A stretch of DNA of 64,000 nucleotides from Seleniivibrio woodruffii. GTDB lineage: Bacteria > Chrysiogenota > Deferribacteres > Deferribacterales > Geovibrionaceae. Positions 1-64,000 of the stretch are shown piece after piece. Location of the stretch: assembly GCF_029267515.1 (NCBI RefSeq), contig NZ_JAJUIS010000002.1:186001-250000 (forward strand), in the 5' to 3' direction. A program made the translations under genes and the position numbers. The notes beneath the pieces are model-generated. The model searched no databases. It was not told the DNA's origin and was given only the letters and a program-made list of their open reading frames with translations. Position 1 is the stretch's first letter; every line of letters starts with the position of its first letter.

Positions 1-3
1 CTG

Positions 4-1170
4 TCAACCGTTGATAACGGGACTTTTCAGAAAAAATTCTGCGATACGGAAACCGTTTTCTATGAAAAACGTGGGTTTCATAAACTCGTCATAGGTCTGG
101 TTTTCATCCGGTTTAACCCCTGTTCCGTATATTATACAGGGTACAGGCTCCGCAACGTGCGTGCGGCGCTTAACGGGTGTGGGGTGGTCGGGTGAGACCA
201 TGATCCTGAAATCCCCGAATTTTTTCAGTCCGTCAAGGAGTATAGGGAGAAGACGGCTGTCGATGTTTTCCACAGCTTTAATTTTTTCACTTATACTACC
301 CATATGTCCAGCTTCATCAGGGGCTTCGACGTGTATGAATACATAATCATTTTTTTCGAGAGATTTCAATGCGTATTCGGCTTTGCCCTCAAAATTGGTG
401 TCTATAAATCCGGTCGCTCCCGGAACGTTAATAATTTCAAGTCCGCCGAACCTGCCTATACCCCGGATAAGGTCAACAGCGGCAACGACAGCACCGTTCA
501 GCCCGTAAAGTTCTTTAAACGAAGGCATTTCGGGTTTAACACCCTCTCCCCAGAACCATATACTGTTGGCACGGGCATATTTTCCGCCATCGAAAACTTT
601 TTTTGCACGCTCCATTATTGAGAGCAGTGTGTCTGCGCCCTTTCCTTTCGGGAGATACTGTTCCCATTCCTGCCCCATTATATCGTGAGGAGGTGTTGTC
701 TGAAGTTCGAAATCGACATTGCGCATTATCATGAGGTTGCGGTATCCAACGCCTGGGTAAAATTCCGCACCTTCGCTTCTGAATATGCTGTCAAGCTCAG
801 CTATACAAGCCTTTGCGACGTTTCCGTCAATATGGTGAGCGGAGAAATCGTCCATCACTTTTCCGTCCAGAGTAACAAGGTTGCAGCGGAACGCCATGTC
901 CCCTTTGTTCAGTTCAATACCCTGACTGCCCGCCTCAAGCGGGCTTCTGCCTGAGTAGTAGACAGTGGGGTCATAACCCATCAGAGAAAGATTGCAGATA
1001 TCGCTGCCGGGGTAGTACCCGTCGGGTGTGGATTTTATAAATCCGCCGACGCCCTCTTTTGCCATTCTGTCCATATTCGGCTTATCAGCCGCCTGCATGA
1101 CGGTTTTTCCGCCAAGTTCTTCTATTTTATGGTCGCTCATCCCATCGGTGAGCAGTACGACATATTTCAT
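4..1170 (-). CDS. ApgM-type phosphoglycerate mutase family protein, proposed homoserine kinase
   Basis: A 388-residue member of the cofactor-independent phosphoglycerate mutase family of the alkaline phosphatase superfamily (archaeal ApgM type). The N-terminus carries DGMSD. The segment PGSDICNLS near residue 54 holds the expected catalytic serine. DEAGHMG and SPDHPTP are the metal-binding clusters. It abuts hom exactly (TAA then ATG), with AAGGAG inside the hom 3' end as ribosome site. A subset of this family found beside homoserine dehydrogenase in organisms lacking ThrB is listed as proposed homoserine kinase (TIGR02535), so here it probably phosphorylates homoserine rather than 3-phosphoglycerate. 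The fold is clear; the substrate is inferred from context only. Confidence 0.8.
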   Translation of the reverse strand: MKYVVLLTDGMSDHKIEELGGKTVMQAADKPNMDRMAKEGVGGFIKSTPDGYYPGSDICNLSLMGYDPTVYYSGRSPLEAGSQGIELNKGDMAFRCNLVTLDGKVMDDFSAHHIDGNVAKACIAELDSIFRSEGAEFYPGVGYRNLMIMRNVDFELQTTPPHDIMGQEWEQYLPKGKGADTLLSIMERAKKVFDGGKYARANSIWFWGEGVKPEMPSFKELYGLNGAVVAAVDLIRGIGRFGGLEIINVPGATGFIDTNFEGKAEYALKSLEKNDYVFIHVEAPDEAGHMGSISEKIKAVENIDSRLLPILLDGLKKFGDFRIMVSPDHPTPVKRRTHVAEPVPCIIYGTGVKPDENQTYDEFMKPTFFIENGFRIAEFFLKSPVING

Positions 1171-2490
1171 TTAAACAAGCTCCTTAACTCTTATGGCGAC
1201 TGTTTTGTCAGTAACACAGTCTTCTCCGTCTATTTCGGCTATCGCCTTCATAATGTTGTGCGCCACGGTCTTGTGTGTCATAAATACCATGGTCACAACC
1301 TCTCCGGGAGCCCTGTCGTCGGGCTGGATAGCCTGTGATATACTGATTCCGTATTTGCCCAGTATTCCGGCTATCTTTGCCAGAGTCCCCGGTTCGTCCA
1401 GAACCGTGAAGCGCAGGTAAAATTTTGATTTGATGTCTTTTATGTCCCTGATGGGATAGTAGTAATCGAAATCTCTTGTGAATCCGAGCACAGGAACTCG
1501 CTCTGCGCATCCGCTGGCGATGTCTCTTGCTATTGAAACAACGTCCGCTGTTACCGCTGAACCTGTGGGTTTGCCACCTGCGCCGCGTCCGTAGTACATT
1601 GTTTTGTCCACGCTGTCACCGATGAACTCGACAGCATTGAAAACGCCGCTGACCTGTGCCATCATTTCCGCGTTGGGCAGAATTGTCGGATGCACCCTTA
1701 CTTCTATACAATCGTCGTGTTTTTTGGCTATTGCAAGGAGTTTTATCTTGCAGTTCAGCTTCTTGGCAAACTCAATATCCACCTTTTTGATGTTTGATAT
1801 GCCTTCAACGTATATCTTGTCGAAGGGTACCAGAGTCTTAAAACCGATAGACGCAAGAATTGCTATTTTGTGGGCAGTGTCTATCCCTTCGATGTCAAAA
1901 GTTGGATCTGCCTCTGCGTATCCTTTTTCCTGAGCCGCTTTCAGAACTTCGGAGAACTCTTTTCCCTCAGCCTCCATTGAAGAAAGAATATAGTTTGCGG
2001 TACCGTTGATTATGCCGAATATCTCTTTGATATTGTTGCCGACAAGATCCTCTTTCAGTACGCCGATAAGAGGGATTCCGCCTCCGACAGCACCTTCGAA
2101 GCCGATTGTCACGTTGTTTGCCTGCGCCGCTCTGAAAATTTCTTCCCCATGCACGGCAAGGAGTGCCTTATTTGCTGTCACAACATGCTTTTTTGCGTTA
2201 AGTGCTTTCAGCATAATATCCTTTGCAAAAGTATATCCGCCCACAAGTTCGATTACGATATCGATTTCGGGGTCGTTGATAATGTCCTCTGCGCTGTTCG
2301 TGACAACCTGACAAAGCGCGAGCGTATCGTCAAGTTTGGTTTTATCTATTTTAATATCTGCAATAGTTTTCAGACAGATGTCGATTCCCGTTTTTTCAAA
2401 AATATTCTGCTTGTTTTTAAGCAGAATTTCAGCCGTTCCCTTGCCAACAGTTCCGTATCCGATGAGACCTGCGTTCACTTTCTTTGACAT
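1171..2490 (-). CDS. hom: homoserine dehydrogenase
   Basis: Reduces aspartate semialdehyde to homoserine in the threonine/methionine branch. The 439-residue protein begins with a Rossmann motif, GYGTVG at residues 11-16. It has the central catalytic domain (EGAVGGGIPLI, INGTANYILS) and ends in an ACT domain (KFYLRFTVLDEPGTLAKIAG) that usually binds threonine for feedback control. A longer frame runs to 2517, but GGAGG at 2496-2500 sits just before the ATG at 2490, so that start is chosen. It is the first gene of a two-gene unit with the apgM-type gene behind its own promoter (2542-2570). Confidence 0.93.
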   Translation of the reverse strand: MSKKVNAGLIGYGTVGKGTAEILLKNKQNIFEKTGIDICLKTIADIKIDKTKLDDTLALCQVVTNSAEDIINDPEIDIVIELVGGYTFAKDIMLKALNAKKHVVTANKALLAVHGEEIFRAAQANNVTIGFEGAVGGGIPLIGVLKEDLVGNNIKEIFGIINGTANYILSSMEAEGKEFSEVLKAAQEKGYAEADPTFDIEGIDTAHKIAILASIGFKTLVPFDKIYVEGISNIKKVDIEFAKKLNCKIKLLAIAKKHDDCIEVRVHPTILPNAEMMAQVSGVFNAVEFIGDSVDKTMYYGRGAGGKPTGSAVTADVVSIARDIASGCAERVPVLGFTRDFDYYYPIRDIKDIKSKFYLRFTVLDEPGTLAKIAGILGKYGISISQAIQPDDRAPGEVVTMVFMTHKTVAHNIMKAIAEIDGEDCVTDKTVAIRVKELV

Positions 2491-2541
2491 TAATTCCTCC
2501 GAATTTGGATACAACACAACCGTTAAAAATTATGTCCAACG

Positions 2542-2570
2542 ATATTAGTTGATTTGGTATTTCAAGTCAA
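2542..2570 (-). promoter_or_regulatory. sigma-70 type promoter of hom
   Basis: TTGACT at 2565-2570 and TAATAT at 2542-2547 (minus strand) are 17 bases apart, which predicts a start near 2535 and a 5' leader of about 45 bases before hom. Confidence 0.6.
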
Positions 2571-2614
2571 GAAAACTGCTGTGTTTTTTACGGAAAATCT
2601 AATCAATGTTTTAA

Positions 2615-3826
2615 TTAATCGGGGGTAAATTCCACATTTCTTGTGCCTTCGGGTCTCCACGCCGGAGAGATGGTCTTTGCACCTATCCTTTTGCAGTTGA
2701 GTACGGATGCGTATGAAACAGTGTTTTTTCCGAATTTTGAGTTTATTTTATCTATAGCATCATATAGTTGAGGATATTTCTGAAAGTTATCCATTATGTT
2801 TGTCAGCGCAACATATTCTGAAACAAGATTTCCAAGAGTAACACCAAGCAGCCTTACAGGTGTTTCGTCCCATATTTCATCGAAAATGTTCACCGCTTCT
2901 TCATATATGTGATGGGTTGCGGAAGTGAAAAAACCGAACGTTTTCCGTTTGCCTATATTTCCCATTTGTGTGTCGCGGATGGTCAGGTGTACTGTTTTAC
3001 CGGCAAATCCGTTTTTTCTGGCGCGGGCGGAAACCATCTCTGAAAGCTGAAGCAGATAGTTAAGCGCCTCCTCCCTTTTGTTCAGAAAAACCGGCATAGT
3101 CATGCTGTGCCCTATAGACTTCACCGGTGGTTCTTCCGAAACGACACCATCGGCATACTGTCCGCAGACCATCTTATAAAGTCTCGTGCCGTAAATTCCG
3201 AACATCTCTTCAAGCCGCTCCTGCCCGAAATCTCTTAAATCTTTAGGGGTGAATATCCCAAGTTCACGGAAGCGTTTTGCAAGTCTGCGACCTATACCCC
3301 AGATATCGCCGAGCTCAAAACTATCTATGAAGTCAATAACTTCATCCGGTTCAACCATGTAAAATCCGTCCGGCTTGTTAACGCCGCTCGCCATCTTCGC
3401 AATCAGCTTGTTCGGTCCGATGCCAACGGAGCATGTGATGTTAAAAGTCTTTTTAACATAAGATTTTATCATATATGCAGCATCAACTGGGTTTATCTCG
3501 GTTTTGGAAATATCCAGAAACGCCTCATCTATGGAATAAACCTCAACTTCCGGTGTTATGGTTCTCAGGTATTTGTTAATTTCGGTTGATATATAAGTGT
3601 ATTTCCCTGTGCTTGCCGTAACCATTGTTACATGCGGGCAGGCTTTCATTGCCTCATACTTGCTCATTCCGGTTTTGACACCGCAGGCTCTCGCTTCGTA
3701 AGAGCTTGTTACAACTACCGTTCTTTCCTTTGCTCCTATAACGGCGATTGGTTTTCCGCGCAGATGAGGATTAGCCGACTGTTCAACAGACGCGAAGAAT
3801 GCGTCCATGTCCATACAGAGGATCAT
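2615..3826 (-). CDS. dinB: DNA polymerase IV (Y family)
   Basis: Error-prone translesion polymerase of 403 residues. The metal-binding residues are D6 in CMDMDAFFASVE and D100-E101 in YSIDEAFLDIS. The thumb (GIGPNKLIAKMAS, IWGIGRR) and little finger (PVRLLGVTLGNL) follow. I see no clear clamp-binding QLxLF-type peptide at the C-terminus. It is the third gene of the lexA operon and overlaps the small gene upstream by ATGA, so it should be made after DNA damage. Length and motifs are normal for DinB. Confidence 0.93.
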   Translation of the reverse strand: MILCMDMDAFFASVEQSANPHLRGKPIAVIGAKERTVVVTSSYEARACGVKTGMSKYEAMKACPHVTMVTASTGKYTYISTEINKYLRTITPEVEVYSIDEAFLDISKTEINPVDAAYMIKSYVKKTFNITCSVGIGPNKLIAKMASGVNKPDGFYMVEPDEVIDFIDSFELGDIWGIGRRLAKRFRELGIFTPKDLRDFGQERLEEMFGIYGTRLYKMVCGQYADGVVSEEPPVKSIGHSMTMPVFLNKREEALNYLLQLSEMVSARARKNGFAGKTVHLTIRDTQMGNIGKRKTFGFFTSATHHIYEEAVNIFDEIWDETPVRLLGVTLGNLVSEYVALTNIMDNFQKYPQLYDAIDKINSKFGKNTVSYASVLNCKRIGAKTISPAWRPEGTRNVEFTPD

Positions 3827-4074
3827 CTTCCGTTCCCCTCGTCCATTCCTTCAAGGTACCAGCAGGCGTCCAGAGAGCTGAAAGACAGTTCAAAGACATT
3901 GAAACCGTCCGTCACTGTGTATTTATGTATTATGTCGTTTCCGGCGCGTTCCTTCCAACGGTAGCAGATGTCCTTAACAGTGACTTTTTCACCGTGCAGG
4001 CTGAACCATACCGGTCTGGGGGTTGCTTCAAACACAGCGCCCACGCGCACCCTTTCATGCAGGTTCAATATCAT
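3823..4074 (-). CDS. small protein of the lexA-dinB operon, DUF6504-like
   Basis: An 83-residue protein between lexA and dinB, overlapping lexA by 20 bases and dinB by ATGA. GGAGG lies just before its ATG, so it is a real gene. The central part, RPVWFSLHGEKVTVKDICYRW, looks like a small beta-sheet domain resembling DUF6504 proteins found beside Y-family polymerase genes in other bacteria; that match is by eye and weak. Its place inside an SOS operon suggests a helper of translesion synthesis or of LexA control. No enzyme motif is seen. Confidence 0.75.
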   Translation of the reverse strand: MILNLHERVRVGAVFEATPRPVWFSLHGEKVTVKDICYRWKERAGNDIIHKYTVTDGFNVFELSFSSLDACWYLEGMDEGNGR

Positions 4075-4654
4075 AACCGCCCTCCAGCGCGCGTATCACC
4101 ATTTTGACAGTGCCGATAACCTGAAAGTCATCGTATTCACCGACGGGGATAGGAGCAAAATCGGGATTTGCAGGCATAAGAAAAATACCGGCGGATGTTC
4201 TTTCAAATGTTTTAAGAGTTACTTCGCCGTTCAGACGAAATGCTCCTATCTGTCCGCTTTCAATATGGTTTGTTATTTTGATGAGAACGCAGTCACCATC
4301 GAGAATCGCCTTATCCTTCATGCTTTCGCCATCGACACGCAGGAAAAAGTGGTTGTCGCCTATAGGTTTATCCAGACGTATATAACCTTCGACGTTTTCC
4401 TCGGATGTTACAGGTACGCCTGCTTTTATGCGTCCGAGAACAGGGGTGCCCTGTGTGTGGGTTTCGAGGCTTCTTGCAATGTTTCCGGTACGTTTCAGAG
4501 CGCCGGACTGTTCCAGCCTGTCCAGCATATTCTTTACGCTGGCGGTGGACGAAACGCCCATGCCCTTTGCTATCTCACGCACAGACGGAGAATATCCGTT
4601 GTCCTTTATGAACTTATCGATGAACTGCATGAACATTTTCTGTCTGTCTGTCAT
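4055..4654 (-). CDS. lexA: SOS repressor LexA
   Basis: A 199-residue autocleaving repressor of the SOS regulon. The N-terminal winged helix includes SPSVREIAKGMGVSSTASVK. The cleavage pair is A78-G79 in IKAGVPV. The catalytic dyad is S111 (VDGESMKD) and K148 (GEVTLKTFER). A frame from 4666 exists, but GGAGG at 4660-4664 places the start at the ATG ending at 4654; the upstream ATG would sit almost on the operator. First gene of lexA, small protein, dinB. A perfect LexA box overlaps its transcription start, so it is autoregulated. Confidence 0.95.
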   Translation of the reverse strand: MTDRQKMFMQFIDKFIKDNGYSPSVREIAKGMGVSSTASVKNMLDRLEQSGALKRTGNIARSLETHTQGTPVLGRIKAGVPVTSEENVEGYIRLDKPIGDNHFFLRVDGESMKDKAILDGDCVLIKITNHIESGQIGAFRLNGEVTLKTFERTSAGIFLMPANPDFAPIPVGEYDDFQVIGTVKMVIRALEGGYDIEPA

Positions 4655-4669
4655 AAAAGCCTCCATAGA

Positions 4670-4683
4670 CGAACATGTGTTCG
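4670..4683. promoter_or_regulatory. LexA box (SOS operator)
   Basis: The 14-base sequence CGAACATGTGTTCG fits the Bacillus-type SOS box CGAACRNRYGTTYG at every position and not the enterobacterial CTGT-N8-ACAG form. It lies just downstream of the lexA -10, over the predicted +3 to +16 region. Confidence 0.85.
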
Positions 4684-4692
4684 CCTATGGTT

Positions 4693-4720
4693 ATAATAGC
4701 TCAACAGAGACAAAAGTCAA
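4693..4720 (-). promoter_or_regulatory. lexA promoter
   Basis: TTGACT (4715-4720) and TATTAT (4693-4698) on the minus strand, 16 bases apart. The predicted start near 4686 is immediately followed by the LexA box. Confidence 0.65.
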
Positions 4721-4730
4721 GAGAATTGAT

Positions 4731-5201
4731 TTACTTAATCTTTGAGCAGGAAAAGTCGTGAAATTTCACGTCTTTAAAGGTTTTTATATCGTATTGTGCT
4801 GCGTATCCGTCTTTGAGTGATTGTATCATGATATCTTTGCCCTCTTTTGTGACAGCTTCGCCAGGTTCGATGCCTCTAAGCGGTTTTGCCAGAAGTGGCG
4901 CTATGTTATGGCGGAATTTGAGAACCAGTTTCGCATCCTTTTCACGCGGGAAAACTATATCAATATTTCCTTTGCACATTGTTCTGCTGCCTATCCTGCT
5001 TGAATAGAGTTTAACATCTGACAGAACGAGAGAATATGTGCCGTCAGAGTTTTCTTTGATGTTAATCGTGTCAAACTCGCCTGACGGAACGTCAGTAGCT
5101 TCGTCTATTTTTTTTGAAACGTCGGAATTTTTAACGGCATAGTTCACAAACAGAAGCGCTATGAGCGCCACAAGAACCGAACCGAGAAGATATTTACCCA
5201 T
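4731..5201 (-). CDS. hypothetical membrane-anchored protein after ntrX
   Basis: 156 residues, not recognised. Residues 4-22 form one hydrophobic segment (LLGSVLVALIALLFVNYAV) that should act as a membrane anchor or uncleaved signal. The rest is soluble and lysine rich, with cysteines in RTMCKGN and the C-terminal FSCSKIK. The start overlaps the ntrX stop (TAATG), so the two are coupled. It is the last gene of the long operon that begins with the M50 protease gene. A role in envelope sensing with NtrYX is possible but only suggested by position. Confidence 0.7.
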   Translation of the reverse strand: MGKYLLGSVLVALIALLFVNYAVKNSDVSKKIDEATDVPSGEFDTINIKENSDGTYSLVLSDVKLYSSRIGSRTMCKGNIDIVFPREKDAKLVLKFRHNIAPLLAKPLRGIEPGEAVTKEGKDIMIQSLKDGYAAQYDIKTFKDVKFHDFSCSKIK

Positions 5202-6571
5202 TAAGCCTTTCCGTCGGCGGGCTTGAATTTTTCCAGCCCGTACACTTTTATTTTCCGGTGCAGATACGTCCTTTCTATCTCAAGTATCTTTGCGGACTGG
5301 CTTATATTCCAGTCGTTCGCCTGAAGAGTCTGAAGGATATATTGTTTTTCGAAGCCTTCCTTTGCGTTTCGCAAAGCCGCTCCGTTTTCGGACTCATATT
5401 TGTCTTCTTCCAGAGCCCGCAGAAAGTCAGGTGCGTCCTCAACGTCCATTGTCTCGTGTTCGGACAGTACAACCATGCGCTCTATAAGATTTTTAAGCTG
5501 GCGGACGTTTCCGGGCCAGTCAAAAGCCATAAACAGCTCCATCAGAGACAGGCTGACCTTTTTAAGGTCGAGTCCGTTGAGTGAACATGCCTCGCGTATG
5601 AAATGCTGCATCAGAATCGGGATATCCTCTTTCCGCTCGCGCAGAGGCGGAACTGTGAGCGGCACCACGTTTATCCTGTAATAAAGGTCTTCGCGAAAAT
5701 TCCCCGCCTCTATCTCGTCTTCAAGGTTTTTGTTGGTAGCTGTGATAAGTCTGAAATCGGAGTTGACCGGAGTGTTGCCTCCGACACGTGTAAAGCTGTT
5801 GTTTTCGAGCACTCGCAGCAGCTTAGCTTGTGCCGGCATGGACATATCCCCTATTTCGTCAAGGAAGACCGTGCCGTTGTCCGCCTCTTCAAATTTACCT
5901 GTTTTCTGTGACACAGCGCCTGTAAACGAGCCTTTTTCGTGTCCGAACATCTCTGTTTCCAGAAGCTCCGAGGGGATAGCGGCGCAGTTTATTTCAACAA
6001 ACGCCTCTTTTGCCCTGCGACTGAGCATATGGATAAGCCTTGCAACGTGTTCCTTTCCTGTGCCGTTCTCTCCGTTTATCATCACCCATGCGTTTGTGGG
6101 TGCAATCTTTTCTATCTTCTTTTTAAGCTCGTTTATTGGTCTGCTGACACCGAGGATGTCATATTTTTTTATCAGATCACTTCTTGTTTCGCGCAGGTCG
6201 TGCATGAGTTGGAATTTGTCTGTAAGGTGTTTTACTATAAGAAGTATCCGCTCCAGAGAAAGGGGTTTTTCCAGGAAGTCATAGGCTCCTCTGCGTGTCG
6301 CCTCAACAGCGTTTTCAATGTTTCCGTGACCGCTGATTATAACCACCTCAAGGTTGGGGAAATAGCTTTTTATATCGCGCAGACCGTCTATACCGTCTTT
6401 ATCCGGCAGCCATATATCCAGAAACAGTATATCGTAAACATGTTTTTTCAACTGGTCGAACCCGTCCGCAAAAGTTAGGGAGAAATCAGCCGAATATCCT
6501 TCGTCCTCAAGGATATCTTTAATGGCCGTGCATATTCCTTTTTCGTCGTCGATAATAAGTATTCTTGCCAT
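5201..6571 (-). CDS. ntrX: NtrX-type sigma-54 response regulator
   Basis: 456 residues in three domains. The receiver has its phosphorylation site at D52 (FLDIWLPDKDG). The AAA+ domain has Walker A GENGTGKE at 167-174 and the sigma-54 contact loop GSFTGA at 214-219. The C-terminal Fis-type helix-turn-helix holds NISQSAKILEIERTYLHRKI. The last part matches the NtrX/NtrC group that activates sigma-54 promoters. It follows ntrY by three bases, so the pair forms a two-component system. The signal sensed cannot be read from sequence. Confidence 0.9.
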   Translation of the reverse strand: MARILIIDDEKGICTAIKDILEDEGYSADFSLTFADGFDQLKKHVYDILFLDIWLPDKDGIDGLRDIKSYFPNLEVVIISGHGNIENAVEATRRGAYDFLEKPLSLERILLIVKHLTDKFQLMHDLRETRSDLIKKYDILGVSRPINELKKKIEKIAPTNAWVMINGENGTGKEHVARLIHMLSRRAKEAFVEINCAAIPSELLETEMFGHEKGSFTGAVSQKTGKFEEADNGTVFLDEIGDMSMPAQAKLLRVLENNSFTRVGGNTPVNSDFRLITATNKNLEDEIEAGNFREDLYYRINVVPLTVPPLRERKEDIPILMQHFIREACSLNGLDLKKVSLSLMELFMAFDWPGNVRQLKNLIERMVVLSEHETMDVEDAPDFLRALEEDKYESENGAALRNAKEGFEKQYILQTLQANDWNISQSAKILEIERTYLHRKIKVYGLEKFKPADGKA

Positions 6572-6574
6572 AAT

Positions 6575-8737
6575 TTAAGCCTTGCGAAACTCCATAAGAA
6601 AACGTGTGTATTGTCCGTATTCACTCTCAACGGTGATATTGCCGTTGTGCACCTCTATGATCTTTTTGACTATCGCAAGCCCCAGTCCGGTTCCGTCAGG
6701 TTTCTTGCTGAAATACGGGATAAAGACCCTTGTGATATCCTCCTGCGGGATACCCTCTCCGTTGTCTTTGTAATCAATGCGGATCATGTCGTCGGTTTCA
6801 GATACGTTGACGCTTATTTTACCTTTCTGGTTCATAGCGTCAATGGAATTATTTATCAGATTGATAAAAACCCGTTTAAGCTGCTGCTTGTCCCCTATGA
6901 ATCCGATGTCAGGACAATTGATGTCTATTTCGACATTCTGGTTCGATGCGGCATAGAACGCGTATATTTCGTCAAACAGCCCTTTCAGGCTGAACTGCAC
7001 CATTTTAAGCTCAGGCAGACGTGCAAACATGTTGAACTCGTTCACCATGCTCTGCAGGCTCTCCACCTCGGCAACGATAGTATCCATACTGGTCATTATG
7101 GTTTCTCTGTCACTTTCGCCCATGGACGCTTTTCTTTTTATCCTTTCAGCAGTGAGCTTTATGGGGGTCAGAGGGTTTTTTATCTCGTGGGCGATACGGG
7201 TTGCAATCTCTTTCCAGATACCGACACGCTGGAAATTCAGCAGGTCGGTAATGTCATCCAGAACTATGACAAGGTTGTCCACTTCGCCTTCCTGACTGAA
7301 AATTTTAGTTATTGTAGCTGTCATTGTGCGCAGTTCGCCTTTAAGCAGTATCTCTATCTGGAACTGGGTTTCACGCTCCTCTGTCTCTATGAATGACGCT
7401 GCGGGGGTGAGAACAGACGAAAGGAATGCCTCGTTAGCAAACTCTATGACGGTTTCGGCGTAATCATTCTTTTTCAGCAGTTCAAAACTATGTGTATAAA
7501 GGAAAATTGCCGATTTAACGTTTTTAAAGATGGAGTCGATGTACTGGTTGTCCCGCGTTATCTGGATGAACATTTCCGACAGTTTTTCGTTTTTAAGATT
7601 CAGTTCTGTGTTATGCGCGTTAAGACGTTTTATCATGGAGTTGAACGACCGCGCCAGATATGCAAGCTCGTCGTTGCCCTGCACATCCACCTCAACATCC
7701 AGATTTCCCTTTGAAACCGCCGCGGAAGCGGACGCAAGATTCTCTATCGGTCTTGTTATGCTTTTGGCATAAACAAGGCTGCCCCATATCGCTGCGAATA
7801 CAACAAGCAGCGTCATGAGCATGGTTATCGCCTTGAAAGAGTTTTTGACTGGATACAGAAAGTGCTCTGTCTGCCTGTAGGTATTGTAGGACTGAAGGAT
7901 ATTCGCAACGTCCTCAGCCTGGTTTTTCGGAAACTCTTTGTAAACAACTACAACGCCCATTATTCTGCCGGAATTTTTGCTCGAATAAACCGGTCGCCCC
8001 ACCCAGTATATCTGTTTTTTGTTAACAGCCGCATATCTTGCGATAAGTTCTTTGTTTAATATTCTCGATATGGTCTTATCAGTTACAACTTTTCTGATAT
8101 TCTTGTTATCTTTGGATTTTTTTAGTATCAGCTCACCAAATCTGTTATATATCATAATGCCGTCCACACGGTCTTTGCCCATGTAGCTGCCGATAAATCT
8201 GTCCATTTTTGTGTGGTTATTTTTATACACGAAATCGCCAGATGAGATGAAGCTGGCAAGCAAATCGCTTTGCTCGATAACATAGTTTTCGGCCTGCGTT
8301 TGATAAACCTGCATCAGATTCATAGAGCTTTCAATAGCTACCTGAATCTGCGAATTGAACCATTTGTCTATGTTTTTTCCTATTATCTTGTTATTAAAAA
8401 AGAAAACTATCACAACAGGAATCACGGCGATAACTATTGAAAATGTTACAAGACGCGATTGGAGACGGGTGCCGAAGATGTTTTTCTTCCTGTCGATGAA
8501 CATCTTAATAAGGTTTCTGAATATCAGAATAAAAACCACAATCAAGAGTATCAGATTTATGTTTGCCAGAAGAAAGATGGAGATATTAGAGTAAAGGGGG
8601 AAATCGTTATCCAGAAGCTCAGAACCGGCTATCAGATTAAACATCAGCAGGACTATGAGGATAGTTACGTAGATATATTTGTTTTTCCAGTTTATCTTAG
8701 GCAGATAAGACTTGTTTGTTCGAAATCTGAATCTCAC
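6575..8737 (-). CDS. ntrY: NtrY-type sensor histidine kinase
   Basis: Membrane sensor kinase of about 720 residues with N-terminal membrane helices, a periplasmic sensory region, a HAMP linker (KSITRPIENLASASAAVSKG), a PAS-like part, a HisKA box HEIKNPLTPIKL and a HATPase domain (DNGEGIP, GTGLGLAIV). The phospho-accepting histidine is the first residue of HEIKNP. An ATG at 8773 would overlap the previous gene by 32 bases. A GTG at 8737, seven to eight bases after GGAAGG and just past that gene's stop, is preferred. The next gene is its likely partner ntrX. Confidence 0.88.
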   Translation of the reverse strand: MRFRFRTNKSYLPKINWKNKYIYVTILIVLLMFNLIAGSELLDNDFPLYSNISIFLLANINLILLIVVFILIFRNLIKMFIDRKKNIFGTRLQSRLVTFSIVIAVIPVVIVFFFNNKIIGKNIDKWFNSQIQVAIESSMNLMQVYQTQAENYVIEQSDLLASFISSGDFVYKNNHTKMDRFIGSYMGKDRVDGIMIYNRFGELILKKSKDNKNIRKVVTDKTISRILNKELIARYAAVNKKQIYWVGRPVYSSKNSGRIMGVVVVYKEFPKNQAEDVANILQSYNTYRQTEHFLYPVKNSFKAITMLMTLLVVFAAIWGSLVYAKSITRPIENLASASAAVSKGNLDVEVDVQGNDELAYLARSFNSMIKRLNAHNTELNLKNEKLSEMFIQITRDNQYIDSIFKNVKSAIFLYTHSFELLKKNDYAETVIEFANEAFLSSVLTPAASFIETEERETQFQIEILLKGELRTMTATITKIFSQEGEVDNLVIVLDDITDLLNFQRVGIWKEIATRIAHEIKNPLTPIKLTAERIKRKASMGESDRETIMTSMDTIVAEVESLQSMVNEFNMFARLPELKMVQFSLKGLFDEIYAFYAASNQNVEIDINCPDIGFIGDKQQLKRVFINLINNSIDAMNQKGKISVNVSETDDMIRIDYKDNGEGIPQEDITRVFIPYFSKKPDGTGLGLAIVKKIIEVHNGNITVESEYGQYTRFLMEFRKA

Positions 8738-8741
8738 GCTG

Positions 8742-10298
8742 TCAGCCTTCCATTTCTTTTGAGAAGAAATCATCTTCAGACTTACCGGATGACGGTTTCA
8801 GCTCGGAAGCATCGAAACTTATCTCCGCAACTTCTTCTTTAGGAACGTTTTTTTTCTCTTCCACAAGTCCGTCGAACATATCGGAAGCGTGTTGAGTATC
8901 TATCTCCACGTCTGACATATCAAAAGGGATTACGTCTTCCGCCCTGTCTTTCTTAGCGGGAGCATTAAAAAAATCATTATCGTTGATGGAGATATTCTGT
9001 TCCGGTTCATCACCGAATCCGCTGAAAGCTCCCTGAACTTCATTTTTTTCAGGTTCGAAATCAAATTTCTCAAATCCGCTGAACGACGTATCAGCGCTTG
9101 ATTCTTGTTGTGACAGTCCGAAATCATCGGCAATATCAATTGATGTATTAACCTGAGAAGGTTTATCGTCCGAAACAAAGCTGTCCAGAGATATCGGTTC
9201 GTAGTCTGAGATACCGGCTGCTTTTTCAAACGTTTCAAACTCCGCAGAATCATAAGGAACAGGTTCAGGTTCGGAAGTGGCTGCTGCTTCAGGTTCAGTC
9301 ACAACCTCTTCCCTCTTTTCCTCAGCTTTTTCATGGGCGGTTATTTTCTTTGCCTCTTCAATTGCAATACTGCATCCGGATCTTTCGCATACTTGCTCTA
9401 TCTCGTTTATATTGAGTGTGTTTTCGAGATACATCTCATAGATAAGACCTTTTATCCTGTCTCTGTCACCGTTCAATGATTCCAGATAAAGCAGATGGTT
9501 AAACACGGACTTTTCTGAAACCGCATCCTTTATCCGCATTGACATATGGTAGGTAGCCGCCGGAGGAGCCACGGACACTATATCGTTAAATTCCACAGGA
9601 TTGAAACTTTTACTGAAATATGACGCAAGCATGTTCTCCGCCATTTCAAAACTTTCCGGATTGCGTTCAATGAAGGCTTTCAGAAACGGTATTACAAACT
9701 GCGGCTGACTGTTTGATTCCAGAAGATACACGATCATATCGTCAATTTCAAAATCTGTAAGAACCCGGCTTTTGATACAGTCGGCAAGTATGCCGGAAAG
9801 CTCTTTATGGGATCCAAGAACGGTGAGTTTACGCATAACTTTTATTATCAGACGCTTATCATCGGAATTACGTTTTGCAATCTCTGTAAGCAGTGCCGAA
9901 CATTCGGCAAATTTTCCCGCTGCCCTATACATATCCGCCAGAGCGAAAAGGTAGCGCATGGCTATTTTCTGCCTGTTCATTTTCTCATAGACGTCAGCAG
10001 CCGTGCGGTAAAATCTTGGTTTGTCGGATGAGATTATTATCAGTTTGGAAATGATGCTAAGTGCTTCATAATATCTTTCGGAGGCGAGATATCTTTCCAT
10101 CAGCTTAATAAGCAACGATTCGCCTTTAGCCCTGTCGTCAGACATCAGATAGATGTTTGCCATCATTCTGATTGCGGACAGACTGTCACTGTTCCGAGCG
10201 TAATACTCTTCGTAGGCATGAAGGGCTTTTATATATTTCCCTTCCACATACAGACTGTGGGCGTCGAAAATATCCGGCTCTTTTGACCCGAAAAGCAT
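8742..10298 (-). CDS. helical-repeat protein with acidic disordered tail
   Basis: 518 residues, family not identified. Residues 1 to about 310 are a run of helix pairs of TPR type (ALHAYEEYYARNSDSLSAIR, AMRYLFALADMYRAAGKFAE). The remainder is acidic, low in hydrophobics and probably disordered. It carries recurring short pieces such as SGFEKFDF, SGFGDEPE, NDFFNAP and, near the end, DDFFSKEMEG. No signal peptide is seen, so it is likely cytoplasmic. Being directly before ntrY, it may be a scaffold for that pathway or a general assembly factor; this is inference. Confidence 0.75.
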   Translation of the reverse strand: MLFGSKEPDIFDAHSLYVEGKYIKALHAYEEYYARNSDSLSAIRMMANIYLMSDDRAKGESLLIKLMERYLASERYYEALSIISKLIIISSDKPRFYRTAADVYEKMNRQKIAMRYLFALADMYRAAGKFAECSALLTEIAKRNSDDKRLIIKVMRKLTVLGSHKELSGILADCIKSRVLTDFEIDDMIVYLLESNSQPQFVIPFLKAFIERNPESFEMAENMLASYFSKSFNPVEFNDIVSVAPPAATYHMSMRIKDAVSEKSVFNHLLYLESLNGDRDRIKGLIYEMYLENTLNINEIEQVCERSGCSIAIEEAKKITAHEKAEEKREEVVTEPEAAATSEPEPVPYDSAEFETFEKAAGISDYEPISLDSFVSDDKPSQVNTSIDIADDFGLSQQESSADTSFSGFEKFDFEPEKNEVQGAFSGFGDEPEQNISINDNDFFNAPAKKDRAEDVIPFDMSDVEIDTQHASDMFDGLVEEKKNVPKEEVAEISFDASELKPSSGKSEDDFFSKEMEG

Positions 10299-10338
10299 CA
10301 GACATCCTTTTTTATTTTATTTTACCGTAAATTTCCGC

Positions 10339-10701
10339 TTATTCAAAGTATTCCGCGGACTGCACGTCAGTTTCCCAGACCATGACCTTTTCGGTAAGAC
10401 CGCCGAAGGTTTCTTTCAGCCTGCCATATATAAAACGTGCGATATTTTCGCTGGTAGGGTTGTTTGTAATGAAAAATTCTACCTGTTCATTCAGGTATTT
10501 ATGATCCAGTTCCTCAAGTATATCTTTAAGCCTTTTTTTGAGTACGGTAAAGTCTACAAGCATCTCAGTCTCGTTGAGTCTGTCACCTTTAAGATACGCT
10601 TCCACCCGCCAGTTATGACCATGCAAATTTTCGCATTTTCCATTATAATTCCGCAGGTTATGCGCACCATTGAACTGCTGTATGACTCTTACTCTATACA
10701 T
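10339..10701 (-). CDS. queD: 6-carboxy-5,6,7,8-tetrahydropterin synthase
   Basis: A 120-residue member of the PTPS/QueD family, making the pterin precursor of queuosine in tRNA. The zinc ligands are in FNGAHNLR and LHGHNW, and the catalytic cysteine is in GKCENLHGH, the QueD form. Its start overlaps the rluB stop (TAATG). No other queuosine gene is in the window. A role in another pterin pathway is the main alternative. Confidence 0.88.
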   Translation of the reverse strand: MYRVRVIQQFNGAHNLRNYNGKCENLHGHNWRVEAYLKGDRLNETEMLVDFTVLKKRLKDILEELDHKYLNEQVEFFITNNPTSENIARFIYGRLKETFGGLTEKVMVWETDVQSAEYFE

Positions 10702-11387
10702 TATAACATCCCCTCAAGATCTTTGCGTGAAAGCACCCGTATCTCTCCGGCTTTCAATCCGTCGAGATTGACGCGCCCGATGCGCACACGTTTAAGGCGT
10801 TTCACCTGAATATTGAAATGTCTGAACATGTTGCGTATCTGCCGCTTTTTGCCTTCGTGGAGAATAACCCTGTAGCGGCGTTCGTCCATCTCCGTTACGA
10901 TGCACGGAAGATAGTCTATCCCTTCGTAGCTTATTCCTCGTTTAAGTTCATCAACCTGTGCCTGATGAAGGCGTCTGGTAACACTTACGATATACTCTTT
11001 CTGTATCTTTTCATCGCTTTTCTGCAGTTTTCTGATGAAATCGCCGTCATTGCTGAAAATTATCAGCCCTTCGCTGTCATAGTCCAGTCTGCCGGAGTAT
11101 GCAGGTTTTTTCTCTGCAAGTTTCGGGAAGATATCCAGAGTTTCTTTGCCCTGTCCGTCACCGTAAGCCGTAAGTACCTTCACCGGTTTATAAAATGCCC
11201 AATAGAAGAAGTCTTCGACCCCCACCTTTCCGCCGTCCAGTGTAACAACTGATGTTTCGTCCACCTGCACCCACGGACCTTCCGCAACTGCACCGTTAAC
11301 CGTTACGCGTCCATCCGCAACGGCTTTGTCCGCATCCCTTCTCGAAAGGGATGTGTTTTCTGCTAAATATTTGTTAAGTCTTATCAT
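10701..11387 (-). CDS. 23S rRNA pseudouridine synthase, RluB/RsuA family
   Basis: 228 residues. The N-terminal S4 RNA-binding domain (MIRLNKYLAENTSLSRRDADKA) is followed by the catalytic domain with the active aspartate in YSGRLDYDSEGLIIFSNDGD. The C-terminal motif KRQIRNMFRHFNIQVKRLKRVRIG is typical of the RsuA group. It is coupled to scpB through an ATGA overlap, the common scpA-scpB-rluB arrangement. That context favours the RluB type, acting on 23S rRNA, over RsuA or RluE. Confidence 0.88.
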   Translation of the reverse strand: MIRLNKYLAENTSLSRRDADKAVADGRVTVNGAVAEGPWVQVDETSVVTLDGGKVGVEDFFYWAFYKPVKVLTAYGDGQGKETLDIFPKLAEKKPAYSGRLDYDSEGLIIFSNDGDFIRKLQKSDEKIQKEYIVSVTRRLHQAQVDELKRGISYEGIDYLPCIVTEMDERRYRVILHEGKKRQIRNMFRHFNIQVKRLKRVRIGRVNLDGLKAGEIRVLSRKDLEGML

Positions 11388-11902
11388 TGTCTGGATTTAA
11401 GTTCCTGCCACTCTCTGAAAGTGGGAAGTTCGGAGATGTCGTTTATCCCCATGTATTCAAGGAAAAACTTGGTTGTGCTGTAGAGCAGAGGTTTTCCGGG
11501 TACGTCTTTTCTGCCTGTAACCTTTACGAGGTTTTTGTCCAGCAGATAGCGCACGGTTCCTGATGAATTCACGCCTCTGATCTCGTCTATTTCAAGCCTT
11601 GTAATAGGCTGTTTGTAGGCTATTATTGCCGCCGTTTCAAGTGATGCGCGGCTCAGTGTCTCTGTTTTTTCGCCGAAGAAAGGCTCAAGTTCCGTAAAAA
11701 GCTCTTTGTCAGTAACCATCTGGAAGCCGCCTGACACCTGACGTATTTTGATGCCCAGCGACATTTTGTTGTACTCTTCCATATAATCCAGAAGCCTGTT
11801 TTCGAGGTTTATGGGGTCGAGTATCTTGCGGAAAAATTTATTGTCCAGCGGTTCGCCCGCCAGAAACAGTGAGCTGTAAAAGATTTTTTTTTCTCTATCC
11901 AT
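11384..11902 (-). CDS. scpB: segregation and condensation protein B
   Basis: A winged-helix kleisin partner of the SMC-ScpAB condensin, 172 residues. The family motif SLETAAIIAYKQPITRLEIDEIRG is clear, as is GRKDVPGKPLLYSTTKFFLEYMG near the end. A GTG at 11911 would add three residues, but AGGGTG lies at good distance before the ATG at 11902. It overlaps the end of scpA slightly. No smc gene is in the window. Confidence 0.92.
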   Translation of the reverse strand: MDREKKIFYSSLFLAGEPLDNKFFRKILDPINLENRLLDYMEEYNKMSLGIKIRQVSGGFQMVTDKELFTELEPFFGEKTETLSRASLETAAIIAYKQPITRLEIDEIRGVNSSGTVRYLLDKNLVKVTGRKDVPGKPLLYSTTKFFLEYMGINDISELPTFREWQELKSRQ

Positions 11903-12617
11903 TTGCCGCACCCTGCTCTATCTGTTCAATAACTATCTCACCGAAGGTTTCCGCCTGCATGGCGCGCACGATGGCAAGTCGCATAAGTTCCAGCACGGAG
12001 AGGAATGATATCACAACTTCACGTCTGCTTGCACAGGTTTTAACTATGTCGGTCCAAAACAGCTTCTGTTTCTCCTGAATAAGCGCCTTTATCTTAACTA
12101 TAACATCGGAAACGTCCACGATATCCTTCTCAAATTTCATCGGTTTTTCGGTATCCCTTTCCAGAGCGCTGAAAAATGCGTTTGCAATGCGGTACGGATC
12201 CTCCGTCTGCATGGATTCCCGCTCAATGTAGATTGCGGAGGTGCGCATCAGGTATTTCCCTGAATCGCCCTCAAGATCCTTCAACCTTTGTGCAACATCC
12301 TTATAGAACGAATATTCCACCAGTTTCTGTGTAAGGATGAATTTTTCCTCTTCCGGGTCAAGCTCTTCAAGCGGAAGAGATTCTTTCGGCAGCAACATTC
12401 TGGATTTGAGGTATATGAGATAGGACGCCATGTTTATAAACTCGGCGGCAACCTCGATATCCATCTTTTCCATCTCCTGCACGGCATCTACAAACTGTCC
12501 GGCGATAAAGGCGATGGGGATATCGTAAATATTCAGTTCGTTCTTATAAATCAGGTGGATAAGCAGGTCTAACGGACCTTCGAAGTTATCCAGCCTGACA
12601 TCGAGCAAACGGCTCAT
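11895..12617 (-). CDS. scpA: segregation and condensation protein A (kleisin)
   Basis: The kleisin subunit that bridges SMC heads in chromosome condensation, 240 residues. The N-terminal LDNFEGPLDLLIHLIYKNELNIYDIPI is the family signature. The C-terminal winged helix (VISFLSVLELMRLAIVRAMQ) binds the other SMC head. Its ATG overlaps the trpS stop (ATGA), which places chromosome maintenance in the same transcript as trpS. Confidence 0.93.
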   Translation of the reverse strand: MSRLLDVRLDNFEGPLDLLIHLIYKNELNIYDIPIAFIAGQFVDAVQEMEKMDIEVAAEFINMASYLIYLKSRMLLPKESLPLEELDPEEEKFILTQKLVEYSFYKDVAQRLKDLEGDSGKYLMRTSAIYIERESMQTEDPYRIANAFFSALERDTEKPMKFEKDIVDVSDVIVKIKALIQEKQKLFWTDIVKTCASRREVVISFLSVLELMRLAIVRAMQAETFGEIVIEQIEQGAANG

Positions 12618-13594
12618 ATTTTAAGCGCTTTCCTCACTTTTTCCATCATGCAGGCTGCCTCTTCGTTGGCTCTGTCCTGCATGGGTTTTAAGAACTCGTT
12701 TATGTCTTTTATCTCGCTTTCAAATTTTCTGCGGCGCTCCTGCATGGGCTCAAGAAGCTCCTGCATGTGTCTGTAAAGTATCATTTTGCACTCCATACAG
12801 CCTATTGAGGCGGATGTGCAGCCTTTTACAATGTATTCTTTCTCCTCTTCTGTGGAGAACACTTTATGGTAGTCGAATACAGGGCATACTTCGGGGTTCC
12901 CCGGGTCTTTCAGTCTCTGACGGTTGGTATCCGTCACCATCTTTTTAATTTTGTTCTCAACCTCTTTAAGGTCTTCAGAAAGCATGATTGCGTTGCCGTA
13001 GCTCTTGCTCATCTTCCTGCCGTCCAGACCTGGAAGTCTTGGCACTTCGGTGAGCACGCCTTTAGGCTCTGTGAAAACCTCACAGTTATAAAGGTGGTGG
13101 AATCTGCGGATTATCTCACGGCTTATCTCAATGTGCGGAAGCTGGTCTTCGCCCACAGGAACGTATGTTGCGTTGTACATGATAATGTCCGCGGTCATAA
13201 GCACCGGATAGCTGAGAAATCCGAGGTTCGACAGATCTTTGTTGGTCTGTTCCTGCTTTATCTCCTTGTATGTGGGGCATCTTTCAAGCCAGCTCACAGG
13301 GGTGAGCATGGAGAGCAGAAGGCTAAGCTCTGCATGATAGATGTTGTGGGACTGAACGAACATAGTGCATTTGTTCGGGTCTATGCCGACACTAAGCCAG
13401 TCGAAAATGAGCTGTCTGCGGTTTTCTATGATGTCTTCCGGGTCTTCGTAGTTAGTTGTAAGGGCGTGCCAGTCCGCAACGAAGTAGAAACAGTCGTGTT
13501 TCTCCTGCAGTTCCAGCCAGTTTTTAAGTGCGCCGAAATAATGTCCGATATGCAGTCTGCCCGTTGGGCGCATTCCGCTTAATACTTTTTCCAT
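12614..13594 (-). CDS. trpS: tryptophanyl-tRNA synthetase
   Basis: A class I synthetase charging tRNA-Trp, 326 residues as usual. The HIGH motif is in GRLHIGHYFG and KMSKS in GRKMSKSYGN. GEDQLPHIEISREI is the TrpRS-specific stretch near the middle. It follows the M50 protease gene by 11 bases. No leader peptide or T-box is visible ahead of it. Confidence 0.96.
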   Translation of the reverse strand: MEKVLSGMRPTGRLHIGHYFGALKNWLELQEKHDCFYFVADWHALTTNYEDPEDIIENRRQLIFDWLSVGIDPNKCTMFVQSHNIYHAELSLLLSMLTPVSWLERCPTYKEIKQEQTNKDLSNLGFLSYPVLMTADIIMYNATYVPVGEDQLPHIEISREIIRRFHHLYNCEVFTEPKGVLTEVPRLPGLDGRKMSKSYGNAIMLSEDLKEVENKIKKMVTDTNRQRLKDPGNPEVCPVFDYHKVFSTEEEKEYIVKGCTSASIGCMECKMILYRHMQELLEPMQERRRKFESEIKDINEFLKPMQDRANEEAACMMEKVRKALKI

Positions 13595-13605
13595 CTATAA
13601 AACCT

Positions 13606-14250
13606 CTAAAGTAGAATATTCATAAAAAAGTTCATTGCAGGCAACAGGATATAATCTATCGCCCTTGTGAGGAACAGCACGAGAATGATTATGAAACCGT
13701 ATCTTTCGATTGCGGCGAATTTGACAGCTTTGTCATATGGCAGGAAATTCGTAACAATACGCCCTCCGTCCAGCGGCGGGATAGGGATCAGGTTAAAAAT
13801 GAACAGAGCAAGGTTTATTGATACGGAGATTTTCAACATACCTGCAAGGGGTACCAGCACCTTCATAAGCATACTGCCCTCCTGAACCTGCACGTTGTAA
13901 AGGACGCGCAGAAGGATAGCGGAGACTATCGCAAGAACGAAATTTGACAAAGGACCGGCAAATGCAACTATCGCCGGACCGTATTTCGTTTTGCGGTAAA
14001 GGTTTCCGTAATTCACAGGAACAGGCTTTGCCCAGCCGAACAGGCGGGTGATGATAAGAAACAAAAGCCCGAAAAGATCAATGTGGGCTATGGGGTTAAG
14101 TGTGAGTCTGCCCGCTCTTTTTGCCGTATCGTCGCCAAGGATGTATGCGCTCATGCCATGGGAGAACTCATGAACGGTAACCGCAAACATGAACGGAACT
14201 ATCGCCAGCGCTATAAATCGTAAGTATTCTGCTATATTAAAATCCATCAT
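13606..14250 (-). CDS. site-2 protease family (M50) membrane peptidase
   Basis: A 214-residue polytopic membrane protein with the zinc motif HEFSH in VTVHEFSHGMSAYILGD and the third ligand in PIPPLDGGRIV. This short form without PDZ domain is common next to trpS-scpA and is often called a rhomboid-neighbour or YwhC-type M50 protein; its substrates are unknown. Two tandem ATGs exist (14250 and 14247). AGAGGTGA precedes them by about ten bases. It starts the long operon that runs to 4731. Confidence 0.85.
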   Translation of the reverse strand: MMDFNIAEYLRFIALAIVPFMFAVTVHEFSHGMSAYILGDDTAKRAGRLTLNPIAHIDLFGLLFLIITRLFGWAKPVPVNYGNLYRKTKYGPAIVAFAGPLSNFVLAIVSAILLRVLYNVQVQEGSMLMKVLVPLAGMLKISVSINLALFIFNLIPIPPLDGGRIVTNFLPYDKAVKFAAIERYGFIIILVLFLTRAIDYILLPAMNFFMNILL

Positions 14251-14253
14251 AAT

Positions 14254-14282
14254 TATTTATCACCTCTTACATTTCAAGTCAA
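14254..14282 (-). promoter_or_regulatory. candidate promoter of the M50-trpS-scpAB operon
   Basis: TTGACT (14277-14282) and TAAATA (14254-14259), spacing 17, on the minus strand. The predicted start would fall at the ATG itself, while an SD-like AGAGGTGA lies inside the promoter, so either the -10 or the leaderless reading is wrong. Confidence 0.4.
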
Positions 14283-14402
14283 AGACTTTACGAATCGAGA
14301 TATGTTCAATTTTGAGATAATAGTTATTCAAATATGCACATTATGCTGTTCAAAGTCGAAATTTGTATTATACTTAACAATGCTTGCTCTACGTGAGAAG
14401 AT

Positions 14403-15689
14403 ATGAAGAATATCGAACATAACAATATTTTTGAATTAATTTCTTTAGATACAGGACTTTCTGAAGACGAACTGCCCGCGAAACTCCGCAGTATGGGAAG
14501 ACGTTCCTTTATTGATTACGCTGTAAAGAACGGTTTCTCACTGGTTGGGACATCCATGCCCTTCGGTTCCGAAGTTCGCGACCCGAACGGCAAAGTGCTT
14601 ATTAATTCAGGAGTTCCTATCGGGAAATACTTCGAAGCTCTCCTTGACAGATATGTCAACGACGACAGATTTAATACATCAACCATAACCATAGAATGTA
14701 CTTCGGACGTTCTTAACTACTATCGCTCAAAAACCTACGAACGCATCGGAATGATACTTAACGATTTTATTTTTTCGCAGGACAAATACAGTTCGTTTTA
14801 TACCAAGATAAAAGAAAATATGTTTGATGTTAAAGCTATAGACGTTTTTAACAGAGCGGTTGACCACATGCTCGCTTCTCCCGACGGCATAACCGCTATG
14901 GTAAAAATCTTCAAAAACTCCGTTGAAAAGCGTGAGATGATAACCGACAATTTCAACTCGGCATTTATAAGCCTCGCACTTGCGCCCTATTCCCGTAACC
15001 TGCTGATAAGTGACGAATCCGGCGGATTTCTCATGAAAATAGCCCTGACTTCCATACTCCAGAATATTGCAGAGCTTATGGACTGCAAAAATCAGGACTG
15101 CACAGACCGTTCGGCGCAGATTGCGAAGTCTCTGATAAACGACGATTCCGTTGAAGAAGCGATCCGCATGAAGATATACGCGGACGGGGACAAGTCGGTT
15201 CCGATATTTACGGATCAGGTGAACAGAAAAAACTTCTTCCTGCGTATGCTTGTAACAGTCAATCTGTTTGTGGAATTGGTTAAAATCAACAAAACAGACC
15301 CCCACAACCTTGAGGTGCACAAGTCGCTTTACGAGCTTTCAGAGCTTGGATATGCGGACAAGGAGATGGTTACTTTCATCAGCAAACTATTTCTGCCGGC
15401 TGTGAAATCTCTGGTACTGGAATATGCCTATAAAATCAAAAACAGTTGCGGCGCAGACCCTGTCATATGGAGCACCATAGGAGACATGCTGCCTGTGAAA
15501 TTCCTTTGCCCAAAGCCTGACTGTCTCCATGCCGGACAGCATAAAACATTTATACCGGAAGATGTTAAAATTGAAGCGGACAACGTTTACCAAACCAGAA
15601 TAAACGCCGGAATGTACCACACATGCAAACTGCTCACAGATAAATTGCAGGAATATTATAAATCCGTTTCTCAAAAAACTGAAGATTAA
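14403..15689 (+). CDS. orphan protein of unknown function with C-terminal Cys/His cluster
   Basis: 428 residues, family not recognised, on the opposite strand to its neighbours. The N-terminal third has MPFGSEVRDPNGKVLINSG, which recalls the short lead segment of some HD-GYP/HDOD signalling proteins, but no intact HD motif follows. The middle is helical. Near the C-terminus FLCPKPDCLHAGQHKTF looks like a small metal site (C-x4-C-x-H-x3-H). No signal peptide or membrane segment is seen. A TATACT box at 14369-14374 may drive it; SD is weak (GAGAAG). It stands alone and ends against the HxlR gene with 4 bases shared. Confidence 0.75.
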   Translation: MKNIEHNNIFELISLDTGLSEDELPAKLRSMGRRSFIDYAVKNGFSLVGTSMPFGSEVRDPNGKVLINSGVPIGKYFEALLDRYVNDDRFNTSTITIECTSDVLNYYRSKTYERIGMILNDFIFSQDKYSSFYTKIKENMFDVKAIDVFNRAVDHMLASPDGITAMVKIFKNSVEKREMITDNFNSAFISLALAPYSRNLLISDESGGFLMKIALTSILQNIAELMDCKNQDCTDRSAQIAKSLINDDSVEEAIRMKIYADGDKSVPIFTDQVNRKNFFLRMLVTVNLFVELVKINKTDPHNLEVHKSLYELSELGYADKEMVTFISKLFLPAVKSLVLEYAYKIKNSCGADPVIWSTIGDMLPVKFLCPKPDCLHAGQHKTFIPEDVKIEADNVYQTRINAGMYHTCKLLTDKLQEYYKSVSQKTED

Positions 15690-16009
15690 GCGCCCGCCTG
15701 CCTTTTATAATGCTCCCCCCACTCCGCCATGGCATCCAGAACTGTTTTCAGGCTGTATCCGGTCTCTGTAAGAGTGTACTCAACCTTTGGCGGCACCTCC
15801 GCATAAACTTTTCTGTCAACCAGCATACACTCCTCCATCGTACGCAGATTTGCTGTCAGCATCTTTTGGGATATGCCGCAGACAGACCTTTTCAACTCGC
15901 CAAAACGTTTCGTTCCATCCAGAAGGTCGCGTATTATCAGTATCTTCCATTTATCGCCCATAAGCATCAGTGTTACCTCCACCGGGCAGGCAGGAATATC
16001 CTTTTTCAT
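15686..16009 (-). CDS. HxlR-family transcriptional regulator
   Basis: A 107-residue winged-helix regulator. CPVEVTLMLMGDKWKILIIRDLLDGTKRFGELKR is the HxlR signature, with the family cysteine in IPACPVE, which in relatives senses electrophiles or redox change. A TTG at 16021 is possible, but GAGGAAG directly before the ATG at 16009 decides the start. It is divergent from the NAD(P)-binding gene at 16124 and probably controls it and itself. An AGCAC-N6-GTGCT palindrome lies between them. Confidence 0.88.
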   Translation of the reverse strand: MKKDIPACPVEVTLMLMGDKWKILIIRDLLDGTKRFGELKRSVCGISQKMLTANLRTMEECMLVDRKVYAEVPPKVEYTLTETGYSLKTVLDAMAEWGEHYKRQAGA

Positions 16010-16042
16010 TATCTTCCTCAATAGTATCTTTTAGGCAACTAT

Positions 16043-16058
16043 AGCACAAAAAGGTGCT
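16043..16058. promoter_or_regulatory. candidate HxlR operator
   Basis: AGCAC-N6-GTGCT inverted repeat next to TATAGT, the likely -10 of the HxlR gene, and just before the -35 of the divergent gene. It is the best dyad in the 114-base gap; assignment is inferred. Confidence 0.3.
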
Positions 16059-16061
16059 TAC

Positions 16062-16090
16062 TTTACAATATATCCTTTGGAACTTAATGT
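16062..16090 (+). promoter_or_regulatory. promoter of the NAD(P)-binding protein gene
   Basis: TTTACA (16062-16067) and TAATGT (16085-16090), spacing 17, predict a start near 16097 and a leader of about 27 bases holding AAGGAG. Confidence 0.5.
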
Positions 16091-16123
16091 AATCTTACAA
16101 ATTGATTTTACAAGGAGATTGTC

Positions 16124-16759
16124 ATGAAAATAGCAGTCATAGGCGCAAGCGGAAAACAGGGAAAGATGCTTGCAGAGGAAGCGCTTAGAAGAGGACACGA
16201 GGTCACGGCTGTTGTACGGAACAAAGCCAAACTTAATGGTTTCAGCGGAAAAGTCATCGAAAAGGATATTCTTGCACTGACATATGAGGATGTTAAAGAT
16301 AATGATGCAGTGATAAACGCCTTCGGAACGGGTGCGGCTGACGATCCTGTTCTGCACCAGACCGTTATGGCTCATATGATTGATATTTTTTCCGGAAAAC
16401 CCAACAGACTGCTTGTTGTTGGCGGAGCGAGCACCCTTTTTGTTGATAAGGAACATAAGGTACGCCTCCTCGACACGCCGGAGTTTCCTGATGTATGGAA
16501 ACCGGTTGCGGGCAGCATGGCAAAGGCTTTTGAAATGCTTAAAACGCATAACGACGTGAACTGGACGTTTTTCAGTCCGGCGGCATTTTTCATTGCAGAC
16601 GGCAAACGCACAGGCAGCTATATACTTGGTGAGGATGAGCTGATACTGAATTCGCAGGGGAAGAGCGAGATAAGCTATGCGGATTATGCCACAGCAATGG
16701 TTGATGAAGTTGAGAAAGGAAACTATATCAGAAAACGCTTTACGGCAGTTGCTGGATAA
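16124..16759 (+). CDS. NAD(P)H-binding atypical SDR family protein
   Basis: 211 residues with an N-terminal Rossmann motif GASGKQGKMLAEEALRRGHEV and the nucleotide-proximal VVRNKAKL. It belongs to the NAD(P)H-binding group of atypical short-chain dehydrogenases (YwnB/NmrA-like). Such proteins beside HxlR regulators are thought to act in redox or electrophile stress, though substrates are rarely known. Strong AAGGAG before ATG. Followed at once by a good intrinsic terminator, so it is monocistronic. Confidence 0.85.
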   Translation: MKIAVIGASGKQGKMLAEEALRRGHEVTAVVRNKAKLNGFSGKVIEKDILALTYEDVKDNDAVINAFGTGAADDPVLHQTVMAHMIDIFSGKPNRLLVVGGASTLFVDKEHKVRLLDTPEFPDVWKPVAGSMAKAFEMLKTHNDVNWTFFSPAAFFIADGKRTGSYILGEDELILNSQGKSEISYADYATAMVDEVEKGNYIRKRFTAVAG

Positions 16760-16763
16760 ACAC

Positions 16764-16784
16764 GGGGCTTTATGCCCCTTTTTT
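16764..16784 (+). terminator. intrinsic terminator after the SDR-type gene
   Basis: GGGGC-TTTAT-GCCCC stem followed by six T on the plus strand, 4 bases after the stop codon and overlapping the end of the convergent ispD gene. Confidence 0.85.
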
Positions 16785-17463
16785 ATTGTCCGAAATACTT
16801 TCTGACGAGTCCTTCAGCCATGTCCATATCGTTCAGGTAGGTTATCTTGATATTGTCCGGCTGCGATATCACCCATTTAACCTGAACTCCGTAAAGTTCC
16901 ATTGCCTGCGCTTCATCGGTGATAACAATTCCCCTTTCGTCGGCATTTTCCACCGCCTTTTTCAAAAGGGCTGTCCTGAAAACCTGCGGTGTGTGCGAAA
17001 GAATATATTCATTCCTGTTGACGGTCTTTTCCACCCCGTTTCCGGATATCTTTTTCAGGGTATCCCGCACAGGCAGACCGCATATTGCCGCACCTGTTTC
17101 CTGCGCTGCATCAGCAACGCTTCTTACAGTATCATAGGTGAAGAAAGGTCTTACTGCGTCGTGTATGAGAACATATTCAGTCGAAACGGCTTTCAGACAG
17201 TTGTAAACCGTTTCATAACGCTCTCCGCCGCCCTGAACAAGCTGATAGTTTTTAACGTCCGCCTTTGAAAGCTGAGAATAGAGAAAATAGAAATCATCCG
17301 GATTCGCACCGAGAATGAACTCTTTGAAGGGACAGGCACGGTTCAGCGCTGTAAGTGTATAGTACAGAACAGTATGTCCGAGAACTTCAAAAAACTGCTT
17401 TTTAACGTCGCCGCCGAAACGTTTGCCCATTCCGGCGGCAGGAATTACAGCGGTTATATTCAA
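16783..17463 (-). CDS. ispD: 2-C-methyl-D-erythritol 4-phosphate cytidylyltransferase
   Basis: Third enzyme of the non-mevalonate isoprenoid pathway, 226 residues. The CTP-binding signature is PAAGMGKRFGGDVKKQF, with K in place of the usual proline before KQF. LIHDAVRPF and ITDEAQAME are the other active-site segments. The only sensible start is TTG, which overlaps the stop of the PIN gene (TTGA) and is preceded by AAGGTGA. No ispF is fused or adjacent. Last gene of the operon starting at pgeF. Confidence 0.93.
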   Translation of the reverse strand: MNITAVIPAAGMGKRFGGDVKKQFFEVLGHTVLYYTLTALNRACPFKEFILGANPDDFYFLYSQLSKADVKNYQLVQGGGERYETVYNCLKAVSTEYVLIHDAVRPFFTYDTVRSVADAAQETGAAICGLPVRDTLKKISGNGVEKTVNRNEYILSHTPQVFRTALLKKAVENADERGIVITDEAQAMELYGVQVKWVISQPDNIKITYLNDMDMAEGLVRKYFGQ

Positions 17464-18434
17464 TATTTCACCTTAGTAAATATAATTCGTCCCGATTCCG
17501 TCTGCAATAAACTTGTGACATTGACCTTTACGGTCTTACCTATCAGTTTGCGCCCGTTTTCGACCACAACCATGGTGCCGTCGTCAAGATAGCCGACCCC
17601 CTGATTGGACTCTTTACCCTCTTTAACCACGCTAATCTCGAACTCTTCACCGGGAAGAACCGACTGACGCATCGCCATTGACAGGGTATTTATGTTCAGA
17701 ACTTTGATGTTCTGTATCTCAGCAACCTTCAAAAGATTGAAATCTGTTGTTATTATATCAGCTTTCAGCTTTTTAGCCAAGGCAACAAGTTTTTCGTCAA
17801 CAGTGCCGATTTCCGGAAAATCGCTGTTGTTTATCTCAACGGGGATAACCGTCTGTTCCTGCAAACGTCTCAGCACATCAAGCCCGCGCCTTCCCTTCTG
17901 TCTGCGCAGGTGATCATGGGAGTCGGCGATGTTTTGCAGTTCTTTCAGAACGAACGTAGGGATAACAAGTCCGCCCTCAATAAGACCGGTATCAACAATG
18001 TCTGCCATTCGTCCGTCGATAAGAGTTGATGTGTCAAGCACTTTTGGCGATGCACTGTATTTTATCTGTTTGGGTTGTTTCGCCATAAGCCTTGAGAGAA
18101 GGCTCTCTATTATCCATGAAAACTTCTGTCCGGTGTTGACACCCAGATACAGTACAAAGAAATAGAACGCCAGCCTGAGCGAATCGTTGTTGAAATATGC
18201 GTCAAAGATTGAAGCGATTGAATAGCCGATTATAAGGAAGATTACCGCGCCGACAACTCCGCCGAAAAATTTGTAGCTTTTGATATCTGCAATAAGCGTT
18301 TCAATAAAAACTATGGCAAAAATAACACCAAGGGAATATAAAACTGCCTGCATCATGCCGATGCCAAGAGTATCCCTTACCAGTACGAATGCCGCCATTA
18401 TGAAAAGTGCGTATAAAATTCTGAAAACCCACAT
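17460..18434 (-). CDS. PIN-TRAM domain membrane protein (YacL type)
   Basis: 324 residues: four N-terminal membrane helices, a PIN nuclease domain (KVLDTSTLIDGRMADIVDTG, ADIITTDFNLLKVAEIQ) with the acidic residues in place, and a C-terminal TRAM RNA-binding domain (GVGYLDDGTMVVVENGRKLIG). The family is often linked to ispD, as here. It probably cuts or binds RNA at the membrane; the target is unknown. GAGGATAAC precedes its ATG. Confidence 0.88.
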   Translation of the reverse strand: MWVFRILYALFIMAAFVLVRDTLGIGMMQAVLYSLGVIFAIVFIETLIADIKSYKFFGGVVGAVIFLIIGYSIASIFDAYFNNDSLRLAFYFFVLYLGVNTGQKFSWIIESLLSRLMAKQPKQIKYSASPKVLDTSTLIDGRMADIVDTGLIEGGLVIPTFVLKELQNIADSHDHLRRQKGRRGLDVLRRLQEQTVIPVEINNSDFPEIGTVDEKLVALAKKLKADIITTDFNLLKVAEIQNIKVLNINTLSMAMRQSVLPGEEFEISVVKEGKESNQGVGYLDDGTMVVVENGRKLIGKTVKVNVTSLLQTESGRIIFTKVKY

Positions 18435-18435
18435 G

Positions 18436-19437
18436 TTATCCTCGTTTTAAATGTTTCTCAAGAGCCTCGAAGTCCCCTTTTCTTCCAAGGGCGATGAGTG
18501 TGTCTTCGGCTCTGATGACCTCGTTGGGTCCGGGGTTGTAAACAAACCCGCCGTCGCTCTTTCTGATTGCGACGATTATGATACCGATCTTTCGGACGTT
18601 TGAATCAACAATAGATACGTTTTCCATAACACTGCCTTCTTGGATTACAACCTCTTCAACCATTATACCGTATTCCTGATTTCCCATCGCCATGGAGAGA
18701 AAATCGCTGACATATGGTTTTATGATGCTGTATGCAATGCTCTGCCCGCCGATGGTATACGGCGAAACTATCTTGTCGGCACCCGCCCATTCAAACTTTG
18801 TCGCAGCCTCTTCCTGTGCGACTTTTGCGACGATATAGAGATTTTTGTTCAGCCCCTTTGCGGTAAGCACGATGTACAGATTTTTCACATCTGTATCAAC
18901 AACAGTGATTAGCCCTTTTGCGCGCATCACTCCCGCTTTTTTAAGAACCGCTTCATGGGTTGCGTCGCCGGTTACAAACACATATTTCTCGTCTGCGGAT
19001 TCGCTCATCCTCTCTTCGGGATCGACTATGACAAAAGGAACCTTGTTCTCGCTGAGCAGCCCTGCAATTATCCTGCCCATGCGTCCGAAGCCGCAAAGGA
19101 TATAATGGCTGTTCATGTTGTCGATGATGTGATTCATCTTCCTTCTCCCGAAAAAGTTTGTCAGATCCCCTGTTACCACATAGTCGATGAACTGGGTTGC
19201 TGTGTATGCAACCGTGCCCGTGCCTGTTATGATGAGGAATACTGTAAATATCTTTCCTGCGTCGGACAAAGGAAAGATTTCACCATAACCCACTGTTGCC
19301 ATTGTGATAATAGTCATATACAACGAATCGAGAAAACTCGCGTGTTCGATGTGCATATAACCCAGAGTACCTGTCACAGCGACAAGAAATATAAGTGCTG
19401 TTCCGATGTAAACGTATTTGAGCTTATTGAATCCCAT
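18436..19437 (-). CDS. potassium channel with RCK (TrkA-N) domain
   Basis: 333 residues. Two membrane helices flank a pore loop with selectivity filter TVGYGE in ITMATVGYGEIFPLS. A cytoplasmic RCK/TrkA-N Rossmann domain (YILCGFGRMGRIIAGLL) and a TrkA-C domain (IIVAIRKSDGGFVYNPGPNEVI) follow. It resembles MthK-type ligand-gated K+ channels. It overlaps the previous gene by TAATG. The gating ligand (Ca2+, nucleotide) cannot be told. Confidence 0.9.
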   Translation of the reverse strand: MGFNKLKYVYIGTALIFLVAVTGTLGYMHIEHASFLDSLYMTIITMATVGYGEIFPLSDAGKIFTVFLIITGTGTVAYTATQFIDYVVTGDLTNFFGRRKMNHIIDNMNSHYILCGFGRMGRIIAGLLSENKVPFVIVDPEERMSESADEKYVFVTGDATHEAVLKKAGVMRAKGLITVVDTDVKNLYIVLTAKGLNKNLYIVAKVAQEEAATKFEWAGADKIVSPYTIGGQSIAYSIIKPYVSDFLSMAMGNQEYGIMVEEVVIQEGSVMENVSIVDSNVRKIGIIIVAIRKSDGGFVYNPGPNEVIRAEDTLIALGRKGDFEALEKHLKRG

Positions 19438-20261
19438 TAAAGGAACATTCCGATAAGCCTAAGCAGTAAATTCTTGAGAAAATACAGCAGGAATATCAGA
19501 ATCATAGGGCTGATGTCCACAGGTCCCAAGGGGGGGATTATCCGGCTGAAAGGTACCAGCACAGGATCGGTCAGCGCGATTATCGTCTGCACAACAGGGT
19601 TCGAGGGATCGGGACTCACCCAGCTCATAAGTGCACGGATGATTATTATCCAGATATAGATACCCAGAAGACTTACGATCGACAAAAGACCTGATTTAAG
19701 AGACATGAACATCGAGGAAATAAGACTGGATGAAACAAACGTAAAGTCTGTTCCGTGCTGCATAAAAAGAATTACTGCTCCGTTTACAACGGTAAAAAAA
19801 ACAAAAACGAAAACGATTGCCGGAATAGCCACCGCATTTGAGCGGATGGGAAAAACCGATCTTGCCGCTCTGACCCATAATGAGCCGAGACGGTTAAAAT
19901 ACATGGAAAAATATGACATGCGTCCGTTTCCGGCAAAAATGCCGAGAATAATGCTGACGATATAGAATATCATCAGGAAATTAAGCATGTCGGATATAGC
20001 GAAGAAAGCCGAAATGAAAAGGCTCATTCCGCCGAAGGCATAATACAGCAGAGCCATAAGCGCCGTCGCAAGAATAATGAACAGAAGCGTGGATCTGTCG
20101 GCGTTCTTTTTGTTCAGTTTAAGCATTTTTTCAAGGAGAGGATCGGTCAGCTTTGCCACCATCTTTCCGATGGGGTTGAAATAAAGCTCCTGCCTGGTCA
20201 TAACGGTGCGCAGCAACAGCACAACCAGATAAGATTTTATCAGCATTGAGATAATAGACAT
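19437..20261 (-). CDS. YggT-family membrane protein (two-domain)
   Basis: 274 residues with two YGGT repeats, one at each end. The second carries the typical LMSWVSPDPSNPVVQTIIALTDPVLVPFSRIIPPLG; the first the related ELYFNPIGKMVAKLTDPLLE. Membrane helices fill most of the protein. YggT proteins are linked to osmotic or cell-envelope functions and commonly follow yggS, as here. GGGGAAG precedes the start. Confidence 0.85.
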   Translation of the reverse strand: MSIISMLIKSYLVVLLLRTVMTRQELYFNPIGKMVAKLTDPLLEKMLKLNKKNADRSTLLFIILATALMALLYYAFGGMSLFISAFFAISDMLNFLMIFYIVSIILGIFAGNGRMSYFSMYFNRLGSLWVRAARSVFPIRSNAVAIPAIVFVFVFFTVVNGAVILFMQHGTDFTFVSSSLISSMFMSLKSGLLSIVSLLGIYIWIIIIRALMSWVSPDPSNPVVQTIIALTDPVLVPFSRIIPPLGPVDISPMILIFLLYFLKNLLLRLIGMFL

Positions 20262-20273
20262 CGCTTCCCCTTT

Positions 20274-20951
20274 TTATCTTCCGCCGAAAAGTGCAGTGCC
20301 AATGCGCACCATATTGCTGCCCTCTTCAACGGCTATTGTGTAATCGTCGCTCATTCCCATGGACAAAATGTCAAAAGCATTTCCCATTCTGACAGACAGC
20401 TTATCGAAAAGTTCTTTCATCGCAGTGAAATATTTCCTGTTTTTCTCTTCGTTGTCTGTCAGAGGCGGAATCATCATAAGCCCTCTGAGATTCAGGTTAT
20501 TCATATTTATTATAGCTTTACAAAGAGCTTCCGCCTCTTCACCGCTTACACCGGACTTATCAGGGTCGTCTGCTATATTTACCTGTACCAGCACATCCTG
20601 AACTCGGCCTGTTTTGGAGAAGTATCTATCCAGTTCATCCGCCAGCCTTTCGCTGTCAACTGAGTGTATCAGCTTGAAAATATCTCCCAGATACTTCACT
20701 TTGTTGGTCTGCAAATGCCCGATGAAATGTAGCTCAAGCTCCGTAAGGTCTTTAAGTATCTCTCTTTTTTCTACAGCTTCCTGCACCCTGCTCTCGCCGA
20801 AAACACGATGCCCCTGTGCGTATGCGTCTGAAATCGCCTCCGAAGGATAATATTTGCTTACGGCGACCACCTCAACCTTATCAGTTCTGCCGACCTTTTT
20901 CATTGCGGCATCAATGTTTTTCCTTACTTCTGAAATTCTGTCAGAGAACAT
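20274..20951 (-). CDS. yggS: YggS/PLPBP-type pyridoxal phosphate homeostasis protein
   Basis: A single-domain alanine racemase-fold protein of 225 residues that buffers pyridoxal phosphate. The PLP lysine is in VVAVSKYYPSEAI. HFIGHLQTNKVKYL and LSMGMSDDYTIAVEEGSNMVRIGTALFG are family signatures. It overlaps pgeF by 11 bases, a frequent neighbour pair. Confidence 0.94.
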   Translation of the reverse strand: MFSDRISEVRKNIDAAMKKVGRTDKVEVVAVSKYYPSEAISDAYAQGHRVFGESRVQEAVEKREILKDLTELELHFIGHLQTNKVKYLGDIFKLIHSVDSERLADELDRYFSKTGRVQDVLVQVNIADDPDKSGVSGEEAEALCKAIINMNNLNLRGLMMIPPLTDNEEKNRKYFTAMKELFDKLSVRMGNAFDILSMGMSDDYTIAVEEGSNMVRIGTALFGGR

Positions 20952-21681
20952 TTCCTCTCCTGACTATAACTCCCATCATGCGCCCTGTAACCCCTTTGTC
21001 CCTGCGGTGGGAGTAAAGGTTTTCATCTTCGAAAGTGCAGTTGCGCAGATGTTCAATGTGTCTGATGCCCGCTTTCGCGAGATTCTGCTCAATAACGGTG
21101 CGCAGACTGAGGAACAGTTTTCCGTCTTTAACCACTATGCTGTCGTGGCATATCTTTCCGAACGTATCCGCGAGGTCAGGACCTATCTCGTAATTTGAGC
21201 AGGAGATACCGGGACCGATACCGGCGAAAACGGGGAAATCATCGTATTTCTTAAATATTTTTATAGCTTCGCCCATTATGTCGGATGAAACTGATTTATG
21301 ACCGCAGTGCAGAGCTGCGATGCCCTTTTTACCTGCCATGAAAACGTTGTAGCAGTCTGCTGTGAGCACACCGAGTGCGATATCCGTTTCCAGAGTAAAA
21401 AGTCCGTCTCCTTCTCTGTACATCACATCCGTGTAGTTTTCAGACGTAACCTCATAGACCATATTTCCATGCACCTGATTCAGGTTGACCAGTTTTTGAA
21501 GACTGAACTCACTTTTAAGAAGCTCAATATTCTTCATGGCTATGCGGTGATCCTCCGCTGTGCTGACTGCGAGGTTAAAACTGCCGTATTCTCCTCTGCT
21601 GTAGCCTCCGTGCCGTGTGGTAACGAAACATTCCACCCCTTCCGGCACTGTTTTATATGAATTTATGACGATGTTGTTCAT
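20941..21681 (-). CDS. pgeF: PgeF/YfiH-family peptidoglycan editing factor, variant motif
   Basis: A laccase-domain protein of 246 residues. E. coli YfiH removes wrongly incorporated L-serine muropeptide precursors. The zinc ligands H71 (LNQVHG), C110 (LTADC) and H125 are present. The usual HAGWRG after the third ligand is here HCGHKS (125-130), losing the tryptophan and arginine. The C-terminal GPGISCSNYEIGPD and YSHRRDKGVTGRMMGVIVRR are normal. First gene of its operon with its own promoter. Confidence 0.88.
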   Translation of the reverse strand: MNNIVINSYKTVPEGVECFVTTRHGGYSRGEYGSFNLAVSTAEDHRIAMKNIELLKSEFSLQKLVNLNQVHGNMVYEVTSENYTDVMYREGDGLFTLETDIALGVLTADCYNVFMAGKKGIAALHCGHKSVSSDIMGEAIKIFKKYDDFPVFAGIGPGISCSNYEIGPDLADTFGKICHDSIVVKDGKLFLSLRTVIEQNLAKAGIRHIEHLRNCTFEDENLYSHRRDKGVTGRMMGVIVRRGNVL

Positions 21682-21709
21682 AAAGGCAAATTGCTCCTAT
21701 TTTGGGGTT

Positions 21710-21738
21710 ATAATACAGCGGGTTAATTTGTACTTCAA
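21710..21738 (-). promoter_or_regulatory. pgeF promoter
   Basis: TTGAAG (21733-21738) and TATTAT (21710-21715), spacing 17, on the minus strand. It starts two bases past the T-run of the terminator of the preceding operon. Confidence 0.6.
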
Positions 21739-21740
21739 GT

Positions 21741-21771
21741 AAAAAAGAGAAAAGCCCCGCGGAAGCAGGGC
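21741..21771 (-). terminator. terminator of the glgP-VOC operon
   Basis: On the minus strand GCCCTGC-TTCC-GCGGGGC forms a 7-pair stem (one G-T pair) followed by TTTTCTCTTTTTT, a few bases past the VOC gene stop. Confidence 0.85.
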
Positions 21772-21779
21772 GCGAAATG

Positions 21780-22235
21780 TTAAATCTGATCCAGAATATC
21801 TTTTTCCACATGAGTTCTGGCACTTATTTCATCATCTGTCATGCCGGATAGTCTCAGACGCTTTATAGCATCCCCCATCCTTTCACCGATCTCTATAATG
21901 TGCCCGTCCGGATCGGATATTCTGAACGTGATCTGCCCCCATGGCTGTTCTATCAGCGGATTTACAACTTTTACCGCTTTCGACAGCCTTTCATAGTCAC
22001 CCGCAATATTATCGCTTTCAAAAAAAAGCTCAAACAGAACAGAACTGCCCTCCTGTGGAGACCCGAAAATCAGCTTCTGTGCTGCGTCGCGCTTCCAGAG
22101 AGCCACTCCGCACCTGAACATTACATGTTCGTTTCCGTTGTCCATAAGCAGTTCCAAACCGAGAACATCCCTGTAAAAAGCCAGTGAAGCTCTCACATCC
22201 TCTGCCATTACTGCCATTCCGCCATATTTTATCAT
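21780..22235 (-). CDS. VOC (glyoxalase/bleomycin-resistance) family protein
   Basis: 151 residues with a VOC fold: VRASLAFYRDVLGLELLMDNG at the start and QITFRISDPDGHIIEIGERM near the C-terminus, where the last glutamate is a usual metal ligand. A short basic tail (KRLRLSGMTDDEISARTHV) is extra. The substrate is not predictable. AGGAGGTG before ATG is strong. It follows the AraC gene by 24 bases and closes the operon. Confidence 0.85.
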   Translation of the reverse strand: MIKYGGMAVMAEDVRASLAFYRDVLGLELLMDNGNEHVMFRCGVALWKRDAAQKLIFGSPQEGSSVLFELFFESDNIAGDYERLSKAVKVVNPLIEQPWGQITFRISDPDGHIIEIGERMGDAIKRLRLSGMTDDEISARTHVEKDILDQI

Positions 22236-22259
22236 ACGGCACCTCCTGAAACTAAAATA

Positions 22260-23012
22260 TCACATACAACCATACGGAAATTGTATGAAACGGACACCGA
22301 GAGAGTTTTTGTAACGTATAAAATCGGAAGGAACCGAACCGGAATATTTTCTGAAATCTTTTATGAAATGTGCCTGATCGTAATATCCGGAGGCATAGGC
22401 GATGTCGGTTAACCGCCATATACCGCTGTTGACCATGGCAAGAGCCTTCTGGAAGCGCCTAACGGCTACCATCTTTGCTGGCTGTGCTCCTGTGTGTCTG
22501 TAAAACATTCTGTTCACTGTCCGCGCAGAGCATCCGAAATAAGAAGTGATATCACCAATGCTTTTTTCAGGTTCTGAAAGCCAGAAAGATATCATGGAGT
22601 TAAGAACAGGTTCGCATGATGCGAAAACAGAGTCCAAAGCGGATGGCAGAAAACTTTCACCCGCTTTTTTAAGTCCGTCCGCCATTTTCCTGTTCAGAAG
22701 ACAAGCTGCATCGTCCCCGTCGCATATACTGTCTGCGGACATGCCTGTCAGGGCTGTGAAACCTCCCGGACGGAAGCGTATGCCTCCGATATGCACACTG
22801 CCAAAGAGAGGTACAAAGCTCAGCTCCACTCCGGTACTTACAGTCTTCGCTGGAGTGCCGGAGCCGAGGTCAAAAATTATGTCGCAGCAGCCGTCGGCGA
22901 ATACAGGAAACATAATTTTTTGATTATAAAAACCTTTAGATACCCAGTATGCAGCTATGAATGGTCTTAGATGCAGCGCAGGCTGAAATTCCTGATAGAT
23001 AGGCTCTCTCAT
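22260..23012 (-). CDS. AraC-family transcriptional regulator
   Basis: 250 residues. The N-terminal half (YQEFQPALHLRPFIAAYWVS, FPVFADGCCDIIFDLGSG, VGGIRFRPGGF-like HIGGIRFRPGGFTALTG) resembles the DUF6597 ligand domain. The C-terminal part has two helix-turn-helix motifs ending in LTDIAYASGYYDQAHFIKDFRKYSG. It overlaps the MFS gene by ATGA and sits inside the operon it may control. The inducer is unknown. Confidence 0.9.
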   Translation of the reverse strand: MREPIYQEFQPALHLRPFIAAYWVSKGFYNQKIMFPVFADGCCDIIFDLGSGTPAKTVSTGVELSFVPLFGSVHIGGIRFRPGGFTALTGMSADSICDGDDAACLLNRKMADGLKKAGESFLPSALDSVFASCEPVLNSMISFWLSEPEKSIGDITSYFGCSARTVNRMFYRHTGAQPAKMVAVRRFQKALAMVNSGIWRLTDIAYASGYYDQAHFIKDFRKYSGSVPSDFIRYKNSLGVRFIQFPYGCM

Positions 23013-24163
23013 TGCTGTTTCTGGTGTTTTCTGAGTTCCGACGGTATAAACTGCGCCAGAACAAGGGACAAAAAGGCGAGCAGAGCGGCGATAAGAAACG
23101 GTATCTTTCTGTCAACCATCCACAAGATACCGCCTGCAAAGGGTATGAACACCGCAGCGATGTGGTTTATGGTAAATCCCATAGCTGAACCGTTGGCAAA
23201 ATCTTCCGGTTCGGCTATTTTCTGATAAAAGGTTCTGATGGATATGACAAAACTGTAAACAAGGTTATCTATGATGTACAGCAGTGCCACAAGGAGCTTG
23301 CTGTCAGTGAAAGCGTAGCCGATAAAAACCATTGTCAGTGTAGTATATTCTATGCTTAATAGCCTGCGCTCTCCATATTTGTTCACCATCTTTCCGATAA
23401 CCGGATTGAAAAAGAAATTGGTCATGTTGTTTATAATGAACAGATAAGCTATTTCTTTGGTGGAAAAACCGAATTTCTCAACCATGAGGAACACTGAAAA
23501 TGCTGTGAATACCTGTCGGCGTGCACCAGAAAGAAAAGTCAGGGCATAATAGAGCCAGTACTTGGCTTTAAGCTGTAATTTCTTTTTCTGTGCCGGAAGG
23601 CTTGAGTCAATAGGATTCAGTTTCAGGCAATATATGCCCGCCGCCACAGCGAGAAGTCCGGTTACGAGAAAAATATACTTATATTCCATAAACTTGAGCA
23701 GAATTATAACCAGCACTCCAGCAGCTATGTTTCCGCCGGCGGCAACACTGCGCAAACGGCTAAGAACGAGCGGAGTCTCCAGCTTGTTAAAATACTGTAA
23801 TGTCAGCGACTGGTTAACCGTTTCAAAGAAATGGAAGCCGAAAGACATAATCAATGTCGAAATTATTACGCCCGTTGTAGATGGAAGAAAGCCCGTCACG
23901 GCAATGCCGAATCCCAGGACTATGAGGCTTACAACGGCAAGTTTGTGTTCCGGCAGAACGACGATAGCAAGTATCACCAGAAGCGACAGAAAGCCCGGTA
24001 TCTCGCGTATTGACTGGGTAAGCCCCATGTAAAAGCCGTCCAGAGAGGCTTTTTCCACCGCAAAGTTATTGAATATCGTTGACCAGCTCTGGAACGATAT
24101 GTATACCGCAAGATTTAAAAGAAGCAGGAACACGAACATGTCCCTGCGGTTTTCTCTGATCAT
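23009..24163 (-). CDS. MFS transporter
   Basis: 384 residues with about twelve hydrophobic segments and the MFS loop pieces GFYMGLTQSIREIPGF and NPVIGKMVNKYGERRLLSIEY. It looks like a drug/sugar-type efflux or uptake permease, but the substrate is not evident. ATGA overlaps at both ends tie it to the thioesterase and AraC genes. Confidence 0.87.
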   Translation of the reverse strand: MIRENRRDMFVFLLLLNLAVYISFQSWSTIFNNFAVEKASLDGFYMGLTQSIREIPGFLSLLVILAIVVLPEHKLAVVSLIVLGFGIAVTGFLPSTTGVIISTLIMSFGFHFFETVNQSLTLQYFNKLETPLVLSRLRSVAAGGNIAAGVLVIILLKFMEYKYIFLVTGLLAVAAGIYCLKLNPIDSSLPAQKKKLQLKAKYWLYYALTFLSGARRQVFTAFSVFLMVEKFGFSTKEIAYLFIINNMTNFFFNPVIGKMVNKYGERRLLSIEYTTLTMVFIGYAFTDSKLLVALLYIIDNLVYSFVISIRTFYQKIAEPEDFANGSAMGFTINHIAAVFIPFAGGILWMVDRKIPFLIAALLAFLSLVLAQFIPSELRKHQKQQ

Positions 24164-24660
24164 ATATCCTTCAGATGCTTAATACATTTTTCATGATAGC
24201 AGACACCCTCATCCATGATGAGGTAATGGATCGTCTCTTTCATTTTTTCCGGACTTATGGGGATAAATCTTCCGGACGCCGAGGCATAAACAGAGCCGGC
24301 AGCGTCTTTCAATTCACCCGTGACCTCGCATATTCCTTTGTGCATCCCGTGGTATTTTGCTTCCACAATAAGGTTTGTCATTGTGGGAGTATTCCTTCGG
24401 AACTTCACTTCAAGACTTCTGGTGAAGCAGAGTCTGTTCATGCTATCTTCAAAGATAAAGGGCGACCAGCCCATCGTTTCGTCAAGAAGCGCTGTGCATA
24501 TGCCGCCATGTACAACATCTTTAAATCCGCAATAATCCGAAGGGATGAAAACGTCGCTGCACAGCATTCCGTTTTCGGCATAAAACTTATGTTTCAGCCC
24601 CACAGGGTTCTGCTGCCCGCAGATAAAGCATCCTGTGGAGTGCGGGATGTATTCTTTCAC
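24160..24660 (-). CDS. PaaI-like hotdog thioesterase
   Basis: 166 residues of the hotdog fold. The N-terminal TGCFICGQQNPVGLKHKFY and the active region FKDVVHGGICTALLDETMGW match acyl-CoA thioesterases of the PaaI/YbaW type. It starts with GTG overlapping the glgP stop (GTGA) and has only a weak SD, so it depends on glgP translation. Substrate unknown. The C-terminal extension of about 25 residues holds two further cysteine/histidine pairs. Confidence 0.85.
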   Translation of the reverse strand: MKEYIPHSTGCFICGQQNPVGLKHKFYAENGMLCSDVFIPSDYCGFKDVVHGGICTALLDETMGWSPFIFEDSMNRLCFTRSLEVKFRRNTPTMTNLIVEAKYHGMHKGICEVTGELKDAAGSVYASASGRFIPISPEKMKETIHYLIMDEGVCYHEKCIKHLKDI

Positions 24661-27206
24661 TTAGCCCACACCACAAGGTTCAGCTCGAATATATTCTTCA
24701 GATATTTATGGCGTGGGACAACGGCAAAGCCCACCTTCATTTTGCCTGCGTTTTCAATTCTGAAATGAGCCGTATATCTGCTCAGTTCCCCGTTTTCAGC
24801 AGATTCAAGCTGTATGAATTTAGGGTTTTTCAGAACGCCGCTCTCGCCGTCATACTCAACAACTGCGTAAACAGCAAGACTGTCGTTCCCGATTTTAGGC
24901 GAACGCACTTTCGCTTCGAAAGTGACATATCCACCCATTTCTATGGCTTCCGCCTGCACTCCGCTGTCGGCTATTTCAACAGAATCCCATCCGCTGATAA
25001 CATTTTCCTTCCACTCAAGATACTTGGAAGCACCTTCGAAATCATTGGATGAGATATCTTTGTAAAGTTCATGAAGCTGAACGTAATATTTATCAGTGTA
25101 CTCCATAACCATTCTGGACGTATTAAAGAAAGCGGCACAGACTTTGACAGCCTGCTTCATCATATGCGTCCACTCTCTGGGGATGCCCACCTTGTCGCGG
25201 TTATAGAACAGCGGGATTATCTCATTCTCAAGTTTGTCGTAAAGTTCCATGCTCTCGACAAAATCCTGATACTCCTGTTTGTCGTATTCCTCTCCGGCAC
25301 CAATAGCCCATCCGGTTTCGCCGTTATAGCCCTCAGCCCACCATCCGTCGAGAATGGAGAGGTTCAGACCGCCGTTAGCGGCTATCTTCATGCCGCTGGT
25401 ACCGGATGCCTCCATAGGGCGCAGGGGTGTGTTGAGCCAGATATCCACGCCGTGTGCGAGGTGTCTTGCCACTTCAATGTCATAATCCTCAATGAAAACA
25501 ACTTTGTCTCGGAACTCAGGCTTGCGGCAGATATGGAATATCTTTTTGATTATTTCCTTTCCGCCGTCGTCTTTCGGGTGCGCTTTTCCGGCTATGATTA
25601 TCTGGACGGGTCTTTCCGGATTGTTCAGGATTTTTGCCAGACGCTCCTCGTCCATGAACAGCAAATATCCGCGTTTATATGTTGCAAAACGGCGCGCAAA
25701 GCCGATTGTAAGTGTATCTGAATTGAGAACGTCATCCGCTTTGGTTATTTCGCTTGCGGTTCCGCCGCGCTTCATAACCTGTTTTTTCAGCCTTTCGCGG
25801 GCAAAGATAACCAACCTCTCCCTCTGCTTACGTTTTGCATCAAAGAATGCGTTGTCAGGTATCTTCTCAATGTCGTGCCATACGTCGAAATCGTATGGTT
25901 TGTAATACCATGCCTCTGAAAGATATCTGGTGTATATCATTTTGAAGCTCTCAGCAATGAACGTAGGCAGGTGGACACCGTTGGTAACGTGTCCGATCGG
26001 AACGTAATTATCAAGTGCGTTGCTCCAGAGGTTCTTGAACATCTGCCTTGAAACCTCACCGTGTAGGGCACTTACACCGTTTCGAAACGTGCTGAGACGT
26101 ATTCCCGCGATAGCCATTGCAAAGCCTTCCGATTCGTTAAACGGGTTCTCACGTCCGAATCCCATTATCTGGTTGATATTAAAGCCGGACGGCTCGAATA
26201 TAGGTCCGAGGTATTTTTTTATCTGGTCGAAACTGAACACGTCGAAACCTGCGGGAACAGGCGTGTGGGTAGTGAACAGTGTACTCTTTTTAACGACTTC
26301 AGCCGCCGTGCGCAGGCTCATTCCGCCTTCAACACAGAGTCTTATGCGCTCAAGAGCTGCAAACGAGGGGTGTCCTTCGTTCAGATGGTAAACCGTGGGA
26401 CGGAATCCCATGGCTTTCAGTGCTCGAACACCGGCTATGCCGAGAATTATCTCCTGTTTCAGTCTCATATCCGAATCGCCGCCGTAAAGCTGCGCTGTAA
26501 TGCTTCTGTTCTGCGGGGTATTGCTCGTAAGGTCTGTGTCCAGCAGATAAAGGGTGATTACGCCTATCTCCATTTTCCAGACCTTAACGTTCACATCGCT
26601 GTCTGCGATTCTGATCTGAACGTATATTTCGTTGCCTTCCGCGTCTTTAACTGGTGTTACAGGCATTCTGTGAAAGTCGTTGTAAGGTATTGACTGCTGC
26701 TGCCAGCCGTCAGAATTAAGATACTGATGGAAATAGCCGTTTCTGTAAAGAAGACCGACAGCTATAAAGGGTATGCCTATGTCGCTGGCAGACTTGCAGT
26801 GGTCTCCTGAGAGTACGCCCAGACCGCCGGAATAGAGTTTAACGGACTCGTGTATACCGTATTCCGCGCTGAAATAGGCTATCTGCATCCCCTCCTCTGT
26901 TTTTCCGCTGTGGGCGAGGTCGAACCATTTGGGGAGCATTTTATATTCGTTAAGGCGTTCGTGTACGTTGTCCATGACATTCATGAAGACCGGATCGCCG
27001 ACAAGTCTGCGGAAATCCTTATCTGTGAGCTTGGAAAGAATCCACACAGGGTTATGCTCGCACTGTTCCCAGAGATCCATATTTATCATACGGAAAAGCT
27101 CTCTGGCTTCCCAGTTCCAGCTATACCAGAGGTTATGCGCTATCTGCTCCAGAGGGCGGAGTTTGTCGGGGAGTTTGGTTTTCACATTAAATTCATAGAC
27201 TTTCAT
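24657..27206 (-). CDS. glgP: alpha-glucan (glycogen/maltodextrin) phosphorylase
   Basis: Releases glucose 1-phosphate from alpha-1,4-glucans. The 849-residue protein is of the bacterial/archaeal type (TIGR02094) with an N-terminal DUF3417 segment (LPDKLRPLEQIAHNLWYSWNWEARELF). The PLP region is EASGTSGMKIAANGGLNLS. Glucan-binding GHPSFAALERIR and THTPVPAGFDVF are also present. AGGGTGA before the ATG at 27206 sets the start; a longer frame to 27248 would run through the promoter. First gene of the glgP to VOC operon. Confidence 0.94.
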   Translation of the reverse strand: MKVYEFNVKTKLPDKLRPLEQIAHNLWYSWNWEARELFRMINMDLWEQCEHNPVWILSKLTDKDFRRLVGDPVFMNVMDNVHERLNEYKMLPKWFDLAHSGKTEEGMQIAYFSAEYGIHESVKLYSGGLGVLSGDHCKSASDIGIPFIAVGLLYRNGYFHQYLNSDGWQQQSIPYNDFHRMPVTPVKDAEGNEIYVQIRIADSDVNVKVWKMEIGVITLYLLDTDLTSNTPQNRSITAQLYGGDSDMRLKQEIILGIAGVRALKAMGFRPTVYHLNEGHPSFAALERIRLCVEGGMSLRTAAEVVKKSTLFTTHTPVPAGFDVFSFDQIKKYLGPIFEPSGFNINQIMGFGRENPFNESEGFAMAIAGIRLSTFRNGVSALHGEVSRQMFKNLWSNALDNYVPIGHVTNGVHLPTFIAESFKMIYTRYLSEAWYYKPYDFDVWHDIEKIPDNAFFDAKRKQRERLVIFARERLKKQVMKRGGTASEITKADDVLNSDTLTIGFARRFATYKRGYLLFMDEERLAKILNNPERPVQIIIAGKAHPKDDGGKEIIKKIFHICRKPEFRDKVVFIEDYDIEVARHLAHGVDIWLNTPLRPMEASGTSGMKIAANGGLNLSILDGWWAEGYNGETGWAIGAGEEYDKQEYQDFVESMELYDKLENEIIPLFYNRDKVGIPREWTHMMKQAVKVCAAFFNTSRMVMEYTDKYYVQLHELYKDISSNDFEGASKYLEWKENVISGWDSVEIADSGVQAEAIEMGGYVTFEAKVRSPKIGNDSLAVYAVVEYDGESGVLKNPKFIQLESAENGELSRYTAHFRIENAGKMKVGFAVVPRHKYLKNIFELNLVVWAK

Positions 27207-27234
27207 AGAATCACCCTTAAAAACTTGATAAGTC

Positions 27235-27243
27235 ATATTAGCA
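27235..27243 (-). promoter_or_regulatory. extended -10 element before glgP
   Basis: TGCTAATAT on the minus strand is a TGn-extended -10 with no good -35. It lies inside the longest open frame of glgP, which supports the shorter start. Confidence 0.4.
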
Positions 27244-27275
27244 CACAAAAGAGAAAATTTATAAACATAATTGTG

Positions 27276-27710
27276 TCATATTCCTGTGTGTCCGAAGCCG
27301 CCTGAGCCCCTTTCCGTTTCAGACAATTCGCCCGCAGGTTCAAAAACGGCTCTTGTTACGGGCGCAACGACCATTTGTGCTATTCTGTCGCCTTTTTTAT
27401 AGACAAACGTTTCCTGAGAAAGGTTTATAAGAATAATGCCTATTTCGCCCCGATAGTCTGAATCTATCGTACCTGGGGTGTTGACAATTGTTATGCCGTT
27501 TTTAAGCGCAAGACCGCTTCTGGGGCGTATCTGCGCCTCGAAACCATCAGGCAGCTCTATGTATATTCCTGTTTTAACCAGCGTTCTTTCAAAAGGCTCA
27601 ATTTCGCCGCCGTGCGCAGCCATCAGGTCAACGCCGGCAGCGTGCGCGGTTTTATATTCCGGCATCAGAGCCGGATCGTCCGCCTTTATCTTCACTTTAC
27701 AAGTCTGCAT
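27276..27710 (-). CDS. dut: dUTP diphosphatase
   Basis: Trimeric dUTPase of 144 residues that keeps uracil out of DNA. All five motifs are visible: [43 protein letters not shown] and [11 protein letters not shown]. It overlaps the M16 peptidase gene by 19 bases, and GGAGGAAG stands before the ATG. Confidence 0.97.
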
Positions 27711-28909
27711 AAAGAATACTTCCTCCCGAATATTTCTGCCGCCGTGCGCATTATGCTCGTTTTGTCCAGCGCCTCGATTCTGCCCATTATCTCTTCACTC
27801 TCTATGAGCCTGCCGAAATGATATATCTGCCTGAAATTCATCTGAACGCGGCTTTCAAGTGTTTCGAAATTTGACACATATGAAAAAATAAGCTGATTTT
27901 TTATCATGGTCAGCTCGTCGTCGGTTATACCCTTTTCAGCGAGCTTTTTAATTTCAGCAAACACCAGTTCAAGTACCTTGTCGCCGGATTTCTCCGCACA
28001 GGAATACATTATGTTGGCATAGCCGGCGTTTTTATACTGGACAGTTTCAGCCTCAATATTGTAGCACAGCCCGCGCTTCTCTCGTATCTCCTGAAACAGT
28101 CTGGAACTCATAAGCCCGCCAAGTATCATAACTCCGCCTGACAGTGAATATCTGTCGGGGCTGCCATATTCGAACGCAGGGTACATGAGCTGAACGTAGC
28201 TTTGTCCTGATTTGAAATGAAAATCGTGATTTTCAGGCGTATAACTTGGGATGTAATGATTTAGCTTTCCTGCATAATTATCTTGTGATAAAGGAAAATA
28301 TTTATCAATATGTTTCGATACCTCATCTCTGCTCACGTCGCCGCTTACGGCGATTATACAGTTGTCGGGAGTGTAGTTTTCTTTATAAAATCGCTTCAGT
28401 TCCTCAAACTCAAGTCCTTCAACGGAAGCCACAGTGCCCGACACAGGGTATTCCAGAGCGCAGCCTCTGAAAAGCTCCTCCTCTGCCACTTCTCCGAGAT
28501 ATTCGTCCGGATTATCCATAACGGAGTTTATCTCGTCTATGATAATTTGTTTCTCCTGAATAAAGTCCTCTTCGCTGAAGACAGGGTAAAAACAGATATT
28601 AGCCATCAGTTTAATGAAGAGTTCCAGATTACCTGAAAAACCTTTTATGTAATATGCAGTTGTCTCTTTCGATGTATAGGCGTTCATATAGCCGCCGTAC
28701 ATCTCCGAAAGTCTGCTGATCTCTTCGTTGGAATAGTCTCTGGTGCCGCGGAACGCCATATGCTCTATGAAATGGGAAACGCCGTTGTTCTCCCTTGTTT
28801 CGTTTGCGGAACCGGTGTCAAAGAAAACGGAAATGGTAAAAAGCCCCGGAAGACTGGTTACATTCTCGTAAATAACGGGAATATCTCCGACTTTGTATAT
28901 TTCTCTCAT
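27692..28909 (-). CDS. M16-family zinc peptidase (processing-protease type)
   Basis: 405 residues. The inverted zinc motif HxxEH is [11 protein letters not shown], and the third ligand is the glutamate in ILDEINSV-like [24 protein letters not shown]. The C-terminal half is the inactive M16 repeat with [21 protein letters not shown]. It stands after pnp as in many bacteria (ymxG/yhfX position). No signal peptide. Its own promoter sits between it and the pnp terminator. Confidence 0.9.
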
Positions 28910-28938
28910 TAAGTGTCCTTATGAATTGAATGAAGACG

Positions 28939-28967
28939 ATTTTACACCGCAAAACGGAGTATATCAA
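28939..28967 (-). promoter_or_regulatory. promoter of the M16-dut operon
   Basis: TTGATA (28962-28967) and TAAAAT (28939-28944), spacing 17, minus strand, directly after the pnp terminator and upstream of AAGGA. Confidence 0.6.
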
Positions 28968-28969
28968 CG

Positions 28970-28996
28970 GCAAAAATAAAGGGGCTTTGCAGCCCC
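28970..28996 (-). terminator. pnp terminator
   Basis: GGGGCT-GCAA-AGCCCC stem on the minus strand followed by TTTATTTTTG, eight bases after the pnp stop. Confidence 0.85.
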
Positions 28997-29003
28997 TTCA
29001 AAT

Positions 29004-31142
29004 TTAATTTTCTTCTTTTTCCGCAGGTTTTTCTGTGGAGAGAAGAACTTTTCTGGAAAGTTTGTAGCGTCCGTTGGGGTCTTTGCCCACAACTTTCACC
29101 TGAACGGTATCTCCAACACTGAGGTAATCCTCTATCTTGTTGATACGTTCGTTGCTGTACTGGGAAACGTGAAGCAGCGCCTCGATTCCGGGGATAAGCT
29201 CCACAAACGCGCCGTATTCCATTATCTTTTTGACTGTGGCATCGTAAACCGCGCCCTCTTCCACCTCTGCAACGATCTCGTTTACACGTCTCTGAGCGAT
29301 GGTTATAGCGTCTTTGCTTACAGCGAAGATGTTTATCTTGCCTGTGTCGTCGATATCTATGGATGCGCCTGATTCCTCGATGATGGATTTGATCATCTTT
29401 CCTCCCGGTCCGATAACCATACCGATCTTCTCAGGGTTGATCTTCATGGTAAGGTATCTGGGAGCCGTGGGAGCGAGATCTTCTTTAGGCTCGGCAAGAA
29501 CGTCTGTCATTTTGCCGAGAATGTGAAGTCTTGCAGCTTTTGCCTGCTCAAGAGCAGTTTCAAGAAGCTCTTTGGAAAGACCTTCAATTTTGATGTCCAT
29601 CTGAAGTGCTGTAATACCGTCTTTGGTACCGGCAACTTTGAAGTCCATATCGCCGAGGTGGTCTTCAGTTCCCATAATGTCGCTGAGAACCGCGTATCTG
29701 TCGTTACCTTCATAGATAAGACCCATAGCAACGCCCGCAACGGGAGCTTTAACAGGAACGCCTGCATCCATAAGGCTGAGGCATCCGCCGCACACAGTCG
29801 CCATAGAGGATGAACCGTTAGATTCAAGAACCTCTGAGACTATACGCACGGTATAGGGGAAGTTGTCCTCGTCGGGCAGAACGTAGGAAAGAGCGCGCTC
29901 AGCGAGTGCACCGTGACCTATTTCACGTCTGCCGGGACCTCTCATGAAGCCTACTTCACCAACACAGAAGGGAGGGAAGTTGTAATGCAGCATAAAGCGT
30001 TTTCTGCCTTCGCCGTCGATGTTGTCGAGTATCTGGGTATCCATTTTGGTACCGAGAGTGGCAACGACAAGCGCCTGAGTTTCGCCTCTGGTGAAGAGTG
30101 CGGAACCGTGAGTCATCGGAAGAAGCGCGTGTTCAATATCGATGGGACGTACTTCAGTGTATGAACGTCCGTCGATTCTTGTTTTAGAATCTATTGTGAA
30201 GTTTCTGAAAGCTGTTTTCTCAACTTCGTGATAGATGTTTTTATAGTGACCTTCTTTAGCGGCATATTCCTCTTCGCCCACTTTTTCTTTCATAAGCTCA
30301 AGAAATTCTTCGCCAAGTTTATCGATAGCGGCGTATTTCTCAAGTTTCTGAGGAATAACCAGAGCCGCTTTGATTTTGTCACCGATAACAGCCATGGCTT
30401 CTTCTATGTCCGAAGCGGGAACGGCGAAGCTCTCATATGCGAACTTCTCTTTGCCGAGGGCTTTGACCATCTCAAGCTGATGAGCCACGAGCATACGGAT
30501 GTGTTTATGTCCGAACTGAAGGGCTTCAACAACCTCTTCTTCGGAAACGTTGTTCATCCCTGCCTCAACCATAACTATTGCGTCGTCAGTACCTGCAAGG
30601 GTAATGCTGATGTCGAGTTCATCATAGCGGTTTGTGGGGGGATCGATGACAAGCTGCCCGTCCAGTCTGCCCACTTTGACACCGGCGATAGGTCCGTTGA
30701 AAGGGATATCAGATATCATGAGCGCCGCGCTTGCAGCGTTCATTGCGAGCATATCGGGGGAGTTTACGCCGTCGTATGAAACAACGGTTGCTATCACCTG
30801 GGTCTCATTTCTGAAACCGTCAGGGAACATGGGGCGCAGTGGTCTGTCTATCAGGCGGGAGATAAGGGTTTCTTTATCAGAGGGCTTCGCCTCTCTTTTA
30901 AAGAAACCGCCGGGGATCTTGCCCGCAGCATAGAATTTTTCGAAGTAGTTCACTGTCAGAGGGAAAAATCCCTGATTGGCAGCAGCTTTCTTCTGACCAA
31001 CGGCAGTAACGAGGACGATTGTGCCGCCCTGTTTAATCCAGATGCTGCCATTTGCCTGCTTCGCTTTCCATCCGGTTTCAAAAATTATTTCGTCGGCGTC
31101 TTCACGCAGGCGAATGGGAAAAGTCAGTACATTTTTTTCCAT
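29004..31142 (-). CDS. pnp: polyribonucleotide nucleotidyltransferase
   Basis: Phosphorolytic 3'-5' exoribonuclease, 712 residues. Two RNase PH domains (first KANGSIWIKQGGTIVLVTAVG; second with FTRGETQALVVATLGT and MRGPGRREIGHGALAERAL) flank a helical linker. KH (INPEKIGMVIGPGGKMIKSI) and S1 (GAVYDATVKKIMEYGAFVEL) domains close the protein. It follows rpsO directly, the conserved rpsO-pnp pair, and ends in an intrinsic terminator. Confidence 0.97.
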   Translation of the reverse strand: MEKNVLTFPIRLREDADEIIFETGWKAKQANGSIWIKQGGTIVLVTAVGQKKAAANQGFFPLTVNYFEKFYAAGKIPGGFFKREAKPSDKETLISRLIDRPLRPMFPDGFRNETQVIATVVSYDGVNSPDMLAMNAASAALMISDIPFNGPIAGVKVGRLDGQLVIDPPTNRYDELDISITLAGTDDAIVMVEAGMNNVSEEEVVEALQFGHKHIRMLVAHQLEMVKALGKEKFAYESFAVPASDIEEAMAVIGDKIKAALVIPQKLEKYAAIDKLGEEFLELMKEKVGEEEYAAKEGHYKNIYHEVEKTAFRNFTIDSKTRIDGRSYTEVRPIDIEHALLPMTHGSALFTRGETQALVVATLGTKMDTQILDNIDGEGRKRFMLHYNFPPFCVGEVGFMRGPGRREIGHGALAERALSYVLPDEDNFPYTVRIVSEVLESNGSSSMATVCGGCLSLMDAGVPVKAPVAGVAMGLIYEGNDRYAVLSDIMGTEDHLGDMDFKVAGTKDGITALQMDIKIEGLSKELLETALEQAKAARLHILGKMTDVLAEPKEDLAPTAPRYLTMKINPEKIGMVIGPGGKMIKSIIEESGASIDIDDTGKINIFAVSKDAITIAQRRVNEIVAEVEEGAVYDATVKKIMEYGAFVELIPGIEALLHVSQYSNERINKIEDYLSVGDTVQVKVVGKDPNGRYKLSRKVLLSTEKPAEKEEN

Positions 31143-31148
31143 TTAGTG

Positions 31149-31418
31149 TTACTTCCTGATTCCGAGAGCTTCGATGATTCTGCGGTATCTCAGGTAGTCT
31201 TTCTTCTTAACATAGTCGAGAAGTTTTCTACGCTGACCTACGAGAAGAAGAAGACCTCTTCTTGAGTGGTGGTCTTTGGGGTTAGTTTTAAAATGTTCTG
31301 TCAGATAAGAAATTCTTTCTGTCAGAAGTGCAATCTGTACTTCGGGAGAGCCTGTATCGGATTCGTGGGTTTTGTTCCCTGCGATAATCTCTTCCTTGCG
31401 TTCTTTGGTCATTACCAT
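31149..31418 (-). CDS. rpsO: 30S ribosomal protein S15
   Basis: 89 residues, normal for S15. [19 protein letters not shown] and [23 protein letters not shown] are the 16S-binding signatures. GGAGGTAA stands before the first of two close ATG codons. The 60-base gap to truB has a TATAAT at 31464-31469 that could give it an extra promoter. Confidence 0.97.
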
Positions 31419-31478
31419 TGTAAATTACCTCCATGATAAGCTAAATATTAGCAAAATTATTTTATTATATCCAGTCTG

Positions 31479-32372
31479 TCAGACCAGTAATTTCACAATT
31501 ATGAAAGGCTGATCAGTAAATTCGCTTTTTTCTGCAAATGCCAGCAGTTCGCCGTTTCTGTCCGTAAGAAAAACGTGACCCCCGTCAACGTCTGGCAAAC
31601 TGAGATAATTATGTCTTTTGACGGATACTCCGTTTTTAACCAGTTTAACCGCCTCGTCCCTTATTATCGCCTTTTCCCAGCCAAGAGCTTTATCCACTGG
31701 AATGACAGCCTCTTCGAGCCTGCCCTCTTCCTTCATGTTTTCAAGATCTCCGAGTCTGAAAGCTGTTGACTGGGTGAACTTACCGTTCACCGTGCGGATT
31801 AGTCCGCTCATAACCCCGTAACAGCCTAGTTTCAGCCCCGCTTCGTGGATAACACTTCTGACGTATGTGCCTTTTCTGCATTTCATGCGAAAAAGCCCGT
31901 CCGGATAGCTGTATTCCATAAGTTCAATGTCCGTTATGAACATCACGCGGCTGCCTGCATCCTCAATCTCGCCCTTTCTGGCAAGATCATAAGCTCTTAC
32001 ACCGTTAATTTTGACGGCGGAATAAGCCGGAACAGTGAGTTCAACATCGCCTATGAAGGTTTTCAGAACAGCCTCGACTTCCTCTTTTGACGGTTTGATA
32101 TCGCGGTTTTCCGCGGTTATATCACCGTCGGTGTCGTAACTGTCTCTCGCTTCGCCAAGACGGAACTGAGCTACGTATTCTTTGTCGAGAGCCATCATGT
32201 AATCTGCAAGTTTGGTGGCATAACCCAGACAGACGGGAAGAACACCTTCCGCCAGAGGGTCGAGAGTGCCGGTGTGACCGCATTTTTTTGTGTTAAAAAT
32301 CCTGCGGGCAGCCCTGACAACTGCGAATGATGAAATACCTTTTTCTTTATAGATATTTACAACGCCATCCAT
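31479..32372 (-). CDS. truB: tRNA pseudouridine(55) synthase
   Basis: Makes pseudouridine 55 in the T-loop of tRNAs. 297 residues with the catalytic aspartate in CGHTGTLDPLAEGVLPVC. YDTDGDIT and YVRSVIHEAGLKLGCYG are further family marks, and a C-terminal PUA-like tail follows. It overlaps rbfA by TAATG, the standard rbfA-truB order. Confidence 0.96.
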   Translation of the reverse strand: MDGVVNIYKEKGISSFAVVRAARRIFNTKKCGHTGTLDPLAEGVLPVCLGYATKLADYMMALDKEYVAQFRLGEARDSYDTDGDITAENRDIKPSKEEVEAVLKTFIGDVELTVPAYSAVKINGVRAYDLARKGEIEDAGSRVMFITDIELMEYSYPDGLFRMKCRKGTYVRSVIHEAGLKLGCYGVMSGLIRTVNGKFTQSTAFRLGDLENMKEEGRLEEAVIPVDKALGWEKAIIRDEAVKLVKNGVSVKRHNYLSLPDVDGGHVFLTDRNGELLAFAEKSEFTDQPFIIVKLLV

Positions 32373-32707
32373 TACTGCTCATGATTGATGGTTTTCAAAA
32401 CGTCGTCAATCTTCTGACCGTAATCGGATGAGTCATCATAAATGAAGCGGAGGTCGGGAACCTTTTTGATGGTAAGGTTTTTAATGATGCAGTGCTTAAT
32501 GAAGCCTGCGGAGCGGTTAAGCCCTTTTTCAATCCCTTCTTTTGCACTTTTATTATAAGTGCTGAAAAATACTTTGGCACTGGACAGGTCTTTGGAAATT
32601 TCAACGCCCGTGATAACAACATCTTTAACTTTCGGGTCTTTGACCCCGATAAGGATCACGTTTGCAATCTCGGCGCGTAAAAGCTCCGCCACTCTTCTGT
32701 CTCTCAC
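32372..32707 (-). CDS. rbfA: ribosome-binding factor A
   Basis: A KH-fold 30S maturation factor of 111 residues. VAELLRAEIANVILIGVKDPKV and LSSAKVFFSTYNKSAKEGIEKGL are typical. AGGAG eight bases before a GTG favours 32707; a TTG one codon earlier is also open. It is preceded by a 266-base gap with hairpins instead of the small ylxP gene often found between infB and rbfA. Confidence 0.93.
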   Translation of the reverse strand: MRDRRVAELLRAEIANVILIGVKDPKVKDVVITGVEISKDLSSAKVFFSTYNKSAKEGIEKGLNRSAGFIKHCIIKNLTIKKVPDLRFIYDDSSDYGQKIDDVLKTINHEQ

Positions 32708-32764
32708 CAAAATATCTCCTGCTCAATCTCCGATTGCACAGCAACCGCCCCATCATGAGCGGAA

Positions 32765-32817
32765 ACCGTATCAACGGTCGGCAAAACTGCGTTCCGCACC
32801 GAAAAACGGTGCGGAAC
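32765..32817 (-). ncRNA. structured leader upstream of rbfA (two hairpins)
   Basis: On the minus strand a perfect 11-pair stem GTTCCGCACCG / CGGTGCGGAAC with a TTTTT loop (32791-32817) is followed by ACCGT-TGAT-ACGGT (32765-32778). Neither has a proper T-run, so they are not standard terminators. TATAAT at 32832-32837 may start this leader. It could act in translational or attenuation control of the rbfA-truB-rpsO-pnp unit. Confidence 0.4.
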
Positions 32818-32900
32818 ATTAACTATCGTATATTATACTTAAAAGGTCAAGAACTTATTTGTTCTCCGGCTGATATATAAGATATCTTCGTCACATATTC

Positions 32901-32963
32901 TTCCTCGCAAAGACGCAAGCTGCTGTCATTGCGAGGAAGCCTTCAGGCTGACGCGGCAATCTC
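32901..32963. repeat. REP-like palindromic repeat, copy 1
   Basis: TTCCTCGCAA (32901-32910) and TTGCGAGGAA (32929-32938) are perfect 10-base inverted arms. The second arm leads into AGCC-TTCA-GGCT and GCGGCAATCTC. The GTCATTGCGAGGAAG...GCAATCTC core resembles dispersed palindromic repeats common in bacterial intergenic DNA. It sits 14 bases after the infB stop. A second, decayed copy is near 45780. Confidence 0.6.
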
Positions 32964-32976
32964 AAACCTGAAAAAC

Positions 32977-35900
32977 TTATTTATTCTCTTCCTTCTCTTT
33001 TGCTTCCGAGTCTCTGCGGACGTCCTCAAGAGTTCTCTTCTCTTCAACCATAATATAGAACTCGAAAACGTCGCCTTCTTTAATATCATTGTATTTTTCA
33101 ACGCCGATACCGCACTCGTAACCCTGAGCAACCTCTTTTGCATCGTCTTTGAAACGTTTCAGAGAGTGGAGTTTGCCGTCGTAGATAACGATGGAGTCAC
33201 GGATGACTCTGACACTGGCGTTTCTTGCAACCTTGCCCTCTGTAACGTATGAGCCTGCAATCTTACCGATTTTCGGCACAGAGAATACCTGACGAACTTC
33301 CGCACGTCCGAGAACCTCTTCTTTGCGGGACGGGTCAAGCATACCTTCCATCGCCTGTTTAACGTCATCAATCGCCTGATAGATAACGGAGTAAAGGTTA
33401 AGCTCAACGCCCTCCTGTTCCGCTTTGGCTTTCGCCTGCTGTCCGGGGCGTACGTTGAAACCTATGATAATGGCGCTGGACGCTGTAGCGAGAATGATAT
33501 CGTTCTCTGAGATACCGCCCACACCGCTTGAAATGATATTTATCTTCACTTCGGGGTTGGAAAGTTTTATCAGAGAGGATTTCAGAGCTTCCAGTGAACC
33601 CTGAACATCAGCTTTGAGAACTATGTTAAGCTCTTTCAGCTTGCCCTCTTTAATCTTATTGAAGATATCAGCAAGGCTGACAGCAGATTTCTCTGCCAGA
33701 GTGTTTTTACGTTTCTCATCAGTTCTGAACTCAGCGATAGCCTTAGCTGTTTTTTCATCGGCTGTAACGATGAACCTGTCACCAGATTCAGGAACGCCGG
33801 AGAAGCCCATTATCTCAACGGGAACGGAAAGCCCCGCTTCCTTGATTGCGGCTCCTTTATAGTTGAACATCGCCCTTACCTTACCGGATTCCGTACCGAC
33901 GACAAAGTTGTCGCCTCTGGTCAGCGTACCTCTGTTGATAAGAACGGTCGCTACTGGTCCCTTCTGTTTATCCAGCTTGGACTCAATTACGATACCCTCT
34001 GCCGGAGCATGGGGGTTGCCTTTAAGTTCAAGGAGTTCCGCTTCAAGAAGAACTCTTTCAAGCAACGCGTCAACGTTGATGTTCTGCTTTGCGGAAATTT
34101 CCTGAAACTGAGTATCGCCGCCCCAGTCCTCGGAGATAACTCCGTATTCGGAGAGCTGGTTGCGCACCATGTCAGGGTTGGCGTTCTCTTTATCTATCTT
34201 GTTGATTGCGACAATCAGCTTAACGCCAGCCGCTTTCGCGTGGTCGATAGCCTCTTTTGTCTGGGGCATAACGCCGTCGTCAGCCGCAACAACAAGGATA
34301 ACAATATCCGTAACGCTTGCACCTCTTGCACGGAGGGTTGTGAACGCCTCGTGACCGGGTGTATCAAGGAAGGTTATTGTTCCGTGGTCAAGTTTCACTT
34401 CATAAGCACCGATGTGCTGTGTGATACCGCCGGCTTCACCCTCGGCAACGGCTGTAAGACGTATTCTGTCCAGCAGCGACGTTTTACCGTGGTCAACGTG
34501 ACCCATAACGGTAACGATGGGCGGTCTGGGAACAAGGTCTTCGTCCTTGTCCTCGTGTTTAGGAATAAGGTCGTCTTCCGTAAGGAATTTCACCTTAACA
34601 TCTATACCGTACTCTGCGGCAAGCAGAGTTGCCGTATCGCCGTCAATAGCCTGATTCACGCTTGCCATTACGCCCAGCCCGATAAGTTTTTTGATAACCT
34701 CGGTTGCTTTAACGCCTATGAGTTTGGCAAACTCGGAGACAACAACGTTCTCGCCTATCTGAACGCTTGACGGGCGCACAATAACAGGTTCCTGTTTCTC
34801 CTCTTTTCTGCCTTTCTGTTTTTTAAAGGGCTTGCGTACGTTCCTGTTGTCGTTTCTTTTCTCTTTGGGAGCCTCTTCGACTTCCTTTTCGACTTCCACA
34901 ACAGGGGTTCCGTCGGAAGAGAGTATCTGCTGTTCAAGCTCGAAAAGCTCGATACCTTCGTCCACACCCTTATGTATATTCTTTTCCTTTTTTCCTACTA
35001 CAGTTTTTGCTTTAACTTTTTTAGTTTCAACTGTCTCTGTCTTAGGTTTTTCACGGATAACTTTTTTCTTTTCAGCCAGTTCCGCTATGGATTTTTCCTC
35101 CATCTGCGGTCTTCCTGCACCACCGCCCTGCGGACGGTAAGGCGGTCTGTCACCACCCTGATAAGGTGGTCTGCCGTCACGGTTATAGGGAGGACGATCA
35201 CCTTGGGGTCTGTCGCCCTGGGGTCTGCCGTCACGGTTATAAGGCGGACGGTCGCCGCCCTGATAGGGAGGTCTGCCGTCACGGTTATAGGGCGGTCTGT
35301 CGCCCTGCGGACGGTTATCTCTGTTGTATTGAGGTCTGTCACCTTGCGGGCGGTTATCTCTGTTATACTGAGGTCTGTCGCCGCCTTCGCGATTATACTG
35401 GGGACGATCACCCTGCGGACGGTTATCTCTGTTGTACTGAGGTCTGTCGCCGCCTTCACGGTTGTATTGAGGTCTGTCGCCATACTGACGGTTGTCCCTG
35501 TTGTATTGAGGTCTGTCACCCTGCGGGCGGTTATCTCTGTTATACTGAGGTCTGTCACCGCCTTCACGGTTATACTGGGGACGGTCACCCTGCGGACGGT
35601 TGTCCCTGTTGTACTGGGGTCTGTCTCCGCCTTCACGGTTATACTGGGGACGGTCGCCCTGCTGGCGGTTGTCCCTGTTGTACTGAGGTCTGTCTCCGCC
35701 CTCGCGGTTATATTGGGGACGGTCGCCCTGCTGGCGGTTATCTCTGTTATACTGAGGTCTGTCGCCGCCCTCGCGGTTGTAATGGGGACGGTCACCCTGC
35801 GGACGGTTTTCATACGGGCGTTCCTCTCTTTGGGGACGCTGCTGCTGTGCAGGTGCCTGAGGCTGTTCCTGTTTAGCAGGCTGTTCCGCGGGTGCAGACT

Positions 35901-36375
35901 GATCTGCCGGTTTTGCAGTTTCCTGAGCAGGAGTTTCTGTTTTCATAGGCTTAATCTCTTCTGCCGACGGAACCTGATGGGGAGCCGCCGTTTTCTCTTC
36001 AACCGGAGCGGAAACAACTTCTTCTCTGGTTGTTACTCTTATTTCATCAACAGTACGAATAGTATTCTCAAGTTTCTTCTTTCTATCGATAAGCTCTTGT
36101 TTGGAAATCTTTCTGACTGCTTCATTTTCTGTAGACCCCATCTTGATTTCTCTTGATTTCGGGTGTCTTTTATGGCGTTCCATAGCTTTTTTAAGCATTT
36201 CCTGTCTGCGGTCAAGGTTTATGAGCTTAGGGTCAAGCCCCAGCGACTTGACAGCATCGTCGGAGATGGTTCCGTCTTCAGCCACCTTGTGTCCGGCTCC
36301 CTGTACGTTGTTGAGAACCTCGTCTTCATTTTTTCCAAGTTTTTTAGCTACATCAGTCAGTTTGATTCCAGACAT
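32977..36375 (-). CDS. infB: translation initiation factor IF-2 with repeat-rich N-terminal region
   Basis: The GTPase that places initiator tRNA on the ribosome, 1132 residues, longer than most. IF2-N domains lie at about 1-55 and 540-600. G1 is GHVDHGKT (625-632), G3 DTPGHE (671-676) and G4 NKID (725-728); domains II to IV follow. Residues 194 to about 420 are a tandem array of [23 protein letters not shown] units, probably disordered and RNA- or ribosome-binding. The C-terminus is complete. Part of rimP-nusA-ylxR-infB, with AGGTGA as SD. Confidence 0.96.
35116..35796 (-). repeat. tandem 69-base repeats inside infB
   Basis: Six units of 23 codons ([23 protein letters not shown]) plus two 13-codon half units, then degenerate PPYNRDG/PPYQG units, about nineteen GDRP blocks in all. 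The frame is kept throughout. Codons vary between copies (CTGCGG/CTGCTG, tat/tac), so the array is not newly amplified. Confidence 0.9.
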
Positions 36376-36389
36376 ATAATTTCACCTGT

Positions 36390-36611
36390 TCAGCGGGTAC
36401 GTCTAAGTTGGTTGCAAAGCAAAGATCTTGTCAGCTTCATCTTTTTCAGCCCGATATCCCTGCACTTTTCATTATCGCAGACATAGGCTCCACGCCCTTG
36501 TCTGTTCCCATCTGTGTCTTCTTCGGGTTTTTCAGAGTAAACATAGCGCACAAGCTCCGATTTCTCTCTTTTTGCTCCGCAGGACACGCAGGTTCTTATA
36601 ACCCTTTTCAT
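36390..36611 (-). CDS. YlxR-family RNA-binding protein
   Basis: 73 residues of the DUF448 (YlxR/RnpM) family, with IRTCVSCGAKREKSELVRYV and GRGAYVCDNEKC typical. Work in Bacillus links the family to RNase P control. It lies in the usual nusA-ylxR-infB order. Confidence 0.9.
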   Translation of the reverse strand: MKRVIRTCVSCGAKREKSELVRYVYSEKPEEDTDGNRQGRGAYVCDNEKCRDIGLKKMKLTRSLLCNQLRRTR

Positions 36612-36617
36612 AGTATC

Positions 36618-37931
36618 TTAGTTTTCTTCGTTCTCCTCAGAATCCATATCTTCGAATTTGCTGGCAAGGAAATCTATTGCCGCATTGATTATATTAACGG
36701 CTTCGTCCTCACCTTTGCTCACGGCATCCGCAACCTCATGAGGGCTGGCGTTCGACAGTTTTTCTATATCATCAAGCCCAGCCTCTATAAGTTTTGAAAC
36801 TTCCTCAGCGGAAAGCACTGAAAGGTTTTCAAGATTGTATATTTCATAAAATTCTTTAAGTTCCTGTTCCTGATCCTGCATACGCTCTTTTCTTATTTCA
36901 GCGTATTCGGATTCTTTCAGAACGTCCAGTCTCCATTCGGTAAGTTTCGCCGCGAGTCTTACGTTCTGACCTTTTTTACCTATGGCAAGTGAGAGCTGGT
37001 CGTCAGGAACGACAATCTCTATTGTATCTTCATCTTCAAACACGTTGGTAAGCACAACGTCAGCAGGTGAAATTGCATTGCATACGAATTTGATAGGATC
37101 CGGAGACCATTCTATAACGTCTATCTTTTCGCCTCTGAGCTCGTTGCTGATGGCATTGATACGAACACCTTTAAGACCGATACATGCTCCTACGGGGTCA
37201 ATACTGCTGTTCATGGTGTAAACGGCAACCTTTGCCCTGTCTCCCGGTTCTCTTGAAACGGCTTTAACGTCGATAATACCTTCGTAAACTTCGGGTATCT
37301 CAACTTCGAACAGTTTTTTAAGGAACTGAGGATGCGTTCTGGAAAGGATAAGCTGAGGCCAGCCTTTCACTATTTTGATATCCAGAAGCAGCGCGCGGAC
37401 ATAATCTCCTCTGTTATAGAAGTCGCCGCCTATCATCTCCCTCTTGGGAAGAACAGCTTCTGTTTTACCTATATTTATGATAAGGTTATCTCTGTCAGTT
37501 TTGAGAACTACACCGTTGACAACATCGCCGACCCTGTCCTGAAACTGGTCGAGGACAACCTGTTTTTCAGCTTCTCGGATCTTTTCGAAAAGTTTCTGTT
37601 TCGCAACAAGTGCCGCCTGTCTGCCAAGCTCCTCCAGTGTTGTTGGAACCATGATAACGTCGCCGAGCTGCGCGTTTTCTTTATATTGCTGGGCATCGTC
37701 AATATAGATTTCCGTCCATTTGTCGTCTACTCCTTCGCAGACTTCTTTGGGGAGCAGAATGTCTATGATGCCTCTGTCTATATCAACCTCAACGTCGGGT
37801 TCAAGAAGTTTGCCGATCTTTCTTGCAACGGCAGCCAGAATGGATTCTCTGAGAGCTTCACAGAGGATATCTCTGGATATTCCTTTCTCTCTGCCCAGTT
37901 CATCGACAACTTTCGTCAGTTCCTTGCTCAT
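36618..37931 (-). CDS. nusA: transcription termination/antitermination factor NusA
   Basis: 437 residues. N-terminal RNA polymerase-binding domain, S1 domain (GDVVNGVVLKTDRDNLIINIG), then two KH domains (DPVGACIGLKGVRINAISNEL; LSLAIGKKGQNVRLAAKLTEW). A short helix-hairpin-helix tail (NLSVLSAEEVSKLIEAG) ends in an acidic stretch. It has at most one of the AR repeats seen in E. coli NusA. It binds nascent RNA and modulates pausing. Seven bases ahead of ylxR. Confidence 0.96.
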   Translation of the reverse strand: MSKELTKVVDELGREKGISRDILCEALRESILAAVARKIGKLLEPDVEVDIDRGIIDILLPKEVCEGVDDKWTEIYIDDAQQYKENAQLGDVIMVPTTLEELGRQAALVAKQKLFEKIREAEKQVVLDQFQDRVGDVVNGVVLKTDRDNLIINIGKTEAVLPKREMIGGDFYNRGDYVRALLLDIKIVKGWPQLILSRTHPQFLKKLFEVEIPEVYEGIIDVKAVSREPGDRAKVAVYTMNSSIDPVGACIGLKGVRINAISNELRGEKIDVIEWSPDPIKFVCNAISPADVVLTNVFEDEDTIEIVVPDDQLSLAIGKKGQNVRLAAKLTEWRLDVLKESEYAEIRKERMQDQEQELKEFYEIYNLENLSVLSAEEVSKLIEAGLDDIEKLSNASPHEVADAVSKGEDEAVNIINAAIDFLASKFEDMDSEENEEN

Positions 37932-37939
37932 TAGTCCTC

Positions 37940-38425
37940 CTAAAACTCAATCTCCAGATTGGCCTTGGAAATATTTTCTATGTTCAGTTTAAAAGTCTTA
38001 TTCTCTTTTTCAACAAACAGATCTACAACGCCGTTTTCCGCTTTTCTGATAACTCCGGTATAATTGGACCTGCCTGATTCATCTTTGGTTTTAGTAACAA
38101 CCTTACACTTACTTCCGATAAATCTACTGAACTCGTTTTCTGTGCGCAGCGGACGCATAAGTCCGGGTGTAGATACCTCAAGCATATAGTTTTCATACGG
38201 TATAAGAGATTCGTCCGTATCAAGATATGCAGAGATAAGTTTACTGATTTCGGAACAGTCTTCAATCCCCGTTCCTGTGTCGTTATCAATGGTGATTCTA
38301 AGAACTTTGCCGCCCGGTTCGCTTCTGAGCGTAATGTCGAAAAGTTCGCAGTTTTTGCCTTGGACGATAGATCCGATCTGAGGTCGTATCTTATCAAGAA
38401 TTATTTTACTAACAGGGTTCTTCAT
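37940..38425 (-). CDS. rimP: ribosome maturation factor RimP
   Basis: 161 residues, 30S assembly factor. VLRITIDNDTGTGIEDCSEISKLISAYLD and YMLEVSTPGLMRPLRTENEFSRFIG are diagnostic. GGAGACAG precedes the ATG. First gene of the rimP-nusA-ylxR-infB unit, behind an extended -10 element at 38443-38451. Confidence 0.95.
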   Translation of the reverse strand: MKNPVSKIILDKIRPQIGSIVQGKNCELFDITLRSEPGGKVLRITIDNDTGTGIEDCSEISKLISAYLDTDESLIPYENYMLEVSTPGLMRPLRTENEFSRFIGSKCKVVTKTKDESGRSNYTGVIRKAENGVVDLFVEKENKTFKLNIENISKANLEIEF

Positions 38426-38442
38426 CTGTCTCCGAATAGCAG

Positions 38443-38451
38443 TTTATACCA
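38443..38451 (-). promoter_or_regulatory. extended -10 before rimP
   Basis: TGGTATAAA on the minus strand (TGn-extended -10), 18 bases before the rimP ATG and just past the terminator of the upstream operon. No -35 is evident. Confidence 0.4.
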
Positions 38452-38454
38452 CAC

Positions 38455-38480
38455 AAAAAAATTGGCGGGCTATGCCCACC
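38455..38480 (-). terminator. terminator of the LOG-iorAB-PHP operon
   Basis: GGTGGGC-ATA-GCCCGCC stem (one G-T pair) followed by AATTTTTTT on the minus strand, about 70 bases after the PHP gene. Confidence 0.85.
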
Positions 38481-38552
38481 TGATTTTGTTTCTAGCACAC
38501 GGCTGATTAAATAGCAAGCACTTTCTTACAAGAATGCCCGATGTATGGGCTT

Positions 38553-39458
38553 TCAGATGAAATAGAAGCCGTATTTCAGGTCAACCACCCTTTCGATGAA
38601 GCTGTCTATCAGAGTCGAGTCAGTACATCCGTGACCGCCGATGTGTATTCCCGGTTTGATACGGTCGCCGTGGAAATCGCTTCCCGCCGTAACCAGCAGC
38701 TTATGCTTTTTTGCTGCGTCAACATACTTCTGCACCTGCTCAGGGGTATGATATGTGCTGTACGCCTCAATACCGGAGATACCGTCGGTTATCAGCTCCT
38801 CTATGCTCCTGTCCTTATAAAGCCCCGGATGGGCTATACAGAGAACGGCTTTGCCTTTCAATCTTTCAACAGTTTCGTAATAGTCCAAAAGTCTCACATC
38901 AACCCACGCCTTTCCGTCCTTGAAAAAGTAGTCGAAATAAAAGTTTGTGAAAGGCGATACGGATTTCTCACCCTCAAGGTAGTCGTAAAGCGCATCTCTG
39001 TTTTCAGGATGTTTCGTGAGCACTGTCAGAAAAGTAACACCGGAAGCTGTTCTGCCGTTGGCAGCTTTCATAAGTTCACCGTATTCTATGGTGAAACCCA
39101 TGTCCTGAAGTCTTTCCACACGCATTTGGGTCTGAAGGTCACGGTTCTGCTTAAAGGTTTCCAGTATGCCGATAAGCGTGTGGCAACCCTCATTAAACCC
39201 GTAAGCGCAAACGTGTATCTCTCTGTCTCCGTGGAATGTTGAAAGCTCAACACCGTTGATGAACATGGTTTCGGAACCGTATCTGCCCTTGTTCCATTTC
39301 ATCTCGTTACAGGCTGTAAGGGTGTTGTGGTCGGTAATGGAAAACGTGCTTATACCCCTTGTACGCGCAACTGTGAGTATCTGTGCAGGGGTGAGAACAC
39401 CATCGGAGCTGTGGCTGGAATGTATATGCAGATCAAAACTGCCCACAGAATATTCCAC
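38553..39458 (-). CDS. PHP-domain phosphoesterase (TrpH/YciV type)
   Basis: 301 residues. The metal-binding PHP motifs are DLHIHSSHSSDG, FSITDHNTL, a histidine in LCIAHPGLY and AGSDFHGDRIKPG. The TrpH/YciV group includes RNase AM, a 5'-3' exonuclease trimming rRNA, so a small-RNA or 3',5'-bisphosphate activity is plausible. It starts with GTG after GGAGG. Last gene of the iorAB operon. Confidence 0.85.
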   Translation of the reverse strand: MEYSVGSFDLHIHSSHSSDGVLTPAQILTVARTRGISTFSITDHNTLTACNEMKWNKGRYGSETMFINGVELSTFHGDREIHVCAYGFNEGCHTLIGILETFKQNRDLQTQMRVERLQDMGFTIEYGELMKAANGRTASGVTFLTVLTKHPENRDALYDYLEGEKSVSPFTNFYFDYFFKDGKAWVDVRLLDYYETVERLKGKAVLCIAHPGLYKDRSIEELITDGISGIEAYSTYHTPEQVQKYVDAAKKHKLLVTAGSDFHGDRIKPGIHIGGHGCTDSTLIDSFIERVVDLKYGFYFI

Positions 39459-39481
39459 ACCACACCTCCGTCAGTAGTTTA

Positions 39482-40051
39482 TTAAAAATTGTATCCGGTA
39501 TTAAACGCTTCAAGGTTCAAATCAATGGTTTTGGGTGGAACACGGTCTTTAATAGCCTGTTCCCACTCCTCTTTACCAAAAGGAACCGATTTTGCGAGTA
39601 TTCCGAGAACAACCATACCGGCAATTTTCTGATTGCCAAGCTCAATGGCCTTGGATATGGCATCAACTTCGTACACTTTGCTGAACTTAGATTTTACAGA
39701 ATCTACTTTGCTCTGCGGGTATTCCGCGGCACCGTCCGCCACAGAGGGAGGAAGAATCATCTGCGTGTTAAGAATAAGCGTAGTGTTATCCGAAATATAC
39801 TCAGAATATCTCAAAAATTCCATTCTTTCAAATGAAACTACAATATCTGCACTTTTGAGTGGGATTGTCGGTGAAGCAACGGTTTCCCCTATGCGGATGT
39901 GAGTGACAACGCTGCCTCCCCTTTGCGCCATACCGTGAATCTCGCTCTTTTTAACGTCATATCCCGCCGCCAGAGCAACATCACACACGATGTTGCTGGA
40001 AAGGACGGTACCCTGTCCGCCAACGCCTACCATGAGTATGTCCAGTTTCAT
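39482..40051 (-). CDS. iorB: indolepyruvate:ferredoxin oxidoreductase, beta subunit
   Basis: 189 residues of the pyruvate:ferredoxin oxidoreductase gamma-type fold: VGVGGQGTVLSSNIVCDVALAAG and EIHGMAQRGGSVVTHIRIG are the family marks. It pairs with IorA to oxidise arylpyruvates from aromatic amino acids to aryl-acetyl-CoA with ferredoxin. A much longer open frame upstream is only read-through of iorA; AGGAG before the ATG at 40051, overlapping the iorA stop, sets the start. Confidence 0.92.
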   Translation of the reverse strand: MKLDILMVGVGGQGTVLSSNIVCDVALAAGYDVKKSEIHGMAQRGGSVVTHIRIGETVASPTIPLKSADIVVSFERMEFLRYSEYISDNTTLILNTQMILPPSVADGAAEYPQSKVDSVKSKFSKVYEVDAISKAIELGNQKIAGMVVLGILAKSVPFGKEEWEQAIKDRVPPKTIDLNLEAFNTGYNF

Positions 40052-41787
40052 CATTTGCTCCTTTGCTCTATAGCGCCGAATTTGCAGACCTTGATGCAGA
40101 GATGGCATCCGGTGCAGAGGTTTTCGTCTATAAGTGCGACGCGTTTTGAAGCGTCCCATGCGATGGCGGGGCAGCCCAGTTTTGTACATACACGGCAGCC
40201 GCTGCATTTGTCCTCATGGATGAAATAAGGTTCTTCTATCACGCTTCTGTCGGCGAATATGCAGGGTTTATTGGTAATGATGACGCTGGGTTCGGGTTTA
40301 GAGGTCTCCTCTTTCAGAACCTCCATGGCGTTTGCAATATCGAACGGGTCTATGACGCGGATATTCTCCTCTTTAACGCCCACAGCCTTGCAGATTGCGG
40401 CAAAGTCTATCTTTTGCATAGGGTTGCCGTGTATATCCTTGCCGGAGCCTGCGTTTGGCTGGTGTCCGGTCATGCCTGTGATGGTGTTGTCAAGGATGAT
40501 GACAGTGGAGTGACCCTGGTTGTAAACGGTATTCACCAGCGAATTTATGCCTGTGTGCAGGAAGGTCGAATCGCCTATAACGGCAACGGATTTTTTTGAC
40601 ATATCATCTGTAGCTTTGTCCAGACCGTGCGCCATGCCGATGCTGGCACCCATGCAGACTGTGGTATTAATAGCCTGTAGGGGCGGCAGAAGTCCGAGAG
40701 TATAGCAGCCTATATCTCCGGTAACAAAAAGTTTCAGTCTGCTGATGGCATAGAAGACACCTCTGTGCGAACAGCCCGGGCACATGTTGGGCGGACGGAA
40801 AGGAAGTGTAGTATCTACGTCCGTTTCAACGGGGGGTAGCCCGAAAAGTTCGCGCACGGCATCAACGGAAAGTTCGCCGCAAACGTCCCTGTTAAGGGGC
40901 TCAACTTTAATTCCCTGTGCTTTTATCTCTGTTTCATAAAATTTATCAAGCTCTTCAACCACATACAGTTTATCTACCGATGAGGCGAATTTTGCTATCT
41001 TTTTCATTGGCAGCGGCCATGCGAGATCAAGTTTAAGGGTTGACGCTTCGGGCACAGCCTCTCTCACATAAGTGTAGGCAACGCCTGAGCATACAACACC
41101 TATCTTCTTGTCTCTCATAGCTATTTTATTATATTTTTCACCCTCGGCAAGCTCTGTAAGAAGTTCAAGTCTGTTTTCGACAAACCTGTGTCTCTTCCTT
41201 GCGTTGGCAGGAATCATAACCCATTTCGGGATATTATTTTCGGGAGCGAATTTGGGCGCCTCAACCCTGTCTTCAAGTTCAACAATGGTCTGAACGTGGG
41301 AAATCCTCGTTGTGGAGCGCACCAGTACGGGCGTGCAGTATTCCTCGGACAGAGCAAACCCGTCTTTGGTAAACTGTTTCGCTTCCTGACTGTCGCAGGG
41401 TTCAAACATTGGTACTTTGCCGAAGCGTGCAAAATGTCTGCTGTCCTGCTCGTTCTGGGAACTGTACATATTGGGGTCGTCGGCGACTATGACAACCAGT
41501 CCTGCGTTAACGCCTGTGTATGAAAGGGTCATGAGCGGATCCGCCGCAACGTTAAGTCCGACGTGCTTCATGCAGGACATCGCCCTTTTTCCGCCGAGGC
41601 TCGCGCCTATCGCCACTTCCAGACCGACCTTTTCGTTTGTAGCCCACTCCGTGTATATCTCTTTATAATGCGATACGTTCTCAGTTATCTCTGTGCTGGG
41701 TGTGCCGGGGTATGAACTGACCACACCCACGCCCGCCTCATATGCTGCGCGGGCAAACGCTTCGTTACCGCTTAAAACTTTCTTCAT
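40051..41787 (-). CDS. iorA: indolepyruvate:ferredoxin oxidoreductase, alpha subunit
   Basis: 578 residues. The N-terminal half (SGNEAFARAAYEAGVGVVSSYPGTPSTEI) is the pyrimidine domain, the second part has the thiamine diphosphate site GDIGCYTLGLLPPL and AVIGDSTFLHTGINSL. The C-terminus has two [4Fe-4S] clusters, CSGCRVCTKLGCP and CTGCHLCIKVC. ATG at 41787 overlaps the previous stop (ATGA), with AAAGGTGG as SD. With iorB it points to amino-acid fermentation or aryl-CoA formation in an anaerobe. Confidence 0.95.
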   Translation of the reverse strand: MKKVLSGNEAFARAAYEAGVGVVSSYPGTPSTEITENVSHYKEIYTEWATNEKVGLEVAIGASLGGKRAMSCMKHVGLNVAADPLMTLSYTGVNAGLVVIVADDPNMYSSQNEQDSRHFARFGKVPMFEPCDSQEAKQFTKDGFALSEEYCTPVLVRSTTRISHVQTIVELEDRVEAPKFAPENNIPKWVMIPANARKRHRFVENRLELLTELAEGEKYNKIAMRDKKIGVVCSGVAYTYVREAVPEASTLKLDLAWPLPMKKIAKFASSVDKLYVVEELDKFYETEIKAQGIKVEPLNRDVCGELSVDAVRELFGLPPVETDVDTTLPFRPPNMCPGCSHRGVFYAISRLKLFVTGDIGCYTLGLLPPLQAINTTVCMGASIGMAHGLDKATDDMSKKSVAVIGDSTFLHTGINSLVNTVYNQGHSTVIILDNTITGMTGHQPNAGSGKDIHGNPMQKIDFAAICKAVGVKEENIRVIDPFDIANAMEVLKEETSKPEPSVIITNKPCIFADRSVIEEPYFIHEDKCSGCRVCTKLGCPAIAWDASKRVALIDENLCTGCHLCIKVCKFGAIEQRSK

Positions 41788-42365
41788 CAGCCGTTCCACC
41801 TTTTAAGCTGTTTCAGAAGCTCGCTTTCGGGATATGCGGTTTCAAACTCTTTCATAAGTTTGTCTTTTTCAGCGCCTGTAGCAGCAAGGCAAGCTCTGTA
41901 ATACCATACGGAGCGGAGTTTGCCTGAATTGATATATGCTTTCGCATCGACGCCCTGACCTTCAACATCGGCTTTAAGGCTGTCTGCAAGCTCTTTCAGG
42001 TCGCCATCGGATTTTGCGAGCAGTTCTTTTGCAGCCGCGGTGTTCTTACCGAGGACATACATCTGTGCGGAACGCAGATTGATATAGTTTGCCGCATCAG
42101 TAAATTCGGATGCGGATTTACTGTAGTCTGCAACCTTGGCTGCCTCATAGTTGTTCATCATAGCCGTAAGCTCAAGCATCCCGACTTTGTTAACCATCAT
42201 GGAGTCTTTGGATTTGTTCATTTTGTTGAACGTATACCCGATTACAAACAGGACAAGGAGGGCAACAATGCCGACAACCATTTTTTTCAGGTTTCTGGCT
42301 AAAAAATGCTCCACCTGATCAATAGGCTCTTCTTCGATGTCAATAACAGGTTTTCTCTTGCTCAC
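41787..42365 (-). CDS. hypothetical single-pass membrane protein
   Basis: 192 residues, not recognised. A basic N-terminus is followed by one hydrophobic helix at about 30-46 (MVVGIVALLVLFVIGYTF), then a helical soluble part rich in alanine, with TPR-like pieces (AAKVADYSKSASEFTDAANY, VWYYRACLAATGAEKDKLMKEF). The layout recalls YfgM/TPR_21-type proteins with the tail outside the membrane. GTG start overlapping the PHP stop, GGAGGAAG as SD. Confidence 0.75.
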   Translation of the reverse strand: MSKRKPVIDIEEEPIDQVEHFLARNLKKMVVGIVALLVLFVIGYTFNKMNKSKDSMMVNKVGMLELTAMMNNYEAAKVADYSKSASEFTDAANYINLRSAQMYVLGKNTAAAKELLAKSDGDLKELADSLKADVEGQGVDAKAYINSGKLRSVWYYRACLAATGAEKDKLMKEFETAYPESELLKQLKRWNG

Positions 42366-43030
42366 TTTCTTCCTCCGTAAATTCTGTCAAAAAGAACTTT
42401 ATTATTATTAATTACTTTATCAACTTGTTCAGGTGTAAGCCCTGCACCTGCCAGAATCCTTTTCGCCTGTTCAAAGCTAACTCTGTCGCCGGGTGCATGG
42501 TAATCATTGTTTATCACAAGCTCGCCGCCCAGTCCAAGAACAGTCTTGGCAACGTGTCCGTTGGTTATACTGTGCCCTTTTCTGGTGGATATCTCGAAAT
42601 AAACGCCCTTTTCAATACCTTTTTTCACGATATCTTCTGTGATAAGTCCGGGATGGGCAAGTATATCCACGCCGGCTTCAACAGCGGCAAGGTTTGTACC
42701 CTCCTCCACAGGTTCAACAATGGTCTCTCCGTGGACAACTATTATATCCGCTCCGGCTTTGCGCGCCTTAACAGTCAGCTCTCCTATTTTGTCAGGCGTA
42801 ACGTGAGTCAGCTCAAGACCGATAATGACCTTGAAATCATCATTCTGCGCGTTCACCTGTTCCTTGAAACGGAGCTGATTCTCCAATATAAGCAAATAAT
42901 TGGACTCGTCTGCATGGTCTGTAAGAGCCATGCCGCCATAGCCGTCCGTTTTTGCCCTGCGTACCGATTCGGCGGGGATAAGCGCTCCGTCGCTGAAAGT
43001 GGTGTGTGTGTGCAGGTCGTATAATTTCAT
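42362..43030 (-). CDS. PHP-domain phosphoesterase (histidinol-phosphatase-like)
   Basis: 222 residues. Motifs DLHTHTTFSDGALIP, MALTDHADESNY, GLELTHVTP, VHGETIVEPVEEG, LAHPGLI and NNDYHAPGDR complete a PHP metal centre of the YcdX/HisK-like group. A second, different PHP protein ends the same operon. Substrate unknown; histidinol phosphate is possible but no his genes are nearby. Confidence 0.85.
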   Translation of the reverse strand: MKLYDLHTHTTFSDGALIPAESVRRAKTDGYGGMALTDHADESNYLLILENQLRFKEQVNAQNDDFKVIIGLELTHVTPDKIGELTVKARKAGADIIVVHGETIVEPVEEGTNLAAVEAGVDILAHPGLITEDIVKKGIEKGVYFEISTRKGHSITNGHVAKTVLGLGGELVINNDYHAPGDRVSFEQAKRILAGAGLTPEQVDKVINNNKVLFDRIYGGRK

Positions 43031-43031
43031 G

Positions 43032-43715
43032 CTACACCGTCCTGTTCGTATCCAGAAACTGTCTTACAATGGTTATAACTTCTTCGGGCGTATCAACAAG
43101 CTGGATGTACTGCAGATCCTGCTTTCTGATATATCCGTTTTCCAGCATGGTATTTTTCAGCCAGTCTATCAGCCCGCCCCAATACTCCGTTCCCACAAGT
43201 ATCATGGGAAAAGGGATTATCTTTCCGGTCTGAATGAGGGTTATCGCCTCGAAAAGCTCGTCCATGGTACCGAACCCGCCGGGGAGAATTATAAATGCGT
43301 TGGCATATTTGACCAGCATTACCTTTCTTACAAAAAAATAGTCGAAAGTCACTGACTTTTTTACATAAGGATTGATTTTCTGTTCGAACGGAAGCTCTAT
43401 ATTAAGACCGATGGACTGACCGCCCGCCTCGAAAGCGCCTCTGTTCGCCGCCTCCATAACACCGGGACCTCCGCCTGTCACAACGCTGATACCCTCTGCC
43501 GCCAGTTTTCTGCCTATCTCTCTGGCAAGATCATACTTCTCATCGCCCTCTTTAACCCTTGCGGAGCCGAAAACCGTCACAGCAGGATCAATCCCAGAAA
43601 GTTTTTCAAATCCTTCAACAAATTCGGCAAGAATTTTAAAGATGCGCCATGTATCGCCCACCTTCATATCATCAATGAGATACTGCATTCCGCCTACGTC
43701 ATTACAATCTTTCAT
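43032..43715 (-). CDS. LOG-family protein (TIGR00730)
   Basis: 227 residues. VTGGGPGVMEAANRGAFEAGG and LPGGFGTMDELFEAITLIQTG are the LOG motifs; members remove ribose 5-phosphate from nucleotide monophosphates. A longer frame reaches 43874, but GGAAGGTG just before the ATG at 43715 decides the start and frees the intergenic region shared with marR. TATACT at 43823-43828 may be its -10. First gene of the iorAB operon. Confidence 0.88.
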   Translation of the reverse strand: MKDCNDVGGMQYLIDDMKVGDTWRIFKILAEFVEGFEKLSGIDPAVTVFGSARVKEGDEKYDLAREIGRKLAAEGISVVTGGGPGVMEAANRGAFEAGGQSIGLNIELPFEQKINPYVKKSVTFDYFFVRKVMLVKYANAFIILPGGFGTMDELFEAITLIQTGKIIPFPMILVGTEYWGGLIDWLKNTMLENGYIRKQDLQYIQLVDTPEEVITIVRQFLDTNRTV

Positions 43716-43856
43716 AAACACCTTCCATTGCAGGAAACAATTAAAATACACAAAATACGTTCTGTTTTCAATTGAATATTGAAAACCACCGTAATGTTTG
43801 CCGTGCAAATAGTAAAATAGATAGTATAAATTTATTTTATTGACACAACTATTCTG

Positions 43857-43885
43857 TTGACAAAAACCAAACACCCCTCTAATGT
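43857..43885 (+). promoter_or_regulatory. promoter of the marR gene
   Basis: TTGACA (43857-43862) and TAATGT (43880-43885), spacing 17. The ATG at 43893 is seven bases after the -10 and no SD is seen. A second TTGACA at 43840 and CAAC-N6-GTTG (43846-43859) may be regulator-binding sequences. Confidence 0.6.
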
Positions 43886-43892
43886 AGCCACT

Positions 43893-44330
43893 ATGTTAGG
43901 ACTTGACGATACACTCACATTTCTGATCAACAGAGCATCAACACTGGCAAGACAGGAGTTCGAAGGCAGACTGCGCAAGTTTGACCTCACTCCGGCACAG
44001 TGGGCGGTTCTTATCCGCCTTTCCGAGCAGGATGGTCTGAACATGACCGAACTCGGACACCTGCTTTACTTTGACAAACCCACAACAACAGGCGTTGTCA
44101 ATCGTCTCGTAAAGAAAAAATATGTTAAAAAGGTTAAAAACCGCAAAGACCGCAGGGTTACACATGTTTTCATTACAGATGCAGGGAAAGAGGCTCTTGT
44201 GCCAGTTGAACCGATCATAAACTTCTATTCAGAGAACTTCCTGAAAGATATCTCCGGTGAAGAGTATGAAACGGCAAAAAATGTGCTGAAAACACTCATA
44301 AGAAACATTAAAGCTGTAGAAAACTATTAA
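43893..44330 (+). CDS. MarR-family transcriptional regulator
   Basis: 145 residues with the winged-helix core LTPAQWAVLIRLSEQDGLNMTELGHLLYFDKPTTTGVVNRLVKKKYVKK and the wing RKDRRVTHVFITDAGK. A TTG-initiated frame begins at 43857 inside the promoter and is rejected. It precedes a tolC-type gene and probably represses itself and that gene; inducer unknown. The message looks leaderless. Confidence 0.9.
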   Translation: MLGLDDTLTFLINRASTLARQEFEGRLRKFDLTPAQWAVLIRLSEQDGLNMTELGHLLYFDKPTTTGVVNRLVKKKYVKKVKNRKDRRVTHVFITDAGKEALVPVEPIINFYSENFLKDISGEEYETAKNVLKTLIRNIKAVENY

Positions 44331-44359
44331 TGTACGGCGCTCAGCCGCACTTAAATATG

Positions 44360-44388
44360 TTGAACAAGCGTTTAGCCTCTGATAATAT
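44360..44388 (+). promoter_or_regulatory. promoter of the tolC-type gene
   Basis: TTGAAC (44360-44365) and TAATAT (44383-44388), spacing 17, giving a leader of about 45 bases before the ATG at 44440. Confidence 0.5.
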
Positions 44389-44439
44389 CACTGCGTCTTT
44401 TGAATGAACATGATATAGTCTTTGAAACTTGAGGCTGAT

Positions 44440-45711
44440 ATGAAAAGATATATTCTCTGCACTATTCTTCTGTCTGCTGTTTCCGCATCCGCAGCTACGC
44501 TGGATTCGGCTATAAACGAAGCATTCCATAACAACAATTCCATCATTTCACAGGAATATACTGTGCAATCCGCAAAACATCAGGCACAGGCACAGAAAAG
44601 CGGCTATTTCCCAAAAGCCGACGTCGGGTACGCATATAAGCACAGCTCTGAAAAAGCGTTCGGATATGTCGAAGAACAATTCTCGCAGGCAGGTCTTGAA
44701 GTCAGTTATAATCTCTTCAACGGAGGTGCCGACAAATACGGCTATCTTGCGGCAGAGAAACAGTATGAAGCTCAGCAGTTCAGCGGCGAGGCAATAAGAC
44801 AGGACGTCATTCTGTCCGTAAAAAAAGCGTACATAGAGATACTCAAAGCAAAAGAGAATATCGCCGTTGCAGACCGTGCGGTGGCCCTGCTTGAAAACCA
44901 GCTAAATGACGTGAAACTCTCCTATTCCGTTGGATACGTAGCAAAAAACGAAGTGCTGAAAGTGGAAGCCGAGCTTGCATCCGCGAAACAGACACAGCTT
45001 TCAGCCGTAAGCGTTTACAAAACATCGGTTTTCTCCCTTGAACAGCTTACAGGCACAAATTATTCTGATGATGAGGTCTTTCAAACGTTTCAGCTTCCGG
45101 AAGATACGGCAGACTATAACGAGCTGAAAAAAGCTATGTTTGCCAACCGCAGCGAAATAAAATATACCCAGAGTCTTATAGAATCCGCAGATTATTCAAA
45201 AAAGGCTGTCAAAGCAGGATATCTGCCGAAGGTTAACGTCGGCGCCGGGCTTTATTCATACGGTCAGGATCTTTCACCCGCCGAAAGAGATTATACATAC
45301 GACTCAGAAACACTTCTCTCTGCGTCTGTCAACCTGAACCTATTTGATGGTTTCACCAGAAAAAACAGTATCATGGCGCAGGAAACTGCTAAAAAAGCTC
45401 TGGCATACGGATTATTTGACCTCAAATCACAAATGGATCTGCAGCTTAAAACTGCGCTGGAAAATCTGAAACTTGCCAAGGTGAGCCTGGAAACGGCGAA
45501 CAGCGAACACGAATCAGCCGCGGAGAACTACCGCATAACACAAAACAGATTTAAGCAGAAAGTTGCGACAAACACTGACCTGCTGGATGCCAGAGTGATG
45601 CTCACCCGTGCCGAAAGCAGCAGGAACACTGCGCGTTTTAACATATATAAAGCTATTGCCGAAATAGAGAGAATAACCGAAAAAAAAGGGCTGAAATACG
45701 GCAACGACTGA
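44440..45711 (+). CDS. TolC-family outer membrane efflux protein
   Basis: 423 residues. The N-terminal MKRYILCTILLSAVSASAATL is a signal peptide with likely cleavage after ASA. Two OEP repeats follow, each of long coiled-coil helices with KSGYFPKADVGYAYKH and KAGYLPKVNVGAGLYSYG strands. GAGG before ATG at 44440 sets the start. Unusually, no membrane-fusion or inner-membrane pump gene is next to it; the adjacent marR may control it. Confidence 0.9.
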   Translation: MKRYILCTILLSAVSASAATLDSAINEAFHNNNSIISQEYTVQSAKHQAQAQKSGYFPKADVGYAYKHSSEKAFGYVEEQFSQAGLEVSYNLFNGGADKYGYLAAEKQYEAQQFSGEAIRQDVILSVKKAYIEILKAKENIAVADRAVALLENQLNDVKLSYSVGYVAKNEVLKVEAELASAKQTQLSAVSVYKTSVFSLEQLTGTNYSDDEVFQTFQLPEDTADYNELKKAMFANRSEIKYTQSLIESADYSKKAVKAGYLPKVNVGAGLYSYGQDLSPAERDYTYDSETLLSASVNLNLFDGFTRKNSIMAQETAKKALAYGLFDLKSQMDLQLKTALENLKLAKVSLETANSEHESAAENYRITQNRFKQKVATNTDLLDARVMLTRAESSRNTARFNIYKAIAEIERITEKKGLKYGND

Positions 45712-45779
45712 TGACAAAGAGTTTTGCGCTCTTATTTCAAAACATTCGCTTTAATTACGCAACGGAAACATATATGTCT

Positions 45780-45855
45780 TCGCGAAGCCTGAAAGGGTAA
45801 AGCGATCTGAACCGTTCAGACTGCCGCATCACTTCGTTCCTCGCAGAGACGGGGA
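45780..45855. repeat. REP-like palindromic repeat, copy 2 (decayed)
   Basis: GACTGCCGCATCACTTCGTT and CCTCGCAGAGAC line up with the reverse of copy 1 (GATTGCCGCGTCA... CCTCGCAATGAC) with several changes. TCTGAA-CCG-TTCAGA (45806-45820) adds a 6-pair hairpin. It lies between the convergent tolC-type and pilT genes, where either strand could use it as a 3' structure. Confidence 0.5.
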
Positions 45856-45892
45856 GGAAAATAGAGAGAGCTGCTTTGACTTTTCAGCCTTC

Positions 45893-46969
45893 CTACATAA
45901 AGCCTTCGCGCTTCATCAACTGCTTCACCTCTTCCGGGTAAACAGCTCTGTTTATTGCCTCTTCTTTGGTTATAAACCCTTTGCGGAAATTATCCATAAG
46001 CGACTGGCTCATGGTCTGCATACCGTGTTCGCCCTGTCCCGCCTGCATGGAGGAATAGACCTGATGGAGCTTATCCTCGCGTATCAGATTGCGTATAGCA
46101 GAGGTTGGGATGAGCACCTCGCACACCATTACCCTTCCCTTGCCGTCAGCTTTTTGTACAAGCTGCTGAGAGATTATCCCCTCAAGCACGAACGAAAGCT
46201 GAGCCCTTACCTGAGACTGTGCGTGTGACGGAAACACGTCGATTATCCTGTTTATGGTCTGAACGGCACTGTTTGTATGGAGGGTACCCATTGCAAGGTG
46301 TCCTGTCTCCGCAACTGTCAGAGCCGCTTCGATGGTCTCAATGTCACGCATCTCACCGATGAGACACACATCAGGATCCTGTCTTAAAAGGTATTTCAAA
46401 GCAGTTTTGAATGATTTCGTATCGGCGTTCAGCTCTCTCTGGTTCACTGTTGCCATCTTGTGCGGGTGCACGAACTCTATGGGGTCTTCTATGGTCACTA
46501 TATGAACCGGCTGTTCCGAGTTTATCTTATCTATCATGGCTGCAAGAGTACTTGATTTACCGCTGCCTGTAGGTCCCGTAACGAGAACAAGTCCTCTGGG
46601 TTTGTTGCAAAGAGACGCAACGACAGAAGGCAGGTTGAGCTGTTCAAAAGTCCTTATTTTATACGGAATAACACGGAACGCAGCAGCAACTGCACCACGC
46701 TGCATAAAAAAGTTTGCTCTGAATCTGCTCATATTCTTAATTCCGAACGAAAGGTCGAGCTCCCAATCCTCCTCAAAACGTTTTTTCTGCGATTCATTCA
46801 GTATACTGTAGCACATTGCCTTAGTATCGGAAGGTGTCAGCGGCTCGCCATCCATCTTAACGAGGTCACCGTTGATACGGAATGCAGGAGGAGCACCCGC
46901 AGTGATATGGAGGTCGCTTGCGTCCATTTCAACCATCTTTGTAAGCAGTTCCTGCAAGTTATAAGACAT
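45893..46969 (-). CDS. pilT: type IV pilus retraction ATPase PilT
   Basis: 358 residues. Walker A GPTGSGKSST, Asp box TIEDPIEF, Walker B LIGEMRD, His box and the PilT-specific C-terminal IRNLIREDKLHQ are all visible. It powers pilus retraction and twitching. No other pil gene is in the window. AGGAGG stands before the ATG; it is last in the pgsA-to-pilT operon. Confidence 0.95.
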   Translation of the reverse strand: MSYNLQELLTKMVEMDASDLHITAGAPPAFRINGDLVKMDGEPLTPSDTKAMCYSILNESQKKRFEEDWELDLSFGIKNMSRFRANFFMQRGAVAAAFRVIPYKIRTFEQLNLPSVVASLCNKPRGLVLVTGPTGSGKSSTLAAMIDKINSEQPVHIVTIEDPIEFVHPHKMATVNQRELNADTKSFKTALKYLLRQDPDVCLIGEMRDIETIEAALTVAETGHLAMGTLHTNSAVQTINRIIDVFPSHAQSQVRAQLSFVLEGIISQQLVQKADGKGRVMVCEVLIPTSAIRNLIREDKLHQVYSSMQAGQGEHGMQTMSQSLMDNFRKGFITKEEAINRAVYPEEVKQLMKREGFM

Positions 46970-46978
46970 ATACGCCTC

Positions 46979-47785
46979 CTAAAGACCAAGCTCTCCGGCA
47001 ATCTCCCCTACTGTGAATACTGGATATACACCCGTCCATATTTCAAAAGCCTTTGCCGCCTGATAAACCAGCATCGGAAACCCGTCAATAAGTTTGCAGC
47101 CGCAGCCCGACATCTCTTTCAGAAAGGGGGTAAGCCCTTTTTTATATTGCAGGTCAACAGCCGCTTTTTTACACCTCACACGGGACATATCCGCGAAAAC
47201 ACCGTCTTTAAGTCCCATGCTGGTACCGTTTATAACGTAGTCAAAATTTCTGTCAGTCTTAATAAAATTATAATCCTGAACGGAAACCTTGTCAAAGTTC
47301 ATTGCCTTTAAAGTTGTTTCAGCCCTCTCTGTGTCACGGTTTACAACGGTCAGGCGCACGTTATTCCTTTTAAGGGAGTAAAGCACAGCTTTCGATGCAC
47401 CGCCGCAGCCAAGAAGAAGGACTTCCGCGCCGTTCATGTCGCATACGCCGTCCTTCAGCATCATTTCAAAACCGTGCACGTCTGTATTGAACCCTTTCAG
47501 TCCGCCGTCGTTCAGCACAGTATTAACCGCGCCTACACCCGCAGCAACCTCATCCTCGGATATGAGATGGCTGCGTATCTCCTCCTTATGAGGTACGGTA
47601 ACGTTAAACCCTCTGAAAGAATATTTTCTAAGAGTTTCAACGGTTTCGGCAAGGGATTGACCACCTTCGGTCTCAAAACAGCAAAAACCGCCGTTAAGTC
47701 CCGAACTTTTCAGGAATCTGGTCTGAATAAATGGAGAAAAAGTATGGCTTAAAGGGTTGCCGATAAGGGCAAGATTAAGAAACAT
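46979..47785 (-). CDS. aroE: shikimate dehydrogenase
   Basis: 268 residues; reduces 3-dehydroshikimate with NADPH. GNPLSHTFSPFIQ is the shikimate site, FNVTVPHKEEI contains the catalytic lysine, and LLGCGGASKAVLYSL is the nucleotide loop. NGTSMGLKDG follows. It overlaps the DUF502 gene end by 11 bases. Confidence 0.95.
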   Translation of the reverse strand: MFLNLALIGNPLSHTFSPFIQTRFLKSSGLNGGFCCFETEGGQSLAETVETLRKYSFRGFNVTVPHKEEIRSHLISEDEVAAGVGAVNTVLNDGGLKGFNTDVHGFEMMLKDGVCDMNGAEVLLLGCGGASKAVLYSLKRNNVRLTVVNRDTERAETTLKAMNFDKVSVQDYNFIKTDRNFDYVINGTSMGLKDGVFADMSRVRCKKAAVDLQYKKGLTPFLKEMSGCGCKLIDGFPMLVYQAAKAFEIWTGVYPVFTVGEIAGELGL

Positions 47786-48440
47786 CCTGTTTCCTTTCCG
47801 TTTCAGGTAAAGATTTCTTTACGCTGGTATCCACAAGCCCGCCCGAAATTATGAATTTTATGCCATCGTCAATAGAGATATCTGAATCAATAATTTCACT
47901 TTTAGGAACAATCAGTACAAAACCGGATGTAGGGTTTGGAGTTGTAGGAACAAAAACATTCAAGCAAACCTCTCCGGTAATTTCATTAAGAAATTCAGAA
48001 CTTTCACGGGCAAGAAGTCCCATAGTATAAATTCCTTTTCTTGGATACTCCACTATCACAACCTTCTGAAAGCTACCTCCGGAAGCAGTCTGCACGGCAT
48101 GTACTATCTGTTGTATAGATGAATATATGCTCCGCACAACCGGAATTTTATCCGCGATACGTTCCAGAAAGCGCAATGCAACCTTACCGACATAATGTTT
48201 CGCAGCAACACCTATCAGCACCAGCAAAATCAGAATGATGATAAATGAAATTATCTTCTGCACATAAACATGCAGTTCTATGTCCATATATCTGGTTATC
48301 ATGCCCAGGTAAGGCAGGAAAAAGCTGGAAAATTTGTCGAAAAGAAACTTAATAACCCAAAAGGTAATAATAAGCGGAAGAGTTGCCAGAATCCCTGTTA
48401 TCAGTGAACGCTGAACGAACACTCTGAACTTGCCAAGCAT
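47775..48440 (-). CDS. DUF502 inner-membrane protein
   Basis: 221 residues. Two membrane segments lie at about 15-35 and 58-82. IPVVRSIYSSIQQIVHAV and VFVPTTPNPTSGFVLIVPKSEI are the DUF502 signatures. Function is not established in bacteria. GGGAGG before the ATG. Part of the pgsA-to-pilT operon. Confidence 0.9.
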   Translation of the reverse strand: MLGKFRVFVQRSLITGILATLPLIITFWVIKFLFDKFSSFFLPYLGMITRYMDIELHVYVQKIISFIIILILLVLIGVAAKHYVGKVALRFLERIADKIPVVRSIYSSIQQIVHAVQTASGGSFQKVVIVEYPRKGIYTMGLLARESSEFLNEITGEVCLNVFVPTTPNPTSGFVLIVPKSEIIDSDISIDDGIKFIISGGLVDTSVKKSLPETERKQDVS

Positions 48441-48459
48441 TTAAAGCCTCCCGAAATAA

Positions 48460-49368
48460 TCAGCTGTGTTTAAAAAGCTGCCTTTCAAGCAGCCTGTCGT
48501 ACCCGCTCCATCCTTTTTCAACCCCATCCCTTTCAAAGATGGAGAAAAATGTGTTAAGTTTTGCATCCATATCGTCCAGATGGTGCAGAATGAACGCTTC
48601 AGGCGTTTTTGGTTTCTTAGGTGAACCGTATTCCAAAAGTCCGTGGTGGCTCACAATAAGGTGAGATATAAGATATTTCAGATCTTCCGGAAAACCTTCT
48701 ATCTCTGAAACGTATTTATTCAGCATCTCAACGCCGAGCAGAAGATGCCCAAGAAGTTTTCCGCTGTCGGTGTATTCAAGCCCTGTTCCAGCCTGCATCT
48801 CTTTTACCTTGCCAAGATCGTGAAAAAGCGCTCCCATGATGAGGTGCTGGGTGTTCACAAGGTCTTTATAATAATCGCCCACAAGCACGGAGAGCCTCAC
48901 AATGCTAAGCGTGTGCTCAAGAAGCCCGCCAACATATGCGTGGTGCACGGATTTTGCCGCAGGCATTTTCTTAAAACTGTCAAGTGTTTCTGCATCTTTA
49001 AAAAACCTGTCCACAAGAGCCGCAAGATGCTCGTCGGTTATCTTTTCCAGAAGGATAAGCTCAAGCTCCTGAATAAGCTCTTCGCTGTTAATTCCTCTTT
49101 TCGGCAGAAATTCCGACGGGTCTGCATCTTTGACAACAGTCATGGTGGATATTTTGAGCTGATCCTGTCCGCCAAACTGCTGAATCATGCCAACCGCATC
49201 GACAATATCCCCGTTTTGCGGGTCAAAATCAAGTTTGTTGCTCTCAAACATTATGCCGTTGCGCCTGTTTCCGTCTCTGTCGCACATAATCGCGCGCAGG
49301 TATGGTTTGCCGTCCTTTGTTTTGCTTTTTATGATGTCAGTAAGCATGTATCTGCCGGGTATTTCCAC
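48460..49368 (-). CDS. YhaM-type 3'-5' exoribonuclease (OB fold plus HD domain)
   Basis: 302 residues. An N-terminal OB fold (KSKTKDGKPYLRAIMCDRDG, GDIVDAVGMIQQFGGQDQLKIS) precedes an HD domain with HHAYVGGLLEHTLS and MGALFHDLGKVKEM. YhaM of Bacillus degrades RNA and DNA 3'-5' with this layout. GGAGG six bases before a GTG that shares one base with the tldD stop (TAGTG) sets the start; frames further up are inside tldD. Confidence 0.85.
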   Translation of the reverse strand: MEIPGRYMLTDIIKSKTKDGKPYLRAIMCDRDGNRRNGIMFESNKLDFDPQNGDIVDAVGMIQQFGGQDQLKISTMTVVKDADPSEFLPKRGINSEELIQELELILLEKITDEHLAALVDRFFKDAETLDSFKKMPAAKSVHHAYVGGLLEHTLSIVRLSVLVGDYYKDLVNTQHLIMGALFHDLGKVKEMQAGTGLEYTDSGKLLGHLLLGVEMLNKYVSEIEGFPEDLKYLISHLIVSHHGLLEYGSPKKPKTPEAFILHHLDDMDAKLNTFFSIFERDGVEKGWSGYDRLLERQLFKHS

Positions 49369-50735
49369 TAACGTCCTCCGACTGTGATTTCCGGTATGCG
49401 CAGCGTAGGCTGTGCATCCGTAACAGGTACGTTCTGCCACTCTTTTCCGCATACGCCTATGCCGAAACCGAGGTCTGAACCCACCATATCTATATTTGTC
49501 ATGACATCCGGTCCGTTGCCGATGAGTGTGGCGTTACGAACCGGGTCGCCTATTTTTCCGTTTTCGATGAGGTAGCCTTCCGTAACCTCAAAAACAAAAT
49601 CACCGGTAACGGTGTTCACCTGTCCTCCACCCATATCCGCCACATAAAGCCCTTTACGGACAGATGAAATTATATCTTCCGGCTTTGAATCGCCAGGTTT
49701 TATGTATGTGTTTGTCATACGGACTATGGGTCTGTAGCGGAAGCTCTCCCTGCGCCCGTTCCCGGTTGGCTTAACGCCCTCTTTCATGGCATACAGCCTG
49801 TCGTACATATAGCTTTTCAGAACTCCGTTCTCTATAAGAACATTCTCGGCGGCAGAGGTTCCCTCGTCGTCGTATAAAAAACTGCCGCGCCGCCCTTTCA
49901 GTGTGCCGTCATCAATAACGGTTATCAGCTCCGACGCAACTCTTTTGCCCATTCTTCCTGCAAAAACACTGGTTCCGTTGCAAGCGTGATCCGCCTCAAG
50001 TCCGTGCCCCACAGCTTCATGAACCATAGTTCCGCCAGCCTTGGAACCGAGCACGACGGGCATCATTCCGGCAGGAGCGTTTTTAGCTCTGAGATTCTGC
50101 ATTGCAAGTTTACCGGCGCGCTCGCCTATAGACGCAAAATTCATGCTCCGCGCCTCTTCCGCTCCGAATGCGCCTCCTTCGGAAACGACAGCAGTCTGCA
50201 TCTCTTTGCCGTCTGATGCAGTAACTATTGAATGAGCTGTAACGTAATTCAGACTCTGCGATATATCCTCACCCAAACTGTTGATAATACGCGTGTTGCG
50301 AACTATCTCCATGTATTTCGCAGTTTTTTGTATAATACGGTCGTCAACAGATGCCGCCATGTCAATTTCAGATATTATAGCTATTTTTTTCTCTGCGGGC
50401 AGTCTGCTGAGTATTTCATAGTTACGCACGGATACGGGGTTCCCGAATGAAATATCCATTCCGCCGTTCCTAGTGCTGTAAATCAGCGCATCGGCAGTGT
50501 CCTGCAGTGACATTTCATCGGTTTCAGTGGTGAAGCCGAAAAAGGTTTTTCCGTCGTTTATGATACGGAACGAAACCCCTTGTTCAAGGGTATTTTCCAG
50601 CCTGTCCGGTTTTCCGTTCTCAAAAACCGCCGTCAGCCGCTCTGTGTTCTCTGCGAATGCCTCAGCATAAACACCGTGCGACGCAAGTTTTTTCAGTATC
50701 CTGCGGATAACGGCTTCGGAAATGTTACCATTCAT
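49368..50735 (-). CDS. tldD: metalloprotease TldD
   Basis: 455 residues of the PmbA/TldA family. The zinc motif is HEAVGHGLEADH; GRRGSFLYDDEGTSA and MTNTYIKPGD are family segments. TldD normally works with TldE (PmbA) to open unfolded peptides or process modified ones. No tldE is present in the window. It overlaps the DUF4911 gene by 11 bases. Confidence 0.92.
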   Translation of the reverse strand: MNGNISEAVIRRILKKLASHGVYAEAFAENTERLTAVFENGKPDRLENTLEQGVSFRIINDGKTFFGFTTETDEMSLQDTADALIYSTRNGGMDISFGNPVSVRNYEILSRLPAEKKIAIISEIDMAASVDDRIIQKTAKYMEIVRNTRIINSLGEDISQSLNYVTAHSIVTASDGKEMQTAVVSEGGAFGAEEARSMNFASIGERAGKLAMQNLRAKNAPAGMMPVVLGSKAGGTMVHEAVGHGLEADHACNGTSVFAGRMGKRVASELITVIDDGTLKGRRGSFLYDDEGTSAAENVLIENGVLKSYMYDRLYAMKEGVKPTGNGRRESFRYRPIVRMTNTYIKPGDSKPEDIISSVRKGLYVADMGGGQVNTVTGDFVFEVTEGYLIENGKIGDPVRNATLIGNGPDVMTNIDMVGSDLGFGIGVCGKEWQNVPVTDAQPTLRIPEITVGGR

Positions 50736-50973
50736 CTATTTTTTCGCTCGCTTCCGTGTGGATATTCTCAATGACCATTCCGTACTTTTTCAGATCTTCC
50801 AGAACGAGAAGAACCGTTTCGTACTGGTCGTCAGTGGAATAAACCACCATTGCGCCTGTTTTTGCGTCCACAGTGCGCACCAGCCCGATACCCTCGTGGG
50901 AATCTATAATGCTGTTGACTATCAGTACGTCCTGTTTGCGTATATTGAATTTAACTCTTACGGTATGCGGCAT
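50725..50973 (-). CDS. DUF4911-like small protein
   Basis: 82 residues. The shape VRVKFNIRKQDVLIVNSIIDSHEGIGLVRTVDAKTGAMVVYSTDDQ, then a helix, resembles DUF4911, a small ferredoxin-like domain; match by eye. It abuts the next gene upstream and overlaps tldD. Function unknown; co-expression with nusB and tldD is certain from spacing. Confidence 0.75.
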   Translation of the reverse strand: MPHTVRVKFNIRKQDVLIVNSIIDSHEGIGLVRTVDAKTGAMVVYSTDDQYETVLLVLEDLKKYGMVIENIHTEASEKIDEW

Positions 50974-51375
50974 TTAAAACTCCAGAAGCTCAATGCGGCA
51001 CTTAACACCGGCTCCGATAAGCGGAGTTAGGTCAAACCTGTCCGAGTTTTCAATATACACAAGAGGCATATTAAGACTGTTTATTTTTTCTGCAAATTTT
51101 TCAGAATCTTGCATGAAATAGTTAAAGTCAAACAGAAAGAATCCGCTGGTGAATATCAGCCCTTTTTTACGGATCATAACGCCCTCTTCGATGGCAAAAC
51201 GGCGACCTTCGCCTTTCAGCTTTTCGATTTCAGCGGTGAGCGCACCATAGCTGAAAAGATCAATGCGGGCGCTCATCCCTCTGCACTTTCCCTCTTCCAT
51301 ATCATAGTCAACTATGACGGGAAAGATATCGAGGTCTCTGTAAGTTATCTTGGTTACGCGGAAATCAGGACTCAA
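50974..51375 (-). CDS. hypothetical protein between nusB and the DUF4911 gene
   Basis: 133 residues, unrecognised, soluble. It begins with TTG (GGAGGACAGGG as SD) and overlaps the nusB end by 11 bases. A mixed alpha/beta pattern is likely; LIFTSGFFLFDFNYFMQDSEKFAEKI is the most hydrophobic part. No cysteine-histidine site except a single C near each end. The next in-frame start would lose half the protein, so TTG is accepted. Confidence 0.65.
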   Translation of the reverse strand: MSPDFRVTKITYRDLDIFPVIVDYDMEEGKCRGMSARIDLFSYGALTAEIEKLKGEGRRFAIEEGVMIRKKGLIFTSGFFLFDFNYFMQDSEKFAEKINSLNMPLVYIENSDRFDLTPLIGAGVKCRIELLEF

Positions 51376-51811
51376 CCCTGTCCTCCGCGAGGTTATACTT
51401 CTTTCTGATGTTTTCCAGAATACCGTTCACCAGAGACGCGGATTTTTCGTCGGAATACTTTCTGGCAAGGGTAACGAAGTCATTAACGATAGCATAAAAC
51501 GGTGCATTTCCGCCGAAAAGTTCGTATACGGCAACGCGCAGGATGCTTCTGTCTACCTCTCCCATGCGGTCATAGTTCCAGTCCTCGCGGATGAAAGATT
51601 TAATTATCTCGTCGTTGGAATCCACATCTGCGGATGCGCCGAGAAACAGAGAGCAGGCAAAATCCTTTGTATCCTCGTTCAGTTCTTCAACTGATTTCCA
51701 GTATGAGTCGGAGATGTCTTTTGGGTTCTCGTCATTGTTGACAGAGAATCTGTACATCATCTCAAAAGCGTATCTTCTTCCTTTGGTGCGTTCTTTATAT
51801 TGTTTCTTCAT
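51365..51811 (-). CDS. nusB: transcription antitermination factor NusB
   Basis: 148 residues, all helical. ARKYALEMMY-like GRRYAFEMMYRFSVNNDE at the start and VDRSILRVAVYELFGGNAPFYAIVNDFVTLARKYSDEKSASLVNGILENI are diagnostic. Works with NusE in rRNA antitermination. TAATG overlap with ribH, the common ribH-nusB pair. Confidence 0.95.
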   Translation of the reverse strand: MKKQYKERTKGRRYAFEMMYRFSVNNDENPKDISDSYWKSVEELNEDTKDFACSLFLGASADVDSNDEIIKSFIREDWNYDRMGEVDRSILRVAVYELFGGNAPFYAIVNDFVTLARKYSDEKSASLVNGILENIRKKYNLAEDRVES

Positions 51812-52278
51812 TATACCAGCTTCAGCACATTGACCATTTCAAGGGCGGACATTGCAGCCTCTGCACCCTTATTTCCGTGTTTTGTTCCCGCTCTTTCAAC
51901 AGCCTGCTCAATGGTATCTGTCGTAAGCACACCAAAGATAACAGGAACGCCTGTGTCCAGAGACACTTTCGCAACGCCTTTTGATACTTCTGCGGAAACG
52001 TAGTCAAAGTGGGGGGTGGAACCGCGTATAACTGCGCCGAGAGTTATTATCGCATCATATTTACCGGATGCGGCAAGTTTTTTTGCCATAAGCGGAATTT
52101 CGAACGCGCCGGGTACTTTATAAACGACAACGTCCTCTTCGTCTGCTTCGTGGCGCACCAGAGCGTCCACAGCGCCGCCGATAAGGCTTTTTGATATGAA
52201 GTCGTTGAATCTGCCCGCAACTATGGCAAACTTCATTCCTTTGCCGCTGTATATCCCCTGTACGGTTTTAACTTCCAT
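51811..52278 (-). CDS. ribH: 6,7-dimethyl-8-ribityllumazine synthase
   Basis: 155 residues. [51 protein letters not shown] and [22 protein letters not shown] are the family signatures. Condenses 3,4-dihydroxybutanone phosphate with the pyrimidine in riboflavin synthesis. AGGAG before ATG. Confidence 0.97.
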
Positions 52279-52287
52279 CGTTTTCTC

Positions 52288-53511
52288 CTATATGTCCAGA
52301 TGGTGTCCCATCTTCTCTTTTTTGGTCTTCATGTAATATTCGTTGTTAGGGTTTACTCCGCATGTGATGCCGACGCGCTCCACAACCTCAAGCCCGTAAC
52401 CGGAGAGACAGCGCATCTTTTTCGGGTTGTTGGTTATCAGCCTTATCTGCCTGATTCCCATATGTCTTATTATCTGAGCACCGAAACCGTAATCGCGCAT
52501 ATCCTCTTCAAATCCGAGTTCGATGTTCGCCTGGATGGTATCCATGCCCTCGTCCTGAAGATGGTAAGCGTTTATCTTGTTCAGTATGCCGATGCCTCTG
52601 CCCTCCTGAAAAAGATAGAGTACCATGCCTCTGCCCTCTTCTTCCACCATTTTCATGGCAGTATGGAGCTGGTCGCGGCAGTCGCAGCGCTCGGAACCGA
52701 AAACATCTCCAGTGAGACACTGTGAATGTACCCGCATAAGAACAGGATCGGAAGTTTTAAGGTCGCCCTTCCATATTACGACAGCCTCCTGACCGTCCAC
52801 GCGGCTTTTGAAGCCTGTTATATTGAACTCGCCGAACTCAGTTGGCAGATGAGCCGTTGTTGTCTCCTGAATGAGCTGCTCGGTGTCCATTCTATATTTT
52901 ATCATATCAGCGATGGTGAGTATCTTTAAACTGTGTTCTTTGGCGAACTCCACAAGCTGCGGCATACGCGCCATGGATCCGTCGTCGTTCATAATCTCGC
53001 AGATAACCGCTCCGTGGTTGTTCAGTCCTGCCATTCTGGCAAGGTCAACTGAACCCTCTGTCTGTCCGGCGCGGACGAGAACCCCGCCCTCCCTTGCGCG
53101 CAGAGGGAAGATGTGTCCGGGTCTGGCAAGATCCTGCGCACCTTTTGTCGGGTCGTTGGCAACGCGCACGGTCTGTGCCCTGTCGTGTGCGGATATTCCT
53201 GTCGTAACACCCTCTTTTGCCTCAATGGATACTGTGAAAGCAGTTCCGAAACGGGCAGAGTTACGTTCCTCGCGCACCATAAGATCAAGCCCCAGTTCGT
53301 CGCATCTTTGCGAAGGCATGGCAAGACAAATAAGCCCGCGCCCGTATTTCGCCATGAAATTTATCTTCTCCGGTGTAACGAAGTCCGCGGCAAAAACAAG
53401 GTCGCCCTCGTTCTCTCTGTCCTCGTCATCCACCAGAATGACCATCCTGCCGTTTCTTATGTCCTCAAGCGCCTCTTCAACAGTACAGAGTGCCTTTTTC
53501 ATTTCGCTCAT
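52288..53511 (-). CDS. ribBA: bifunctional DHBP synthase / GTP cyclohydrolase II
   Basis: 407 residues. The RibB half has VDDEDRENEGDLVFAA and TGISAHDRAQTV. The RibA half has the zinc cysteines in HSQCLTGDVFGSERCDCRDQL and the GTP-binding LYLFQEGRGIGI. One protein makes both precursors of the lumazine. AAGGAG six bases before the first ATG. Confidence 0.97.
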   Translation of the reverse strand: MSEMKKALCTVEEALEDIRNGRMVILVDDEDRENEGDLVFAADFVTPEKINFMAKYGRGLICLAMPSQRCDELGLDLMVREERNSARFGTAFTVSIEAKEGVTTGISAHDRAQTVRVANDPTKGAQDLARPGHIFPLRAREGGVLVRAGQTEGSVDLARMAGLNNHGAVICEIMNDDGSMARMPQLVEFAKEHSLKILTIADMIKYRMDTEQLIQETTTAHLPTEFGEFNITGFKSRVDGQEAVVIWKGDLKTSDPVLMRVHSQCLTGDVFGSERCDCRDQLHTAMKMVEEEGRGMVLYLFQEGRGIGILNKINAYHLQDEGMDTIQANIELGFEEDMRDYGFGAQIIRHMGIRQIRLITNNPKKMRCLSGYGLEVVERVGITCGVNPNNEYYMKTKKEKMGHHLDI

Positions 53512-53521
53512 GAATAACTCC

Positions 53522-54157
53522 TTAATCCATAAGGCTGTTCAGGCTGTCCAGAAAATCGCTGCCGTTCTTCTCTTTTTTCAGCAGTTTTTCCAGATATCTG
53601 GCGATTGTATCAACCTCCAGATTCACAGCCGAACCCTGTTTTTTGTCTGACAGAGCTGTGTTTTCATATGTATGTGGAATAACGGCAACGTCGAATGTAA
53701 GCCCGCCCACACGAGCCGTTGTAAGGCTTATGCCGTCCACACATACAGAACCCTTCTCTGCTATATATCTGTCAATTTCCTGCGGATACCTGACTGTCAG
53801 GATATACGCATTGCTCTTTTTTTCCAGTTTTTCTATCGTGCCCGTTGCATCAACGTGCCCGCTGACAAGATGCCCGCCAAGACGCGTATTAAGGGTCAGC
53901 GCCCTTTCAAGGTTCACCTTGCTGCCGTTCGATGCCGATGCAAAAGCGCTCTTTTTAAGGGTTTCATAGGATATGTCCGCCCTGAAGGTATCGCCGGACA
54001 TGGATGTTACAGTAAGGCATGTGCCGTTGACAGCTATGGAATCCCCCACCGCCGAGCCTTCCAGCACTTTTTTACATCCAACCGTCACAATGGCGAAATC
54101 GCCTCTGCGTTCGATGGATACTATCTTTCCGGTCTCCTCAATGATACCTGTGAACAT
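53522..54157 (-). CDS. ribE: riboflavin synthase alpha chain
   Basis: 211 residues made of two lumazine-binding repeats (MFTGIIEETGKIVSIERRGD; NTRLGGHLVSGHVDATGTIEKLEKK). Dismutates dimethylribityllumazine to riboflavin. AGAGGATAA before the ATG, which abuts the ribD stop. The C-terminal tail of about 15 residues is longer than usual and polar. Confidence 0.96.
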   Translation of the reverse strand: MFTGIIEETGKIVSIERRGDFAIVTVGCKKVLEGSAVGDSIAVNGTCLTVTSMSGDTFRADISYETLKKSAFASASNGSKVNLERALTLNTRLGGHLVSGHVDATGTIEKLEKKSNAYILTVRYPQEIDRYIAEKGSVCVDGISLTTARVGGLTFDVAVIPHTYENTALSDKKQGSAVNLEVDTIARYLEKLLKKEKNGSDFLDSLNSLMD

Positions 54158-55294
54158 TTATCCTCTGTGCGACGAGCAGCCGCAGCCGCTGCATCCCCTT
54201 ATCTTTTCCGTAAGTTCAAGAACAGGTTTAGTATAATCGCTGACCTTTCCTGAATAGAGCATGTCGCTTTCAAACATTCTGGTCTGCACTCCTGTTAATT
54301 TATGCGCCTGCGCAACAGTTTCAACACCGTTTCCGCCGACAGACATTCTGTCGCCGCCTATGACCATAGGCGCTATGACAAAATCTGCCTTGTCCACAAG
54401 TCCGGCATCAAAAAACGCACCTGCTGTTCTCCCGCCACCCTCTATCATAACATTAAGAATCTTACGTTCTATCAGCTTCTTAGAAAGATAATTAAGATCA
54501 AGTCCGTTATCGCCAAAAGGAACTGATAATACATCTATGCCACATTTTTCATATTTATCAATATTTTTATTGCGATCAGACGTAACATATATGAGTTTGT
54601 CTTTCGAATTTTGTACCAGTTTGCGGTCAAGTCTCATCCGCCCGTTGGGGTCGAGCACTATTTTATAAGGGTCGCGGTCGGATTTTATAAGCCTTACGGT
54701 AAGTTCCGGGTCGTCCTGCTCAACAGTCGAAACGCCAACCAGAACCGCATCGGATACCGCCCGCAGATAGTGTGCGTATGCTCTTGAAGAGTGAGATGTT
54801 ATCCACTTCGAATCGCCTGTGCGGGAGGCTATCTTGCCGTCAAGGGACTGCGCCAGCTTAATCGTATAGTAAGGCATCCCTGTGTATATGAATTTTGAAA
54901 AATCTTCTATGATAGAGGCGCAAAGCTCCTCCATGTATCCGATAAAAACCTCCACCCCGTGCCTTCGCAGATATTCCACACCCTTTCCGGCATTCACAGG
55001 ATTGGGGTCAACAACGCCTATGAAAACCCTCTTTATACCTGACTGCACTATCTTTTCAACGCAAGGCGGTGTTTTTCCGAAATGGGAACAGGGTTCAAGG
55101 GTGACATAAAGGTCTCCGCCCTCAACACTTTCCGCACATCCGTCTATGGCGTTAACTTCAGCGTGCGCCTCTCCGTATGCCATATGCCAGCCGCGGGAGA
55201 TTATATTATTCTCTTTAGCGACTATAGCGCCGACGCATGGGTTGGTCTTTGTGTACCCTTTTCCGAGAAGTGCAAGCTGAACACACTCCTGCAT
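54158..55294 (-). CDS. ribD: bifunctional pyrimidine deaminase/reductase
   Basis: About 378 residues. The deaminase zinc site is HAEVNAI plus PCSHFGKTPPC. The reductase half has KLAQSLDGKIASRTGDSKWITS and MIEGGGRTAGAFFDAGLVD. The ATG at 55294 matches the usual N-terminus (MQECVQLALLGKG) but has a weak SD. A TTG at 55327 with AGGAG seven bases before it, inside the plsY end, is the alternative and would add eleven residues. No room for an FMN riboswitch exists upstream. Confidence 0.92.
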   Translation of the reverse strand: MQECVQLALLGKGYTKTNPCVGAIVAKENNIISRGWHMAYGEAHAEVNAIDGCAESVEGGDLYVTLEPCSHFGKTPPCVEKIVQSGIKRVFIGVVDPNPVNAGKGVEYLRRHGVEVFIGYMEELCASIIEDFSKFIYTGMPYYTIKLAQSLDGKIASRTGDSKWITSHSSRAYAHYLRAVSDAVLVGVSTVEQDDPELTVRLIKSDRDPYKIVLDPNGRMRLDRKLVQNSKDKLIYVTSDRNKNIDKYEKCGIDVLSVPFGDNGLDLNYLSKKLIERKILNVMIEGGGRTAGAFFDAGLVDKADFVIAPMVIGGDRMSVGGNGVETVAQAHKLTGVQTRMFESDMLYSGKVSDYTKPVLELTEKIRGCSGCGCSSHRG

Positions 55295-55307
55295 AACTTC
55301 AAGGGGG

Positions 55308-55916
55308 TTAAGAAGTCCTTTTTCCAACTTTTCTCTCCTCGCCCTGAACAATTCTGGCTATATTTCCTCTGTGGAGCCAGATTATCAGCAGGGCAATGAC
55401 AACGGTTATATACCGCAGGTGGTTCCATTCTGAACCGAACCACACCATAACAGCCAGAAACGCGGCGGCAGTCACGGAACCAAGGGACACCATCTGGAAC
55501 ACGGCAAGCATTATTCCGAATATGAAAGCCGCAATGAGAAGCTGAAAAGGAGCCAGAGCCAGGAATACGCCTACGCCCGTTGCAACCCCCTTCCCGCCTT
55601 TGAATTTCAGGAAACAGGTGAAGCTGTGCCCGATAATAAGCGCCACAGAACCGATGAGCACAAGCCAGCTTTCGCCGTAAAAATATTTCAGCGTCATAAC
55701 AGGGATAAAACCTTTCATCATATCGACAAAAAGTACACCTATGAATCCCCATTTGCCAAGCACGCGGGCGGCGTTGCTCGCCCCGACGTTACCGCTCCCC
55801 ACGGTTCTGATATCGATACCTTTGATCTTTTTCACCACCAGATAGGCGGTGGGGATTGATCCGATGACATAACAAACCGCTATGATAACGGCGGCAGTCA
55901 AAACAGTAAATATCAT
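55308..55916 (-). CDS. plsY: acyl-phosphate glycerol-3-phosphate acyltransferase
   Basis: 202 residues, polytopic. Motifs GSGNVGASNAAR, FLKFKGGKGVATG and IWLHRGNIARI-type end are those of PlsY, which starts phospholipid synthesis from acyl phosphate. ATGA overlap with the DUF362 gene. Its presence beside pgsA groups two membrane lipid steps. Confidence 0.95.
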   Translation of the reverse strand: MIFTVLTAAVIIAVCYVIGSIPTAYLVVKKIKGIDIRTVGSGNVGASNAARVLGKWGFIGVLFVDMMKGFIPVMTLKYFYGESWLVLIGSVALIIGHSFTCFLKFKGGKGVATGVGVFLALAPFQLLIAAFIFGIMLAVFQMVSLGSVTAAAFLAVMVWFGSEWNHLRYITVVIALLIIWLHRGNIARIVQGEERKVGKRTS

Positions 55917-56995
55917 GATCTCACCATCATTCTATGCAGCCACGACCTCTGCATACCGACAGCGTCGGACTCGCAGACCTCGTGGCAGCAGAAACATTCA
56001 ATACATTTGCTTTTATCTATAAAAGGATAGGAATTTACAACAGAAATGGCGTCAACAGGACAGCTATTTTTGCATAGCATACACTTTATGCAGGGATCTT
56101 TCAGTACCACAGGCTTTACATATACCTGTTCGGCAACGAATTTTTTCATAAATACAGGAACCTGCATCTTTCGGGACAGAGGAATTTTGAGTATCGGAAC
56201 GTCGGTTTCAGGCACATCTATCCACGAAGGGTCATAGCCCATACGCAGCGCCTCGGCGGTGGTCATACAGAAGCTGTCTTTAAGCCCAAGCATACGCGTT
56301 ACAGCGATATCCAGTCCCACTGCATCCGAGCAGGCAGCGGCTATGCCGAGCGGAACAGGTGTTCCGCGGGAAGGACCATCGCCCTCGTGAGCAATTATTC
56401 CGTCGATAATGTGCATCGTTTTGTCGCCCAGTAGTGTAAAATATTGATATATCTTAGCACCAAGCTCTGTGTCGGAAGGATATTTTCTATGAAAACCCAC
56501 CTTCGCCGTACCAGGAATAAGCCCGAAGAGGTTTTTGACAGAGAGTGTCAGCCCTGTGAGCGAATGTGTTTTTATTTTAGGCAGATTGATTATCACATCA
56601 ACCTCGTCCGCCAGCGACGAATACATAAATCCGTCTCTCTGCACGGGCGCATAGCTCTCCACACGGACTATTTTCACGCCGGCCTCTTCCGCCGCTCTGC
56701 CCACACCGGTAACATCCAGCACCTTTTCGTATTTACCGAAATTCGCGCCGGGGCTGTCGCCAAGCATAATACGCGCGTTAGTAAAGCGTTTCAGGGAGGC
56801 TATAACTGCGCGCACAAAATCGGGATGTGTAGTAACAGCCCGCTCAGGCGGTGTTGCGGAAAGAAGGTTGGGTTTCAGAAGAATTTCAGACGCAGAGGCA
56901 AGTCTGTCTTTTTCAGATTCAAAGTATAAGTCTATCAGCTCATTAAGGCTATCGTCCTGATAGCTCCCGCATTGTGCGGTGAATAGTTTACGCAT
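55913..56995 (-). CDS. DUF362 protein with two 4Fe-4S clusters
   Basis: 360 residues. The DUF362 part (ILLKPNLLSATPPERAVTTHPDFV, ARIMLGDSPGANFGKYEKV, INLPKIKTHSLTGLTLSVKNLFG) is followed by a ferredoxin domain CIKCMLCKNSCPVDAI and CIECFCCHEVCESDAV. Members are thought to be iron-sulfur proteins of unclear role in anaerobes. It overlaps pgsA by 8 bases. Confidence 0.9.
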   Translation of the reverse strand: MRKLFTAQCGSYQDDSLNELIDLYFESEKDRLASASEILLKPNLLSATPPERAVTTHPDFVRAVIASLKRFTNARIMLGDSPGANFGKYEKVLDVTGVGRAAEEAGVKIVRVESYAPVQRDGFMYSSLADEVDVIINLPKIKTHSLTGLTLSVKNLFGLIPGTAKVGFHRKYPSDTELGAKIYQYFTLLGDKTMHIIDGIIAHEGDGPSRGTPVPLGIAAACSDAVGLDIAVTRMLGLKDSFCMTTAEALRMGYDPSWIDVPETDVPILKIPLSRKMQVPVFMKKFVAEQVYVKPVVLKDPCIKCMLCKNSCPVDAISVVNSYPFIDKSKCIECFCCHEVCESDAVGMQRSWLHRMMVRS

Positions 56996-57542
56996 TTTCG
57001 GATCTTATAAAGTTCCTGTAGTACACCCATGCAGACTGGATTGAAAGTATGACCGAAAGATACACAAGCGCCTTTCCAATCATGAGGATATCCAGCCCAA
57101 GCAGGGGATTTTTGAATATTATACAGCCCACGCCGACCATCTGGAAAGCTGTCTTTATCTTTCCGCCCATCCCCGCGGCGATAACCTGCCCCTTACTGGC
57201 AGCAAAGCTGCGCAGCGCGTTTATGGCGAGGTCGCGGGTAATAAGGATGATAACAACAACAGCTTCAAGTCTGTGAAGTTCAACAAACACGACAAGAGTG
57301 GCAGTTACGAGCACTTTGTCAGCTATTGGATCAAGTATTTTTCCTAAATCAGTAATAAGATTATATTTTCTTGCAATATAACCATCTACGTAATCGGTTG
57401 CTGCGGCTATTGTGTAAAGAACGGTTGCAATAACATCGCTCCAGAAAGTATCCAGATACATCAGCCATATGAATACGGGCACCATGGCGATTCTGAATAT
57501 TGTAAGCCAGTTTGCAATGTTCATCTGAGCGGATAACGACAT
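56988..57542 (-). CDS. pgsA: phosphatidylglycerophosphate synthase
   Basis: 184 residues, CDP-alcohol phosphotransferase. The full D-x2-DG-x2-AR-x8-G-x3-D-x3-D motif is present from AATDYVDGYIARKYN to LGKILDPIADK. Makes PGP from CDP-diacylglycerol and glycerol 3-phosphate. AGAGGGA precedes the ATG. First gene of the operon, with its own promoter. Confidence 0.94.
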   Translation of the reverse strand: MSLSAQMNIANWLTIFRIAMVPVFIWLMYLDTFWSDVIATVLYTIAAATDYVDGYIARKYNLITDLGKILDPIADKVLVTATLVVFVELHRLEAVVVIILITRDLAINALRSFAASKGQVIAAGMGGKIKTAFQMVGVGCIIFKNPLLGLDILMIGKALVYLSVILSIQSAWVYYRNFIRSENA

Positions 57543-57568
57543 ATTTCAATTCCCTCTGTCAGGGGGTG

Positions 57569-57597
57569 ATTATACAGCCATGTAAAGTATTTATCCA
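57569..57597 (-). promoter_or_regulatory. promoter of the pgsA-to-pilT operon
   Basis: TATAAT (57569-57574) with TGGATA (57592-57597), spacing 17, on the minus strand in the 66-base gap after ptsI. Confidence 0.45.
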
Positions 57598-57608
57598 GTA
57601 AATTCTTT

Positions 57609-59351
57609 TTAATGGAAATATACGTCCGTTGACTTATTCCTTATAAACTCCATCAGCCTGTTTTCTGCATCCTGAGCGTATGCGCAGGAGGTCAGGTCTT
57701 TAACCAGTTCTTCGCAGTCGGAAACCTTCAGCGAGCGGATTATCATCCTTGCCCGCAATATCGACGACGGGCTCATGCTGAGCTGTCTGTACCCCATTCC
57801 TATCAGCAAAGGTATATATTTCGGTTCGCCCGCCATTTCGCCGCAGACGGTGCACTCTATTCCTGTGCTCTGCGCACTTGCAACTATCTTTTTAAGCAGT
57901 GTGCGAACCGCAGGGTGACATGGTTCGTAAAGGTATGCCACAAATTCGTTGTTGCGGTCTATGCCCAGCGCATATTGAATCAGGTCGTTTGTACCGACGC
58001 TGAAAAAATCCACCTCAAGCGCCGCCATCTCGCTTATCACAGCAAGCGACGGAAGTTCCATCATAACGCCGACTTTTATGTTCTCGTTAAAAGCTATCTT
58101 TTCTGCTCTGAGCTGCCTTTTCGCCTCATTAAGAGCAATTTTGCAGTCTCTCAGCTCCTCAAGTCCCGATATCATAGGGAACATGAGCTTAACGTTAGCA
58201 GTTGCTGAAACGCGGAGAACAGCGCGGAGCTGTTTCATGAAAAACTCTTCGTATTTAAGTGAATATCTGATTGCCCGCAATCCCATTGCCGGATTGTGTT
58301 CTTTCGGATGAGGCATATATTTTGAAAGTTTGTCGGAACCAAGGTCGAATGTTCTGATTGTCAGCGGTCGCCCGTAGTTAAGCTCCGCCGCCTCTTTAAG
58401 TATATTGAACTGAGTGTCCTCATCAACGTCGCCGTGCTGCATATAGATATATTCAGTTCTGTAAAGTCCCACACCGTCGGACTTATATTCGTTCGCCTTT
58501 TCAAGCTCGTCGTTCATCTCAACGTTGCTGAACAGTTTTATGACCACTCCATCCCTCGTAACCGAGGATTCACCGCGCATCTGTCCCAGTTCGCAGACAT
58601 AATCAGTATATCTGCTCCCCTTGAGCTTATAAGATTCCAGAGTTTCGTCGTCGGGGTTGATTATGACCTGCCCCTCGAAACCGTCGATAATGACAAAATC
58701 ACCCGTCTGCGCCACTTTCGCAATATCAACAAGTCCAACAACTGCGGGTATGCCAAGCGAGCGGGCGAGGATTGACGTATGGGAGGTTTTGCTTCCGAGG
58801 TCTGTGGCAAAGCCTCTGATATTGTTCTTTTTCATGTGAGAAGTATCAGCGGGGGTCAGATCGTGGGCGATGATTATTTCGGCATCCTCAACCTTCAGGA
58901 TAGAGTCCGGTCCGCCTCCTGTCATAAAGCGCAGAACCTTCTGCACAACGTTTACAACATCGGTCTTCCGCTCGCGCAGATACTCGTTCTCCGACATTCC
59001 AAAACGCTCCACAAGTCCGTTACAGGCGGTTTCAAGAGCATATTCTGCGTTTATCAGCTTATTTGCAATGAGCTTTTCGGCCTCTCCAGTGAGCATGGTA
59101 TCTTTAAGAAGCATAAGGTAAATATCAAAAATGAAAGAATTTTCTTCGGAAAGAGAATCTTTGCTGATGTTCTTTGACTGCTGTATGAACCATGCGGTCT
59201 TTTCAACAGCCCTGCGCAGCCGAGCCGTTTCCGCTTCTATCTCATTTTGGGCAATAGTATATTTTCTGACAGCAACTTTCGTTCTGTCCAGTATATAGCA
59301 GATTCCATAAGATATGCCGTCGCTTGAGGCAATACCTTTAATAACTTTCAA
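57609..59351 (-). CDS. ptsI: PTS enzyme I (phosphoenolpyruvate-protein phosphotransferase)
   Basis: 580 residues. The phosphoaccepting histidine is H191 in LGSKTSHTSILARSLGIPAVVG. The PEP domain shows YRTEYIYMQ, LTIRTFDLGSDKL, VGVMMELPS, FSVGTNDLIQYALGIDR and CGEMAG. Starts at TTG overlapping the HPr stop (TTGA) after GGAGAGGGA. Uses PEP to phosphorylate HPr. No terminator is seen behind it. Confidence 0.96.
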   Translation of the reverse strand: MKVIKGIASSDGISYGICYILDRTKVAVRKYTIAQNEIEAETARLRRAVEKTAWFIQQSKNISKDSLSEENSFIFDIYLMLLKDTMLTGEAEKLIANKLINAEYALETACNGLVERFGMSENEYLRERKTDVVNVVQKVLRFMTGGGPDSILKVEDAEIIIAHDLTPADTSHMKKNNIRGFATDLGSKTSHTSILARSLGIPAVVGLVDIAKVAQTGDFVIIDGFEGQVIINPDDETLESYKLKGSRYTDYVCELGQMRGESSVTRDGVVIKLFSNVEMNDELEKANEYKSDGVGLYRTEYIYMQHGDVDEDTQFNILKEAAELNYGRPLTIRTFDLGSDKLSKYMPHPKEHNPAMGLRAIRYSLKYEEFFMKQLRAVLRVSATANVKLMFPMISGLEELRDCKIALNEAKRQLRAEKIAFNENIKVGVMMELPSLAVISEMAALEVDFFSVGTNDLIQYALGIDRNNEFVAYLYEPCHPAVRTLLKKIVASAQSTGIECTVCGEMAGEPKYIPLLIGMGYRQLSMSPSSILRARMIIRSLKVSDCEELVKDLTSCAYAQDAENRLMEFIRNKSTDVYFH

Positions 59352-59620
59352 CGTCCCTCTCCGAACTTATTGCATATCAGTTCTTCAAGTGCGCAAAAGG
59401 CATCCGCTTCGTCGTCGCCTGTGCAGGAAACGGTTATCAGAGAACCTTTGAAAGCCGCAAGCATCATGAGTCCCATAATGCTTTTGCCGTTGACCTCCAT
59501 TCCGTCTCTTGCAACCTTTATCTCCGAAGAGAATTTTTCAGCGGTCTTAACGAATGCGCCCGCAGCCCTTGCGTGCATACCAAGTTCGTTAACAATCTCC
59601 AATTCCTTTTTAATACTCAC
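59348..59620 (-). CDS. ptsH: phosphocarrier protein HPr
   Basis: 90 residues. The EI-dependent histidine is H16 in NELGMHARAAGAFVKTAEKF. The serine site S47 in NGKSIMGLMMLAA fits HprK action, so both phospho-forms are possible. GTG start after AGGAG. It sits between the PTS IID gene and ptsI. Confidence 0.95.
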   Translation of the reverse strand: MSIKKELEIVNELGMHARAAGAFVKTAEKFSSEIKVARDGMEVNGKSIMGLMMLAAFKGSLITVSCTGDDEADAFCALEELICNKFGEGR

Positions 59621-59621
59621 C

Positions 59622-60320
59622 CTATACTCCTGTTATATAAAGGAAAAATCCCGTAGTAATTATTATCATGGTAAGTCCGAGAACAATGTCCAGCTTCTTA
59701 GCCAGAGCCATGCCCAGCATTATGTACACAGTAAGAGTGCCGAGCAGAACCGAATTAAAGTCCGCAGATGATTTCGCCATGTATGACAGTAAAATACCCA
59801 GCATCAGCGAAGAACCTATATCAAAATAGGTCGCCCATTTATTAAAACGGATCCTGTTAAAAAAAGTTATTACGTCCCTGCCCAGACTATAGCCTATTCT
59901 GAATCCTGTGAAGCGGAAGGAAAGATGGAACAGGTTATACAGCACCAGATAGGATATTATCCCTGCAAAAGGGTTATAAAAACCCGCTATTGCAGCCGTT
60001 GCGAAACACAGCGGACGCAGAGAATGCCAGAAAAAACTGTCTCCCAATGCGCCGAAAGCGGAGGAATATATCTTTTTATGAAAATCCTCCTCGCCGTTCT
60101 GCTCAAACTCGCGTACCCACATACCCACTATGAAATTCACCAGATAAGGGTGGGTATGGAAGTACGAAGTCTGTTCGTACACTTTCTTAACCTCAAGCTC
60201 CATGCCTTTGAGCCGTGCCGCTTTTCGTATAAGATACGCAAATCCTGTTCCCTGCATATTCTCATGGTTCAGATTTGCCTGATAAAAAAAGCTGAAAAAA
60301 CCGATTATCAGACTTTTCAT
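59622..60320 (-). CDS. PTS mannose-family IID component
   Basis: 232 residues, shorter than the roughly 270-280 of ManZ. ENMQGTGFAYLIRKAARL, FNTHPYLVNF-like SYFHTHPYLVNFIVGMWVREFE and ALGDSFFWHSLRPL are the IID signatures. Two to three membrane helices are at the C-terminus. Start ATG overlaps the IIC stop (ATGA); four residues further up is not needed. With IIC it forms the transport channel; substrate unknown. Confidence 0.9.
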   Translation of the reverse strand: MKSLIIGFFSFFYQANLNHENMQGTGFAYLIRKAARLKGMELEVKKVYEQTSYFHTHPYLVNFIVGMWVREFEQNGEEDFHKKIYSSAFGALGDSFFWHSLRPLCFATAAIAGFYNPFAGIISYLVLYNLFHLSFRFTGFRIGYSLGRDVITFFNRIRFNKWATYFDIGSSLMLGILLSYMAKSSADFNSVLLGTLTVYIMLGMALAKKLDIVLGLTMIIITTGFFLYITGV

Positions 60321-60967
60321 AATACAACCCATCCGATAACCAGTCCGAGAGCAAAAAACGCATATTTAAGATATGTTTTCGCAGACAGAAACCGCAGCAC
60401 ATAACCGGAGAGAAACGCAAACAGCATCAGAGCATAAACGAAGAAATTCATATCCGTGTTTCTGCTGCCGTGGAGAAATATATAGATATGATAGATAATG
60501 AAAGTTCCGAGCGTATAAAATATAACCCCGCGCATGTAGGAAAAACAGAAACCAGTCACCAGCAGCCGCAACGGATAAATCCGCCCGCTCCTCTGCTGCC
60601 GGACATAAAGCGCTTTGTTAAACGCCCTTGTTATATAAAGGGAAAGTGTCACAGGATACATCATAAGCAGGATGAGCAGAAAAAGAAGAACATAGTTCGG
60701 TTCATGCGCCTGAGGCATAAACGAAAGGAGGGAACATCCGGCAAATGCGCCGAAGCTGTCCTCTTTCGGCACACGTGTACCAAAAGGCACGTCGACGAGA
60801 CCCACAGCCTCGAAAATTATGCCAACATAGAAACACTCCATGCTGTTCCCCAGCAGAAGCCCCATTATCATGGAAATGACTATGGGACGCGAAAGCATCA
60901 CATTGAACGCGGCGAACCTGTCAACGGAGATGATTCCTGCATAAAGAACGGCAAAGACTATGTTCAC
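60317..60967 (-). CDS. PTS mannose-family IIC component
   Basis: 216 residues, all membrane helices, shorter than ManY (about 260). SVDRFAAFNVMLSRPIVISMIMGLLLG and GVIFEAVGL-like VGIIFEAVGLVDVPFGTRVPKEDSFG match the IIC signature. GTG start overlapping the IIB stop, SD GGAGGG. The C-terminal half is the most divergent. Confidence 0.88.
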   Translation of the reverse strand: MNIVFAVLYAGIISVDRFAAFNVMLSRPIVISMIMGLLLGNSMECFYVGIIFEAVGLVDVPFGTRVPKEDSFGAFAGCSLLSFMPQAHEPNYVLLFLLILLMMYPVTLSLYITRAFNKALYVRQQRSGRIYPLRLLVTGFCFSYMRGVIFYTLGTFIIYHIYIFLHGSRNTDMNFFVYALMLFAFLSGYVLRFLSAKTYLKYAFFALGLVIGWVVL

Positions 60968-61455
60968 AGATTGCCCTCCAGTATGTAGTTAAAATTCTTT
61001 ATCTCCACACTGGGTTCCCATGAAACCTTATGAATAAACACCTCGAAATCCTGCCGTATCTCGCATATTTTCCTTATCTCATCAGGGTTAAGAAAAACAG
61101 TGTTGGAAACCTCTATTTTGTGTTCGCGGGATGCCACGCACCCGATATTCACATAAACATCGTCATTTATCATTGATTTGATGGCGTAAAGGTCGTCAAC
61201 ACTTTCTAGCAGGACGAGGACATAGTCCTTCTTATACCGATCAGAACGGAACGAGCTGATGAAATCGGCAACAGTAAGAATCGAAAGTTCAGTGCCTGGC
61301 GGCAACGTGCTTGCATATATCATTTTTTGCAAAGGGTTGTCTGCGACCTTATCATTGGCAATGACAACGTGGTTGATCTTAAAATGTTTAAGCCATCCCT
61401 CAATCACCTGCCCGTGTATAAGCCGGTCGTCAACCCGGAAAATTATCTTTTTCAT
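60964..61455 (-). CDS. PTS mannose-family IIB component
   Basis: 163 residues. The phosphorylated histidine is H14 in FRVDDRLIHGQVIEGWLKHF, followed by VIANDKVADNPLQKMIYASTLPPG. Accepts phosphate from IIA and passes it to the sugar. ATGA overlap with IIA. Confidence 0.93.
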   Translation of the reverse strand: MKKIIFRVDDRLIHGQVIEGWLKHFKINHVVIANDKVADNPLQKMIYASTLPPGTELSILTVADFISSFRSDRYKKDYVLVLLESVDDLYAIKSMINDDVYVNIGCVASREHKIEVSNTVFLNPDEIRKICEIRQDFEVFIHKVSWEPSVEIKNFNYILEGNL

Positions 61456-61856
61456 GCCTTCCCTTTAAGAAGCTGTCCGGCAACGATAATACTGTTTTTG
61501 CCGGATTCCGCACAGTCCTCACAGATAGCCGTGAGGGATTTGTTCTCCTTTCTGGCGCTAATCGCTTTGATAAGCATTGGCAGATTCACTCCTGAAACAA
61601 CCTCAACGTTCTTATCGCCGAGATAAGCCATTGATATGTTTGAAGGACTGCCTCCGAACATATCTGTAAAAACTATGGCTCCGGTTGAATCGTATCTTTC
61701 TATAGCTTTTTCAATTTCGTCCGCAATACCTGCGAGTGAAGACCCGTCCAGCATTGATATAGTCTCGATACATTCCTGTTTCCCGACTATCATTTCCGCC
61801 GTTTTAACAAGTTCCTCGCAAAAAAGTCCGTGAGTAACCAAGATTATTCCGATCAT
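61452..61856 (-). CDS. PTS mannose-family IIA component
   Basis: 134 residues with the phosphorylated histidine H9 in IILVTHGLFCEELVKTAEMI and DMFGGSPSNISMAYLG. A separate IIA, not fused to IIB as in E. coli ManX. Follows rapZ by four bases, SD AGGTGA. Confidence 0.94.
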   Translation of the reverse strand: MIGIILVTHGLFCEELVKTAEMIVGKQECIETISMLDGSSLAGIADEIEKAIERYDSTGAIVFTDMFGGSPSNISMAYLGDKNVEVVSGVNLPMLIKAISARKENKSLTAICEDCAESGKNSIIVAGQLLKGKA

Positions 61857-61860
61857 CTGA

Positions 61861-62715
61861 TCACCTGTTTACATCCCTATGTCTGATATTTACCTTGATT
61901 TTTGCTTTCTTATCAAGGTATCCGGCAATAAATTCCGCTATGGCGACAGACCTGTGCCGCCCGCCTGTGCAGCCTATGGATACGGTGAGGAATTTTTTCC
62001 CCTCCCGTATGTAGTTCGGGATAAGAAATCCCAGAAGCCCCTTGAGTTTGAACAGAAACTGCTTCGCATTGTGGTCGGCGAGAACGTAGTCGCTGACAAT
62101 CTGTTCAAGTCCGGTTTTTTCTCTAAGCTCGTCAACAAAATACGGGTTTTTCATAAAGCGCACGTCAAAAACGAGATCTGAATCCTGTGGCAAACCGTAT
62201 TTAAACCCGAAAGACTGAACAGTGACAATAAGCCCCGACTGCATTTCAGTTGAAAAAAAGTCTTCAACACGTCTTTTAAGCTCATGCACGTTCAGCGTTG
62301 AGGTGTCTATGACAAGGTCTGCGTAATCCCTTATCGGGCAAAGTTTTTCTCTTTCAGAGCTGATAGCTTCCGTAAGGTTGTCGCCCATGGGGTGTTTTCT
62401 TCTCGTCTCTTTAAAGCGCCTTATCAGAACGTCGTCGGACGCGTGGAGATAAACAACTTTTGCAGCGTATTTTTCCTGCAGAATCTTTATCTTCTCCACA
62501 GCAGCGGAGATGTCCTTGCTTCTGCTGTCGATAACCAGGGCAACTTTATTCAGCTCATTCTCATACATGACCATGAGTTCAACAAATTTGTCCAGCAGCC
62601 GGAGCGGAAGGTTGTCTATAGTATAAAACCCCAGATCCTCAAGGGTTGCCGCGGCAACGGATTTTCCACCGCCGGAAAGCCCTGTGAGAACCACAAGGGA
62701 TTTTTCATTCTCCAT
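61861..62715 (-). CDS. rapZ: RNase adapter RapZ
   Basis: 284 residues. Walker A GLSGGGKS is at 12-19. The C-terminal SIGCTGGRHRSVAIAEFIA is the RapZ signature. In E. coli it feeds GlmZ sRNA to RNase E and senses glucosamine 6-phosphate; in Gram-positives (YvcJ) it sits near hprK-type genes. TAATG overlap with hprK supports a shared PTS-linked role. Confidence 0.95.
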   Translation of the reverse strand: MENEKSLVVLTGLSGGGKSVAAATLEDLGFYTIDNLPLRLLDKFVELMVMYENELNKVALVIDSRSKDISAAVEKIKILQEKYAAKVVYLHASDDVLIRRFKETRRKHPMGDNLTEAISSEREKLCPIRDYADLVIDTSTLNVHELKRRVEDFFSTEMQSGLIVTVQSFGFKYGLPQDSDLVFDVRFMKNPYFVDELREKTGLEQIVSDYVLADHNAKQFLFKLKGLLGFLIPNYIREGKKFLTVSIGCTGGRHRSVAIAEFIAGYLDKKAKIKVNIRHRDVNR

Positions 62716-63707
62716 TATTCAACTCCCCTTCTTCCCATTCTCTTTTCAAGTTCGTCAGTGAGTATCTTCTGAGATTCGCCTTCGTTTATAGTGCTCATGA
62801 GTCTTTCGGAAAACTCCTGTGCTGAGTTGTAGCCCATTATTTTCAGGAGATGGTTTCTGGCGGCTATCTCCACGATAACAGCCATGTTTCGTCCCGCACT
62901 GATGGGCAGGATTATTTTGGGCACCCGCTGGCGCAGTATCTCTTCATATACGTTGTCAAGCCCCAGCCTGTCGTATGAAACGTTGGGGTTCCAGTCGGTA
63001 AATTCTATTACAAGTTCCAGCTTCTTGCGTAGCCTTATGGCGGCAACACCGAACATATCTTTTATGTTTATGATGCCAAGCCCCCGAACCTCCATATGAT
63101 ATCGGAGCATATCGGAGCTTGAACCTTCCAGATAGTCCTGAATACGCTTGAAGCGTACAGCGTCGTCGGCAACCAGCCTGTGCCCGCGTTTAATAAGCTC
63201 AACAGCGCACTCGCTTTTTCCTATTCCGCTTCTGCCTGTGATAAGCGTTCCTATGCCGAAAACGTCAAGAAAAACGCCATGACAGACACTTTCAGGCGCC
63301 AGTCTGTCCTCAAGAAAAACTGAGAGATCGATTATAGTTTCTGAACTGACCCTGTCTGTCTTGAAAAGAGGGATTGAAAACGCCATGACGGTTTCGGTAA
63401 CTTCGTCAGGCAGTTTGAGATCTTTCGTAACGATGAAGCAGCAGACGTCTTTTTTGCAGATACCCGCCACGGACTGCCTTCTCATCTCCGGTTCCAGAGT
63501 CCAGAGGTAGGACACTTCCGTGTTTCCGAGAATCTGAACACGCCCGCTGTGGATATGATCGCAGTAGCCCGCCAGGGCAAGCCCCGGCTTCTGTATGCGG
63601 AAATGAGTTATCTGCTTTTCATCAAGTATGTTCTCGCCGAATATAAGCTGAAGCCCCAGATGCGCCGCATCCGGAGACATAAGCTCGGCAACGGGTACAC
63701 TTTTCAT
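62715..63707 (-). CDS. hprK: HPr kinase/phosphorylase
   Basis: 330 residues. The N-terminal domain is followed by the kinase domain with catalytic H143 (CHGVFLDVFG), Walker A GRSGIGKS (158-165) and the HprK signature EVRGLGIINIKDMFGVAAI. It phosphorylates and dephosphorylates the regulatory serine of HPr, which is present here. ATGA overlap with ptsN. Confidence 0.95.
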   Translation of the reverse strand: MKSVPVAELMSPDAAHLGLQLIFGENILDEKQITHFRIQKPGLALAGYCDHIHSGRVQILGNTEVSYLWTLEPEMRRQSVAGICKKDVCCFIVTKDLKLPDEVTETVMAFSIPLFKTDRVSSETIIDLSVFLEDRLAPESVCHGVFLDVFGIGTLITGRSGIGKSECAVELIKRGHRLVADDAVRFKRIQDYLEGSSSDMLRYHMEVRGLGIINIKDMFGVAAIRLRKKLELVIEFTDWNPNVSYDRLGLDNVYEEILRQRVPKIILPISAGRNMAVIVEIAARNHLLKIMGYNSAQEFSERLMSTINEGESQKILTDELEKRMGRRGVE

Positions 63708-64000
63708 CCCAGCCTAGACTCCTCCTCTACAAGTATAGCATATATCCGCTCAGGGGTATTGCTTTCTGCGGTGACGCGGTCTTTAAAATCAGTCATTTTC
63801 ACAAGTTTACTTATTCTGGCGAGGGTTTTAAGGTGCATATTCATCTGTTTTTCAGGAGAAATAAGCATGAAAAACAGCTTAACTGGTTTTCCGTCGGCGG
63901 AATCAAAGTCTATTCCGTCTTTCTTAACACCTATAAGAACGGAAATATCTTCTATATCAGTAATCTTTGCGTGCGGTATCGCAACCTGTTCGCCAACGCC
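63704..64000 (-). CDS. ptsN: PTS IIA (PtsN/nitrogen type), 5' end outside window
   Basis: Only the last 98 codons are present; the gene runs off the right edge. GVGEQVAIPHAKITDIED contains the phosphorylated histidine, followed by LIGVKKDGIDFDSADGKPVKL and VKLFFMLISPEKQMNMHLK, as in EIIA-Ntr. It shares ATGA with hprK and heads the visible part of the PTS operon. Confidence 0.9.
   Translation of the reverse strand, partial: GVGEQVAIPHAKITDIEDISVLIGVKKDGIDFDSADGKPVKLFFMLISPEKQMNMHLKTLARISKLVKMTDFKDRVTAESNTPERIYAILVEEESRLG

Follow-up and report, generated by a model that had tools for sequence, protein, structure and literature searches.

What does a complete mannose-class PTS do in a member of the Deferribacterota, a phylum in which sugars are generally not used and in which Deferrivibrio left a broad set of sugars unused (PMC11896075)? 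Such a system is encoded on the minus strand, at positions 57609 to 64000 of the window, i.e., the whole 64,000-nt stretch of Seleniivibrio woodruffii DNA analysed here. A sequence-only reading had proposed nine genes in the order ptsN-hprK-rapZ-IIA-IIB-IIC-IID-ptsH-ptsI, and all nine were found there, with ptsN truncated at the window end. Their Pfam matches were well over the cut-off, except for that of IIC (28.9 versus 26.3 bits). The features are as follows:

63704..64000, minus strand: 3' part of ptsN (EIIA-Ntr); the full gene (155 aa) reaches to 64171; PF00359, 110.5 bits for the full protein; H67 in AIPHAK
62715..63707, minus strand: hprK, HPr(Ser) kinase/phosphorylase, 330 aa; TIGR00679, 363.7 bits (cut-off, 240); Walker A GRSGIGKS; signature EVRGLGIINI
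61861..62715, minus strand: P-loop protein of the rapZ/yvcJ type, 284 aa, lacking the RNA-binding tail found in enterobacteria; NF003828, 342.7 bits (cut-off, 244)
61452..61856, minus strand: IIA, mannose class, 134 aa, H9 (VTHG); PF03610, 94.1 bits; sole copy in the genome
60964..61455, minus strand: IIB, mannose/sorbose class, 163 aa, H14 (RLIHGQ); PF03830, 130.9 bits
60317..60967, minus strand: IIC, short form, 216 aa; PF03609, 28.9 bits (2.6 over the cut-off); AlphaFold model
59622..60332, minus strand: short IID, 236 aa, or 232 aa with its start at the ATG at 60320; PF03613, 76.1 bits; model
59348..59620, minus strand: ptsH (HPr), 90 aa, H16 (GMHAR), S47 (NGKSIMG); PF00381, 99 bits; sole HPr in the genome
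57609..59351, minus strand: ptsI (EI without GAF domain), 580 aa, H191 (SKTSHTS), CGEM; TIGR01417, 533.5 bits (cut-off, 341.7)
56988..57542, minus strand: pgsA-like CDP-alcohol phosphatidyltransferase, adjoining ptsI downstream; PF01066, 147 bits

The phosphorylation sites named before (EI H191, HPr H16 and S47, IIA H9, IIB H14 and PtsN H67) could indeed all be read in the translations. Most junctions overlap, as had also been claimed, with rapZ/IIA and IID/ptsH as the exceptions: the spacings in the 5' half are -4 (ptsN/hprK), -1 (hprK/rapZ), +4 (rapZ/IIA), -4 (IIA/IIB) and -4 (IIB/IIC), and those in the 3' half are -16 (IIC/IID), +1 (IID/ptsH) and -4 (ptsH/ptsI). The IIC/IID junction becomes -4 if IID starts with the ATG at 60320, the start favored by relatives. 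A gap of 66 nt follows ptsI, and the pgsA-like gene is probably outside the PTS unit. Both the N- and the C-terminal domain of HprK were matched in Pfam, and the EI of the operon has three PEP-utiliser domains only. Scans for sigma-70-like promoters and for terminators gave many matches and revealed no clear internal break; Rfam gave no match across the PTS operon and the upstream lpt and rpoN genes.

In most Proteobacteria, only soluble leftovers of the rpoN/PTS cluster remain, and the cluster is viewed as regulatory for this reason. In S. woodruffii, the PTS operon makes up the 3' half of a cluster with rpoN and LPS genes in which lptB-rpoN-hpf-ptsN-hprK are contiguous and which begins, with rpoN and the lpt genes, upstream beyond the window edge. 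Its surroundings comprise rpoN and genes for LPS export, lipids and riboflavin, and neither a sugar-specific regulator nor a sugar catabolic gene was found within the cluster. As in other PTSs of the rpoN cluster, ptsN and hprK (ptsK) are contiguous with rpoN, and IIA-Man, HPr and a GAF-less EI lie in the cluster. The operon had been suspected to be an extended form of a known arrangement, and it does match the ancestral rpoN/PTS cluster inferred by Comas et al. (2008; PMC2405797), who also pointed out, in Desulfovibrio vulgaris, a transporter of the mannose class associated with this cluster. The arrangement is thus already described and rarely seen intact, and the window operon adds another case. 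In both organisms, phosphotransfer genes and a mannose-class transporter lie at the rpoN region, for which transport and regulation were both proposed in D. vulgaris; the EI there is of the R type, and the window EI is putatively so. Compared with D. vulgaris by description only, the window genome differs in that the whole set, including hprK, rapZ and ptsN, forms a single run without gaps, and in the phylum-wide occurrence of the operon. On the D. vulgaris cluster, Comas et al. cited work of Santana and Crasnier-Mednansky from 2006.

The order is identical, except for IIB, IIC and IID, in Xanthomonas campestris (XC_1304-1310, encoding EI, HPr, IIA-Man, a P-loop protein, HprK and IIA-Ntr), whose HPr was phosphorylated in vitro by HprK (PMC6916182). 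IIB or IIC was not reported there and that cluster is permease-less, whereas the window operon has IIB, IIC and IID. The E. coli cluster kdsD-kdsC-lptCAB-rpoN-hpf-ptsN-rapZ-npr shares the upstream order through ptsN and rapZ, but it has no hprK, IIABCD or EI, its RapZ carries the RNA-binding tail, and NPr takes the place of HPr, with the HprK motif NGKSIMG reading EANSVIA. Could the PTS, then, be purely regulatory, with transport by IIC and IID lost and the pair left as a membrane sink or anchor only? Its outputs, PtsN, HPr-Ser-P and unphosphorylated IIA and IIB, would act on sigma-54 genes, the balance of K+ and precursors of the envelope. We consider this possible but on the doubtful side. 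The related Xanthomonas cluster is regulatory (PMC6916182), Brucella has PTS proteins without a permease (PMC2937029), and rpoN, hpf and ptsN are adjacent in S. woodruffii, all of which would fit. However, IIB, IIC and IID should decay in such a system, as is thought for most Proteobacteria.

As had been read from the sequence, IIC and IID are short, with 216 aa versus 266 in ManY and 236 or 232 aa versus 283 in ManZ; IIC lacks the last ~50 residues and IID a loop of ~35 residues. IIC is also very divergent (10 to 16% identity to ManY-class structures): phmmer with IIC alone found no Man-PTS structure, and a profile search reached these structures at E values of 0.003 to 0.1 only. Since both searches were too weak, a fold model was needed. 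The AlphaFold model of IIC (pLDDT 79) matched Man-PTS IIC chains with Z scores of 15.7 to 16.6 (next unrelated match, 5.4), and the model of IID (pLDDT 84) matched Man-PTS IID chains with Z scores of 13.7 to 16.6 (next unrelated match, 6.0). The short IIC and IID are thus predicted to retain the Man-PTS fold. The likeness to E. coli ManXYZ and to the Man-PTS structures (6k1h, 7dyr, 7xno and 8hfs) comprises this predicted fold, the IIA and IIB families and the phospho-His sites, and the mannose-family domains (IIA-man, IIB-sorb, IIC EII-Sor and IID EIID-AGA) all scored over curated cut-offs; unlike in ManXYZ, IIA and IIB are separate proteins, IIC and IID are each ~50 residues shorter, and IIC carries the subfamily motif DRxxxxNxMxSRP. 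Moreover, the IID core keeps most residues common to the compared sugar-class IIDs as well as the family-wide N, G, GD and Y, which, together with the predicted fold, argues against a loss of transport. At the position aligned with D25 of the mannose group, IIC has no acid; D25 is not universal in the Man family, and since sugar permeases vary at this position, ManY D25 was not used further to judge sugar specificity. In a tree, the permease branched apart from ten sugar permeases, with weak support (0.48). The low Pfam score of IIC and the shortening of both proteins could also indicate a decaying relic, kept through operon position alone. This is highly improbable, since the frames are open, the genes are single copy phylum-wide, and 25 columns of IIC (14 sequences) and 23 of IID (17 sequences) are invariant across distant genera.

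IID was found in 45 of 51 Deferribacterota genomes and IIC in 42 by Pfam, plus two more (G008 and G050) in which its apparent absence was a sensitivity failure of Pfam, IIC and IID being in place in both. PTS_EIIC permeases of other kinds were found in only 5 of the 51. The complete PTS operon, adjoining the sigma-54 and LPS-export genes, is near-universal in the phylum and almost always the sole PTS permease, which is new here, and it appears to have been inherited vertically. The phospho-His was kept at every compared locus (HPr, 30/30; IIA, 31/31; IIB, 31/31). In one family of 15 genomes (Mucispirillum and allies), hprK and ptsN are absent, IID is kept in 14, and the IIABCD-HPr-EI run is intact in the loci read. 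This retention of IIB, IIC and IID in nearly all species, even where hprK and ptsN are gone, argues against a purely regulatory PTS; on the other side, genome G030 retains soluble parts (hprK, rapZ, IIA, HPr and EI) with no match to IIC or IID. Also new here is that a similar operon turns up in Pelobacter, Myxococcales, Eisenbacteria and Elusimicrobia MAGs. In the Elusimicrobia, one Eisenbacteria MAG and one unclassified MAG, a GH57 4-alpha-glucanotransferase-like gene lies between IIB and IIC, which would tie the PTS unit to hexose/alpha-glucan metabolism.

HprK and RapZ had been proposed as outputs of the system. Judging from the sequences, HprK very likely acts on the operon HPr at Ser47, and the HPr serine was present in 16 of 16 compared HPrs from hprK-bearing lineages. 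In Mucispirillum, which lacks hprK, His replaces the target serine in 10 of 10 genomes and the phospho-His is kept. The serine was lost once, within one genus, and the other HPrs of the clade keep it without hprK (4/4), so the link between the two losses is suggestive rather than borne out by many independent cases. The permease persists in genomes that lack hprK and ptsN, and HprK is thus not what maintains it. CcpA as a partner of P-Ser-HPr was rejected, the sole full-length LacI-type regulator scoring 102 bits against a ccpA cut-off of 442; a LacI match is absent from most hprK-bearing genomes. In RapZ, the C-terminal RNA-binding residues K270, K281, R282 and K283 (PMC7073468) read I, R, gap and gap. 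The protein lacks the tail by which the adapter of E. coli binds RNA, and an RNase adapter output is therefore unsupported. Of the GlcN6P pocket (H190, T248, G249, H252 and R253; PMC5737377), all but H190, which is Y, are kept (4/5).

A regulatory rather than a plain transport role had been suggested from the absence of sugar catabolism genes in the window, but the genome search found pfkA, present in 51 of 51 genomes, and a glycogen cluster (glgA and three GH57 genes) outside the window. The regulatory part stays plausible because the Deferribacterota generally do not use sugars; the exclusion of transport is weakened by the kept Man-PTS folds, by sugar-phosphate metabolism elsewhere and by a permease that outlasts hprK and ptsN. 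With a complete EII and the ubiquitous pfkA, the operon might also encode an ordinary nutritional mannose/glucose PTS, sugar use having been overlooked in culture tests; for the termite symbiont Termitispirillum cryptocerci, glycolysis and sugar import via PTS or other transporters were predicted (PMC12887300). Against the results with Deferrivibrio and the phylum generally (PMC11896075), and with no sugar-specific regulator or catabolic gene in the cluster, this is quite improbable. Since nagB is absent, amino-sugar catabolism through NagB was rejected, and amino-sugar catabolism is unlikely.

The operon had been called self-contained, with all PTS phosphotransfer proteins in it. However, the genome encodes elsewhere a second EI, a GAF-EI of 706 aa, and a second EIIA acceptor domain, C-terminal on a Na+/H+ exchanger and with its phospho-His kept. 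From the PTS-Ntr set (PtsP-NPr-PtsN), GAF-EI and PtsN are present, but the genome's one HPr bears the serine targeted by HprK. In E. coli, a K+/H+ antiporter is inhibited by unphosphorylated PtsN (PMC11808508). The antiporter-EIIA fusion would suit a purely regulatory PTS and equally the regulatory side of the explanation that we prefer.

That explanation, to which we give slightly better than even credence, takes the operon for a complete PTS of the mannose class and of the rpoN-cluster type, kept by vertical descent, with a low-capacity permease doubling as a sensor. Phosphotransfer would run from PEP via EI, HPr(His) and IIA-IIB to the membrane pair IIC-IID, with PtsN as a second acceptor of HPr-P, and HprK, driven by ATP and metabolites, would phosphorylate Ser47 of HPr and lower its His phosphorylation. 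Most likely, IICD would still have a low capacity for taking up and phosphorylating a hexose or an amino sugar, and the imported sugar would go into envelope or glycogen precursors, not growth. PEP and sugar status may be reported by how far HPr, PtsN and the antiporter-fused PtsN-like domain are phosphorylated. We infer vertical inheritance, transport, substrate and all signaling steps from the observed gene content, sites, conservation and gene-loss pattern and from the predicted folds. The full chain with all sites, the phylum-wide retention and the permease outlasting hprK and ptsN count for this explanation, as do pfkA and the glycogen cluster as sugar-phosphate sinks; the general non-use of sugars, the divergence and shortening of IIC, the absence of nagB and G030, which looks as expected of a regulation-only system, count against it.

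The 2008 proposal of IIBCD in the ancestral cluster gains support and is extended beyond Proteobacteria, as is GAF-EI, which in 2008 was described from Proteobacteria only. The Deferribacterota, a whole phylum with the complete form and mostly no use of sugars, are well suited to asking for its original purpose, and they offer ready natural comparisons in the loss of hprK and then of the HPr serine and in the permease outliving hprK and ptsN. More speculatively, and rather unlikely as a whole, the rpoN-cluster IICD of several phyla might be a distinct permease subfamily for the salvage of envelope- or glycogen-derived sugar, not for nutrition, that would meter cell-envelope carbon in respiring bacteria that do not use sugars; the Deferribacterota would then show its stepwise dismantling, first of ptsN and hprK and then of the HPr serine, with the permease staying.

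The PTS operon lies on the minus strand (window 64000 to 57609) and comprises nine genes, encoding PtsN, HprK, a RapZ/YvcJ-type protein, IIA, IIB, IIC, IID, HPr and EI; ptsN is truncated by the window end. The majority of the junctions are 4-nt overlaps or abut to within a few bases, and the start of IID is probably the ATG at 60320, a start that gives the usual overlap of 4 nt with IIC and agrees with the relatives. In the translations, the phosphorylation and active sites are whole (EI H191, HPr H16 and S47, IIA H9, IIB H14, PtsN H67). The sequence-only reading had described these nine genes as a self-contained, possibly regulatory operon with HprK and RapZ as outputs; the observation was borne out, the interpretation only in part. 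The window (C29:186001-250000) is part of a 2.83-Mb genome in 35 contigs, and upstream, past its end, the run continues with hpf, rpoN, lptB, lptA, lptC, kdsC, kdsD, pyrG, kdsB and further genes (named from their sequences), a gene order that matches kdsD-kdsC-lptCAB-rpoN-hpf-ptsN-rapZ-npr of E. coli. The operon belongs to the rpoN-region PTS clusters with ptsN, ptsK, IIA-Man, HPr and EI-R described by Comas et al. 2008 (PMC2405797), and its arrangement is already known. Those authors pointed out that D. vulgaris has a mannose-class transporter, and they proposed IIB, IIC and IID as parts of the ancestral cluster that most Proteobacteria lost (PMC2405797). Also seen were a CdaA/CdaR-like pair (diadenylate cyclase region; named from sequence only) adjoining glmM upstream of LPS genes (L002:16589-18264, a fetched stretch) and, at window 55913-56995, a DUF362 protein with a C-terminal 4Fe-4S domain, flanked by pgsA and plsY.

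The operon is not fully self-contained, since a second EI and an exchanger-EIIA fusion are encoded elsewhere in the genome. The former has a GAF domain (PtsP/EI-Ntr type, 706 aa) and lies some 16 kb ahead of the window (C29:167897-170017, equal to L081:2898-5018). It is the second EI of a non-proteobacterial genome that has one HPr only; ptsP was called exclusive to Proteobacteria (PMC2405797), but in Deferribacterota GAF-EI occurs alongside EI. The latter is a 566-aa Na+/H+ exchanger on another contig (C13:71892-73592, equal to L073:1893-3593), whose C-terminal EIIA domain keeps the phospho-histidine (VPHAR). EIIA-domain frames of 560 to 610 aa were found in many genomes across the phylum. 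In E. coli, YcgO, a K+/H+ antiporter, is inhibited by PtsN in its unphosphorylated form (PMC11808508), so the fusion is, by analogy, a plausible PTS output. RapZ keeps 4/5 residues of the GlcN6P pocket and is missing the RNA-binding tail (residues according to PMC5737377 and PMC7073468), and was therefore not classed as an RNase adapter.

AlphaFold models of IIC (pLDDT 79) and IID (pLDDT 84) gave good matches to Man-PTS chains only, with Z scores of 15.7 to 16.6 for IIC (next unrelated row, 5.4) and 13.7 to 16.6 for IID (next unrelated row, 6.0). Ten sugar-class permeases, taken from E. coli and from plasmids, served for comparison. In its core, IID retains the N, E, G, GD, Y and G positions that they share, with some others changed, and a loop of roughly 35 residues is missing from it. 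IIC has conserved the shared P, the majority of the G positions and E/Q, is without the last ~50 residues and has a motif of its own, DRxxxxNxMxSRP. In a concatenated tree, the operon type was separated from these ten permeases with a support of only 0.48. In Lactococcus, the D25 position is tied to the sugar pocket (PMC10783117); the aligned column is non-acidic in the window IIC, but the position is variable among sugar permeases as well and therefore decides nothing.

Of 51 Deferribacterota genomes, 45 have IID and 42 have an IIC that Pfam recognises, while 49 encode HPr, 48 EI and 33 HprK; in G008 and G050, Pfam missed IIC, yet IIC and IID are both in place. Since the classical PTS_EIIC family occurs in 5/51 genomes only, the operon permease is almost always the sole one of these two classes in the phylum. 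The order IIA-IIB-IIC-IID is kept in all 30 loci from the IIC search, wherever contig and sequence searches show the genes, and in nearly all rapZ precedes and HPr comes after. Beyond the phylum, this order, with all or most of lptB/rpoN/hpf/ptsN/hprK/rapZ upstream, was found in Pelobacter (where no hprK was found between ptsN and rapZ), Myxococcales, Eisenbacteria, Elusimicrobia and unclassified MAGs. The window-genome IID is 94% identical to that of Seleniivibrio sp. and 98% to that of MAG UBA6793, which would place the genome beside Seleniivibrio.

Family f7 (Mucispirillum and two related genera) has lost part of the system: neither hprK nor a PtsN-type EIIA was found in any of its 15 genomes, and in Mucispirillum loci rapZ directly follows hpf. 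IID is kept in 14/15, inside an IIABCD-HPr-EI run in the loci read, and the one genome without it, G035, also gave no match for HPr or EI; therefore, permease and phosphorelay are retained as one unit when kinase and PtsN are lost. The catalytic histidine of HPr is conserved in 30/30 sequences. The HprK target serine is present in 16/16 compared HPrs from hprK-bearing lineages and in four from the other two hprK-less f7 genera; in 10/10 Mucispirillum genomes it is replaced by His (N.KHLIDVI; L007-L010, L014-L018, L021). This pattern fits this HPr being a target of HprK, with the site decaying later, and the support is moderate because the serine loss is one evolutionary event. In family f6, PtsN is absent and hprK is kept. 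One f6 genome, G030, keeps hprK-rapZ-IIA, plus EI and, beside an FBPase-like gene, an HPr that has both sites (L077:1976-3374), and gave no IIC/IID match; this set is possibly a regulation-only derivative.

The sequence-only reading saw no sugar catabolism genes in the window, but the genome encodes 6-phosphofructokinase and, on contig C34 (L092:1951-13642), has a glycogen cluster whose products are GlgA, a nucleotidyltransferase-phosphoglucomutase fusion, a GalT-like protein and three GH57 enzymes (one branching enzyme and two further enzymes). NagB was not found in the genome. Sugars are generally unused by Deferribacterota, D. autotrophicus being the exception, and Deferrivibrio used none of a broad set tested (PMC11896075). 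A GH57 4-alpha-glucanotransferase-like gene, 33% identical to its counterpart in the window-genome glycogen cluster, stands between IIB and IIC in Elusimicrobia, in a single Eisenbacteria MAG and in an unclassified MAG:

L065:5111-7282, GH57 insert
L068:5115-, GH57 insert
L069:5161-, GH57 insert
L066:1056-, GH57 insert
L063:4967-, GH57 insert
L070:2-, GH57 insert

In the unclassified MAG, a CofD/YvcK (GlmR)-like gene (L063:2700-4058) lies between hprK and IIA, where rapZ stands in other loci. These neighbours point to hexose or amino-sugar balance rather than to a specific substrate.

Xanthomonas has a permease-less cluster whose functional HprK phosphorylates HPr (PMC6916182). A purely regulatory system is, in our judgement, plausible for the window operon but less likely than a permease. 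We favour a low-capacity permease that also senses, at slightly better than an even chance; transport, substrate and signalling would all be part of this inference. The retention of IIB, IIC and IID across the phylum supports the ancestral cluster proposed by Comas et al. 2008, and the Deferribacterota offer clean natural comparisons for the function of a known operon arrangement.
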